A stretch of DNA of 38,718 nt. Source: Catenulisporales bacterium. GTDB lineage: Bacteria; Actinomycetota; Actinomycetes; Streptomycetales; Catenulisporaceae. A program made the translations under genes and the position numbers. Of the stretch, positions 1 through 38,718 are shown piece by piece. The notes beneath the pieces are model-generated. The model was not told where the DNA came from. It did not search any database and saw nothing but the letters and a program-made list of their open reading frames with translations. The DNA lies in NCBI GenBank assembly GCA_019510485.1, contig JAEKKI010000141.1, positions 1 through 38,718 on the forward strand. Reading direction: 5' to 3'. Every line of letters begins with the position of its first letter. Positions within the stretch are counted from its first letter, which is position 1.

Positions 1-23
1 GATCGCGAAGCTGGAGGTCATGA
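1..23 (+). other. Possible 3' end of an upstream gene
   Basis: Frame 3 is open from the window edge and ends at a TGA at 21-23, which overlaps the ATG at 20-22 in the ATGA arrangement common for coupled actinobacterial genes. This would make the ACT-domain gene the distal partner of an operon. Only six codons are visible, so nothing can be said about the product, and the arrangement could be chance. Confidence 0.3.
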
Positions 24-865
24 GGACGCTACGTCGGGATCACGGTCAGGGCCGTCGTCATGAGTGGAGCTGGCGGCGGGAGGTTGTCGAGCTGGCAGTG
101 CTCTTCCTCGCGGTGGGGACCGCGGGGTTGTTCACGGAGGTCTTGGAGCGCAGGCATTACGGGTGGTCGCTGCTGATCGTGCTCGGCGCGGCGTTGTTGG
201 CGGCGTCGGTGCTGCAGTGGTGGTGGCGGGCTCACGGGCCGGGGCGGCTGCGGAGCGTCACGCCCTTCGTCGCGGTGCGGCCGGCCGACGGCCTGGAGAC
301 CGCCGGCGGGGAGTGGGACGACGTCGCCCTGAACCTGTGGCGGATCCGGGCGATCGTGCGGGACCGGCCGGGGAGCCTGGCCGCGGTGTGCGAGGCGCTG
401 GCGGCGCTCGGCGCGAACATCGTGGGATTGCAGGTGCATCCGTTGGCGGACGGCGTGCTGGACGAGTTCCTCGTGGACGTGCCGCCGGAGGTCAGCGGTG
501 ACGCGCTGGCGGCGGCCGTCAGCGCCGCGGGCGCGGACGTCTCGAACATCGACCGCGCGGTCCGGGACGATCTCACGGACGCCCCGGCGCGCGCCTTGAC
601 GCTGGCGGCGCGGCTGGCCGCCGGGGACGCGGGGCTGCCCATCGCCCTCCACGACCTGTTCGGTCAGTGCTCTGTCACCTGGGACCCGCGCGAACAGGTG
701 GAGGCGTCGTGCGTGGGGACGATGATGACCCTGCTGGACCCCGGTGGCGGGACGCTGCGGGTGAGCCGGGAGGAACTGGACTTCACGCCGACCGAGTTCG
801 CGCGGGCTCGGGCGCTCGTCGGGTTGTGTGCCGAGCTACGGCGGGGACGGGTCTTGGACTTGTGA
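20..865 (+). CDS. Membrane-anchored ACT-domain protein
   Basis: 281 aa. Residues 22-42 and 48-68 are two hydrophobic segments separated by a short charged turn, so the N-terminus should form a membrane hairpin. Residues about 105-180 look like an ACT domain: an IRAIVRDRPGSLAAV-type first strand and helix, then the GANIVGLQV strand. ACT domains usually bind amino acids or other small ligands and regulate attached enzymes, but no catalytic domain is attached here. Residues 195-281 are unassigned. The start follows GGAGG at 13-17 with only 2 bases of spacing. The same frame is open back to the window edge, so an upstream start cannot be excluded. Inference: a membrane-located ligand sensor; target unknown. 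Confidence 0.7.
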   Translation: MRTLRRDHGQGRRHEWSWRREVVELAVLFLAVGTAGLFTEVLERRHYGWSLLIVLGAALLAASVLQWWWRAHGPGRLRSVTPFVAVRPADGLETAGGEWDDVALNLWRIRAIVRDRPGSLAAVCEALAALGANIVGLQVHPLADGVLDEFLVDVPPEVSGDALAAAVSAAGADVSNIDRAVRDDLTDAPARALTLAARLAAGDAGLPIALHDLFGQCSVTWDPREQVEASCVGTMMTLLDPGGGTLRVSREELDFTPTEFARARALVGLCAELRRGRVLDL

Positions 866-1017
866 CGCGCAGGTCGCCCCGCGTCAACCACAGACCGACG
901 ACCAGCCCAGTCCTTCCTCCCCACGCGGTACGCGCCCGGTAAACGGCAGCAACCAGACGCGGCTGAGCGGTGGGCGCTGAGGCGGCGCTCATCTGCCGGA
1001 CTCGCTGATCATCGGGG

Positions 1018-1023
1018 TAAAAT
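1018..1023 (+). promoter_or_regulatory. Candidate -10 box of the fluoride operon
   Basis: TAAAAT is AT-rich against a GC-rich background and lies 28 bases before the crcB start at 1052, leaving room for the AGGAG ribosome site at 1036-1040. No convincing -35 hexamer is seen 16-19 bases upstream, and the fluoride riboswitch core was looked for and not found. Confidence 0.4.
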
Positions 1024-1051
1024 GACGCGACGAGTAGGAGCATGAGCGCCC

Positions 1052-1609
1052 ATGGACCCCGACGTCGATCTCGTCCCCGGTGACGAGCTGCCGACCGACC
1101 CCGACGTGCCGGAACCCGCGCCGAGAACCGGGCCGCGTCCCGGACACCGGGCGTCCGGGGCGGTGGTGGGGGCCATCGCCGCCGGCGGGGCGCTGGGCGG
1201 CCCGGCGCGCTACGGGCTGGGGCTGGCGTTCCCGACCGCCCCGCACACGTTTCCCGCGACGACGTTCGCCGTCAACGTGACCGGGGCGTTCGCGCTGGCG
1301 CTGTTACTGGTGTTCATCCTGGACATCTGGCCGCCGACCACCTACGTGCGGCCGTTCTTCTGCGTCGGGTTCCTGGGCGCGTACACGACGTTCTCCACCT
1401 GGATGGTCGACACCGACCGGCTCCTGGCCGCCGGCGCCTGGCCGGCCGCGGTGGCGAACCTGCTGCTCAGCCTGGCGGCCGGGGTCGCCGCCACCAGCTT
1501 GGGACTGAGCGTGGGCCGCGGTGTCGCCGCGCATCGGGCGCGGCGGCGTACGGCGCACGGGGCGGCGGCCGAACCGGGGACGCCGGAGAGGATCGGAGGA
1601 CGACGATGA
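1052..1609 (+). CDS. crcB: Fluoride channel FluC/CrcB, first subunit
   Basis: 185 aa, longer than the usual 120-130 aa because of a Pro/Asp-rich N-terminal extension (about 35 residues) and an Arg-rich C-terminal tail. The core carries the FluC hallmarks: GGPARYG in TM1, the conserved Asn in NVTGAF (TM2), and [12 protein letters not shown] in TM3, which holds the central sodium-site and Phe-box region. FluC proteins are four-helix subunits that form antiparallel dimers exporting fluoride across the cell membrane. Followed by a DUF190 gene (ATGA overlap) and a second crcB, so two FluC subunits likely pair as a heterodimer with fixed opposite topologies. The start at 1052 is preceded by AGGAG 11 bases upstream. 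Confidence 0.92.
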
Positions 1610-2034
1610 AACTGTCCGGTCCCGCACGGCGGCTCTCGATCTTCGTCGGTGAGTCGGACCAGTACCGGCACGGACCGCTCTACCACGAGATCGTGCGCCG
1701 CGCGAAGGAAGCGGAGCTGGCCGGGGCGAGCGTCTTCCGGGGGATCGAGGGCTACGGCGCCTCTTCCCGCATCCACACCACGCGGATCCTGTCGCTGAGC
1801 GAGGATCTGCCGCTGGTGGTGATCATCGTGGACACCGCGGCGAAGATCGAGGCGTTCCTGCCGCAGCTCGACGAGCTGATCGGCGAGGGGCTGGTGATCA
1901 TCGACGACGTCGAGGTCATCAAGTACGTCGGGCGCGGAGTCCAGGACCCGGGTCCGGCCTCGAAGCCGGGCTCCGAGGAAGCGGCGGACGGCGCCGAGCG
2001 TACGCACCACCGGCGCCGGTGGGGCCGCTCATGA
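1606..2034 (+). CDS. DUF190 (PII-like) protein of the fluoride operon
   Basis: 142 aa. Residues about 8-110 match the DUF190 family: [11 protein letters not shown] at the start, the [30 protein letters not shown] helix-strand region (contiguous at about 22-51) and the LPLVVIIVD strand. Family structures are PII-like trimers; the molecular role is unsettled, but the gene is regularly found beside crcB, suggesting regulation or assembly of the channel. The last 30 residues are a polar, probably disordered tail. Translationally coupled on both sides: its ATG overlaps the TGA of crcB upstream, and its TGA overlaps the ATG of crcB downstream. A GGAGGA site sits 5 bases before the start. Confidence 0.88.
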
Positions 2035-2402
2035 TCCGGCTGCTGCTGGTATCGGCCGCCGCGGCGGCCGGCGCACCGGCCCGCTACCTGCTGGACAAGG
2101 CGATCGTCGCCCGGCGGGCCTCGGTCCTGCCGGTGGGCACGATGGTCATCAACGTCAGCGGCGCCTTCGTGCTCGGGGTGCTGACCGGGCTCGCCGCGCA
2201 TCACGGGATGCCGAAGAGCGTGCTGGTGGTGTTCGGGACCGGGTTCTGCGGGGCCTACACGACGTTCTCCACGTTCTCCTACGAGACGATGCGGCTCGTC
2301 GAGGACGGCTCGATCGGGGAAGCGGCGGCGAACGTCGTGGTGAGCCTGGCCGCCGGGATGGCCGCCGCGGCGGCCGGGTTGGGGCTGACACTGCTGGTCT
2401 GA
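2031..2402 (+). CDS. crcB: Fluoride channel FluC/CrcB, second subunit
   Basis: 123 aa, the normal FluC length. Motifs: GAPARYLL in TM1, VINVSGAF in TM2, and [15 protein letters not shown] in TM3. I chose ATG 2031 over the in-frame start at 2019 because 2031 forms the ATGA overlap with the DUF190 stop and gives the standard N-terminus MIRLLLVS. With the first crcB it is expected to form a heterodimeric, fluoride-selective exporter in the cytoplasmic membrane, protecting enolase and pyrophosphatase from fluoride. The two subunits are clearly diverged from each other, as expected when each keeps one membrane orientation. Confidence 0.92.
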
Positions 2403-2478
2403 GGGTGACTTCTGCGAGCCGGTGGCATCCTCCGGGTGGGGTACGCACTCCGAAGTGCCTTCTGCCGCCGGCTGAGTG

Positions 2479-2493
2479 CGACGCCTAGCGTCG
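2479..2493 (+). promoter_or_regulatory. Perfect dyad covering a leaderless -10 box
   Basis: CGACGC-CTA-GCGTCG is a perfect 6+3+6 dyad. It contains the -10-like hexamer TAGCGT (2486-2491), which ends exactly 7 bases before the ATG at 2499, the geometry of a leaderless transcript. A repressor site over the -10 is the natural reading. The partner protein is unknown and no good -35 is visible. Confidence 0.4.
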
Positions 2494-2498
2494 TCACC

Positions 2499-3410
2499 AT
2501 GTTCACTGTCATCAACGCTCCCGGCGGTGCGGAGCGAATCGGATTCAGTCAGGTCGAGGCGCCGGTGGCGGCGGCGAACCAGGTGCTCGTCGACGTGCGG
2601 GCGTTCTCCGTCAATCGTGGCGAGCTCGGGCTGCTCGACGTGCGGCCGGCCGGATGGCGTCCCGGTCAGGACATCGCCGGGACGGTGGCCGCCGCGGCTG
2701 CCGACGCCAGTGGCCCGGCGGTCGGCGCCCGGGTGGTCGGACGGGTCGAGGGCGGGGGCTGGGCCGAGCAGGTCGCGGTCGACGTGGGCGAGGTGGCGGT
2801 GCTGCCGGACGAGGTCTCGTTCGCCGATGCCGCGACGCTGCCGGTCGCGGGAGTGACGGCGCTACGGACGCTGCGACTCGGCGGCAACCTGCTCGGTCAG
2901 CGGGTGCTCATCACGGCGGCGAGCGGGGCGGTGGGACGCTTCCAGGTCGAGCTGGCGGCGGCCGGCGGCGCCCTGGTCACCGCCGTGGCAGGCAAGCGGC
3001 ACGAGGACGGTCTGCGCGCGTTGGGCGCGGCGGAGGTGGTGCCCGAGACCGCGGCTGCCGACGGTCTCTTCTCCCTGATCTCCGAGTCGCCGGGCGGGGC
3101 TTCGCTGACCGCGGCGATCTCCAAGATCGAACCGGGCGGCACCATCGTGCTGACCGGTACCACGAGCGGGGAGCCCGGAACGGCCTCGATCTATGACTTC
3201 ATCGGGCACGAGGGCGCCCGGATCCAGTCGTTCCTGTCCTACGCCACCGGCCCGTTCGGGACCGACCTGGGGCGGTTGGCGGCGCTGATCGCGGCCGGCC
3301 GGCTCCATCCCGCGATCGGCTACCTCGACGACTGGAAGTCGCTGCCCGATGCGCTAGCCGCTTTCGCCGATCGGGCCTTCACGGGAAAGGCCGTTCTGAC
3401 CATCCCGTGA
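2499..3410 (+). CDS. NADP-dependent MDR-superfamily oxidoreductase (quinone oxidoreductase-like)
   Basis: 303 aa, full length for zinc-free medium-chain reductases. The N-terminal GroES-like half (1-115) has SVNRGELGLLD and the GQDIAGTV motif. The Rossmann half contains LITAASGAVGRF and ends with the usual TGKAVLTIP strand. The structural and catalytic zinc ligands of alcohol dehydrogenases are absent, which fits quinone reductase/enone reductase types. Substrate unknown. ATG 2499 is chosen because it fits the family N-terminus and lies 7 bases after TAGCGT, with no Shine-Dalgarno site, so the mRNA is probably leaderless. It ends 2 bases from the convergent ABM gene with no room for a terminator. 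Confidence 0.85.
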   Translation: MFTVINAPGGAERIGFSQVEAPVAAANQVLVDVRAFSVNRGELGLLDVRPAGWRPGQDIAGTVAAAAADASGPAVGARVVGRVEGGGWAEQVAVDVGEVAVLPDEVSFADAATLPVAGVTALRTLRLGGNLLGQRVLITAASGAVGRFQVELAAAGGALVTAVAGKRHEDGLRALGAAEVVPETAAADGLFSLISESPGGASLTAAISKIEPGGTIVLTGTTSGEPGTASIYDFIGHEGARIQSFLSYATGPFGTDLGRLAALIAAGRLHPAIGYLDDWKSLPDALAAFADRAFTGKAVLTIP

Positions 3411-3412
3411 GC

Positions 3413-3748
3413 TCAGCGCAATCCCAGGCCGAGGATCGCGCCGCCGTCGCCCCGCACCACTGTCGTCTCGGTGATGAAGGTCTCCGCGACGCACACGATG
3501 TGCGGCCGCACCGTGGCCAGCAGCGGAGCGAGGTGTTCGCCGTCGCGCACGCCGCCGATCCGGTCGGAGTCCTCGGTCCACTCGATGCGCAGGACGTACG
3601 TCGCCGGGTCGCCGACGCCGCGCGACAGCTCGTAGCCGAAGCACTGCGAGTTGCGATGCAACAGGTCGGCGATGCCGTCGTGGGCAGCGGATTCGAAGGC
3701 GCCGGCGTTGCCCGGGGGGACGATGAAGCGGACGGTCTCTATGTACAT
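3413..3748 (-). CDS. Antibiotic biosynthesis monooxygenase (ABM)-like protein
   Basis: 111 aa. The ferredoxin-like dimeric alpha/beta fold is suggested by the alternating pattern starting MYIETVRFIVPPGNAGAFE and the paired strand TYVLRIEW. Family members are cofactor-free monooxygenases acting on aromatic polyketides, or heme-degrading enzymes, but many homologues have no known substrate. The start at 3748 follows AGGGGAT by 5 bases; a start at 3766 would add six residues and has no ribosome site. The gene stands alone, converging on the MDR gene, upstream of nothing obviously related. Function inferred only from fold. Confidence 0.65.
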   Translation of the reverse strand: MYIETVRFIVPPGNAGAFESAAHDGIADLLHRNSQCFGYELSRGVGDPATYVLRIEWTEDSDRIGGVRDGEHLAPLLATVRPHIVCVAETFITETTVVRGDGGAILGLGLR

Positions 3749-3959
3749 GCTGATCCCCTGTATCAACCAGCGTCGTGCCGAGCGGCTGTACCGGGCACGG
3801 CGTCCCGTTACCGGTGGCGCACGCCGCCGGTCCTGCCACCAGTGTGCGGCGGCCGGGCGCCCCGATCAAGGCTGCGTTTCGGCGCCGAACACGATGGTCA
3901 GACGGGATTCGGGCGGCCCGGGGCGGTGCGGCCCCGGGCCGGGAGCGGTTACGGTTTCA

Positions 3960-5300
3960 CTACAGCGGCTTCACATTGTGATTGCCCATGAACAGATTCT
4001 CCGGGTCGTACTGGCGTTTGACGGCGGCCAGGCGCTTGCGGGTCTCCTCCGGATACACCGCGGCGACGTCGGCGTCCGTCGTGCCGCTTTGGAAGTTCGC
4101 GTAGGCGCCGCTGCTGTGCGGGGCCAGCCGCGCCCAGACCGCGTCAATGGCGGGGCGGGTGGCTTCCAGGACCGGGGCCGGGCCGATGGACGTGGTCAGG
4201 AACATCAGCTCGGCCTGCCGGTGCGCATAGGCGGTGGCGTCGTCGGGGACCTGCGAAACGGCGCCGCCGACGCTCCGGACCGCGATGACCGGCGAGGTGT
4301 CGGTGGCGCCGACCTCGGCGAGGATGCCCAGCACAGTCGGCACCGACGCGCGCTCTGCGAAGGCGCTGCGGGTGAAGATGCCGATGCCCGGCGGCGGGGC
4401 GGGGGCGTCGACGAGGACGTCCGGGTAGGGCTTGAGCGTGACGTCGTCGGCGATCACGGTGCCCAGACCGCGGACCGGGTCCAGGACCGCGTTCGCGCGG
4501 TCGTGGTCGTCGTCGTCCACCGCGACGAACACCTCGACCGGCGCGTTCGGGCCGCCGGCGAAGGGGTTGGCGAAGGTGATGATCGACGTGAGGTCGGTCG
4601 GCGCGGTGCGCAGGTATTCCGCCCAGCCCTGGAGCACCGGCTCCAGTTCCGTGGCGGGGAAGGCGATCCGGCCGTGGAAGATGTCGGTGGTGGGATGCGC
4701 GGCGAAGTCGAAGGCGGTCACGATCCCGACGTTGCCGCCGCCCCCGCGCAGCGCCCAGAACAGGTCCCGGTTCTCGTCCTGGCTCGCATAGACCGCCTCG
4801 CCGGAGGCGATGACGACCTCGGCGCCGAGCAGGGCGTCCAAGGCCAGGCCGTGCTTCCGGACCTTCCAGCCGATGCCGCCGCTGAGCGTCAGCCCGCCGA
4901 CGCCGACCCCGCGGGTGTCGCCGGAGGAGATGGCCAGCCGGTGCGGCGCCAGCGCGGCGGCGACCTGGCCCCAGGTGGCACCGCCGCCGATGCGCACCAG
5001 CCGGTACGCGCTGTCGACGAGCTCGACGCGTGCGAGCCCGGCGAGGTCGATCACCACCCCGCGCGCGGCGGTGCCGAAGCCGGCGAAGCTGTGGCCGCCG
5101 CCCCGGACCGCCGGCGGCAGGCCGGCGGCGGCCGCGAACCGGACGGCGGCCTGGACGTCCGCGACGTTCGCCGGACGCAGGACTACGTCCGGCGTGCCGG
5201 TGGCGAACACCGTGGCGCTCGCGGTCTCGTATCCGGGCGTCCCCGGCTCGATGATGTCGCCCTGAAAAGTTCTGGTGAGAGTCTCAAGCGCAGCACGCAT
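3960..5300 (-). CDS. FAD-linked oxidase, berberine-bridge type
   Basis: 446 aa. Residues 30-205 form the FAD PCMH domain, with RGGGHSFAGFG at 67-77; H70 is the expected site of the 8-alpha-histidyl FAD bond. The family's second anchor, a Cys in a G-T-C-x-x-V-G motif, is replaced by Thr (T129 in GDTRGVGVGG), so flavin attachment should be single. The BBE-type C-terminus is present (DPENLFMGNHNVKPL). Such enzymes oxidise alcohols, sugars or alkaloid-like compounds with oxygen as acceptor; substrate unknown. No signal peptide is visible. The start at 5300 has AAGGA 8 bases upstream; the longer 5351 start adds an unrelated Arg-rich stretch. A CRP-type dyad lies 91 bases upstream. Confidence 0.88.
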   Translation of the reverse strand: MRAALETLTRTFQGDIIEPGTPGYETASATVFATGTPDVVLRPANVADVQAAVRFAAAAGLPPAVRGGGHSFAGFGTAARGVVIDLAGLARVELVDSAYRLVRIGGGATWGQVAAALAPHRLAISSGDTRGVGVGGLTLSGGIGWKVRKHGLALDALLGAEVVIASGEAVYASQDENRDLFWALRGGGGNVGIVTAFDFAAHPTTDIFHGRIAFPATELEPVLQGWAEYLRTAPTDLTSIITFANPFAGGPNAPVEVFVAVDDDDHDRANAVLDPVRGLGTVIADDVTLKPYPDVLVDAPAPPPGIGIFTRSAFAERASVPTVLGILAEVGATDTSPVIAVRSVGGAVSQVPDDATAYAHRQAELMFLTTSIGPAPVLEATRPAIDAVWARLAPHSSGAYANFQSGTTDADVAAVYPEETRKRLAAVKRQYDPENLFMGNHNVKPL

Positions 5301-5612
5301 TTTCTGGTTCCTTGTGATCCGTGATCGCGGCCGACGGCCCTGAACGACCACAAGATGCCGACCGGCTGGATCCTGTGACCGGTCGCCGATGTGAGCTGCG
5401 TCACTGGACGGTGGTGTGCGGCTTTGCCGCGGAATCGCCGCGAACCCTTGACGGGCAAGGGATATCTCCCCGATCCTGGAAGGCTGCGCACGTCCCGGAA
5501 GGCCGTGAGCGGCAGAGTTTACCCAATCATCATCCGGGTGCCCCTTAACAGGTCAGGATTCTGATCGCAGACTCGGTGACAGCCCCCACGTCATCAAGGA
5601 GAGATCAAAGCC
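5301..5612. other. 312-bp divergent intergenic region
   Basis: Separates the divergently transcribed FAD oxidase and secreted protein genes, so both promoters should lie here. It contains a CRP-type dyad at 5391-5404, a 6-bp-arm dyad CCCTTG-N5-CAAGGG at 5445-5461, and the AAGGAGAG ribosome site of the secreted protein near 5599. No protein-coding potential is evident. Confidence 0.5.
5391..5404. promoter_or_regulatory. Candidate CRP (cAMP receptor protein) site
   Basis: GTGAGCTGCGTCAC is a perfect GTGA-N6-TCAC dyad. It also fits the GTG-N6-GNCAC form described for Streptomyces Crp. It lies 91 bases upstream of the FAD oxidase start and 209 bases upstream of the secreted protein start, so it could serve either gene. 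Basis: sequence match only; this dyad is short and occurs by chance in large genomes. Confidence 0.4.
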
Positions 5613-7142
5613 ATGACTTACTCTGCCCTGCTCAGATCGCGCTTCAGCGCCGCCGTAGTCGCCGTCGCGACGAGCGCCGCACTGGTGTGCGCCGGTGCGC
5701 TTGTGGTCGCCGCCGGCGGACACGCCCAGGCCGCGACGGTGAAGCACCGGGTCCTGTTCGACGCCGCCCACGCCGAGACGGCCGGCAACGCCGACTGGAT
5801 CATCAGCACGTCGATGCCCGACCCGGCCAAGCAGAACCCCGCGCCGTCCGCCGAGACGGACTGGACCGGGGCGATCTCGTCCTGGGGCGTGGCCCTGCAG
5901 AAGACCGGGAACTACCAGCTCGACACGCTGCCGTCGGGTTCGGCCATCACCTATGGCACGTCATCGGCGACCGACCTGGCGAACTTCGACGAGTTCGTGC
6001 TGCCGGAGCCGAACATCGTGCTCAGCGCCGCGGAGAAGACCGCGCTGATGAAGTTCGTGCAGAACGGCGGCGGGCTGTTCCTCATCTCCGACCACACCAA
6101 CAGCGACCGGAACAACGACGGCTGGGACTCGCCCGCCATCATCAATGACCTGATGACGAACAACTCCGTGGACGGCACTGACCCGTTCGGGTTCAGCGTC
6201 GACCTGAAGAACATCGTCAACGACTATCCGACGGCGATCAGCGCCGCCTCGAACCCGGTCCTGCACGGCTCGTTCGGGACCGTCACCGGCAGCGTCATCT
6301 ACAACGGCACCACCGAGACGCTGCACCCGGCGGACAACCCGAACGTCAAGGGCCTGCTGTACACCACCGGCTCCACCGCGGGCGGCACCGCCGGCGCGTT
6401 CTTCGCCACCAGCACCTTCGGCAGCGGACGGGTCGCGATCTGGGGCGATTCCTCCACGATCGACGACGGGACCGGCGAGTCCGGCAAGTCGCTGCACGAC
6501 GGCTGGAACGACCCCAAGGGGACGGACGCGCAGCTGGCGCTGAACGCGACCGAGTGGTTGGCCGGGGCCGCCGGGAGTACTTCGTCGAGCAGTTCCTCCA
6601 GCGCGCCTTCGAGCAGTTCGTCCAGCGCGCCTTCGAGCACTCCGTCCAGCACACCCTCCGGCACCTGCACCGCCACCCAACTCCTGGGCAACCCCGGCTT
6701 CGAGACCGGCACCGCGGCCCCCTGGACCGCGTCCTCCGGCGTCATCAGCAACGCCGGCGGCGAACCGGCCCGCACCGGCTCCTGGGACGCCTGGCTCGAC
6801 GGCTTCGGGACCACGACCACTGACACACTCTCCCAGGCCCTGAAGTTGCCGGCCGGCTGCTCCGCCTACCGCTTCGGCTTCTGGCTGCACACCGACACCG
6901 CCGAGACGTCCACCACCAAGGCGTACGACACGCTGAAGGTGCAGGTCCTCAACGGCTCTGGCACCGTCTTGTCCACGCTGGCCACGTTCTCGAACCTGAA
7001 CGCGGCCGCCGGGTATGTCCAGCACACCTACGACCTGTCGGCTTACGCCGGGCAGACGGTGACTCTGAAGTTCACCGGCGCGGAGGACTACGTCGACCAG
7101 ACGTCGTTCGTGCTTGACGACACTTCGGTGTCGGTGTCCTGA
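5613..7142 (+). CDS. Secreted protein: DUF4350/ThuA-like domain, Ser-rich linker, carbohydrate-binding-like domain
   Basis: 509 aa. Residues 1-40 are a Sec signal peptide (Arg start, long Ala/Val core, AQA before the predicted cut after residue 40). Residues 45-317 resemble a class-I-amidotransferase-like fold: VLFDAAHAE strand, [14 protein letters not shown] (148-161), a late [10 protein letters not shown] strand (272-281). No Cys nucleophile is present, so it is probably not an amidotransferase. Residues 321-350 are a Ser/Pro linker typical of secreted actinobacterial enzymes. Residues 351-509 look like a beta-sandwich carbohydrate-binding-type module ([10 protein letters not shown] start, LDDTSV end), with C352 and C416 as a possible disulfide. 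AAGGAGAG precedes the ATG. Substrate unknown; domain naming is by pattern only. Confidence 0.7.
6587..6658 (+). repeat. Three 24-bp tandem repeats in the Ser-rich linker
   Basis: Units start at 6587, 6611 and 6635, each beginning GAGCA and ending near CTTC/CCTC. The first two differ at one base; the third is more diverged. In frame they encode the Ser/Ala/Pro linker of the secreted protein. Whole-unit gain or loss would keep the frame, so linker length may vary between strains. Confidence 0.8.
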
Positions 7143-7152
7143 TTGCCTAATT

Positions 7153-7464
7153 GGGCGTTCCCGACCCTGCCCTCAGAAACCCACATTTTCCGATGAGGTC
7201 GCTCGCCGCGCAGGCGCCGCCGGAGGCATCGCGCCCTGCTCTTGGGCGCGAAGGCCTGTCGCTGTTGACCTTGATCTGGACAAGACCACCGGCCACACCG
7301 CAGCACCCCACCTGAGCCAGGGACGCCACAGACCATCAACACCCCGCGCGAAGCCGTAAAAAACGCCTGAAAGCCACAGAACAACCGCAGCACCGAACCA
7401 ACCACACCAGTGAACCAACCGCACCAACGAACCGACCAACCACCCACTCAGGTCGGGAGCGCCC
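7153..7464. repeat. Small inverted-repeat-bounded (MITE-like) element, copy A
   Basis: 312 bp. It is bounded by GGGCGTTCCCGA (7153-7164) and its near-complement TCGGGAGCGCCC (7453-7464), 11 of 12 matching. Its right part (7303-7447) is about 94% identical by eye to 17197-17324, apart from a 17-base segment missing there. It fills most of the 360-bp gap between the secreted protein and the carboxypeptidase gene and has no coding potential that I credit. No target-site duplication is visible. Its right end lies 39 bases before the carboxypeptidase start, so it may carry that gene's promoter. Confidence 0.65.
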
Positions 7465-7502
7465 CTTTTTGCCGGTCAGTCTCCTCCGCTACCGTCTCCA
7501 GC

Positions 7503-8510
7503 GTGCGCAAACCCGAACTGGAGAAGCGACCGGCGTCGAAGGCGCCCGGCAGGTCGCACACGCCGGCCGAGCCGCGGCGTCGCCGACGGCGTTGGCGCAA
7601 GCTCGGCGCACGCTTCCTCACCCTGCTCGTGCTCTGCGCCGCCGCGACGTTCGCCGTACTGGCCGTCAACGGCTCCGACCCGCCGCCGAAGCCGGACCTG
7701 ACCCAGGTCGCGCCCGACCTGCGCGCCTTCGCCGGCGCCCTGCCGTGGCCCACCGGCGGTGAGACGGCGCTGTGGGCGCAGGGCGTCGGCGACCTCGGCA
7801 CCTGCGGGAAGCAGACGCCGGTGCCGATAGCCAGCCTCGCGAAGGTGATGACGGCCTACGTGGTGCTGCGCGACCACCCGCTGGCCGCCCCGTCGGACCC
7901 CGGGCCGGACGTGCTCGTCGACGACCGGGCCGCCATGGAATCCCTGTCTGCCGACGAGAGCTCGGCGCCGGTGCGCGGCGGCCAGCACATCAGCGAGCGC
8001 ACGCTGCTGGAGCTCATGCTGGTCCCCTCCGCCAACAACGTCGCGCGGCTGCTCGCCCGCTGGGACGCCGGCAGCGAGGACGCGTTCGTGGCGAGGATGA
8101 ACGCCACCGCGGCCGAGCTGGGGATGCAGAACACGACCTATGCCGACCCGGCCGGCTACGCCGCGGCCACCCGCAGCACCGCCGCCGATCAGCTGGAGCT
8201 CGCTGAATCAGCCTTCACCGACAGCACCCTGCTGGACATCACCGCGCGGCACGACGCCCGCGTCCCGGACGACCCGGCCGAGCTGCCGAACACCGACTCG
8301 CTCCTGGGCCTGGACGGCGTCGTCGGCGGCAAGACCGGCTCCAGCACCCCGGCCGGCGGCGCGCTGATGTGGGCGGCCCGCCGGACGATCGGCGGCCAGG
8401 AGCGCCTGGTGCTCGGCGTGGTGCTGCACCAGGGCGCGGGCACGACGCCGGACCAGGGTCTGGCGCGGGCGCTGACGGTGAGCCGGCGGCTCATAACGGC
8501 GTTGCGGTGA
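7503..8510 (+). CDS. D-alanyl-D-alanine carboxypeptidase (peptidase S11, penicillin-binding protein)
   Basis: 335 aa. A basic cytoplasmic tail (Arg run at 25-30) is followed by one membrane helix (38-56), placing the catalytic domain outside the membrane as a signal anchor. All three S11 motifs are present: SLAK at 111-114 (nucleophile S111), SAN at 176-178 and KTG at 277-279. The enzyme trims the terminal D-Ala from peptidoglycan stem peptides, limiting cross-linking. GTG 7503 is chosen because the frame upstream runs into the repeat element, and the Lys/Arg-rich start is normal. No Shine-Dalgarno site is seen. Single gene, followed by a hairpin at 8560-8600. Confidence 0.88.
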   Translation: MRKPELEKRPASKAPGRSHTPAEPRRRRRRWRKLGARFLTLLVLCAAATFAVLAVNGSDPPPKPDLTQVAPDLRAFAGALPWPTGGETALWAQGVGDLGTCGKQTPVPIASLAKVMTAYVVLRDHPLAAPSDPGPDVLVDDRAAMESLSADESSAPVRGGQHISERTLLELMLVPSANNVARLLARWDAGSEDAFVARMNATAAELGMQNTTYADPAGYAAATRSTAADQLELAESAFTDSTLLDITARHDARVPDDPAELPNTDSLLGLDGVVGGKTGSSTPAGGALMWAARRTIGGQERLVLGVVLHQGAGTTPDQGLARALTVSRRLITALR

Positions 8511-8559
8511 GCCCGAGCAGGGCTTGAGCAGAGCCCGAGCAGGCCCGGAAAAAGAGGAG

Positions 8560-8600
8560 GGGACCGGCGCCGGTGGGGGGAAGGTCCAGCGGCCGGTCCC
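8560..8600. terminator. Hairpin between convergent genes, likely terminator
   Basis: GGGACCGGC (8560-8568) pairs perfectly with GCCGGTCCC (8592-8600) over a 23-base loop. A second, mutually exclusive 12-base palindrome, ACCGGCGCCGGT, starts at 8563. It lies 50 bases after the carboxypeptidase stop and 112 bases beyond the convergent FBP gene's stop. No T-tract follows, as is usual in high-GC actinobacteria. Confidence 0.45.
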
Positions 8601-8711
8601 AGGCTTCGCGCCACGCGTCCGCGGAAGGCGGCGATGGAGGAGAGGCCACGTTGACCGTAACCAGCGGCGATTGCGCTCGGATTGCGCCAGCGTTGCGACG
8701 TGCCGGGCGAC

Positions 8712-9212
8712 TCAGGAGGCGAGCACTCGATCCAGAAACGCGTTGAGATTGGCGACCGTGCGGACGATGCGGTTCGGCCGATCCAACGACTCCTGAAGAT
8801 CGCTGCCGACCGCCGACGATTTGATCCCGCGCACGAACAGCGAGCAGGCCAGATCAGTACACAGGTACTGGCCGATCGAGTTGCCCTGCCGGCCGGCGTC
8901 GCCGGTGCGGCGGGCCGTCATCAGCGCGACGCCGCCGGCGGTGCGGGTGGTCAGGCAGATCGAGCACATGCTGCGGGAGGCGAAGCCGCGGGCGCTGCCG
9001 CCGGAGGCCCGCAGCGACAGGCCGACGATCCGGCCCCGCCGCTCGGCGACCAGGTAGGCGCGCTCCGGCGCCCCGGGATCGCGCCAGCCGAGGAAGTCCA
9101 GGTCGGCCCACGGCAGCTCGGCCAGATCGGCGGGCATTCCGACCCGCGAGGCCTCGCCCTTGGAGCAGTTGACGAAACTGGCGCGGATCTCGCGCTCGGT
9201 GATCGGGTTCAT
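8712..9212 (-). CDS. FBP-domain (treble-clef zinc) protein, EF-G-binding-like
   Basis: 166 aa. Matches the FBP C-terminal treble-clef type: FVNCSKGEA near the start, LDFLGWRDPGAPERAYLV, then a CSIC pair and a late YLCTDLACSLFVRG segment that together supply four Cys for one zinc. Proteins of this type include fusidic-acid-resistance proteins (FusB/FusC) that bind elongation factor G and release it from ribosomes. Most actinobacterial members are uncharacterised. The start at 9212 is chosen because it gives the family N-terminus (MNPITEREIRASF) and lies 7 bases after a TAGCGT -10 box with no ribosome site, so it is probably leaderless. Upstream is a palindrome suggesting tight control. Confidence 0.78.
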   Translation of the reverse strand: MNPITEREIRASFVNCSKGEASRVGMPADLAELPWADLDFLGWRDPGAPERAYLVAERRGRIVGLSLRASGGSARGFASRSMCSICLTTRTAGGVALMTARRTGDAGRQGNSIGQYLCTDLACSLFVRGIKSSAVGSDLQESLDRPNRIVRTVANLNAFLDRVLAS

Positions 9213-9219
9213 GGGCGGT

Positions 9220-9249
9220 ACGCTAGGTTTGCCTGACTTTGTTAGGCAA
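9220..9249 (-). promoter_or_regulatory. Leaderless promoter of the FBP-type gene
   Basis: On the minus strand, -35 TTGCCT (9249-9244), an 18-base spacer and -10 TAGCGT (9225-9220) precede the ATG at 9212 by exactly 7 bases. This predicts transcription starting at the A of the start codon. The same TAGCGT-N7-ATG arrangement occurs before the genes at 2499 and 26174. Confidence 0.6.
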
Positions 9250-9250
9250 A
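9228..9250. promoter_or_regulatory. Operator-like palindrome across the -35 and spacer
   Basis: TTTGCCT (9228-9234) and AGGCAAA (9244-9250) form a perfect 7-bp-arm dyad with a 9-base centre. It covers the -35 hexamer and most of the spacer of the FBP-gene promoter, the ideal place for a repressor. The half-site TTAGGCAAA recalls DtxR/IdeR or other metal-responsive boxes, but a 19-bp IdeR alignment matches at only about 13 positions, so the regulator is not identified. Confidence 0.55.
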
Positions 9251-9342
9251 TCATTTACAAGACTGCCCAGCCTGTTACCCGAGCATGGCCGCGGACGGCG
9301 CTGAAAGGGAGCCGCCGTCCGCCACCGACGACGAACAGCCGA

Positions 9343-10782
9343 TCAGGCCTCGACCTCGCCCCGCCCCGGCTCCGCCCACAACGTGTGGAACGTCCCCTCC
9401 CGATCAGTCCGCTGATACGTGTGCGCCCCGAAGAAGTCCCGCTGGCCCTGAATCAGCGCCGCGGGCAGCCGCTCGGCGCGCAGCGTGTCGTAGTAAGCCA
9501 GCGCCGCCGAGAACGCCGGCACCGGGATGCCGCGGCGGGTGGCGGCGGCGATGACCTCGCGCCACGGCACCTGCGCGTGGCCGATCTCGTCGGCGAACTC
9601 GGGCTCGACCAGCAGGCTGGGCAGGTTCGGGTCGGCACGGAAGGCGGCCCGGATGCGATCCAGGAACGCGGCCCGGATGATGCAGCCGCCGCGCCAGATC
9701 GCCGCGATGTCCGCCAGGTCGATGTCCCAGCCGTATTCCTCGGCGGCGTCGCGGATCATCGTCCAGCCCTGGTCGTAGGCGATGACCTTGGACGCGTACA
9801 GCGCGTGCTCGACCGTGGCGACATAGCGCTCCGCCTCGTGCGGCCGCAGCGGGTGCTCGGTCCCGCCGGGCAGCGTCCGGTAGGCCTCGCGCAGCGCGGC
9901 GCGGCTGGAGGCCACGCGGGCGAACGTGGCCTGCGCGATCGCGGTCGTCGGGGAGCCGAGGTCCAGTGCGGTCTGCACGGTCCAGCGGCCGGTGCCCTTC
10001 TGCTCGGCGGCGTCGCGCACGATGTCGACGAACGGCTTGTCGGTCGAGGCGTCCGTGTGCGCCAGGATCTCGGCCGTGATGTCGATCAGGTAGGAGTCCA
10101 GGCGGCCCTTGTTCCACTCCCGGAAGACCTCGGCGATCTGCGGCGGGGAGTAGCCGGCGACATTCCGCAGCAGGTCGTAGGCCTCGGCGATGAGCTGCAT
10201 GTCGGCGTACTCGATGCCGTTGTGCACCATCTTCACGAAGTGGCCGGCGCCGTCGGTGCCGACGTGGGTGCAGCACGGCTCGCCGTCGACCTTGGCGCTG
10301 ATCGCCTCCAGCATCGGCCCCAGGACCTCATAGGACTCGGCCGAGCCGCCGGGCATCACCGAGGGGCCGTGCAGCGCGCCCTCCTCGCCGCCGGACACCC
10401 CGGAGCCGACGAAGTGGATGCCGCGCTCGCGCAGCGCCGCCTCGCGCCGGCGGGTGTCCGCGAAGTGCGCGTTGCCGCCGTCGATGATCATGTCGCCGGG
10501 CTCCAGCAGCGGGGCGAACTCCTCGATCACCGCATCGGTGGGGCTGCCCGCCTTCACCATGATCATCAGCCGCCGGGGCCGCTCCAGCGCGGCCACGAAG
10601 TCCTCGGCGGTCTCGGTCGGGACGAACGTGCCCTCGGACCCGAACTCCTCCACGAGGGCACGGGTGCGGGCGGCGGTGCGGTTATGGAGGGCGACTGTAT
10701 AGCCGTGCCTGGCGAAGTTACGGGCCAGGTTGCGGCCCATGACGGCCAATCCGGTGACGCCGATCTGCGCGGTAGCCTGCAT
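9343..10782 (-). CDS. gnd: 6-phosphogluconate dehydrogenase, decarboxylating
   Basis: 479 aa, the full length of the dimeric long form. The N-terminal Rossmann motif is GLAVMGRNLA with HNRT after the second strand, which fits NADP use. Also visible: the substrate signature GHFVKMVHNGIEYADMQ, KGTGRWTVQ in the all-helical domain, and the C-terminal RDFFGAHTYQR tail that reaches into the partner's active site. It converts 6-phosphogluconate to ribulose 5-phosphate and CO2 with NADPH (oxidative pentose phosphate pathway, cytoplasm). ATG 10782 is preferred over GTG 10791: it lies 7 bases after TACGGT, matching the leaderless pattern. No other pentose-phosphate genes are nearby. Confidence 0.96.
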   Translation of the reverse strand: MQATAQIGVTGLAVMGRNLARNFARHGYTVALHNRTAARTRALVEEFGSEGTFVPTETAEDFVAALERPRRLMIMVKAGSPTDAVIEEFAPLLEPGDMIIDGGNAHFADTRRREAALRERGIHFVGSGVSGGEEGALHGPSVMPGGSAESYEVLGPMLEAISAKVDGEPCCTHVGTDGAGHFVKMVHNGIEYADMQLIAEAYDLLRNVAGYSPPQIAEVFREWNKGRLDSYLIDITAEILAHTDASTDKPFVDIVRDAAEQKGTGRWTVQTALDLGSPTTAIAQATFARVASSRAALREAYRTLPGGTEHPLRPHEAERYVATVEHALYASKVIAYDQGWTMIRDAAEEYGWDIDLADIAAIWRGGCIIRAAFLDRIRAAFRADPNLPSLLVEPEFADEIGHAQVPWREVIAAATRRGIPVPAFSAALAYYDTLRAERLPAALIQGQRDFFGAHTYQRTDREGTFHTLWAEPGRGEVEA

Positions 10783-10863
10783 GCGAGGCACCGTAACACC
10801 TCAGAGCATTGACGGCATTGCGAAAGTGCGGACCCGCGGGGCCCGGTTTTCCGCCGCGCCCCT

Positions 10864-11199
10864 TCATCCCCAGCGCTTGGCGTCGTCCTGAAGGCGCCGC
10901 ATCTCCTCCTCCAACCGGTCGGCCGCGGAGTCCGCGGCGCCGGCGGACTCGGCGACCTTAAGGCGCGCGATGATGCCCTGGAACTCGGCGATCCGGCCTT
11001 CGAGGTCCGACTTGGCCTTCAGCAGGTTCGCCTCCTCCTCGGACCCCGGCCGCACCAGCAGCAGGCGGTGCTCCAGGTCGGCGAGCAGGTCCAGCTGCCG
11101 GCGCCGTGCGAGCTCGAACTGCTCCAGCGGGTCCTCGAACCGGCTCAGCAGCCGGTCGGCGCTCCTGCGCAGCTTCCCGGCCCAGTCACCGACGCCCAT
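10864..11199 (-). CDS. Short coiled-coil protein, distantly PspA-like
   Basis: 111 aa, almost entirely heptad-rich helix. The start (GDWAGKLRRSADRLLSRFEDPLEQFE) recalls the PspA/IM30 opening with its E-D-P turn, but true PspA proteins are about twice as long. I therefore treat the relationship as tentative; it could be an unrelated helical hairpin protein. The start at 11199 is supported by AAGGAG 6 bases upstream. A 13-bp tandem repeat lies directly before the ribosome site. It is located between gnd and an M20 amidohydrolase on the same strand, with 81- and 96-base gaps, so operon membership is uncertain. No membrane segment. Confidence 0.65.
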   Translation of the reverse strand: MGVGDWAGKLRRSADRLLSRFEDPLEQFELARRRQLDLLADLEHRLLLVRPGSEEEANLLKAKSDLEGRIAEFQGIIARLKVAESAGAADSAADRLEEEMRRLQDDAKRWG

Positions 11200-11216
11200 C
11201 TCGCGCTCCTTTTCCC

Positions 11217-11255
11217 CACCTGTAGCCCACACCTGCTGCCCACACCTATAGCCCC
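11217..11255. repeat. Three 13-bp tandem repeats
   Basis: CACCTGTAGCCCA, CACCTGCTGCCCA and CACCTATAGCCCC are head to tail, ending 18 bases upstream of the coiled-coil gene's start (11199). On the minus strand the outermost unit contains CTATAG, the only -10-like sequence in this gap. A role in spacing the promoter from the gene is possible but unproven. Confidence 0.6.
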
Positions 11256-11295
11256 CGGTAGCCCACTTGGCCCCAGTGTCCCGCCGCCGGACCCG

Positions 11296-12633
11296 CTATG
11301 CCGCCGACGTTCGGCTCTCCGGTCCGGCCAGCCACGCGCAGGCAGCCGTGACCAGCAACCGCACGCCGATCTCCAGCGTCGGGTCGACCGCCGGGGCGAA
11401 CCTCGGCGAGTGGTTGCCCGGCAGCGTGGCCGGGACGCCGTTCTCCAGCAGCGAGTGGACGTCCTCCTCGGTGAACGAGGCCAGGTCCAGCCCGCCGAAG
11501 TGCCAGAACACCGAGGGCACGCCGAGCGCCTCGCCGAAGGTCCCGAAGTCCTCACTGCCGGACAGCGTGGTCGGCAGGACGAACACCCGGTCGGCGCCGA
11601 GCTGCGCGCGGAAGGCGTCCAGCACGACGTCGGTCGCGGCCTGGTCGTTGACCAGCAGCGGCAGCCGGTCCCCCGGCGTGATCTCCGGCATCCGCTCGGC
11701 GCCGGAGGCCGCGGCTTCGGCGTTCACGACCCGCTCGATCGCGGCCAGCACCTTCTCCCGCACGGCCGGGGTGGTGGTGCGCACGGTGATGGCGAGCTCG
11801 GCATCGTCCGGGATGACGTTGGCACGGGTCCCGGCGTGGATCGAGCCGACCGTGACCACGGCCGAGCGGCTGGCCGCGATCTCCCGGGAGACGATGGTCT
11901 GCAACCGCATCACGATCGCGGCGGCGATCACCACCGGGTCGATGGTCGACTCCGGCATCGAGCCGTGGCCGCCGCGCCCGAACACCTTGACGAGCAGCGT
12001 GTCGCAGGCGCTCATCACCGGGCCGGGCCGCGTCCCCACCAAACCGGCCGGCGCCGGGCCGACATGCTGGCCCAGGCACACCGCCGGACGCGGGAAGCGG
12101 TCGGCGAACCCGTCCTGGAGCATCCGCGGCGCGCCGCCGACCTCCTCGGCCGGCTGGAACACCGCCACGACGGTGCCGCCCCACCCGCCGCGGCCGGCGG
12201 CGAGCAGCTCCGCGGCGCCGAGCAGGCAGGTGACGTGGACGTCGTGGCCGCAGGCGTGCATGACCGGAACCTCGGTGCCGTCGGCGTCGGTGGCGGTCGC
12301 GACGGAGGCGTAGGGCAGCCCGGTCTCCTCGCGCACGGGAAGCGCGTCCATGTCCGCGCGCAGCAGGACGACCGGATCCGAGCCCAGACCGCCGCGCAGC
12401 ACGCCGACCACACCGGTCCCGCCGACGCCTTCAGTGACCTCCCAGCCGGCGGACCGGAGCCGCGCGGCGACGATCCCGGCGGTGCGCACCTCCTGGAACG
12501 ACAACTCAGGGTGCGCATGCAGGTCCCGGTAGAGCTCGCGCAAGTTCGGCAGGGCGTCGTCCAGCCCGCTCAACAGATCGGCGGGCGCCGCGGTGGTGAC
12601 GGTGACGGCGGTGGTCGCGGCGGGCTGGGTCAT
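11296..12633 (-). CDS. M20-family amidohydrolase (M20D peptidase)
   Basis: 445 aa. Metal-binding motifs of the M20D group are present: RADMDALPV (92-100), HACGHDVH (126-133) and PAEEVGGA (161-168). A late SEDFGTF motif carries another conserved acid. A small lid domain with GRGGHGSMPE sits mid-protein. The family includes hippurate hydrolase, IAA-amino-acid hydrolases and N-acyl-amino-acid deacylases with a two-metal cytoplasmic active site; the exact substrate is not predictable. An Ala/Thr-rich start of about 20 residues is variable. GGAG lies 6 bases before the ATG. The promoter must lie in or beyond the palindromic element that begins 19 bases upstream. Confidence 0.88.
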   Translation of the reverse strand: MTQPAATTAVTVTTAAPADLLSGLDDALPNLRELYRDLHAHPELSFQEVRTAGIVAARLRSAGWEVTEGVGGTGVVGVLRGGLGSDPVVLLRADMDALPVREETGLPYASVATATDADGTEVPVMHACGHDVHVTCLLGAAELLAAGRGGWGGTVVAVFQPAEEVGGAPRMLQDGFADRFPRPAVCLGQHVGPAPAGLVGTRPGPVMSACDTLLVKVFGRGGHGSMPESTIDPVVIAAAIVMRLQTIVSREIAASRSAVVTVGSIHAGTRANVIPDDAELAITVRTTTPAVREKVLAAIERVVNAEAAASGAERMPEITPGDRLPLLVNDQAATDVVLDAFRAQLGADRVFVLPTTLSGSEDFGTFGEALGVPSVFWHFGGLDLASFTEEDVHSLLENGVPATLPGNHSPRFAPAVDPTLEIGVRLLVTAACAWLAGPESRTSAA

Positions 12634-12651
12634 GCAAGCTCCGATCAGTGG

Positions 12652-13126
12652 GTTGGGGTTTTCAAGCCGAGTGGTGGGGTTTCAGTCAACAGCGCGTCCG
12701 GACACTGCGGGTTTTGTCCCGTACGCGGGCCGCGGTGGCGAGGGTGGTTGCGTTGCTCTGGCCATCGGGGTCGGGCCCGTGCTACTCACGCTAGGCGTGT
12801 TGGTGCGGCCGGTGCGCTCCGACGCACGGACCCGACCCCGATGGCACCAGGAATGGGTCTGTGGTCCAGCCACGTCGGTGGCCGCCGGCTGGGTACGCGA
12901 CCGGTGCCGGGCCTCTGGCTGGTGCATGGTGGGTCGGGTCCGTCGGCGGCGGCCCTTCAGCGTGACCGCGGTTTGGATGCCCGACTCGCCGCCGGTGACG
13001 GGCCCGGCCCGCCGTGCCAAAGAAACGCAAGTACCAGCACAACCTCCAGCCGCGTACGGGACGAAACCCGCAGTGTCCGGACGCGCTGTTGACTGAAAAC
13101 CCCACCACACGGGGTTGAAACCCAGC
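12652..13126. repeat. 475-bp palindromic repeat element
   Basis: Outer arms 12652-12728 and 13050-13126 are inverted copies. Within 12671-12728 versus 13050-13108 only one base differs and one base is inserted. Weaker inverted similarity continues inward to about 12780 and 12997, giving arms near 130 bp. Both arms can be read to give the same peptide segment (PDTAGFVPYA), simply because they are copies. The element fills the whole gap between the M20 gene start (12633) and the kinase gene stop (13139). No transposase, no target duplication seen. It is either a mobile palindromic element or two copies of a dispersed repeat inserted head to head. Confidence 0.75.
12762..12844. repeat. Internal hairpin of the palindromic element
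   Basis: The 21-base arms 12762-12782 and 12824-12844 are complementary except at one position, around a 41-base loop. They sit in the left half only, next to the inner limit of the long arm. The stem is strong enough to fold as RNA or as single-stranded DNA and may act as a terminator for rightward or leftward transcription. Confidence 0.65.
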
Positions 13127-13138
13127 CACCCAGACTCC

Positions 13139-16039
13139 TTAGACCGACGACCGGCGATCGTCCTCTGCACTCAGCTCCTCCAGCGTCCGCCGCCGCTCGT
13201 CCACCAGCTTCTTCAGCTTCTCGGCCATCGCGTCCAGCCGCTTCATCGCCGCCGGCATCCCGGCCTCCTGGCCCGGGGCGAACACGATCCGGCCGAGCTC
13301 GGATTCGCGGGCGGCCGTGAGCTCCTCGCGGATCCGGTCGAGCCGGTTGCGGACGGACCCGAGCGCCTGCAACAGGTGGTCTTTCAGCTTTCTGCGTTCC
13401 CCGGGGTCCTTCGGCGGCACCGCGGCCGTGATCTCCTCACCGTCCGAGGTCCACTCCCGGGACAGCTGCGCCAGCAGGCCGATGTCGCCGCGCGAGTACG
13501 CGTCGTTCACGCGGGCCATGAAGACCTCGCGGACCTGCCGGTCGCCCTCGTCGGCGGCCAGGTCGGGGTGGCAGCTGCGGGCAAGTTTGCGGTACATGCG
13601 CTTGGCCTCGCCGGTGGGGGCCGGACGCGGCGGTTCGGCGCGTTTGGCGCGCACCTTCTCCTCGTCGGCCTGGCGGGCCGACTCCTGGGCGCGCTCGCGG
13701 GCGGCCTCGGCGTCCCGGCGGTCGTCCGCGCGGCCGCTGCGCTCGGCGAGGATCTCGGCGATACCGGCCTCGATCCCGTCGAGTTCGGCCAGCAGCGGCG
13801 CGAACATCCGGGCGTGCGCGCGGCCGAAGACCGCCAGCAGGTTGCGCACCTCGGCGAGCTCGGCCTCGGCCTGCGACAGCTCGTCGGCCCGCCCGGCGAG
13901 CTCCCGCTCCAGGTCGGCGATCTCCGGGTCCACCCATAACTCGGCCTCGGCCGGGCCGCCGTACTGACTCTTGTAGTCATAGGGGCCGACCTTCGACACC
14001 ACGCGCATCACGAGCGTCTCGTCGTCGACCCACACCGCGCGGATCTTCCCCTCGCCGAGCACCTCGACGGCTTCCGGGCCGCGCGCGGTGAGCTGCACGC
14101 GCGCGGCCAGCTTCTCCTGCCCGAGCGCGCCCGGTTCGACCTCCACACAGATGTGGAACGTGCGCTTCTCCTGGCCCCACGCCCCGGTCGGGAACGCGAC
14201 CGTGCGGACGCCGTCGACGCCTATGCGCGTGTCGGTGAGGTCCCGCAACACCGGATCGACCTGCTTGACATACCGGATCACCGCCCCGGCCGGTGTCCAC
14301 AAGCTGAGTTCGACGTCCGCGACCCGCTTGGCGGCGGCCGCGGCCGTCACCTCGCGCACGGCCGACGGCAACGCCTGGGGCTCGGCGACCAGGGCGACGG
14401 TGCCGGACAGCTGCTCGGACACCAGCCGCATCTCGTGCACGTCCCAGTCGTCGCCCAAGCCCAGGCAGTCGGCGGTGAACAGCCCCGCGCACGCCCGCGC
14501 CGTCATCGCCAGCCGCGACGGATGAAGTCCCTCGTCGCGGCCGTTCACGACGATGACGGCGTGCCGCACCGGACCCGAGCCCAGCGCGAAGATCCGGGCC
14601 GCGCGGCCCAGCCACAGCCCTATCTCCCGGCCGCCGTAGGCGGTGAGCCGGTCGACGGCGGCCTTCGCCGCGGCGCGCGAGGCGGCGGTGACCGGTTCGG
14701 TGCCGCCGTCCTCGGGATAGACGGCCTGGCTGTCGGCGCGGCCGGCGATCACGGCGAAGCGCGCGCCGTCGGGCAGTTCGTCGATGCCCGCGCACAACGC
14801 GGCTTTGACGCCCTCCAGCCGCCCGGGCTCGGCCAGCGACCGTGAACAGTCGGCGATGAAGACCACTGAGGGCGGTCCGTCGGCGGTCGCGGCGGATGCC
14901 GGCTTGGCCGGCGGGTAGCTGCGATCGACGCGTCGGGCGGTGACAGAGCCCTGAGCCGGACCTTTCGGCGCCGCCACGGTCGTGCTGACCGACACGATCG
15001 CGTGCACTTCGCGGCCGCCGGCGGCCAGGTACTCGTTCTGGTCGACGCCGATCACGGTTCGCAGCGCGTTGATGGTCTCCACGGCGTTGGAGGTCCGCGC
15101 GCTGCGGCCGGCCGCGATGTCGTCGTTGCGCAGCCGCTCGTTGACGAACGCGAAGTGCTCGACCCATTCCACGCCGAGCTGCACGTCCTGGGCCAGCGAG
15201 GGCAGCGGCGACCCGGACGCCTCGACGGTCGGCGGCGGCGTCCAGTCACCGACCAGCGCGAAGGCGGCGGCGACGTCGGGCCGCGTCGCAGGATCCTTGT
15301 CCAGCAGCCGGGTGATCAGCGCCGTGAGCCGGCCGCCGCGATGCAGCGGAGCCGGCTGCCCGGCCACCACCGAGCCGATGACGTCGGCACGGAACGCCGG
15401 AACCCCTTCCACCGCCTCGTAGAGCGTCGCCCCGAGGGAGAACATGTCGCCGACGGCGCCGGCGTCCTGGGAGATGACGCGCTCGGGCGCGACGTAGCCG
15501 GGCGATCCGATGAAGGTCCCGGTCCGGGTGACGCGCTGGTCGTCGTCGCGCACCGCTATGCCGAAGTCGGCGAGCAACGCGGTGCCGTCGGCAGCCAGCA
15601 ACACGTTGCCGGGCTTCACATCGCGGTGCACGATGCCGGCCGCATGCGCCGCCGCCAGGGCCCGCAGGAGGTCGCGCGCCAGGGCGACGGCGTCGTTCTC
15701 GGCCAGCGGTCCGCCGCGCGCCAGCCGGTCGGCCAGACTCTGGCCCTTGACCAGCTGCATGACGATCCACGGCGCCCCGGATTCGATGTGGACGTCGTGC
15801 ACTGTGACGATGTTGGGGCAGTCCCGCAGCCGCGCGGTGTTGCGGGCTTCCCGGGCGGCTCGTGCCACGCGCTCGGCGGCCAGCGGTCCCTTGCTGTCGG
15901 GCGGGAGCAGCACCTGCTTGACCGCGACGTCGACCCCGAGGTCCCTGTCGTAGGCCTGCCATACCTGCCCGAAAGCACCCGAACCGAGGCGGTCCACCAG
16001 CCGGTAGCGTCCGCCGATCACCCGCCCTGGCTCGGTCAC
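13139..16039 (-). CDS. Ser/Thr protein kinase - vWA - coiled coil - J-like domain fusion
   Basis: 966 aa. Residues 10-266 are a complete Hanks-type kinase: Gly loop GSGAFG 19-24, K41, HRD 138-140, DFG 158-160, APE 184-186. Residues about 391-560 are a von Willebrand A domain with a DCSRS (DxSxS) metal site at 397-401. Residues 570-700 are beta-rich (the usual partner of this vWA type). A charged coiled coil spans 704-805. Residues 808-850 resemble a J domain carrying HPD at 824-826 (YRKLARSCHPDL...ARVNDAYSRGD). Another coiled coil covers 878-957. No membrane helix, so a cytoplasmic scaffold-kinase, reminiscent of TerY-type kinase/vWA stress modules but in one chain. GTG 16039 lies 6 bases after TAGGCT: probably leaderless. 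It ends 13 bases from the palindromic element. Confidence 0.88.
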   Translation of the reverse strand: MTEPGRVIGGRYRLVDRLGSGAFGQVWQAYDRDLGVDVAVKQVLLPPDSKGPLAAERVARAAREARNTARLRDCPNIVTVHDVHIESGAPWIVMQLVKGQSLADRLARGGPLAENDAVALARDLLRALAAAHAAGIVHRDVKPGNVLLAADGTALLADFGIAVRDDDQRVTRTGTFIGSPGYVAPERVISQDAGAVGDMFSLGATLYEAVEGVPAFRADVIGSVVAGQPAPLHRGGRLTALITRLLDKDPATRPDVAAAFALVGDWTPPPTVEASGSPLPSLAQDVQLGVEWVEHFAFVNERLRNDDIAAGRSARTSNAVETINALRTVIGVDQNEYLAAGGREVHAIVSVSTTVAAPKGPAQGSVTARRVDRSYPPAKPASAATADGPPSVVFIADCSRSLAEPGRLEGVKAALCAGIDELPDGARFAVIAGRADSQAVYPEDGGTEPVTAASRAAAKAAVDRLTAYGGREIGLWLGRAARIFALGSGPVRHAVIVVNGRDEGLHPSRLAMTARACAGLFTADCLGLGDDWDVHEMRLVSEQLSGTVALVAEPQALPSAVREVTAAAAAKRVADVELSLWTPAGAVIRYVKQVDPVLRDLTDTRIGVDGVRTVAFPTGAWGQEKRTFHICVEVEPGALGQEKLAARVQLTARGPEAVEVLGEGKIRAVWVDDETLVMRVVSKVGPYDYKSQYGGPAEAELWVDPEIADLERELAGRADELSQAEAELAEVRNLLAVFGRAHARMFAPLLAELDGIEAGIAEILAERSGRADDRRDAEAARERAQESARQADEEKVRAKRAEPPRPAPTGEAKRMYRKLARSCHPDLAADEGDRQVREVFMARVNDAYSRGDIGLLAQLSREWTSDGEEITAAVPPKDPGERRKLKDHLLQALGSVRNRLDRIREELTAARESELGRIVFAPGQEAGMPAAMKRLDAMAEKLKKLVDERRRTLEELSAEDDRRSSV

Positions 16040-16457
16040 GCGAAAAGCCTACGGGGAGCGGCGCCCGCGCGCGAAGAGGCCGGCGCGTTCTTGGGGAGTT
16101 CTCCATGCCGGCGCCGGCCGGGACGCCGGCGGTGTCCGTGAGTGTCGTATGCCTGCGCACCCCTTACCGGGGAACATATCCCCGGAATTTGCGTTACGCT
16201 CGAAGCCGGATCGAATCCCCCGACGCGCCGTTCGGCCCGCAGGTCGATCCTTCGCGATCGGCCGCCGCGCGCGGGTGCGTACCCCCTCCGCATCCCGCGC
16301 GCGGCGGCCCACGCCGGTCTCCCCAGTTGCCAGAGTCCTGTTCTTGGCAGGGTTCTGTTTCTTGGCGGAGCCTCGTGGATTCGGGCGATTCGGCGCGAAA
16401 CAGTAGCTGGCTAGGATGGTCCGATCCCGTTCCCGCCCCACCGTCGCAGGAGGAACC
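16040..16457. other. 418-bp divergent intergenic region
   Basis: Separates the kinase-vWA-J gene from a TetR gene. Minus strand: TAGGCT (16051-16046) is the likely -10 of the kinase gene. Plus strand: TAGGAT (16412-16417) is a likely -10 of the TetR gene, with AGGAGG before its GTG. TTCTTGGCAG at 16341-16350 recurs as TTCTTGGCGG at 16359-16368, an 18-base-pitch direct repeat. Nothing else is recognised; the GC-rich open frames here are not credible genes. Confidence 0.45.
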
Positions 16458-17105
16458 GTGGATGTCGTGGCCACCCCGCGCCGCACACCCCGTACACCCC
16501 ACCCCGCCCGCGCGAGCCGCGCACCGCGAGCGCCGCGCGCCGACGCCGTCCGCAACCGGGAACGCATCGTCGCCGCCGCCCGCGAGCTGTTCACGGAGGT
16601 GGGGTCGCAGGCCCCGATCGACGAGGTGGCACGGCGGGCCGGCATCGGCAACGCCACGGTCTACCGGCACTTCCCGGACCGCGACGCGCTGATCCTGGGC
16701 GTGGTGCGGCATGTGATGAAGCGCACCGGGGATCGTGCGGAGCAGGCCATCGCCGAATCCGCGGAGTCCTTCGAGGCGTTGAGCCGGTTCGTGCACGCGT
16801 GTGCCGACGAGCAGATCGGGGCCGTGTGCGTGGTCCTCGAAGGCGAATACAACCCCGGCGATCCGGAAGTCGTGGCGCTGACCGCCCGGCTGAACGCCCT
16901 CATCGAGAAGATGATGGCGGGGGCGCGGCGGGACGGGACGCTGCGCACGGACGTCGATTGCGGCGACGTCATCCTGGCCGTCAGCCAGCTCACCCGGCCG
17001 CTGCCCGACCTCGCCGGCTATCACCGCGGGCCGCACCGTTATCTGCAGCTGTTCCTCGACGGGCTGCGCGCGCCGGGGGCGTCGACGCTGCCCGTCGAGG
17101 ACTGA
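16458..17105 (+). CDS. TetR/AcrR-family regulator
   Basis: 215 aa. After a basic, Pro/Arg-rich leader of about 28 residues, residues 31-76 form the TetR helix-turn-helix (RIVAAARELFTEVG, IDEVARRAGIGNATVYRHFPDRDALI). The C-terminal ligand domain (80-215) with RPLPDLAGYHRG and YLQLFLDGLR near its end is of the kind seen in efflux and stress repressors. GTG 16458 is chosen because AGGAGG lies 5 bases upstream; the ATG at 16416 overlaps the -10-like TAGGAT. No efflux gene is adjacent; the divergent neighbour is the kinase-vWA-J gene, so autoregulation or control of that gene are the local options. Confidence 0.85.
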   Translation: MDVVATPRRTPRTPHPARASRAPRAPRADAVRNRERIVAAARELFTEVGSQAPIDEVARRAGIGNATVYRHFPDRDALILGVVRHVMKRTGDRAEQAIAESAESFEALSRFVHACADEQIGAVCVVLEGEYNPGDPEVVALTARLNALIEKMMAGARRDGTLRTDVDCGDVILAVSQLTRPLPDLAGYHRGPHRYLQLFLDGLRAPGASTLPVED

Positions 17106-17150
17106 CGGTCCGGCGATGGCTGTTCGCCCGACTGCTACCGGGCTAGCTCG

Positions 17151-17177
17151 CTTGGCGCGCCGCCGATTCGCGCCAAG
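17151..17177 (+). terminator. Hairpin after the TetR gene
   Basis: CTTGGCGCG (17151-17159) pairs perfectly with CGCGCCAAG (17169-17177) over a 9-base loop, 46 bases after the TetR stop. No T-run follows. Its right edge touches the left end of repeat element copy B, so it may belong to that element's insertion site. Confidence 0.5.
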
Positions 17178-17178
17178 T

Positions 17179-17343
17179 GGGGCGCTCCCGAACTGAGCAC
17201 TCCACCCGAGGCAGGGACGCCACAGGCCATCAACACCCCGCGCGAAGCCGTAAAAAACGCCTGAAGACCACAGACCAACCGCAGCACCGAACCAACCACA
17301 CCAACGAACCGACCAACCACCCACAACACGTCATGAGCGCCCC
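17179..17343. repeat. Small inverted-repeat-bounded (MITE-like) element, copy B
   Basis: 165 bp, bounded by GGGGCGCTC (17179-17187) and its exact complement GAGCGCCCC (17335-17343). Its core 17197-17324 matches 7303-7447 of copy A at about 94% by eye but lacks A's 17-base segment, and it lacks the roughly 135-bp left interior of copy A. It lies between the convergent ends of the TetR and HAD genes. No coding potential is credited. Confidence 0.65.
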
Positions 17344-17366
17344 AAAAGGAGTCCCGCGGCCCGCGA

Positions 17367-18371
17367 CTATTCCAAGAACCCGGCCAGCATGTCGGCGGCG
17401 GTGCGCAGCCCGGCGGCCCGGTCGGCGTGCCCGGATCGGTCGTAGACCGCCGCGGCGTGCCGGCGCTCGTCGATCTCGGCGCGCACGATCGCGGCGACGT
17501 CCGCCTCGGTCAGGTCGCGGCGGGCTGCTTCGGCGACGCCGAGCCCGACGGGGCTCGACTCGATCGCGCCGGCCCGGGCGCTGCCGGCGTCCACCGCTTC
17601 GGCGTTCTCGATGGCGGCGAGAGTGGCGCGGAGCGTGGAGGCCGTCGCGCGGTCGCGGTTCTTCAGGGCTGTCGGGAGGGCCGCTCGGAGGCGGTCGCGG
17701 AGGGGTTGCACTCCGCTGACGGTAGGGGGTTGCCGCTTGGGGATCAATCGGATGTCGCCGAACCATTCGGCCAGGGCGGTGATGGTGCGGGCGGTGTCCG
17801 TGTGGTGCAGGCCCCTGATGCCGAGCCGGGCGGCGCCGCGGAGGTTGTGCTCCAGGTCGTCGATCATGACGCAGTCGGCGGGTGGGAGGCCGAGGCGGGT
17901 GCAGGCGAGTTCGTAGATGGCGCGGGAGGGTTTGCGGACGCCGGCCTCGCTGGAGATCACCGCCACGTCGGCCAGGGCCGTCAGGTCGTAGCCGCGATAG
18001 CAGTCGTCGCCGAGGGAGTTCGAGACGATGGCCACCGGGACCCCGGCGGCGCGCAGGCCCGCGAGGGCGGCGAGCATCTCCTCGTCGGGTTTGAGCAGTG
18101 CTCGGAACGCGTCGAGGAAGCCCGGGGCCGGGAGGTCGATGCCCCGCGGTGCCACCAGGGCGGCGATTCCGCGCTCGAAGGCCGCCTGGTCGATCCGGCC
18201 GCATTCGTGCTCGACGAGGAGGGCGCCGGCCGCCGGGTCATCGCGGAAGAGCGAAGCCAACAGCTCCGGATCGCCCGAGACAGCGGCCGAATACGTCTGG
18301 AAGGCCTCGAAGACGCTGGAGGTCAGCACGCCGCCGAAGTCGGTCAGCACGCCCCGCGGCGCGCCGGTCAC
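17367..18371 (-). CDS. HAD-family hydrolase fused to a GatB/YqeY-like domain
   Basis: 334 aa. Residues 1-215 are a HAD domain of the ACAD10/epoxide-hydrolase-N type: nucleophile D11 in TDFGGVLT (the second Asp of the canonical motif is Gly, common in this group), SNS 117-119, K147 in RKPS, and DD 171-172. Residues 222-334 match YqeY: LRDRLRAALPTALKNRD, STLRATLAAIENAE, and the RRHAAAVYDRSG...ADMLAGFL tail. YqeY resembles the tRNA-binding tail of GatB; its role is unknown. Last gene of a six-gene operon, with a GTGA overlap to the hydratase gene. With the APH kinase and ACAD it completes the ACAD10 domain set. The fusion is in one unbroken frame. Confidence 0.85.
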   Translation of the reverse strand: MTGAPRGVLTDFGGVLTSSVFEAFQTYSAAVSGDPELLASLFRDDPAAGALLVEHECGRIDQAAFERGIAALVAPRGIDLPAPGFLDAFRALLKPDEEMLAALAGLRAAGVPVAIVSNSLGDDCYRGYDLTALADVAVISSEAGVRKPSRAIYELACTRLGLPPADCVMIDDLEHNLRGAARLGIRGLHHTDTARTITALAEWFGDIRLIPKRQPPTVSGVQPLRDRLRAALPTALKNRDRATASTLRATLAAIENAEAVDAGSARAGAIESSPVGLGVAEAARRDLTEADVAAIVRAEIDERRHAAAVYDRSGHADRAAGLRTAADMLAGFLE

Positions 18372-19177
18372 CCGGCCTCCACCGCCAGCGGCGCGAACTT
18401 CGGCGGGCGGCGCTCCAAGTAGCTGTGCACGCCCTCGGCCGCGTCGGGATGCCGGAACGATTCGGTCATCAGGTCATCGGCCACCGCGATCGCGGTCGGC
18501 AGGTCTGATTCCAGTGCCTCCAGGACCTGTCGTTTGATCAGTGCCATGGAGTTCGGTGAGCAGTTCTGGGCCAGATCGGCGGCGTAGGCGAGGGTGGCCG
18601 GGAGCAGTTCCTCCGGCGGCAGGACGCGGTCGGCCAGTCCCATCGCGGCCGCCTCGGCCCCGAGCACTACGCGGCCTGACAACAGCAGGTCCAGCGCCCG
18701 GCTCTGGCCGACCAGCCGGGGCAGCAGCCAGGCGATCCCGTACTCGGCGATCAGGCCGCGGCGGACGAACGCCGTCGTGAACTTCGCCTCCGGCGTCGTG
18801 AACCGCAGATCGCAGTACAGCGCCTGTACGAGCCCGAGTCCCGCGGCCGGACCGTTGATCGCCGCTATCAGCGGCTTGCGAAACGCCAGCGGACGCTCGC
18901 GCGGCCGGTCGCGGGTCCGGGCGATGGTGTCCGGATCGACGGACCCGAGCTGGGACAGTTCTTCCATGTCGGCCCCGGCGCAGAACCCCCGTCCGGCGCC
19001 GGTCACCACCACGACCCGCACCTCCGGATCGGCCTCGGCCGCGTCGAGCAGTGCGAAGTACCGCTCCTCCAGGTCCAGGTTCCAGGCGTTCAGCCGCTCC
19101 GGCCGGTTGAGGGTGAGCAGCAGCACGCCGCCGATCCGTTCGGTCAGGACCAGATCAGGGCTTTGGGTCGTGGTCAT
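18368..19177 (-). CDS. Enoyl-CoA hydratase/isomerase (crotonase) family protein
   Basis: 269 aa. The crotonase fold is clear: LNRPERLNAW, first oxyanion-hole segment RGFCAGADMEEL (63-74), second NGPAAGLGL (108-116), and GLIAEYGIAWLLPRLVG (141-157) with E145 in the usual catalytic region. The upstream acid of classical hydratases is replaced within NGPAAGLGL, so the exact reaction (hydration, isomerisation or hydrolysis of an acyl-CoA) is open. In this operon, hydration of the enoyl-CoA formed by the ACAD step is the natural role. GAGGAGG lies 5 bases before the ATG. It overlaps the HAD gene start by 4 bases. Confidence 0.88.
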   Translation of the reverse strand: MTTTQSPDLVLTERIGGVLLLTLNRPERLNAWNLDLEERYFALLDAAEADPEVRVVVVTGAGRGFCAGADMEELSQLGSVDPDTIARTRDRPRERPLAFRKPLIAAINGPAAGLGLVQALYCDLRFTTPEAKFTTAFVRRGLIAEYGIAWLLPRLVGQSRALDLLLSGRVVLGAEAAAMGLADRVLPPEELLPATLAYAADLAQNCSPNSMALIKRQVLEALESDLPTAIAVADDLMTESFRHPDAAEGVHSYLERRPPKFAPLAVEAG

Positions 19178-19205
19178 TGGCGCCTCCTCGGCATCGATGA
19201 GCGGT

Positions 19206-19255
19206 TCGGTCGCGCTCGGTCGCGCTCGGTCGCCCTCAGCCGCGCTCAGTCGCGC
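19206..19255. repeat. Five 10-bp tandem repeats at an SDR gene's 3' end
   Basis: Units TCGGTCGCGC, TCGGTCGCGC, TCGGTCGCCC, TCAGCCGCGC and TCAGTCGCGC run from 19206. The first four lie in the 68-bp gap between the SDR and hydratase genes; the fifth contains the SDR stop codon (TCA at 19246-19248 on the plus strand). Growth of this tract changes the spacing within the operon, the only gap among otherwise overlapping genes. Confidence 0.75.
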
Positions 19256-20004
19256 GGACCGCCGGCGGCGTAGATGACCTGCCCGGACACGAACCCGGCC
19301 TCCTCACGCACCAGGAACGACGCCACCGCCGCGATGTCCTCCGGCTGCCCGGCCCGGCCCACCGGGATCTGGCTCACCGCCGCGTCGCGGAACGCCTCGA
19401 AGTCCATCCCGAGCCGCGCCGCGGTGGCCCGGGTCATGTCCGTCTCGATGAACCCCGGCCCGATCGCGTTGACCGTGACGCCGAACTTCCCGAGCTCGAT
19501 CGCCAGCGCCTTGGTGAACCCCTGCACGCCCGCCTTCGCCGCCGCGTAGTTCGCCTGCCCGCGATTACCCAGCGCCGACACGCTCGACATGTTCACGATC
19601 CGCCCGAACCGGGCCTGCACCATGTGCGCCTGCGCCGCTCGCGACATCAGGAAGGCGCCGCGCAGATGCACGTTGATCACTGAGTCCCAGTCGGCCGCGC
19701 TCATCTTGAACAGCAGATCGTCCCGGGTGATCCCGGCGTTGTTGACCAGGATCGTCGGCGCGCCGAGCTCGGCCGCGACGCGGTCCACGGCCGCCGCGAC
19801 GGCTTCCTCGTTCGAGACGTCGCAGCCCACTGCCAGGGCCCGGCCGCCCTTGGCGGTGATGGCGTCCACGGTGTCGGCGCACGAAGCCTGGTCCAGGTCG
19901 ACGACGGCGACCGCGTGGCCGTCGGCGGCCAGGCGCACGGCCACGGCCGAGCCGATGCCGCGGGCGGCGCCGGTGACGATGGCGACTCGGGGAGTGGAGG
20001 TCAT
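19246..20004 (-). CDS. Short-chain dehydrogenase/reductase, FabG-like
   Basis: 252 aa, classical SDR. TGAARGIG (11-18) binds the cofactor; D36 after the second strand favours NAD. NNAG at 88-91, and the catalytic set N111, S140/S141, Y153, K157 are all present. Its ATG overlaps the TGA of the APH-kinase gene, and AAGGA lies 7-8 bases upstream. Acts on 3-hydroxyacyl-CoA or 3-ketoacyl-CoA in this context, most likely the oxidation following hydration. The long in-frame upstream extension lies inside the kinase gene and is not part of the protein. Confidence 0.88.
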   Translation of the reverse strand: MTSTPRVAIVTGAARGIGSAVAVRLAADGHAVAVVDLDQASCADTVDAITAKGGRALAVGCDVSNEEAVAAAVDRVAAELGAPTILVNNAGITRDDLLFKMSAADWDSVINVHLRGAFLMSRAAQAHMVQARFGRIVNMSSVSALGNRGQANYAAAKAGVQGFTKALAIELGKFGVTVNAIGPGFIETDMTRATAARLGMDFEAFRDAAVSQIPVGRAGQPEDIAAVASFLVREEAGFVSGQVIYAAGGPRD

Positions 20005-21005
20005 GTCAGGGTCCTTAGGGCTTTGGCGATGAGGGAGTCGATCTGGTCCACGGTGGGGGCGTAGGCGGCGGCCCGATTGCGCGGCTCGTCCTGGATCCGG
20101 CGCAGCACGCCCTCGGCGATGACGGCGATCTTCCACAGCCCGAGCGCGTGCCAGAACGCCAGCGCGGAGCCGTCGCGGCCACTCGTTTCCAGATAGGCGG
20201 CGGCCAACTCGTCGCGCTTCGGGAAGCCGGGCAGCGTGGAGAAGCTCAGCAGGCCGGTGCCGGGTTCGCCGTCCTCCGGCCAGTAAGCGAGCAGCGTCCC
20301 GAGGTCGGCCAGCGGATCGCCGAGCGTGCACAGCTCCCAGTCCAGCACCGCGTTCACGGAGCCGTCGTCCGGCGACACGATCACGTTGCGTAGATGGAAG
20401 TCGCCGTGCACGAGGGTGAGTTCGCGTTGCTCGGGGACCGACGCCGCCAGCCGAGCGGTCAGTGTCTCCAGGTCCGCCGAGTCGCGGGTCTTCGAGTGCT
20501 GCCACTGGGTGGTCCAGCGCTTGAGCTGGCGCTCGGCGTAGGGCTTGTGGCTGGCCAGGCCGATCAGGCCGGTCTTGGGCAAGTCCACGGAGTGGACCTG
20601 CGCGAGCGTGCGGGCCAGGGCGAGGCCGATGGCGTGCCGGGTCGGCTCCGGGACGGCGTCGACGACCGCTCGGCGATCCAGCACCAGGCCGTCGACGAAC
20701 TCCATGAGCACCATCGGGACGTCGTCGGCCGTCCAGACACCGAACACCTTCGGCACCGGAACGACAGAGTCCCGCAACGCGGTCATGATCCGCGCCTCGC
20801 GGGCCACATCGTGCGCGGACGCCAGCAGGTGTCCGAGCGGTGGACGTCGCAGAATCCAGCGCCGGTCGGCCGCATCGGTGACGGCGTAGGTCAGGTTGGA
20901 CTGGCCGACACCGACCCTGGCCAGCGAAAGCGGGCTCTGGTAGTCGAGCTCTGACTCGGTGAGCCAGCCGCCGACCGCCGCCGCCAGCTCCTCCGAATCA
21001 GGCAC
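20001..21005 (-). CDS. APH-fold phosphotransferase, ACAD10/11-like (4-hydroxyacyl-CoA kinase candidate)
   Basis: 334 aa. Phosphotransferase motifs: GVGQSNLTYAV nucleotide loop (32-42), Lys/Arg in WILRRPP, Brenner motif HGDFHLRN with D202 and N207, and metal-binding D222 in LDWELCTLGDPLADLG. This is the fold of aminoglycoside kinases, but GQSN...TY and DWEL..LGDPLADLG are those of the acyl-CoA-linked group that includes the kinase part of ACAD10/11 and Pseudomonas LvaA, which phosphorylates 4-hydroxyacyl-CoA. Placed between two SDR genes and two genes from an ACAD of the matching subtype. GTG 21005 gives an 8-base overlap with the upstream SDR stop. Antibiotic resistance is unlikely. Confidence 0.85.
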   Translation of the reverse strand: MPDSEELAAAVGGWLTESELDYQSPLSLARVGVGQSNLTYAVTDAADRRWILRRPPLGHLLASAHDVAREARIMTALRDSVVPVPKVFGVWTADDVPMVLMEFVDGLVLDRRAVVDAVPEPTRHAIGLALARTLAQVHSVDLPKTGLIGLASHKPYAERQLKRWTTQWQHSKTRDSADLETLTARLAASVPEQRELTLVHGDFHLRNVIVSPDDGSVNAVLDWELCTLGDPLADLGTLLAYWPEDGEPGTGLLSFSTLPGFPKRDELAAAYLETSGRDGSALAFWHALGLWKIAVIAEGVLRRIQDEPRNRAAAYAPTVDQIDSLIAKALRTLT

Positions 21006-21792
21006 CGGCCTGCCCCAGCAACGCACCGCCGTCGATGGTCAGCGTCTCCCCGGTGATCCACGCGGCGGCGTCCGAAGCAAGAAACGCCACCGCCGAGGCG
21101 ACATCATCCGGCTCCCCGATCCGACCAAGCGGATACGTGGCGGCGACCGCGTCCTCCCGACCGGCGAACAGGCCCTCGGCCAGCCGCGTACGCACGATCG
21201 CCGGCGCGACCCCGTTGACCCGCACCTTCGGCGCCAGCTCCAGCGCCAGCTGCTTCGTCACGTGGATCAGCGCCGCCTTGCTGGCGTTGTACACCCCGAG
21301 GTTCGCCGCCACCTGGATCCCGCCGATGGAAGCGGTGTTCACCACCGCGCCGCCGTGCTCGCCCATCCACGCCTTCACCGCGAGCGAGGTCCACAGGATC
21401 GGGCCCCACAGGTTGGTGTCCAGCGTCTTGGCGAAGCGGCTCTTCTCGATGTCGATCAGCGGGCCGTACGCCGGATTGGTGCCGGCGTTGTTGACCAGGA
21501 TGTCCAGGCTGCCGAAGCGTTCGACGGCGAAGTCGACGCAGGCCCGGGCGGCCTCCTCGTCGGTCGCGTGCGCCTGGTAGCCGACGGCTGCCGTGCCGGC
21601 CGGTCCCGAGACCTGCTTCGCGGCCTCGTCGGCGTGCTCCCGCGTCCGCGACGTGAGGATGACGTTCGCGCCGCCGGCGGCCAGGGTCTGCGCGATGGCC
21701 AGGCCGATGCCGCGCGAGGCGCCGGTGACGATCGCGGTGCGGCCGGTGAAGCCGGTGAAGCCGGTGAAGCCGGTGAGTTCGGGGGTGCTCAT
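20998..21792 (-). CDS. Short-chain dehydrogenase/reductase with a GFT-repeat N-terminus
   Basis: 264 aa. The SDR core starts at residue 18 after a repeated Gly-Phe-Thr segment (8-16). TGASRGIG at 23-30, NNAG at 101-104, catalytic S155, Y168 and K172. It lacks an acidic residue after strand 2 (TSRTRE), which favours NADP. Acts in the ACAD10-like operon, possibly interconverting 4-keto- and 4-hydroxyacyl-CoA before phosphorylation (inference from lva-type pathways). Coupled to the ACAD gene by an ATGA overlap. The repeat in DNA is four 9-bp units, so the N-terminus may vary in length. Confidence 0.87.
21742..21777. repeat. Four 9-bp tandem repeats inside an SDR gene
   Basis: GCCGGTGAA occurs three times from 21742, followed by GCCGGTGAG. 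On the coding (minus) strand the units encode repeated Gly-Phe-Thr just before the Rossmann core. Units are a multiple of three, so copy-number change alters protein length without breaking the frame. Confidence 0.85.
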
Positions 21793-22997
21793 ACTGCCTT
21801 CCGGTACTTGGCGAGTTCGAACTTGGCGATGGCCCGCTTGTGGACCTCGTCGGGCCCGTCGGCCAGGCGCAGCGTGCGCAGGTGGGCCCAGGCCCAGGCC
21901 AGCGGGAAGTCGTCGGTGACGCCGGCGCCGCCGTGCACCTGGATGGCGCGGTCGACGATCCGCAGCGCCATCGCCGGGGCCGCGACCTTGATGGCGGCGA
22001 TCTCGGTGCGCGCGGCCTTGTTGCCGACGGTGTCCATCATCCAGGCCGCCTTCAGCGTCAGCAGCCGGGTCTGCTCGATGTCGATGCGCGCCTCGGCGAT
22101 CCAGTCCTGGATGTTCGCCCGGTCGGCCAGCGGCCGGCCGAAGGTGACGCGCTCGGCGGCGCGCCGGCACATCAGCTCCAAGGCCCGCTCGGCCATGCCG
22201 ATGGTGCGCATGCAGTGGTGGACGCGTCCGGGGCCGAGCCGGGCCTGGCTGATGGCGAACCCCTCGCCTTCGCCCTTCAACAGATCCTCGCGCGGGACGT
22301 AGACGTCCTCGAAGAGGATCTCGGCGTGCCCTTCGCGGTCCTGGTAGCCGAACACCGGTAGCGAGCGCACGATGGTGACGCCCGGGGCGTCGATCGGCAC
22401 GACCATCATCGACTGCTGACGATGGGCCTCGGCGCCCGGGTCGGTCTTGCCCATGACGATCAGGACCTTGCAATTCTTGTGCATCGCGTTGGACGCGAAC
22501 CACTTGCGGCCGTCGAGCCGGTACCCGTCGCCGTCGCGGGTCATCGACAGCTCGATGTTCGTCGCGTCGGAGGAGGCCACGGCCGGCTCGGTCATCGCGA
22601 ACGCGGAGCGGATCTCCCCGGCCAGCAGCGGCTTGAGCCATCGCTCCTGGTGCGCGGCCGTCCCGAACAGCGTCAGCACTTCCATGTTGCCGGTGTCCGG
22701 CGCGGCGCAGTTGGTGGCCTCGGACGCCAAATGGCTGCGGCCCATGATCTCGGCCAGCGGCGCGTACTCCAGATTGGTGAGGCCGGGGCCCCACTCCGGA
22801 TGCGGGTGGAACAGATTCCACAGGCCGCGCTTCTTCGCCTCGGTCTTCAACTCCTCGATGACCGCCGGCTGGTGGTGCGGGTCTCCCGAGGCGCGCATCT
22901 GCGCCGCGTAGACCTCCTCGGCGGGGTAGACCTGCTCGTCCAGGAAGGCGAGCAGGTCGTCCTGGTAGCGCTGGGCGCGGTCGGAGAAGGCGAACAT
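21789..22997 (-). CDS. Acyl-CoA dehydrogenase, ACAD10/11 subtype
   Basis: 402 aa, full-length ACAD. Subtype-diagnostic segments: [30 protein letters not shown], and [15 protein letters not shown] in place of the usual YEGT active-site segment. These match the ACAD domain of ACAD10/11 and bacterial relatives. In those systems the flavoenzyme acts on a 4-phosphorylated acyl-CoA, eliminating phosphate to give an enoyl-CoA. First gene of the six-gene minus-strand operon. The start at 22997 lies 6 bases after a TATACC -10 with a -35 17 bases further upstream, so the message is nearly leaderless. The longer in-frame extension runs into the divergent TetR gene and is rejected. Confidence 0.9.
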
Positions 22998-23003
22998 GGT
23001 TCC

Positions 23004-23032
23004 GGTATAGTTGAGGTCGGCGTCAAGTTCAA
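23004..23032 (-). promoter_or_regulatory. Promoter of the ACAD10-like operon
   Basis: Minus strand: -35 TTGAAC (23032-23027), 17-base spacer, -10 TATACC (23009-23004), each matching the consensus at four of six positions with ideal spacing. The ATG at 22997 begins 6 bases after the -10. The divergent TetR start is 20 bases beyond the -35. Confidence 0.6.
23011..23026. promoter_or_regulatory. Candidate TetR operator in the promoter spacer
   Basis: TTGAGGTCGGCGTCAA is an imperfect dyad (TTGA and TCAA ends; 6 of 8 arm positions pair). It lies exactly in the spacer between the -35 and -10 of the ACAD10-like operon and within the 55-bp gap shared with the divergent TetR gene, so binding would block transcription both ways. 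Confidence 0.45.
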
Positions 23033-23052
23033 GTAGAGGGACGGCGTTTCGC

Positions 23053-23691
23053 ATGGCCAAAACCGAGGTCTCTGTCACCACAACCCGGACCGAGCCGCGC
23101 AGCGCGCGCGGGATCCGGACGCGGAACGCGCTGATCGCCGCCGCCCGGGTGGTCTTCGAGCGGGACGGCTACCTGGACGCCCGGCTGGCCGACATCTCCG
23201 CCGAGGCCGGCGTCGCCTCGGGCTCGTTCTACACCTACTTCGAGGGCAAAGAGGAGATCTTCCAGGCGGTCGCCGAACAGGTCACCGAGGAGATGGTGCA
23301 CCCGCACCTGCGAGCCCGGACCGGAGTCACCGACCCGCGCGAGCTGATCGACCTGGCGAACCGCGAATACCTGCGTGCGTACCGGGAGAACGCCAAGCTG
23401 ATGGGGCTGTTCGAGCAGGTCGCGCAGGTGGACGAGGACTTCCGGAAGGTGCGGATCGAGCGCGCGAACGCCTTCGTGCGGCGCAACGCGAAGATGATCC
23501 GCGATCTGCAGGACCGGGGACTCGCCGACACCGAGCTGGATCCGCTGCTGACCGCGCACGCGCTGTCGGGGATGGTGTCCAGGATGGCGTACGTGGCGTT
23601 CGTCCAGAAGGCGCCCATGCCCTTCGAACGCCTCGTCGCCACCCTGAACCGGATCTGGGTCAACGCGTTGGGGCTGACGGCGGGAGGTTGA
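23053..23691 (+). CDS. TetR-family regulator of the acyl-CoA island
   Basis: 212 aa. Residues 24-70 hold the DNA-binding domain ([41 protein letters not shown]). The C-terminal domain contains [15 protein letters not shown], the type found with fatty-acid and acyl-CoA regulators. Transcribed divergently from the ACAD10-like operon with only 55 bp between starts, and convergent with the second ACAD operon, whose 3' end overlaps it by 32 bases. Inference: represses the island until an acyl-CoA ligand binds. The start at 23053 gives a normal N-terminus, though GAGGG is 12 bases away, so translation initiation may be weak. Confidence 0.87.
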
Positions 23692-24787
23692 CCAGCTCGG
23701 CCAACCGTCGCCGGTGCCGGGACGGACCGCCGAGGGCCAGCGAAGCGCTCTTGGCACGCTTGAGATACAGATGCGCCGGGTGCTCCCAGGTGAAGCCGAT
23801 GCCGCCGTGCATCTGGACGCACTCCTCGGCGGCTTGGACCGCGACCGTCGAGCAGTGTGCCTGAGCGACGGCTACCGCGATCGCCTGTTCGTCACCGGTA
23901 GCCGAGGCGGCGTGCCGGGCGACGGCGCGGGCCTGGGCGATCTGCACCCACAGCTGCGCCAAGCGGTGCTTGAGCCCCTGATAGGAGCCGACCGCACGGC
24001 CGAACTGGCGCCGGGTCTTCACATACTCGACGGTGAGATCCAGGCAGCGCTCGGCCAGCCCGAGCTGTTCGGAGGCCAGGACGGCTGCCGCCGCGAGCAG
24101 CGCCAGCCGAAGGGGCTCGTAGCCGATGGTCAGCAGCTCGGCCGGAGTGTCGTCGAACTCGATATCGCACAGGACGCGGGTCATGTCGAGCGAGGTCACC
24201 GGCTCGCGCCGGGCCTCGGACGCCGGCACGACGTAGATCGACCCGTCCGCCGGGACCACCAGGACGTCCGCCGGCAGCGCGTCGGCGACGCTGGTGACGC
24301 GACCGGTGAGCCGGGCTTCGTGCACCTCGGCGCTGGGCGGCCACGGCGTGACCGACAAGCTCCCGATGGTCGTCCAGTCCGGCGGCGTCGAGAACGGGAT
24401 CGCGACCGCCGCGGTCTGCTCGCCGGTGGCGATGCGCCGGAGGTGCTCGTCGGCAGCGTCTCCGGCTCCTGATTCGCGCAGCGCCAGCAGCAACGCGGTC
24501 GCCGTCAGATTGCCGAGGAACGGCACCGGCGCGACCGCCTTGCCCAGCTCCTCGGCGACGACCGCGGCCTCCCGCAACGACGCCCCGGCGCCGCCGAGCG
24601 ACTCCGGCACCACCAGCCCGGCGGCGCCGATACCAGCGCCGAGGGCCTTCCACAGATCGGCGTCGTAAGGCTCCGAGGTCCCGGTCCGGGCCAGTACCGC
24701 GGACCACGGCGCGCGCGTGGCCAGCAGGTCGGCGACCGCCGCACGCAGGTCTTCCTCTGGTTCGGAGTACAGCAGCTCGTCGCTCAC
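23660..24787 (-). CDS. Acyl-CoA dehydrogenase-like subunit lacking the catalytic Glu
   Basis: 375 aa. ACAD fold: N-terminal helices with LVVPESLGGAGASLREAAVV, and the C-terminal flavin-binding segments RRQFGRAVGSYQGLKHRLA and VQMHGGIGFTWEHPAHLYLKRA. The active-site E-G-T segment near the C-terminus is replaced by LALGGPSRHRRR, so the usual catalytic base is missing. In actinobacteria such subunits pair with a catalytic ACAD in alpha2-beta2 enzymes (for example the steroid-side-chain FadE/ChsE types). The catalytic partner is the gene immediately upstream, coupled by a GTGA overlap. Its last 32 bases overlap the convergent TetR gene's 3' end. Confidence 0.85.
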   Translation of the reverse strand: MSDELLYSEPEEDLRAAVADLLATRAPWSAVLARTGTSEPYDADLWKALGAGIGAAGLVVPESLGGAGASLREAAVVAEELGKAVAPVPFLGNLTATALLLALRESGAGDAADEHLRRIATGEQTAAVAIPFSTPPDWTTIGSLSVTPWPPSAEVHEARLTGRVTSVADALPADVLVVPADGSIYVVPASEARREPVTSLDMTRVLCDIEFDDTPAELLTIGYEPLRLALLAAAAVLASEQLGLAERCLDLTVEYVKTRRQFGRAVGSYQGLKHRLAQLWVQIAQARAVARHAASATGDEQAIAVAVAQAHCSTVAVQAAEECVQMHGGIGFTWEHPAHLYLKRAKSASLALGGPSRHRRRLAELVNLPPSAPTR

Positions 24788-25983
24788 CGGGGCAGGTCCT
24801 TCCACGGGACGTCCTTGTCCGCCCGGATCTCGCCGGGCAGGCCCAGGACGCGTTCGGCGATGATGTTCAGCAGGATCTCCGAGGTGCCGCCCTCGATCGA
24901 GTTGCCCTTGGAGCGCAGGTAGCGGTAGCCGGGGGAGCGGCCGACGAAGTCGACGGTGTCCGGGCGGCGCATCGTCCAGTCGTCGTAGCGCAGGCCCTCC
25001 TCGCCGAGCAGATCGAGTTCGAGCCCTGACACCTGCTGGTTGAGCGTCGCGAAGGCGTATTTCGCGGCCGAGCCCTCGGGCCCGGGCTGACCGGCGGCCA
25101 GTTGCGCGGACAGCCGCTGTCCGGTCAGGCGCGCGGCCTCGCCGGCCACCCACAGCTGCATCAGCCGGTCGTGCGACGCGGGATCGCGGACTTCAGGGCG
25201 GGTCCGCCAGGTCTCGGCGAGCATGCCGATCATCCCGCCTTCGCGCGGCGTGGCGCCGCCGCCGATCGCGACCCGCTCGTTCATCAGCGTGGTCTGCGCG
25301 ACCCGCCAGCCGTCGCCGACGGCCCCGAGCCGGTGCGCGTCGGGGATCCGCACGTCGGTGAGGAAGACCTCGTTGAACTCGGCCTCGCCGGTGAGCTGTC
25401 GCAGCGGCCTGACTTCCACACCCGGCGTGGTCATGTCCAGCACGAAATAGGTCAGGCCCTGGTGCTTGGGGACGTCCGGATCGGTGCGGGCGACCAGGAT
25501 CGCCCAGCGGGCCTCGTGCGCCATGGACGTCCAGACCTTCTGGCCGTTGACGACCCAGTCACCGCTGTCGCGTACCGCGCGCGTGGCCAGCGCCGCGAGA
25601 TCGGATCCGGCGCCGGGCTCGGAGAACAGCTGGCACCACACCTCCTCGCCGCACCATAGAGGTCGCAGCCAGCGCTGCTTCTGCTCGTCGGTGCCGTAGG
25701 CGAGGATCGTCGGCGCGGCCATGCCCAGGCCGATGCCGATCCGGCGCGGGTCGTTGTCCGGCGCGCCGGCTTCGGCGAACGCCCGCTCGGCGGCCGGTTG
25801 CAGACCGCGGGGCAGGGACTGGCCGCCGAGGCCCGGCGGGTAGTGCAGCCAGGCCAGGCCCGCGTCGAAGCGGGCGCGCAGGAAGTCCAGCCTGGCTGTG
25901 GTGTGCGGATCGTGTGCGGCGAGGAAGCCGCGGATCTGGTTCTCAAGGTCGTGCGGAGCGGTCGGGGCGGTCAATGGCGGCAC
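24784..25983 (-). CDS. Acyl-CoA dehydrogenase, catalytic subunit
   Basis: 399 aa. Family segments: LFSEPGAGSDLAAL, WVVNGQKVWTSMAH, and near the C-terminus SIEGGTSEILLNIIAERVLG, which carries the catalytic Glu. Oxidises an acyl-CoA to the 2-enoyl-CoA using FAD and passes electrons to ETF. Forms an operon with the downstream Glu-less subunit, so a heteromeric enzyme is likely; such pairs often act on branched or cyclic acyl-CoAs. The N-terminus is slightly short. GTG 25983 follows AAGCAAGG directly; a TTG nine bases on (25974) is a possible alternative. An ACCG-AA-CGGT dyad overlaps the likely -10. Confidence 0.88.
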   Translation of the reverse strand: MPPLTAPTAPHDLENQIRGFLAAHDPHTTARLDFLRARFDAGLAWLHYPPGLGGQSLPRGLQPAAERAFAEAGAPDNDPRRIGIGLGMAAPTILAYGTDEQKQRWLRPLWCGEEVWCQLFSEPGAGSDLAALATRAVRDSGDWVVNGQKVWTSMAHEARWAILVARTDPDVPKHQGLTYFVLDMTTPGVEVRPLRQLTGEAEFNEVFLTDVRIPDAHRLGAVGDGWRVAQTTLMNERVAIGGGATPREGGMIGMLAETWRTRPEVRDPASHDRLMQLWVAGEAARLTGQRLSAQLAAGQPGPEGSAAKYAFATLNQQVSGLELDLLGEEGLRYDDWTMRRPDTVDFVGRSPGYRYLRSKGNSIEGGTSEILLNIIAERVLGLPGEIRADKDVPWKDLPR

Positions 25984-25995
25984 CCTTGCTTTCCA

Positions 25996-26006
25996 ACCGA
26001 ACGGTA
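25996..26006. promoter_or_regulatory. Candidate operator/-10 of the second ACAD operon
   Basis: ACCGAACGGT (25996-26005) has 4-bp arms around AA, a form typical of TetR half-sites. On the minus strand TACCGT (26006-26001) overlaps it and is the best -10, 17 bases before the GTG start. The dyad differs from the one at 23011, so the same repressor need not bind both. Confidence 0.35.
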
Positions 26007-26135
26007 ACTTGTCCGCTCAGTATTGTCCCGGCGCGGGTGGTGTCAACCGGGGTGCCGCGCCGCCGACGGGCAGTTGTCCTCGGGTAGCTCGACCGTGCCG
26101 ATCAGGCTCGGGGCGGCCACCGTTCGGAGTCCTCA

Positions 26136-26166
26136 TTGGCGGCGATAGGTTCATGAGGTTTAGCGT
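26136..26166 (+). promoter_or_regulatory. Leaderless promoter of the DJ-1/PfpI gene
   Basis: TAGCGT (26161-26166) ends exactly 7 bases before the ATG at 26174. TTGGCG (26136-26141) is a possible -35 with a long 19-base spacer. The hexamer and spacing are identical to those before the genes at 2499 and 9212. Confidence 0.5.
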
Positions 26167-26173
26167 CTAGGCC

Positions 26174-26869
26174 ATGGCGAGCATTCTGATGGTTCTGACC
26201 GGTGCCGACTCCTGGACGCTGAAGGACGGCACGAAGCACCCGACCGGCTTCTGGGCCGAAGAAGTGGTGGTGCCCTACCAGGCGCTGAAGGCCGCCGGCC
26301 ACGAGGTGACAGTCGCCACGCCCGGCGGCGTGCTGCCGACCGCGGACGCCGGGAGCCTGGCGGCGGAGTACACCGGCGGCGCGGACGGCGCGAAGACCAT
26401 GCGCGAGGCCGTGGACGCGATGCCGGAGCTGAAGTCGCCGGTCGCGCTCGCGGACGTGTCCGCCGACGACTACGACGCCGTGTTCTACCCCGGCGGCCAC
26501 GGCCCGATGGAGGACCTGGCCGACGACGCCGTCTCCGGGCGGTTGCTGACCGACTCCCTGGCCTCCGGCAAGCCGCTCGCGGTGGTCTGCCACGGCCCGG
26601 CCGCGCTGCTCGCCGCGAAGAAGCAGGACGGGGCCTCGGCGTTCGCCGGCTACCGCATCGCGGCGTTCACCAACGCCGAGGAGGTTCAGGGCGGCCTGGC
26701 CGACAAGGCGAAGTGGCTGCTGCAGGACCGGCTGGAGGCCGACGGCGTGCTCGTCGACGCCGCCGCGCCGTGGACGCCGCACGTGGTGGTGGACCGGAAC
26801 CTGATCACCGGGCAGAACCCGATGTCGGCGGCGCCGCTGGCGGAGGAGCTGGTGAAGCGGCTGGGGTGA
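26174..26869 (+). CDS. DJ-1/PfpI family protein (Hsp31/glyoxalase III-like)
   Basis: 231 aa. The class-I amidotransferase-like fold shows the nucleophile elbow VVCHGPAALL with C139 and H140, an acidic residue at E29/E30 in FWAEEVVVPY, and the FYPGGHGPMEDL turn. Length and motifs fit the Hsp31/glyoxalase III branch, which converts methylglyoxal to lactate without glutathione and is linked to carbonyl stress; some relatives have protease or chaperone activity claims. Cytoplasmic. No Shine-Dalgarno site; expected to be leaderless. The next genes are aldehyde/ketone reductases, so a shared carbonyl-detoxification theme is plausible. Confidence 0.87.
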   Translation: MASILMVLTGADSWTLKDGTKHPTGFWAEEVVVPYQALKAAGHEVTVATPGGVLPTADAGSLAAEYTGGADGAKTMREAVDAMPELKSPVALADVSADDYDAVFYPGGHGPMEDLADDAVSGRLLTDSLASGKPLAVVCHGPAALLAAKKQDGASAFAGYRIAAFTNAEEVQGGLADKAKWLLQDRLEADGVLVDAAAPWTPHVVVDRNLITGQNPMSAAPLAEELVKRLG

Positions 26870-27022
26870 GCGGCGAGGAGCGGGGCCGTTTGGAACCCAC
26901 TCCACCCGGTCACTCCGATGGCCGAAACCGAAGTCGCGGCGGTGCCCCGGCCCGCTGACAGTGGCAGCGCCGGCCACGACACTGTTTGGACCAACGTCTC
27001 ATTCACTCTCCAGGAGTAATCC

Positions 27023-28042
27023 GTGTCTGTTCCCAGCCGTGAATGGCAGCTCATCGCCCGCCCGGTCGGCGAGCCCGGGCCCACCGACTTCCGCCTGCTG
27101 CGGGCCGAGGTGTCCGATCCGGGGCCGGGACAGATCCTGGTGCGCAACACCTGGCTCTCCGTCGACCCTTATATGCGGGGCCGGATGAACGACGTCCCCT
27201 CCTACATCCCTCCGTTCCAGCTCAACGAGCCGATGACCGGCGGCGCGATCGGCGTGGTGGTCGCCGCCGGACCGGGCGCGGCCGTGCCGGTGGGCGCGAC
27301 CGTCTCGCACTTCGAGGGCTGGCGCGAGTACGCGCTGCTGGACGCGACGAACATCCGGCCGCTCGACACCTCGAAGGTCCCGGCGCAGGCCTACCTCGGC
27401 GTCCTGGGCGTGACCGGCCTGACCGCCTACGTCGGCCTCACCGAGATCGCGCCGGTCAAAGAGGGCGACGTCGTCTTCGTCTCCGGGGCGGCCGGGGCCG
27501 TGGGCTCGGTCGCCGGGCAGATCGCGAAGAAGCTCGGCGCGTCGAAGGTCATCGGCTCGGCCGGCGGGCCGGAGAAGGTGCGGCGGCTGACCGAGGACTT
27601 CGGCTTCGACGCCGGGATCGACTATCGCGAGGGCGATCTGCTCGCGCAGCTGAAGAAGGCCGCGCCCGAGGGCGTCGACGTGTACTTCGACAACGTGGGC
27701 GGCGACCATCTGGACGCGGCGCTGGTGACGATGAACCTGTTCGGCCGGATCGCGCTGTGCGGCGCGATCTCCGCTTACAACGAGCGCTCGCTGCCCCCGG
27801 GGCCGCCGCACCTGCCGCTGGCCATCGGCAAGAGCCTGACCCTGCGCGGCTTCACGATCGGCCACCACATGAAGGCCTTCCCCGAGTACATCGGCAAGGC
27901 CGCCGGCTGGCTCGCCGAGGGGTCGCTGCGCGCCGACGAGACCGTCGTGGACGGAATCGAGAACGCCCTCGACGCGTTCTTCGGCCTGATGAGTGGCGCG
28001 AATACCGGCAAGATGCTGGTAAGGCTTCCCGACCGCGACTGA
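27023..28042 (+). CDS. NADP-dependent MDR oxidoreductase (CurA / leukotriene B4 dehydrogenase type)
   Basis: 339 aa. Starts REWQLIARPVGEP; also visible are NTWLSVDPYMRGRM, YLGVLGVTGLTAYVGL and FVSGAAGAVGSVAGQ (Rossmann), then GGDHLDAAL. These identify the zinc-free alkenal/one reductase group, which reduces the double bond of enones with NADPH. GTG 27023 has AGGAG 6 bases upstream. Followed 12 bases later by an atypical SDR gene and then an aldo/keto reductase, probably one operon for reducing reactive carbonyls. Confidence 0.9.
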   Translation: MSVPSREWQLIARPVGEPGPTDFRLLRAEVSDPGPGQILVRNTWLSVDPYMRGRMNDVPSYIPPFQLNEPMTGGAIGVVVAAGPGAAVPVGATVSHFEGWREYALLDATNIRPLDTSKVPAQAYLGVLGVTGLTAYVGLTEIAPVKEGDVVFVSGAAGAVGSVAGQIAKKLGASKVIGSAGGPEKVRRLTEDFGFDAGIDYREGDLLAQLKKAAPEGVDVYFDNVGGDHLDAALVTMNLFGRIALCGAISAYNERSLPPGPPHLPLAIGKSLTLRGFTIGHHMKAFPEYIGKAAGWLAEGSLRADETVVDGIENALDAFFGLMSGANTGKMLVRLPDRD

Positions 28043-28054
28043 GGATTAGACATC

Positions 28055-28714
28055 ATGCGCATCGTGATCGCAGGCGGACACGGCCAGATCGCCCTGCTTC
28101 TGACGACCCGCTTGGCGGCCGACGGCCACACCGTGCAGAGCCTGCTGCGGCGCCCGGACGGCGCCGACGACGTCGAGGCGGCCGGCGCCGAGCCGGTGGT
28201 GTTCGACCTGGAGAGCGCGACCGCCGACGAGCTGGCCGAGGTGATCCGGGGCGCCGACGCCGTGGTGTTCGCCGCCGGCGCGGGCCCGGGCAGCAGCGTG
28301 GAGCGCAAGTACACCGTCGACCTCGGCGGCTCGGTGCTGTTGGCCGACGCCGCGGAGCGGGCCGGGGTGCGGCGGTTCGTGCAGGTGTCGTCCATGGGCG
28401 CCGGCGCGCCGGCCGCCCCGGGCTCGGACCCGGTGTGGGTGGCGTATCTGGACGCGAAGACCAAGGCCGAGGACGACCTGCGGGGCCGCGACCTGGACTG
28501 GACCATCCTGCGGCCGGGCGGGCTGGTGAACACGCCCGCACTGGGTCTGGTGCACCTCGTCCCGCACACCGGCCGCGGGACCGTGCCGCGCGCCGACGTG
28601 GCGGACGTCCTCGCCGAACTGCTCGAACAGGGCGCCGCCGGCCGGCAGACCCTCGAACTGGTGTCCGGCTCCACCCCGATTCCCGCCGCCGTCGAATCCT
28701 GGAAGGGCCAGTAA
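28055..28714 (+). CDS. NAD(P)-binding atypical SDR
   Basis: 219 aa. IVIAGGHGQIALLL is the Rossmann glycine motif of the NmrA/atypical-SDR-5 group (G-x-x-G-x-x). VVFAAGAG and WTILRPGGLVN are also characteristic. The Tyr-x-x-x-Lys pair has Y in VAYLDAKTKAE. Members are often reductases or NAD(P) sensors; substrate unknown. TGAGGA precedes the start by 8 bases. Its stop overlaps the next gene's ATG (TAATG), so the two are coupled. Confidence 0.85.
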   Translation: MRIVIAGGHGQIALLLTTRLAADGHTVQSLLRRPDGADDVEAAGAEPVVFDLESATADELAEVIRGADAVVFAAGAGPGSSVERKYTVDLGGSVLLADAAERAGVRRFVQVSSMGAGAPAAPGSDPVWVAYLDAKTKAEDDLRGRDLDWTILRPGGLVNTPALGLVHLVPHTGRGTVPRADVADVLAELLEQGAAGRQTLELVSGSTPIPAAVESWKGQ

Positions 28715-29544
28715 TGGAATACATCACGTTGAACAACGGAGTCGGCATCCCGCAGCTCGGCTTCGGGGTCTGGCAGATCCCGGACGCCACGGCCTTCGAA
28801 GCCGTGACGACCGCCCTCGAAATCGGCTACCGCCACGTCGACACCGCGGCCCTCTACTACAACGAGACCGGCGTGGGACGCGCGCTGCGCGATTCGGGCG
28901 TGCCGCGCGAGGACGTGTTCCTCACCACCAAGCTCTGGAACGGAGACCACGGCTACGACGCCGCGCTGCGCGCCTTCGACGCCAGCCTGGAGCGCCTCGG
29001 CACCGACTACGTGGACCTGTATCTGATCCACTGGCCGGTCCCGCAACAGGATCTGTACGCCGAGAGCTGGCGCGCGCTGGAGAAGATCGCCTCCGACGGC
29101 CGGGCCCGCGCCATCGGCGTCTCCAACTTCACCGCCGAGACTTTGGACCGCCTGCTCAAGGAGGGCAACACCGTCCCGGCGATCAACCAGATCGAACTGC
29201 ACCCCTACTTCCCGCAGCGGGCGATGCGCGAGTTCGACCAGCGGCACGGCATCGTCACCGAGGCGTGGAGCCCGCTGGGCCAGGGCGGCGAGCTGCTGCA
29301 CGAGCCCCTGCTGGCCCGCATCGGCGCCGAGTACGGCAAGACGCCGGCGCAGGTGGTGATCCGCTGGCACCTCCAGCTCGGCAACGTCGTGATCCCGAAA
29401 TCGGTGACGCCGTCCCGGATCCGCGAGAACTTCGAGGTGTACGACTTCGAGCTCTCCCCGGAGGAGGTCGCCGACATCACCGCCCTGGCCCGGGACGGCG
29501 GGCGGATCGGGCCGGACCCGGCGGTGTTCAACTACGTGGGGTAG
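28714..29544 (+). CDS. Aldo/keto reductase (AKR5-like)
   Basis: 276 aa TIM-barrel. The full catalytic tetrad is visible: D43 and Y48 in HVDTAALYYNE, K73 in TTKLWN and H106 in LIHWP. GVSNF and NQIELHPYF follow, then the C-terminal NADP clamp VIPKSVTPSRIRENFEVYDF. Reduces aldehydes and ketones (for example 2,5-diketo-gluconate-type or methylglyoxal substrates) with NADPH in the cytoplasm. ATG 28714 overlaps the upstream TAA by one base. The end of the gene is followed by a short GC hairpin at 29561. Confidence 0.93.
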   Translation: MEYITLNNGVGIPQLGFGVWQIPDATAFEAVTTALEIGYRHVDTAALYYNETGVGRALRDSGVPREDVFLTTKLWNGDHGYDAALRAFDASLERLGTDYVDLYLIHWPVPQQDLYAESWRALEKIASDGRARAIGVSNFTAETLDRLLKEGNTVPAINQIELHPYFPQRAMREFDQRHGIVTEAWSPLGQGGELLHEPLLARIGAEYGKTPAQVVIRWHLQLGNVVIPKSVTPSRIRENFEVYDFELSPEEVADITALARDGGRIGPDPAVFNYVG

Positions 29545-29560
29545 GGCCTGCGTCGCCGCG

Positions 29561-29573
29561 CCGGGCCCCCCGG
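29561..29573 (+). terminator. Short GC hairpin after the aldo/keto reductase gene
   Basis: CCGGG and CCCGG pair around CCC, 16 bases after the stop codon. The stem is only 5 bp with no T-tract, so termination here is uncertain and the next gene may be co-transcribed. Confidence 0.25.
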
Positions 29574-29592
29574 ATTGAGCGAGGATGGCGGC

Positions 29593-30489
29593 ATGGAGAC
29601 GGAACAGCTGGCCGTCGCGGTGATCGGGCTCGGCGGCATCGCCCAGAAGGCGTACCTGCCGGTGCTGGGGACGCGGGGCGATCTGCGGCTGCGGCTGATG
29701 ACCCGCAGCCGGGAGCGGCTGGACGCCGTCGGTGCGGACTACCACGTTCCCGAGGAGCGCCGTTTCACCGAGCTGAACGCGCTTCTCGGGGCGGACGCGG
29801 TGCCCGGCCGGCTCGACGCGGCGTTCGTCCACGTGGCGACGGTCGCGCACGTCGAGGTGGTGAAGACGTTGTTGGACGCCGGCATCCCCACCTACGTCGA
29901 CAAGCCGCTGGCCGAGAACCTCGCAGGGGCTCGCGCGCTGGTCGCGCATTCCGAGCGCACCGGGACGCCGCTGATGGTCGGCTTCAACCGGCGGCACGCC
30001 CCGGCCTACGTCGCCGCCGCCCGGGCCCCGCGCGAGACCGTGATCCTGCAGAAGAACGAGTCCGACGCGCCGGGCACCGTGCGCGGCGTCGTGTTCGACG
30101 ACTTCATCCATGTGGTGGACACGCTGCGGTTCCTCGTGCCGGGGGACGTCGAGGACGTGACGGTGTCCGGACGCGTCGAGGACGGCCTGTTGGAACACGT
30201 CGCGCTGACCATGACCGGACCCGGATTCACCGCCTTCGGCGCCATGAACCGGCGTGCCGGGCGCAAGCAGGAGCGGCTCCAGGCCATCGGCGACGGCCAT
30301 GATCTGGAGATCCTCGATCTGGCCGAGGGTTCAGGGGGCTGGACGCCGGTGGGGCGGGTCAAGGGCGTGGAGCAGATCTGCGAGCACTTCCTCGCGGCGG
30401 TGCGCGGCGAGACGGGATTCCCCGATCTCCAGGACGCGCTGGCCACCCACGAGCTCTGCGAACGCGTGGTCGAGCGGCTGGGCGAGTGA
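29593..30489 (+). CDS. Gfo/Idh/MocA-family oxidoreductase
   Basis: 298 aa, slightly short for the family. N-terminal Rossmann domain with AVIGLGGIAQKAYLPVL and the conserved DKPLAEN motif whose Lys positions the substrate; GFNRRHAP follows. The C-terminal sheet domain contains DDFIHVVDTLRFL with the catalytic His candidate. Family enzymes oxidise or reduce sugars, inositols and related compounds with NAD(P); substrate unknown. ATG 29593 is chosen over an in-frame TTG at 29575 because it gives the usual start; GAGGAT lies 7 bases upstream. Confidence 0.87.
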   Translation: METEQLAVAVIGLGGIAQKAYLPVLGTRGDLRLRLMTRSRERLDAVGADYHVPEERRFTELNALLGADAVPGRLDAAFVHVATVAHVEVVKTLLDAGIPTYVDKPLAENLAGARALVAHSERTGTPLMVGFNRRHAPAYVAAARAPRETVILQKNESDAPGTVRGVVFDDFIHVVDTLRFLVPGDVEDVTVSGRVEDGLLEHVALTMTGPGFTAFGAMNRRAGRKQERLQAIGDGHDLEILDLAEGSGGWTPVGRVKGVEQICEHFLAAVRGETGFPDLQDALATHELCERVVERLGE

Positions 30490-30578
30490 GGCGGGCACGG
30501 GCCGTGTAGGTGTTCATCCCCTGGTCATTTGCTGCGAACCACTGGTCGAAGCCGTCAGGGCCGTGGCAGCGTGGAGGG

Positions 30579-32429
30579 GTGGGCGATTCAGGGGAGTGGG
30601 CCGCACCCGGCTATACGGAGATCCGGGAACTGGGGTCGGGGGCGACCGGGCGGGTGGTGTTGGCGCGGCACGGTGCGAGCGGCCGGCTGGTCGCGGTGAA
30701 GTACCTGGCGGCGCGGCTCGTGGGGGACACGGCGTTCGCATTGCGCTTCCGGCGCGAGGCAGAGTTGATGGCGCTGGTGCGGGATCCGAACGTGGTGGAG
30801 GTGTATGAGCTCGCCGTCGCCTCGGACGGGCGCGGGGTCGCGCTGGTGATGGAGGCGGTCGAGGGGCCGAGTCTGCGAAGGCTGCTCGGGAACGGCCACG
30901 GATCGCCGGAGGCGGCGCTGGCGTTGCTGCGCGGATCGTTGCTGGGGCTGGCCGCCGCGCACGATAAGGGCGTCGTGCACCGGGATTACAAGCCGGACAA
31001 CGTGCTGGTCGATGCTCGCGGCCAGAGCAAGCTGACCGACTTCGGCATCGCCTCGCCGGCGGGCCAGGCCGGTGCGCCGGCCGAGGGCACGCCGGCGTAT
31101 ATGGCCCCTGAGCAGTGGAACGGCTATCCGCCGGCGCCGGCGTCGGACATGTATTCGGCGGCGGTGGTGTTCTACGAGTGCCTGACCGGTGTGCGGCCGT
31201 TCCGTTCGCAGACGCTCGCCGAGCTGCGGACGTTGCACGAGACGGCGCCGCCCCCGTTGGAGCGGGTGCCGCCGCCGGTGCGCGGGTTGTTGGAGCGTGG
31301 ACTGGCGAAGTATCCGCAGCAGCGGTATGCGGATGTGCGGTCGTTCCTGGCGGATGTCGAATCGGCGGCGGTCGCGGGGTACGGGCCGCACTGGCGCGAG
31401 CGGGCTGTCAGGGATCTGGCTTATGCCGCTGCCGGTATGGTCGCGGCGTTGCCGATACTGGCCTTGGCCGCCGGGACGACGTCCGGGGCGGTCGGGCTCG
31501 CCGGGGCGTCGGGTGCGGCAGGTGCCGCCGGTGCTGCCGGAGCCGCCGGAGCCGCCGGTGGAGGCGCTGCCGGTGCCGGCGCGGCAGGACTCGGACACGC
31601 AGCCGTTCAAGCTGGAGCACACGGCGCTGTCGCCGCCGGTCAAGCCGGAGGTCAGGCAGCGGCGCACGCCGCCGGCCAGGGCGCGGCCCAAGCCGCCGTC
31701 CACGGCTCCGCCGCCGCCGGTCAGTTCGCCGGCAGCGGCGCGGCCCACACCCAGCAGGTCATCGACCACACCCGCCGCGCCGCCACATGGTCCCGACGCG
31801 GCGCGAAGCTGCTGCACGGCAAGGCGCTCGCGGCGACCGTCGCCACGGTCACCGTCGCCGCTGCCGGAACCACGGTCGCGGTGGCGACGGCGGGCGGCTC
31901 CGATGATCCGAGGACCCCCGCGGCCGTGGCCCACGCTGAGGAGTCCGCACTGCACGCCTTCGGCTCGGGCAACAACGGCGCCATGTGCCACGCGATGAGC
32001 TCGGCGATGCTGAAGAGGTACGGCGGCCAGGCCGGCTGTGTGACACTCATGTCCAGCGCCACCGGCTTCCTCAGCTCGCTGGGCGGATCGCTGGACGATC
32101 AGCGCAAGGCCGCGCGCTCCGCCACCGTCGACCCCGCCAAGGTGGTCATCACCGGTGACACCGCCCTGGTGCCGGGCTCGGCGGTGCACTGGAAGCTCGG
32201 CAGCATCACGGTGGCCGGGCAGACCATCGACCTCACGTCCAATGACGTCACCTGGGTCAGGGAGAACGGCCACTGGCTGATCGGGATGCCGAAGAACCTG
32301 CCGTCGGTGCTGCCGACCGACCTCTTTCCCAGCGGCGGCATCCCCACCGATCTGTTCCCCAGCGACCTGCCGACCAGCTTCCCGACGGACATTCTCGGCA
32401 ACCTGCCCGGCGGCTCGTCGACGAGCTGA
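30579..32429 (+). CDS. Membrane Ser/Thr protein kinase with C-terminal sensor-like domain
   Basis: 616 aa from GTG 30579 (GTG 30510 is also possible). Complete kinase at 10-262: GSGATG 19-24, K41, HRD 134-136, DFG 154-156, APE 176-178. Hydrophobic stretches at 281-306 and 416-438 may be membrane helices. Between them lies an extreme Ala/Gly/Gln/His-rich region (306-400). Residues 450-570 look like an NTF2/DUF4878-like sensor with C470 and C487; a Pro-rich tail repeats PTDLFPS. Oddity: codons at about 31510-31650 have about half A/T third positions, while the +1 frame there is normal for this genome and reads as a proline-rich linker. This suggests a compensated frameshift or sequencing error. 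The permease genes follow within 80 bases. Confidence 0.85.
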   Translation: MGDSGEWAAPGYTEIRELGSGATGRVVLARHGASGRLVAVKYLAARLVGDTAFALRFRREAELMALVRDPNVVEVYELAVASDGRGVALVMEAVEGPSLRRLLGNGHGSPEAALALLRGSLLGLAAAHDKGVVHRDYKPDNVLVDARGQSKLTDFGIASPAGQAGAPAEGTPAYMAPEQWNGYPPAPASDMYSAAVVFYECLTGVRPFRSQTLAELRTLHETAPPPLERVPPPVRGLLERGLAKYPQQRYADVRSFLADVESAAVAGYGPHWRERAVRDLAYAAAGMVAALPILALAAGTTSGAVGLAGASGAAGAAGAAGAAGAAGGGAAGAGAAGLGHAAVQAGAHGAVAAGQAGGQAAAHAAGQGAAQAAVHGSAAAGQFAGSGAAHTQQVIDHTRRAATWSRRGAKLLHGKALAATVATVTVAAAGTTVAVATAGGSDDPRTPAAVAHAEESALHAFGSGNNGAMCHAMSSAMLKRYGGQAGCVTLMSSATGFLSSLGGSLDDQRKAARSATVDPAKVVITGDTALVPGSAVHWKLGSITVAGQTIDLTSNDVTWVRENGHWLIGMPKNLPSVLPTDLFPSGGIPTDLFPSDLPTSFPTDILGNLPGGSSTS

Positions 32430-32509
32430 CCGGGGCTGGCGAGCACCGGTGAGATCACCGATCGGTAACACCCGCAACGCGCAGACGACGGTGCCTCGTC
32501 CTAGAGCGC

Positions 32510-35500
32510 ATGAGCGGTGTCTTGTCGAGCGGCGGCCTGGTCCGCAAACGCGCTGTCGCCCAACGCATGCTCCTCGCGGCGGCGCTCGCGGTCCTCCTAC
32601 CGGCGCTGGTGCTGGTCACCCTCATCCGCATGCACGGCACCACCGCCGAGCGCGACGGCGTTCGCAAAGCCCTGACCACCCTGCCGGACAACGCCCGCAC
32701 CGTCACCGCCCTCTACAACGTCGGCTCCCGCTTCCCGGCCGACCCGGCGTCCCGCACCGCCTTCCTCGCCGACGTCGAGCAGCACCTGCGCGACGCGTTC
32801 GCCGGCGTCGACACCGCGATCCTGCGCGAGTCCGCCAGCTCCCCCTACGGTGTCGTCGGAACTCAGCCTGCGTACTCGGTGTACTTCATGGGGTCCGCCG
32901 ACACCCGGAAGCATGCGCAACTTGTCTCCGGCACCTGGCCCGCGCCGCTGCCCGCCGGAGCGCAGCCCGGCACCCGAAGCGCGGCCGGCACGGAGTTCGA
33001 AGCTGCGATCCCCGAAGTCGCCGCCACCGCCAACCACTGGAAGGCCGGCGACGAGATCGACCTCGCCGCTCGCATGGACGGCGTCCGAGAACGGGTCAAG
33101 GTAGTCGGCGTCTACCGTCCCGGCGACAAAACCGCGGCCTTTTGGCAGGCCGAGTCCTATCAGGGCGCCGGCAAAGGCCAAGAGGACCAGCCCACCTTCG
33201 GCCCGCTGTTCGTCGACCCGAGCGCCACCGCCGGAGCCAAACTGGAGATCCGCCAGGAGACCGTGATCGCGGCCCCGGACTTCACCACCATCCAGACCCG
33301 TGCCGCCGCCGGTCTCCAGGACCGCCTCGCCCCGCTGGACGCCTGGCTTCCAAGCGCCGCGGCGGCCGTCGACGGCGACATCCACGCCTCGGTCCTGGAC
33401 AACCTCGCGCCGCGCACCCAGGGCATCGACGGCGACCTGCGCATCAGCAGCCGGCTGAACCTGCTGCCGGTGATCGAACTGGCGCTGCTCGCCCTGACCG
33501 CCCTGGTCCTCACCACCCGCCTGCTCACCGAACACCGCCGCGAGTCCGACGGCCTGTTGCGCGCCCGCGGCGCCTCGGTCCTCGGCCTGCTGCGCGTGGG
33601 CCTGGCCGAGGGTCTGCTGCTGACGGTGCCGGCGGCGGCCGTGGCGCCGTTCGTCGCACGGCAGCTGGAGCACGGCCTGGGCGCCAGCCATTGGGCCACG
33701 GCACGCGACAGCGGCGTGCCGATCTCCGCGGACTTGTGGGCGGTGGTGGGGGTCGGCGCGCTGGCCACCTTGCTGCTGCTGGCGCTGGTCCCGGTCACGT
33801 CCTCGGCCAGCTTCGTCGGCGTCAAGCGTGAACGGAGCCGCTCGCAGGTGCGCACCGTCGTGCAGCGCACCGGCGCCGACGTGGTCGTGGTGCTGCTCGG
33901 CGCGGGAGCACTGTGGGAACTCACCCGGTTCGGCGACGATCCGGCGCGCAGCGGCGCCCTGGGCTTGCCGCAGGTGGTGGCGCCCTCAGTACTGCTGCTG
34001 GCCGGCGCGCTGGTGCTGTTGCGCGCGCTGCCGCTGATCGTCGGGCCGCTGGAACGCCTGGCCGCGCGGCGTCGTGCGGCCGTGCTGGCGCTGGCCGGCT
34101 GGCGGGTGGGCCGCATGGCGCGCACCTACGCCGCGCCGATGGCGCTGCTCATCATGGCGGTGGCAGTCGGGACTCAGGCCACTGTCTTCCTCGCCTCGGT
34201 CGACCGCTCCGCGACTGATCAGGCCGCGCATTCGGTCGGAGCCGACGTGCGCGCCGCGGGCGTTCCCGGCGGCCGTCTCGGCGTCGCCGGGGCATATGCG
34301 GCGGTGCCCGGTACCGCTGCCGGATTCGCGGCCGCGCGCGAGGGAGTGTTCTTCGGTACCGGCCGCCGGCAGCTGCCGATCAACGTGCTGGGCATCGACC
34401 CGGCGCGCTCCGACGGCGTCGTGGAACTGCGCTCGGACCTGGCCGCCCAGAGCTGGCCGGCCCTGACCGCGCTGCTGGCGACGAGCGGCTGGGACCGGCA
34501 CGGCAGGTCCGGCGGGGTTCCGCTGCCGGGCCGGCCGACCAAGCTCACCGTGGATGTGCGCTATCAGGGGGCTGTCTCGCCGGACGCTGTCGGCTCGACC
34601 GGCGTGCGCGCCGAGATCGTGGACGCGTACGGGGTCGGCGCCATCGTGGACTTCGGCCACGTGCCCGACGCCGACGGCCGCCTCCATACGTTGAGCGCAA
34701 CACTCGACCCGGAAGGTGGCGTGATCGCCTATCCGTTGACCGTCACCGGGCTCTCGGTCTCGTACGCCGGCGGCAACGGCGACGCCGAGAACATGACCGT
34801 GGATGTCGGCGACCTGACCGCCGACGGCCGACCGGCGACGATTCCGGACGGTATCGCGCCGCGCGCGTTCGCCGAGCCGCGGCACGGCTCCTCGGACGGC
34901 GGCGCCTCCTCCCAGGGCACGGGTTTCCAGTTGTCTGCGATACCGGGCACAGGGCTGTTCCACTTCGCCGAATACTCCGGTGACAGCTCCGGCCGCCCGC
35001 AGATCGTCACCCGCACCCTGGACTTCGCCCGCTCCGACGCGGCCGTCACCGACGTCCCGGCCCTGGCCTCCGCGCATTTGCTGGCCACACTCGGCCTCAA
35101 AGCCGGCGACTCTTACTCCACCAAGGCTTTCGGCGCCGAGGTGCGCGTGCACTTCGTCGGCGCGGTGCAGGCCATGCCGGCGCCGCGCCGGATCGGGCAC
35201 CGCGCCGACGACGCTCCGGCCGAGGACGACGCTCTGGTGCTGCCGATCGGCTTCCTCGACCGCGCCGACCTCGCCGGCGGCGCGCTGAACGAGGAGACGG
35301 AATGGTGGGCCGAGGCCGCGCCCGGCACCAGCCCCGGCCGGCTCGCCGACCGGCTCCGGGCCGTGCATGTGGCCGGACTGGGCCCGGCCACCGTCACCGA
35401 CCGGGTGAGCCAGGCCGCTGTCATCCGCGACGACCCGATCCGCGGCGGCATGAAGCTGACGCTGGTGATCGCGGCCGGCGCGGCGCTGCTGTTCATCCTC

Positions 35501-35875
35501 ATCGGCTTCGCGTTGCACTCGGTCATCGCGCTGCGCGAGCGTACGACGGAGCTGGCGCTGCTCAATGCGCTCGGCCTGTCCCGGAGCCGCACCGCCGCGC
35601 TGCTGCTGGCGGAGAACCTGCTGCTGGTGGTGCTCGGCATGGTCGGCGGTGGTGCGCTGGCCGTGGTCACGATCAGATCGGAACTGCCCCTGCTGATCCT
35701 CACCGATTCCGGACAGGTGCCGATACCGAAACCGGTGACCGTGGTCGACCTGCCGGCCTTGGCCGGGGTCGGTGTGCTGGCCGCGGTGCTGCTGCTCGGC
35801 TTGGTGACCGCGGTCGTACTGCTGCGGCGTGACCAGGGTCTTGGCAACGCCCTGCGTCTGGGGGAGGACGGCTGA
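32510..35875 (+). CDS. FtsX-type ABC transporter permease, large
   Basis: 1121 aa. One helix near 20-42, a large exported domain (about 45-315), a central block of helices (about 318-565), a second large external domain, and a C-terminal helix block (about 970-1115). The final block carries the FtsX signature RERTTELALLNALGLSRS. This two-core layout is that of MacB/LolC-like permeases of the long actinobacterial type, which act mechanically on envelope substrates with a separate ATPase. No ATPase gene is in the window. Overlaps the next permease gene by one base (TGATG), so the two likely form a heterodimer. No clear ribosome site precedes ATG 32510. Confidence 0.88.
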   Translation: MSGVLSSGGLVRKRAVAQRMLLAAALAVLLPALVLVTLIRMHGTTAERDGVRKALTTLPDNARTVTALYNVGSRFPADPASRTAFLADVEQHLRDAFAGVDTAILRESASSPYGVVGTQPAYSVYFMGSADTRKHAQLVSGTWPAPLPAGAQPGTRSAAGTEFEAAIPEVAATANHWKAGDEIDLAARMDGVRERVKVVGVYRPGDKTAAFWQAESYQGAGKGQEDQPTFGPLFVDPSATAGAKLEIRQETVIAAPDFTTIQTRAAAGLQDRLAPLDAWLPSAAAAVDGDIHASVLDNLAPRTQGIDGDLRISSRLNLLPVIELALLALTALVLTTRLLTEHRRESDGLLRARGASVLGLLRVGLAEGLLLTVPAAAVAPFVARQLEHGLGASHWATARDSGVPISADLWAVVGVGALATLLLLALVPVTSSASFVGVKRERSRSQVRTVVQRTGADVVVVLLGAGALWELTRFGDDPARSGALGLPQVVAPSVLLLAGALVLLRALPLIVGPLERLAARRRAAVLALAGWRVGRMARTYAAPMALLIMAVAVGTQATVFLASVDRSATDQAAHSVGADVRAAGVPGGRLGVAGAYAAVPGTAAGFAAAREGVFFGTGRRQLPINVLGIDPARSDGVVELRSDLAAQSWPALTALLATSGWDRHGRSGGVPLPGRPTKLTVDVRYQGAVSPDAVGSTGVRAEIVDAYGVGAIVDFGHVPDADGRLHTLSATLDPEGGVIAYPLTVTGLSVSYAGGNGDAENMTVDVGDLTADGRPATIPDGIAPRAFAEPRHGSSDGGASSQGTGFQLSAIPGTGLFHFAEYSGDSSGRPQIVTRTLDFARSDAAVTDVPALASAHLLATLGLKAGDSYSTKAFGAEVRVHFVGAVQAMPAPRRIGHRADDAPAEDDALVLPIGFLDRADLAGGALNEETEWWAEAAPGTSPGRLADRLRAVHVAGLGPATVTDRVSQAAVIRDDPIRGGMKLTLVIAAGAALLFILIGFALHSVIALRERTTELALLNALGLSRSRTAALLLAENLLLVVLGMVGGGALAVVTIRSELPLLILTDSGQVPIPKPVTVVDLPALAGVGVLAAVLLLGLVTAVVLLRRDQGLGNALRLGEDG

Positions 35876-38718
35876 TGAGCGTTCAGGGGATAGCGGAGAA
35901 GCTCAGCAGGCCGAAGCCGCCGCGCTGGATCGCCGAACTCGGCCCCTCCCGTCTCGTGCTGACCGCGCTCGCGCTGCTGGCCGCCGGAACCGCCGCGACC
36001 TCCGTCGCGGTCCCGGCCGACACCAAGAGGTCCGATGCCTGGACCATTAAAACCCTGATATCCCGGGCGCCTTACGCACAACGGGATCTCGTCGCCACCG
36101 GACGGTCGGCGTCGTCGGCCGCCACGGATCCCCAGTCCGCCGACGGCATCGGCCGGATGGCCGCCGCCAATCTGGCCGCGCTGCCGGAGGTGCTGAGCCG
36201 GCTGGTGTCGGAGACGGACGTCACCCGGCAGTACGATCCACTGCTGCCGATCACGAACCCGTCGGCCAAGCTCGACAGCCCGGCGTGGTTGCGCCTGAAC
36301 TGGTCATCGCAGCTGGCTGCCAAGGTGCGTTACGTCGCCGGCGACGCGCCTGGCGTGGAGCAGGACGTCGTCACGGCGCGGAACGCTGATGGCTATACCC
36401 GTGCGATGACGATGACCGTGCCGATCGCGGTCTCCCGGGCGACCGCTGATCGGTGGGGACTCACCGTCGGCAGCACCGTCAAGCTGGACACCGGCGGCGG
36501 GCCCGACAGCGGCCTCTCGCTGTCGGCACAGGTCGCGGGGATCTACGAGGCCGTCGCGGGGATCGGTCCGGCCGACCCGCTGTGGCATGTGGCCGACAAG
36601 CCCTATGCGGTCCCGGTTCCGGTCTGCCAACACCAGAGCGGGAAGAGCTGTGACAGCGTCATCAACGTCTGGCAGTCGGACGTGTTCGTGAACAACCCCG
36701 GGGCGCTGGCGCTCATCTCCGCCGTGACCCGCGTCGGTGAATACTCGACGGTATACGACTACGTGGTCGATCCCGCACGGCTTGACTCCGCGGCGTTGCC
36801 GGCCGTCGGATCGGCCCTGGAGCAGGCCACGCTCGGGGTCAGCGATCTGAAGGGCGACGTCACGCTGAGCACCCGGCTTCAGGAACTGGTCGCGAGCGTC
36901 CGCGGCGTGCAGTCCGACAGCCACACGTTGTCCGCCGTCGTGCTCGGCGCTTTGTCCGCTGGTGCGCTTGCCGCGCTGTTCCTGATGCTGCGGCTGACCG
37001 TTCTGCGGCGGGCGAAGGACAACGCGCTGTGCAAGGCCCGTGGCGCGTCCTCGACGCGGCTGGCTCTACGGCAGGCCACTCAGACCTCGACGATCGTGCT
37101 GCTCGGTGCGCTGGCCGGGGCGTTCTTGGCAGTGCGCACCGGGCACGGGACGCTGCGCGATCCCCTCGCGTGGTCCGGTGCGGTGCTGGTGACGCTGCTG
37201 GCGTTCGGCGTCGTCGGGTACGGAGTGTTGCGGCAAGACGACCGTGTCGTCACGGCGCGGCATGAGGCGCTCGGCGAGAGCGCGCGGACTCGGCGGATCG
37301 TGCGGGACGTCGGCCTGCTGCTGGCGGCCGGCGGCGCGCTGGCGGTCTACCGGAGTCAGGACTCGGCGAAGGCCGACGGCTCGATCGACTGGCTCGCGGT
37401 CGCCGCCCCCGCGCTGGCCGCCTTTGCCGCCGGCATCGCGGCGGTGCGCCTGGTGCCGGTGCTGTTGGGCCCGGCTGTGCGCCTGCTGGGACGGCGGCGC
37501 AGCGCGGTCGGTTTCGTGGCCGCGGCGCTGTCCGGACGCCGGGTGCGGGTCGTGGCGGCGCCGCTGGCCGGAATGGTTGTGGTGGTCTCCGCCGGGATGT
37601 TCGCCGCCGGATACGACGCCTCGGTGACACAGAAGGTGCGCGATGACACCATCCGCGTGGTCGGCGCCGCGGCGCGGATCGACGCGCTGCCCGATCAATC
37701 GGTGCCGGTGGCTCGGCAGCCCGCGATGGACCCGACGGCGTACCAGCTCGCTGACGATTTCCCCGCGGCCGCCGCCAAGCTGCCGGGGGTGCGCACGGTG
37801 CTCACCGGGCGGGTCGAGGTCGGCGGGATCGCGCCGATCACGGCGGAGGGGGTGCCACAGGCGCGGCCGATCGCGGTGATCACCGTTGATCCGGAGGCGT
37901 TTCGGCGGGCTGCGGCGGAGGCGCTGTCCGACGGCGGTGCGCGGGGATCCTCGATTCCGGTCGGCGGCTGGCCCGCGCCGCCGAGCGCTGACGGAACGGT
38001 GGCGGTGCTGGCTTCGCCGGGACTCGCTGCCTTGTATTCGGGACCGGTGTCGATGACGGAGGCGGCCGGGTCGTTCACGGCGGTGTTCGGGGCGGTCGCG
38101 GATGTGCCGCTCGCTGATTCGGTGGTGGACCGAGGCGGCACGGACTATGTGGTCGTCGCGGCCGGGCAGGTGCCGGGGGTGGATCCGGGGAAGCCGAACG
38201 TCGCTTGGCTGACCGGGGATACCGGCGCGATCTCGGGCAAGGCGTTGCGCGGGTTGCCGGGGGTGACGGGCTCGTATGCGGTGACGACGCTGGCGGACGT
38301 GCGGTCGGCGGCGTATGCCGAGGCGCGGGTGTCGGCGGCGCGGGACGTGTTCCATCTGGTGGAGGCGCTGTGTGTGGGCTACTTCGTGCTCTGTTTGTTG
38401 CAGTTGCTGACGGCGACGCGGACGGTCAGTCGGGATAGCGCGCTGCTGTTGCAGGTGTTCGGGCTGCGGGCGGGACGGAGTCGGTTGGTGGCGGCGTTGG
38501 TGCCGCTGCCGGTCGCGGTGCTCGCGGTCGTCGCGGGCCTGGGCATGGGCGCCGGTCTTGCGCCGTTGCTGGGGCCGTTGGATCGGGGCGCTTCGGGAGC
38601 GGGCGCTTCGGTGGTGGCCACGGGATCGATCGGCTGGGGCTGGACGGTGCCGGTGGCGAGTGTGGTGCTGGGGTTGACGGTCGGCGGGGTGGTGCTGGAT
38701 CAGGTGCTGCGGCGGCGG
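35875..38718 (+). CDS. Second FtsX-type permease, cut by the window end
   Basis: At least 948 residues, open to the last base with no stop. The start ATG at 35875 overlaps the preceding TGA. It has the same layout as its neighbour: one helix at about 26-48, an external domain with a Cys pair (CQHQSGKSC), a helix block beginning LSAVVLGALSAGALAALFLMLRL (contiguous near 350-372), a second external domain, and late helices (FHLVEALCVGYFVLCLLQLL, near 826-845) followed by an FtsX-like TRTVSRDSALLLQVFGLRAGRSR stretch. With the first permease it should make a heterodimeric envelope transporter or mechanotransmission complex. The ATPase is expected beyond the window. Confidence 0.87.
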   Translation, partial: MSVQGIAEKLSRPKPPRWIAELGPSRLVLTALALLAAGTAATSVAVPADTKRSDAWTIKTLISRAPYAQRDLVATGRSASSAATDPQSADGIGRMAAANLAALPEVLSRLVSETDVTRQYDPLLPITNPSAKLDSPAWLRLNWSSQLAAKVRYVAGDAPGVEQDVVTARNADGYTRAMTMTVPIAVSRATADRWGLTVGSTVKLDTGGGPDSGLSLSAQVAGIYEAVAGIGPADPLWHVADKPYAVPVPVCQHQSGKSCDSVINVWQSDVFVNNPGALALISAVTRVGEYSTVYDYVVDPARLDSAALPAVGSALEQATLGVSDLKGDVTLSTRLQELVASVRGVQSDSHTLSAVVLGALSAGALAALFLMLRLTVLRRAKDNALCKARGASSTRLALRQATQTSTIVLLGALAGAFLAVRTGHGTLRDPLAWSGAVLVTLLAFGVVGYGVLRQDDRVVTARHEALGESARTRRIVRDVGLLLAAGGALAVYRSQDSAKADGSIDWLAVAAPALAAFAAGIAAVRLVPVLLGPAVRLLGRRRSAVGFVAAALSGRRVRVVAAPLAGMVVVVSAGMFAAGYDASVTQKVRDDTIRVVGAAARIDALPDQSVPVARQPAMDPTAYQLADDFPAAAAKLPGVRTVLTGRVEVGGIAPITAEGVPQARPIAVITVDPEAFRRAAAEALSDGGARGSSIPVGGWPAPPSADGTVAVLASPGLAALYSGPVSMTEAAGSFTAVFGAVADVPLADSVVDRGGTDYVVVAAGQVPGVDPGKPNVAWLTGDTGAISGKALRGLPGVTGSYAVTTLADVRSAAYAEARVSAARDVFHLVEALCVGYFVLCLLQLLTATRTVSRDSALLLQVFGLRAGRSRLVAALVPLPVAVLAVVAGLGMGAGLAPLLGPLDRGASGAGASVVATGSIGWGWTVPVASVVLGLTVGGVVLDQVLRRR

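Follow-up and report, generated by a model that had tools for sequence, protein, structure and literature searches.

On a stretch of 38,718 nucleotides from a soil bacterium of the Catenulisporales (contig JAEKKI010000141.1; the whole stretch is called the window below), one gene seems to unite a Ser/Thr kinase, a vWA module, and a J-like segment, and the question arises whether these parts truly belong to one protein and what they might do together. ORF calling located the gene at 13139..16039 on the minus strand, where it starts with GTG and encodes 966 amino acids, and Pfam placed three domains in this single frame: Pkinase (3.8e-42, residues 12-257), VWA_3 (3.9e-10, residues 392-548), and DnaJ (9e-4, residues 809-849). 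The chain is arranged as kinase, linker, vWA/beta-sandwich, coil, J-like segment, and coil. A first-pass annotation had already proposed this reading frame and the motifs K41, HRD 138, DFG 158, DCSRS 397, and HPD 824, all of which were found again. As no 19-residue stretch exceeds a mean hydropathy of 1.47, the protein is apparently cytoplasmic.

The full chain, with its three Pfam domains on one open reading frame, was found in all 10 Catenulispora genomes searched, and no match spanning it was detected in the 70 other genomes of the order. Since the same chain recurs in 10 Catenulispora genomes, the fusion is not a frame error, and the concern that homologues might expose the vWA and J segments as artefacts of this kind was dispelled. 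The nine other Catenulispora orthologues share 81-86% identity with the window protein over the C-terminal 683 residues. Judged from the coding sequences, the gene is under purifying selection, with dN/dS below 0.45 in every module and, in eight pairs, values of 0.03-0.29 for the kinase, 0.06-0.30 for the vWA, and 0.00-0.20 for the J segment. The fused kinase is genus-specific and vertically kept, and the downstream genes are the same in four of the five relatives with contigs extending that far.

The Hanks-type kinase domain (residues 12-257; 15269..16006, minus strand) scored 144.9 bits against a Pkinase cut-off of 31.7 bits. It is conserved in the 10 genomes, the catalytic Lys, HRD, and DFG (K41, HRD138, DFG158) are kept in all orthologues, and kinase activity is predicted from these motifs. 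It is followed by a linker of which 24 residues (284-307; 15119..15190, minus strand) are identical in all aligned orthologues. None of the non-fused matches listed at E <= 1e-60 extends beyond residue 294, and two weaker matches from the same genome extend to residues 316 and 382.

Residues 331-690 (13970..15049, minus strand) are homologous to residues 34-379 of the solved chain 4FX5_A (phmmer E 1.9e-87), and the likeness runs along the VWA_3 core as well as the beta-sandwich. The first-pass annotation had noted a vWA MIDAS and proposed a metal-dependent vWA; an intact MIDAS was not confirmed, and metal dependence is not supported. Motif 1, DCSRS (residues 397-401; 14837..14851, minus strand), is kept in the alignment, whereas the position of the MIDAS Thr is taken by Arg471 (GGR versus GGT; 14627..14629, minus strand) and that of the last Asp by Asn499 (VNG versus TDG; 14543..14545, minus strand). 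Both replacements occur in all 18 fused rows, covering 10 of 10 genomes; in the stand-alone vWA proteins, Thr and the last Asp are both kept in 59 of 59 rows with letters there. These 59 rows represent 54 genes, as five rows repeat a gene already counted, and belong to a total of 62, of which L042, L092, and L094 have no letters at the MIDAS; in L059, L099, and L100, motif 1 is shifted or gapped in the alignment. The loci L002-L008, comprising kinase paralogues and another locus of the genome's own vWA, were excluded from this comparison and from that of the J rows. The alignment thus indicates a degenerate metal site in which only DxSxS is retained of the MIDAS. The structural model of this module was poor (pLDDT 48.5).

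In a tree built without duplicates and without the partial rows L042, L092, L093, and L094, the fused vWA modules form a single clade (100/100, stem 1.58) that is sister to the Catenulispora stand-alone vWA proteins (99/97). The earlier suggestion of a TerY-type source was right about the kind of system, one of kinase, PP2C, and vWA, but the nearest parent is an actinobacterial vWA (VWA_3 plus VWA_3_C) from a PknG/PP2C/FHA locus. In a complete relative (L062), the stand-alone gene lies with SBP_bac_3 (GlnH-like), PknG, PP2C, and FHA genes, and its product carries VWA_3_C, which Pfam did not report in the fused protein at E values up to 1. Unlike the fused protein, the stand-alone vWA has an intact MIDAS and no kinase or J-like part. 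Of the 32 genes called in the window, 27 were scanned, and kinase domains apart, no PP2C, further vWA, PknG, FHA, or nuclease family was found in them. The first-pass annotation's view that no phosphatase or Ter gene is nearby therefore stands for these 27 genes, but elsewhere in the genome, at a contig start (L075), the stand-alone parent of the vWA lies together with an FHA-like gene.

The C-terminal part was modelled by AlphaFold2 from a six-sequence alignment with a mean pLDDT of 81 for the module. A first coiled coil of long helices (residues 705-800, with helices 705-768 and 771-800; 13640..13927, minus strand) leads into the J-like segment (residues 806-865; 13445..13624, minus strand), and a second coiled coil of helices follows (residues 879-965, with helices 879-912 and 928-965; 13145..13405, minus strand). 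Within the J-like segment, helix 810-823, the HPD loop, helix 831-850, and helix 853-865 succeed one another, a modelled order of elements in favour of the J-type hairpin that the first-pass annotation had asked for at residues 808-850. The DnaJ scores were 19.7 bits for the whole protein and 22.4 bits for the module, both below the Pfam cut-off of 27.8, and the match does not include helix I; all 13 module members match DnaJ at E <= 0.1, the best at 0.00013. No J-domain entry appeared among the matches listed, 50 per fold search. HPD is the part of J-domains that acts on Hsp70. In the fused protein, it occupies residues 824-826 (13562..13570, minus strand), and it is present in 51 of 51 J rows, duplicates counted, of which 33 are stand-alone. 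Together with the flanking Y-R-x-L-x-R and R-V-N-x-A-Y positions, it is invariant in the 13 aligned members, and it is also kept in three distant homologues from other classes, namely those with callable genes.

Over nearly its whole length (residues 700-960), the tail has homologues in a family of J-like coiled-coil proteins encoded as stand-alone genes. It shares HPD and the flanking positions with them, and pairwise blastp comparisons to stand-alone members gave 27-40% identity. A profile of this module was matched in 80 of 80 genomes of the order, and each of the 70 non-Catenulispora genomes contained exactly one match; the window gene, itself included in the profile, matches positions 6-266 of 270. 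A literature search retrieved no name and no assigned function for the stand-alone protein, which is encoded by a separate gene and in a Streptomyces-type locus (L066) adjoins a rhodanese and a DUF2252 gene. In a tree without duplicate loci and identical rows, the fused modules form a single clade whose stem is very long (3.02) and which does not join the Catenulispora stand-alone proteins; because of this, and because of the program's long-branch warning, the tree gives no source for the tail. Catenulispora retains a stand-alone vWA gene as well as a stand-alone J-like gene, and the two were not near one another in the loci read, so that the fusion need not act in the stand-alone pathways.

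Several known systems resemble parts of this chain. The TerY-P triad consists of a TerY-like vWA, a PP2C, and a kinase with a zinc ribbon or OB-fold. For some CoCoNuT operons, a second vWA that lacks the MIDAS Thr has been described (PMC11090510). The fused protein shares the kinase with a vWA partner and the missing Thr, but is one chain with a J-like tail, has no Pfam zinc ribbon, and has no PP2C in the scanned window genes. PpkA of Pseudomonas aeruginosa has an N-terminal kinase, a spacer of about 300 residues of unknown function, and a vWA (PMC1262709), and is thus alike in having kinase and vWA on one chain; the paper names no J-like part. DnaJ and other J-domain co-chaperones share the helix-HPD-helix pattern, whereas the fused segment scores below the cut-off, leaves helix I unmatched, and is flanked by long helices. 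Fusions of DnaJ domains with FNIII proteins have been reported, as have gene groups of kinase, PP2C, and vWA (PMC7159879), and the available text of that report describes no kinase-vWA-J-like chain; the literature search likewise found no paper describing one.

What the protein does can be proposed only tentatively. Our preferred reading, with a probability of roughly 0.45, is a kinase scaffold assembled from three otherwise separate types of parts, in which phosphorylation and chaperone action would be coupled on one chain. The first part is a PknB-like kinase domain. The second is a duplicated copy of the vWA-beta-sandwich protein from the PknG/PP2C/FHA locus, with a degenerate metal site and a replaced VWA_3_C tail, and the third is related to the J-like coiled-coil protein that the order has in single copy. 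The coils may make the fused protein a dimer or scaffold, and the metal-free vWA together with the coils might hold either a partner protein or the kinase itself. Whatever is held would then be phosphorylated by the kinase, and the HPD hairpin could recruit DnaK, whereupon the phosphorylated complex would be remodelled or released. We infer this coupling of the fused kinase to Hsp70.

It is also quite possible, with the odds somewhat against it, that the kinase scaffold has no chaperone coupling, the J-like segment being a helical adapter or dimer piece and HPD being retained for structural reasons or because it serves a different partner. The DnaJ score below the cut-off, the unmatched helix I, the fold searches, and a model in which long helices make up most of the module fit such a role, but the retention of HPD in every J row and in the distant homologues of other classes, together with its established action on Hsp70, points the other way. 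The first-pass annotation had pictured a metal-dependent vWA that binds a partner, which is phosphorylated and handed to Hsp70. The kept DCSRS and the homology to 4FX5 agree with this picture, but since Thr and the last Asp are replaced in all 10 orthologues, and kept in all stand-alone rows with letters there, metal dependence is not supported and the model is improbable.

Membership in an anti-phage or TerY-P conflict system was suggested by the top PADLOC matches, PD-T4-6 (1.4e-64) and mad6 (3e-54), and some restriction systems are accompanied by TerY-P kinase-vWA-PP2C triads (PMC11090510). However, the best 25 of 35 PADLOC matches are confined to the kinase domain (residues 4-263), NCBIfam MAD6 reached 152 bits against a cut-off of 460, neither a PP2C nor another vWA nor a nuclease family was reported for the 27 window genes scanned out of 32, and the gene is kept throughout the genus with mostly the same downstream genes, all of which makes such a membership highly improbable. 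That the source genome is a draft of 326 contigs with 77% completeness might point to a false fusion by frame errors or an assembly join, but chain, start, and upstream element are the same in 10 genomes and dN/dS is low in all modules, so the chance of an artefact is practically negligible.

Beyond Catenulispora, the fusion hints that the separate versions of kinase, vWA, and J-like parts in related bacteria may cooperate. It gives the J-like coiled-coil protein of the order a set of concrete, testable partners: DnaK, a Hanks kinase, and a vWA protein. A more far-reaching and rather unlikely Rosetta stone interpretation would be that, throughout the order, the single-copy J-like coiled-coil protein acts in one complex with the PknG-locus vWA and a Hanks kinase, a complex linking Ser/Thr phosphorylation to DnaK, of which Catenulispora welded a second, metal-independent copy into one chain. 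The fused vWA also offers a clean case of metal-site decay following duplication and fusion, and since the structure of its sister protein (4FX5) has been solved, the consequences of losing the MIDAS are accessible to direct study.

Upstream of the gene, the element TCCCCGTAGGCT (16046..16057, minus strand), a candidate -10 of a leaderless transcript, sits 6-7 nt ahead of the GTG and is identical in all 10 of the upstream regions that were read. The leaderless promoter of its own that had been assigned to the gene gains support from this conserved element; a sigma-70 consensus scan returned no site. The bordering palindrome that had been noted as well is real, and no tie to the gene was found for it. 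It spans about 470 bp (12656-13123) and is a repeat, with a second copy in the genome that is 87% identical.

The open reading frame at 13139–16039 (minus strand) starts with GTG and encodes a fused protein of 966 amino acids, which by its sequence is made up of three modules. In a Pfam scan, Pkinase was matched at residues 12–257 (3.8e-42) and VWA_3 at residues 392–548 (3.9e-10), and a DnaJ match at residues 809–849 (9e-4) lay below the cut-off, with 19.7 bits vs. the curated 27.8. The first-pass annotation had placed K41, HRD138, DFG158, DCSRS397, and HPD824 in this chain, and these positions agree with the translated protein. As no 19-residue stretch exceeded a mean hydropathy of 1.47, the protein was taken to be cytoplasmic.

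The fusion is evidently not an artefact. Five loci in named records belong to three named Catenulispora species and two Catenulispora metagenome-assembled genomes, and the window genome was therefore placed with Catenulispora. A full-length match over the C-terminal 683 residues (81–86% identity) was present in all nine other genomes of the genus, thus in 10/10 with the window, and was absent from four genomes of the same family outside Catenulispora. Among the matches listed for the 70 genomes of the order outside Catenulispora (of 80 searched), none spans the whole chain, and from 118 genomes of the class, 20 had any match and the window alone had the full chain; the number of candidates scored in each genome is capped, and absence of the fusion holds at that sensitivity. 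The 10 orthologues have the chain, the catalytic and HPD residues, and the GTG start in common. Pairwise dN/dS (NG86, eight pairs) was 0.03–0.29 for the kinase, 0.16–0.44 for the linker, 0.06–0.30 for the vWA and sandwich, 0.01–0.18 for the first coil, 0.00–0.20 for the J segment, and 0.00–0.23 for the second coil, values which indicate that selection acts on every part of the protein.

A separate gene for a stand-alone relative of the vWA module occurs in 10/10 Catenulispora genomes; elsewhere in the order, 66/70 genomes have one at E <= 1e-50, and at this threshold it was missing in G015, G039, G043, and G025, the last of which matched partially. In L062, a locus of a complete Catenulispora genome, the gene is part of a run coding in order for a protein without Pfam match above cut-off (taken for GlnX by its place), a GlnH-like SBP_bac_3 protein, a 412-aa protein without match, PknG (rubredoxin, kinase, and TPR), PP2C, the stand-alone vWA itself (VWA_3 and VWA_3_C), and an FHA protein, where PP2C and FHA each also have a double zinc-ribbon match below cut-off. 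Similar runs were read by eye at four further loci (L065, L067, L070, and L072), in which the BLAST matches were to the vWA only, plus one kinase in L072. In Corynebacterium, PknG, GlnH, and GlnX are known to signal as a set, and mycobacterial PknG is regulated by a solute-binding protein (PMC9769921, PMC6069109). In the tree, the fused vWA modules form a single clade (support 100/100; stem length 1.58 changes per column), and their sister group is the Catenulispora stand-alone vWA (99/97). Because of this sister relation and the long stem, the fused vWA most likely arose by duplication within the lineage, followed by rapid change. Over the 440 residues of the printed alignment, the solved chain 4FX5_A and the stand-alone vWA from genome G005 are letter-for-letter identical; 4FX5 is presumably a protein of Catenulispora acidiphila, and G005 would then be that species.

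The metal site (MIDAS) of the fused vWA is degenerate by sequence. From 62 stand-alone rows, 59 (54 genes) could be read at the two diagnostic positions, and 59/59 keep Thr (GGT) at the first and the final MIDAS Asp (TDG) at the second, vs. GGR and VNG in each of the 18 fused rows from 10 genomes. The first motif of the fused vWA reads DCSRS vs. the common DCSGS, and the 4FX5 match of the fused protein ends short of the VWA_3_C region. As MIDAS residues are replaced, metal binding has probably been lost. Such erosion has a precedent, since some CoCoNuT operons are described as containing a second vWA without the middle Thr (PMC11090510).

Between kinase and vWA, linker residues 284–307 (24 residues) showed no differences among orthologues. 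For kinase rows at E <= 1e-60 in the 80 order genomes, no non-fused row extends beyond residue 294. Two weaker rows in the own genome reach residues 316 and 382 (contigs C237 and C39), and the linker motif was not seen in the C39 protein. In five genomes (G005, G006, G011, G012, and G013), the kinase most closely related to the fused domain (56–59% identity) is encoded on the same contig as the stand-alone vWA, at a distance of about 27–33 kb, and this region may be the source of fused parts. The window has a second Hanks-type kinase gene at 30510–32429, and the gene that follows it matches an FtsX-like permease.

Residues 700–960 have a stand-alone homologue, 265–325 amino acids long in the seven loci aligned. 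A profile from 13 members (six fused, seven stand-alone) matched 80/80 order genomes, with exactly one match in each of the 70 outside Catenulispora and two (fused and stand-alone) in each of nine Catenulispora genomes. Of the three rows in the own genome, one is the fused gene and the other two are fragments of a stand-alone gene (L074 7786–8627, contig C87) split over two frames; relatives have intact copies, and the split may be either a draft error or real. In the class, 16 of 197 genomes matched, every one of this order. In the phylum, 11 of 149 matched: four of this order, three weakly and partially, and four others (families f54 and f50; E 5e-20 to 1.5e-28) along the greater part of the profile. 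Genes could be called in three of these four, from other classes (L142, L144, and L145; 272–279 aa), each with HPD; L142 matched no Pfam family at E <= 0.001. Because of these distant matches, the module is regarded as part of a wider, patchy stand-alone family.

Invariant in the 13 members are, among others, Y127, R128, L130, R132, H135, P136, D137, L138, F151, R154, V155, N156, A158, and Y159 (adding 689 gives the fused-protein residue). An AlphaFold2 model from six close sequences (mean pLDDT 81, pTM 0.55) predicted helices 810–823, 831–850, and 853–865 around the HPD loop, flanked by long helices. Against PDB sequences, the profile listed 24 chains (best E 0.0051), mostly named DnaJ or HscB. 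With its start at position 14 of the profile, the Pfam match leaves out helix I of a standard J domain, and the tail is therefore termed J-like and kept apart from J-domain proteins. The fused tails form a single clade (100/100, stem 3.02) separate from Catenulispora stand-alone J-like proteins in a tree that carries a long-branch warning.

We consider this assembly of the fused protein probable (roughly 0.85). A cytoplasmic kinase would be carried on a coiled-coil scaffold, the vWA-sandwich would serve as a docking surface without metal, and the HPD hairpin might bring DnaK to the phosphorylated complex, a coupling we propose tentatively, at slightly below even odds. Kinase-vWA chains such as PpkA (PMC1262709) and kinase-PP2C-vWA gene groups (PMC11090510, PMC7159879) are already known. 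No account of a kinase-vWA-J chain was found in the literature, with most subscription papers outside reach.

Downstream of the fused gene lie genes for an M20 peptidase, a small coil protein, 6-phosphogluconate dehydrogenase, and FBP_C, likewise in four of five relatives with long enough contigs (L064, L009, L010, and L013; not L011), and no obvious partner was seen among them. Rhodanese and DUF2252 genes (Pfam) flank the stand-alone J-like gene in L066 (7139–9826), which is Streptomyces-type in our reading of family f2, and similar-looking genes were seen by eye beside it in L068, L069, L071, and L076. Also by eye, putative fhaA, fhaB, and pstP lie within a few kb in L069, L071, and L076, and an fhaA-like gene at greater distance in L066.

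The element TCCCCGTAGGCT, located 6–7 nt before the GTG and unchanged in 10/10 upstream regions, would fit the -10 box of a leaderless transcript. In 7/10 Catenulispora genomes, a CsoR-like repressor gene (L064 7487–7762; Trns_repr_metal, 1.2e-23) lies about 50–550 bp upstream on the same strand; it is missing there in the window. Its product keeps two Cys and seemingly lacks the metal-sensor His, a pattern shared with persulfide sensors. Together with the rhodanese beside the stand-alone J-like gene, the CsoR-like gene might, very tentatively, point to a link with sulfur. An imperfect inverted repeat of about 470 bp at 12656–13123 (arms 12676–12780 and 12998–13102, 81% complementary) has a second copy in the own genome (contig C316, 87% identical) and looks like a small mobile repeat.
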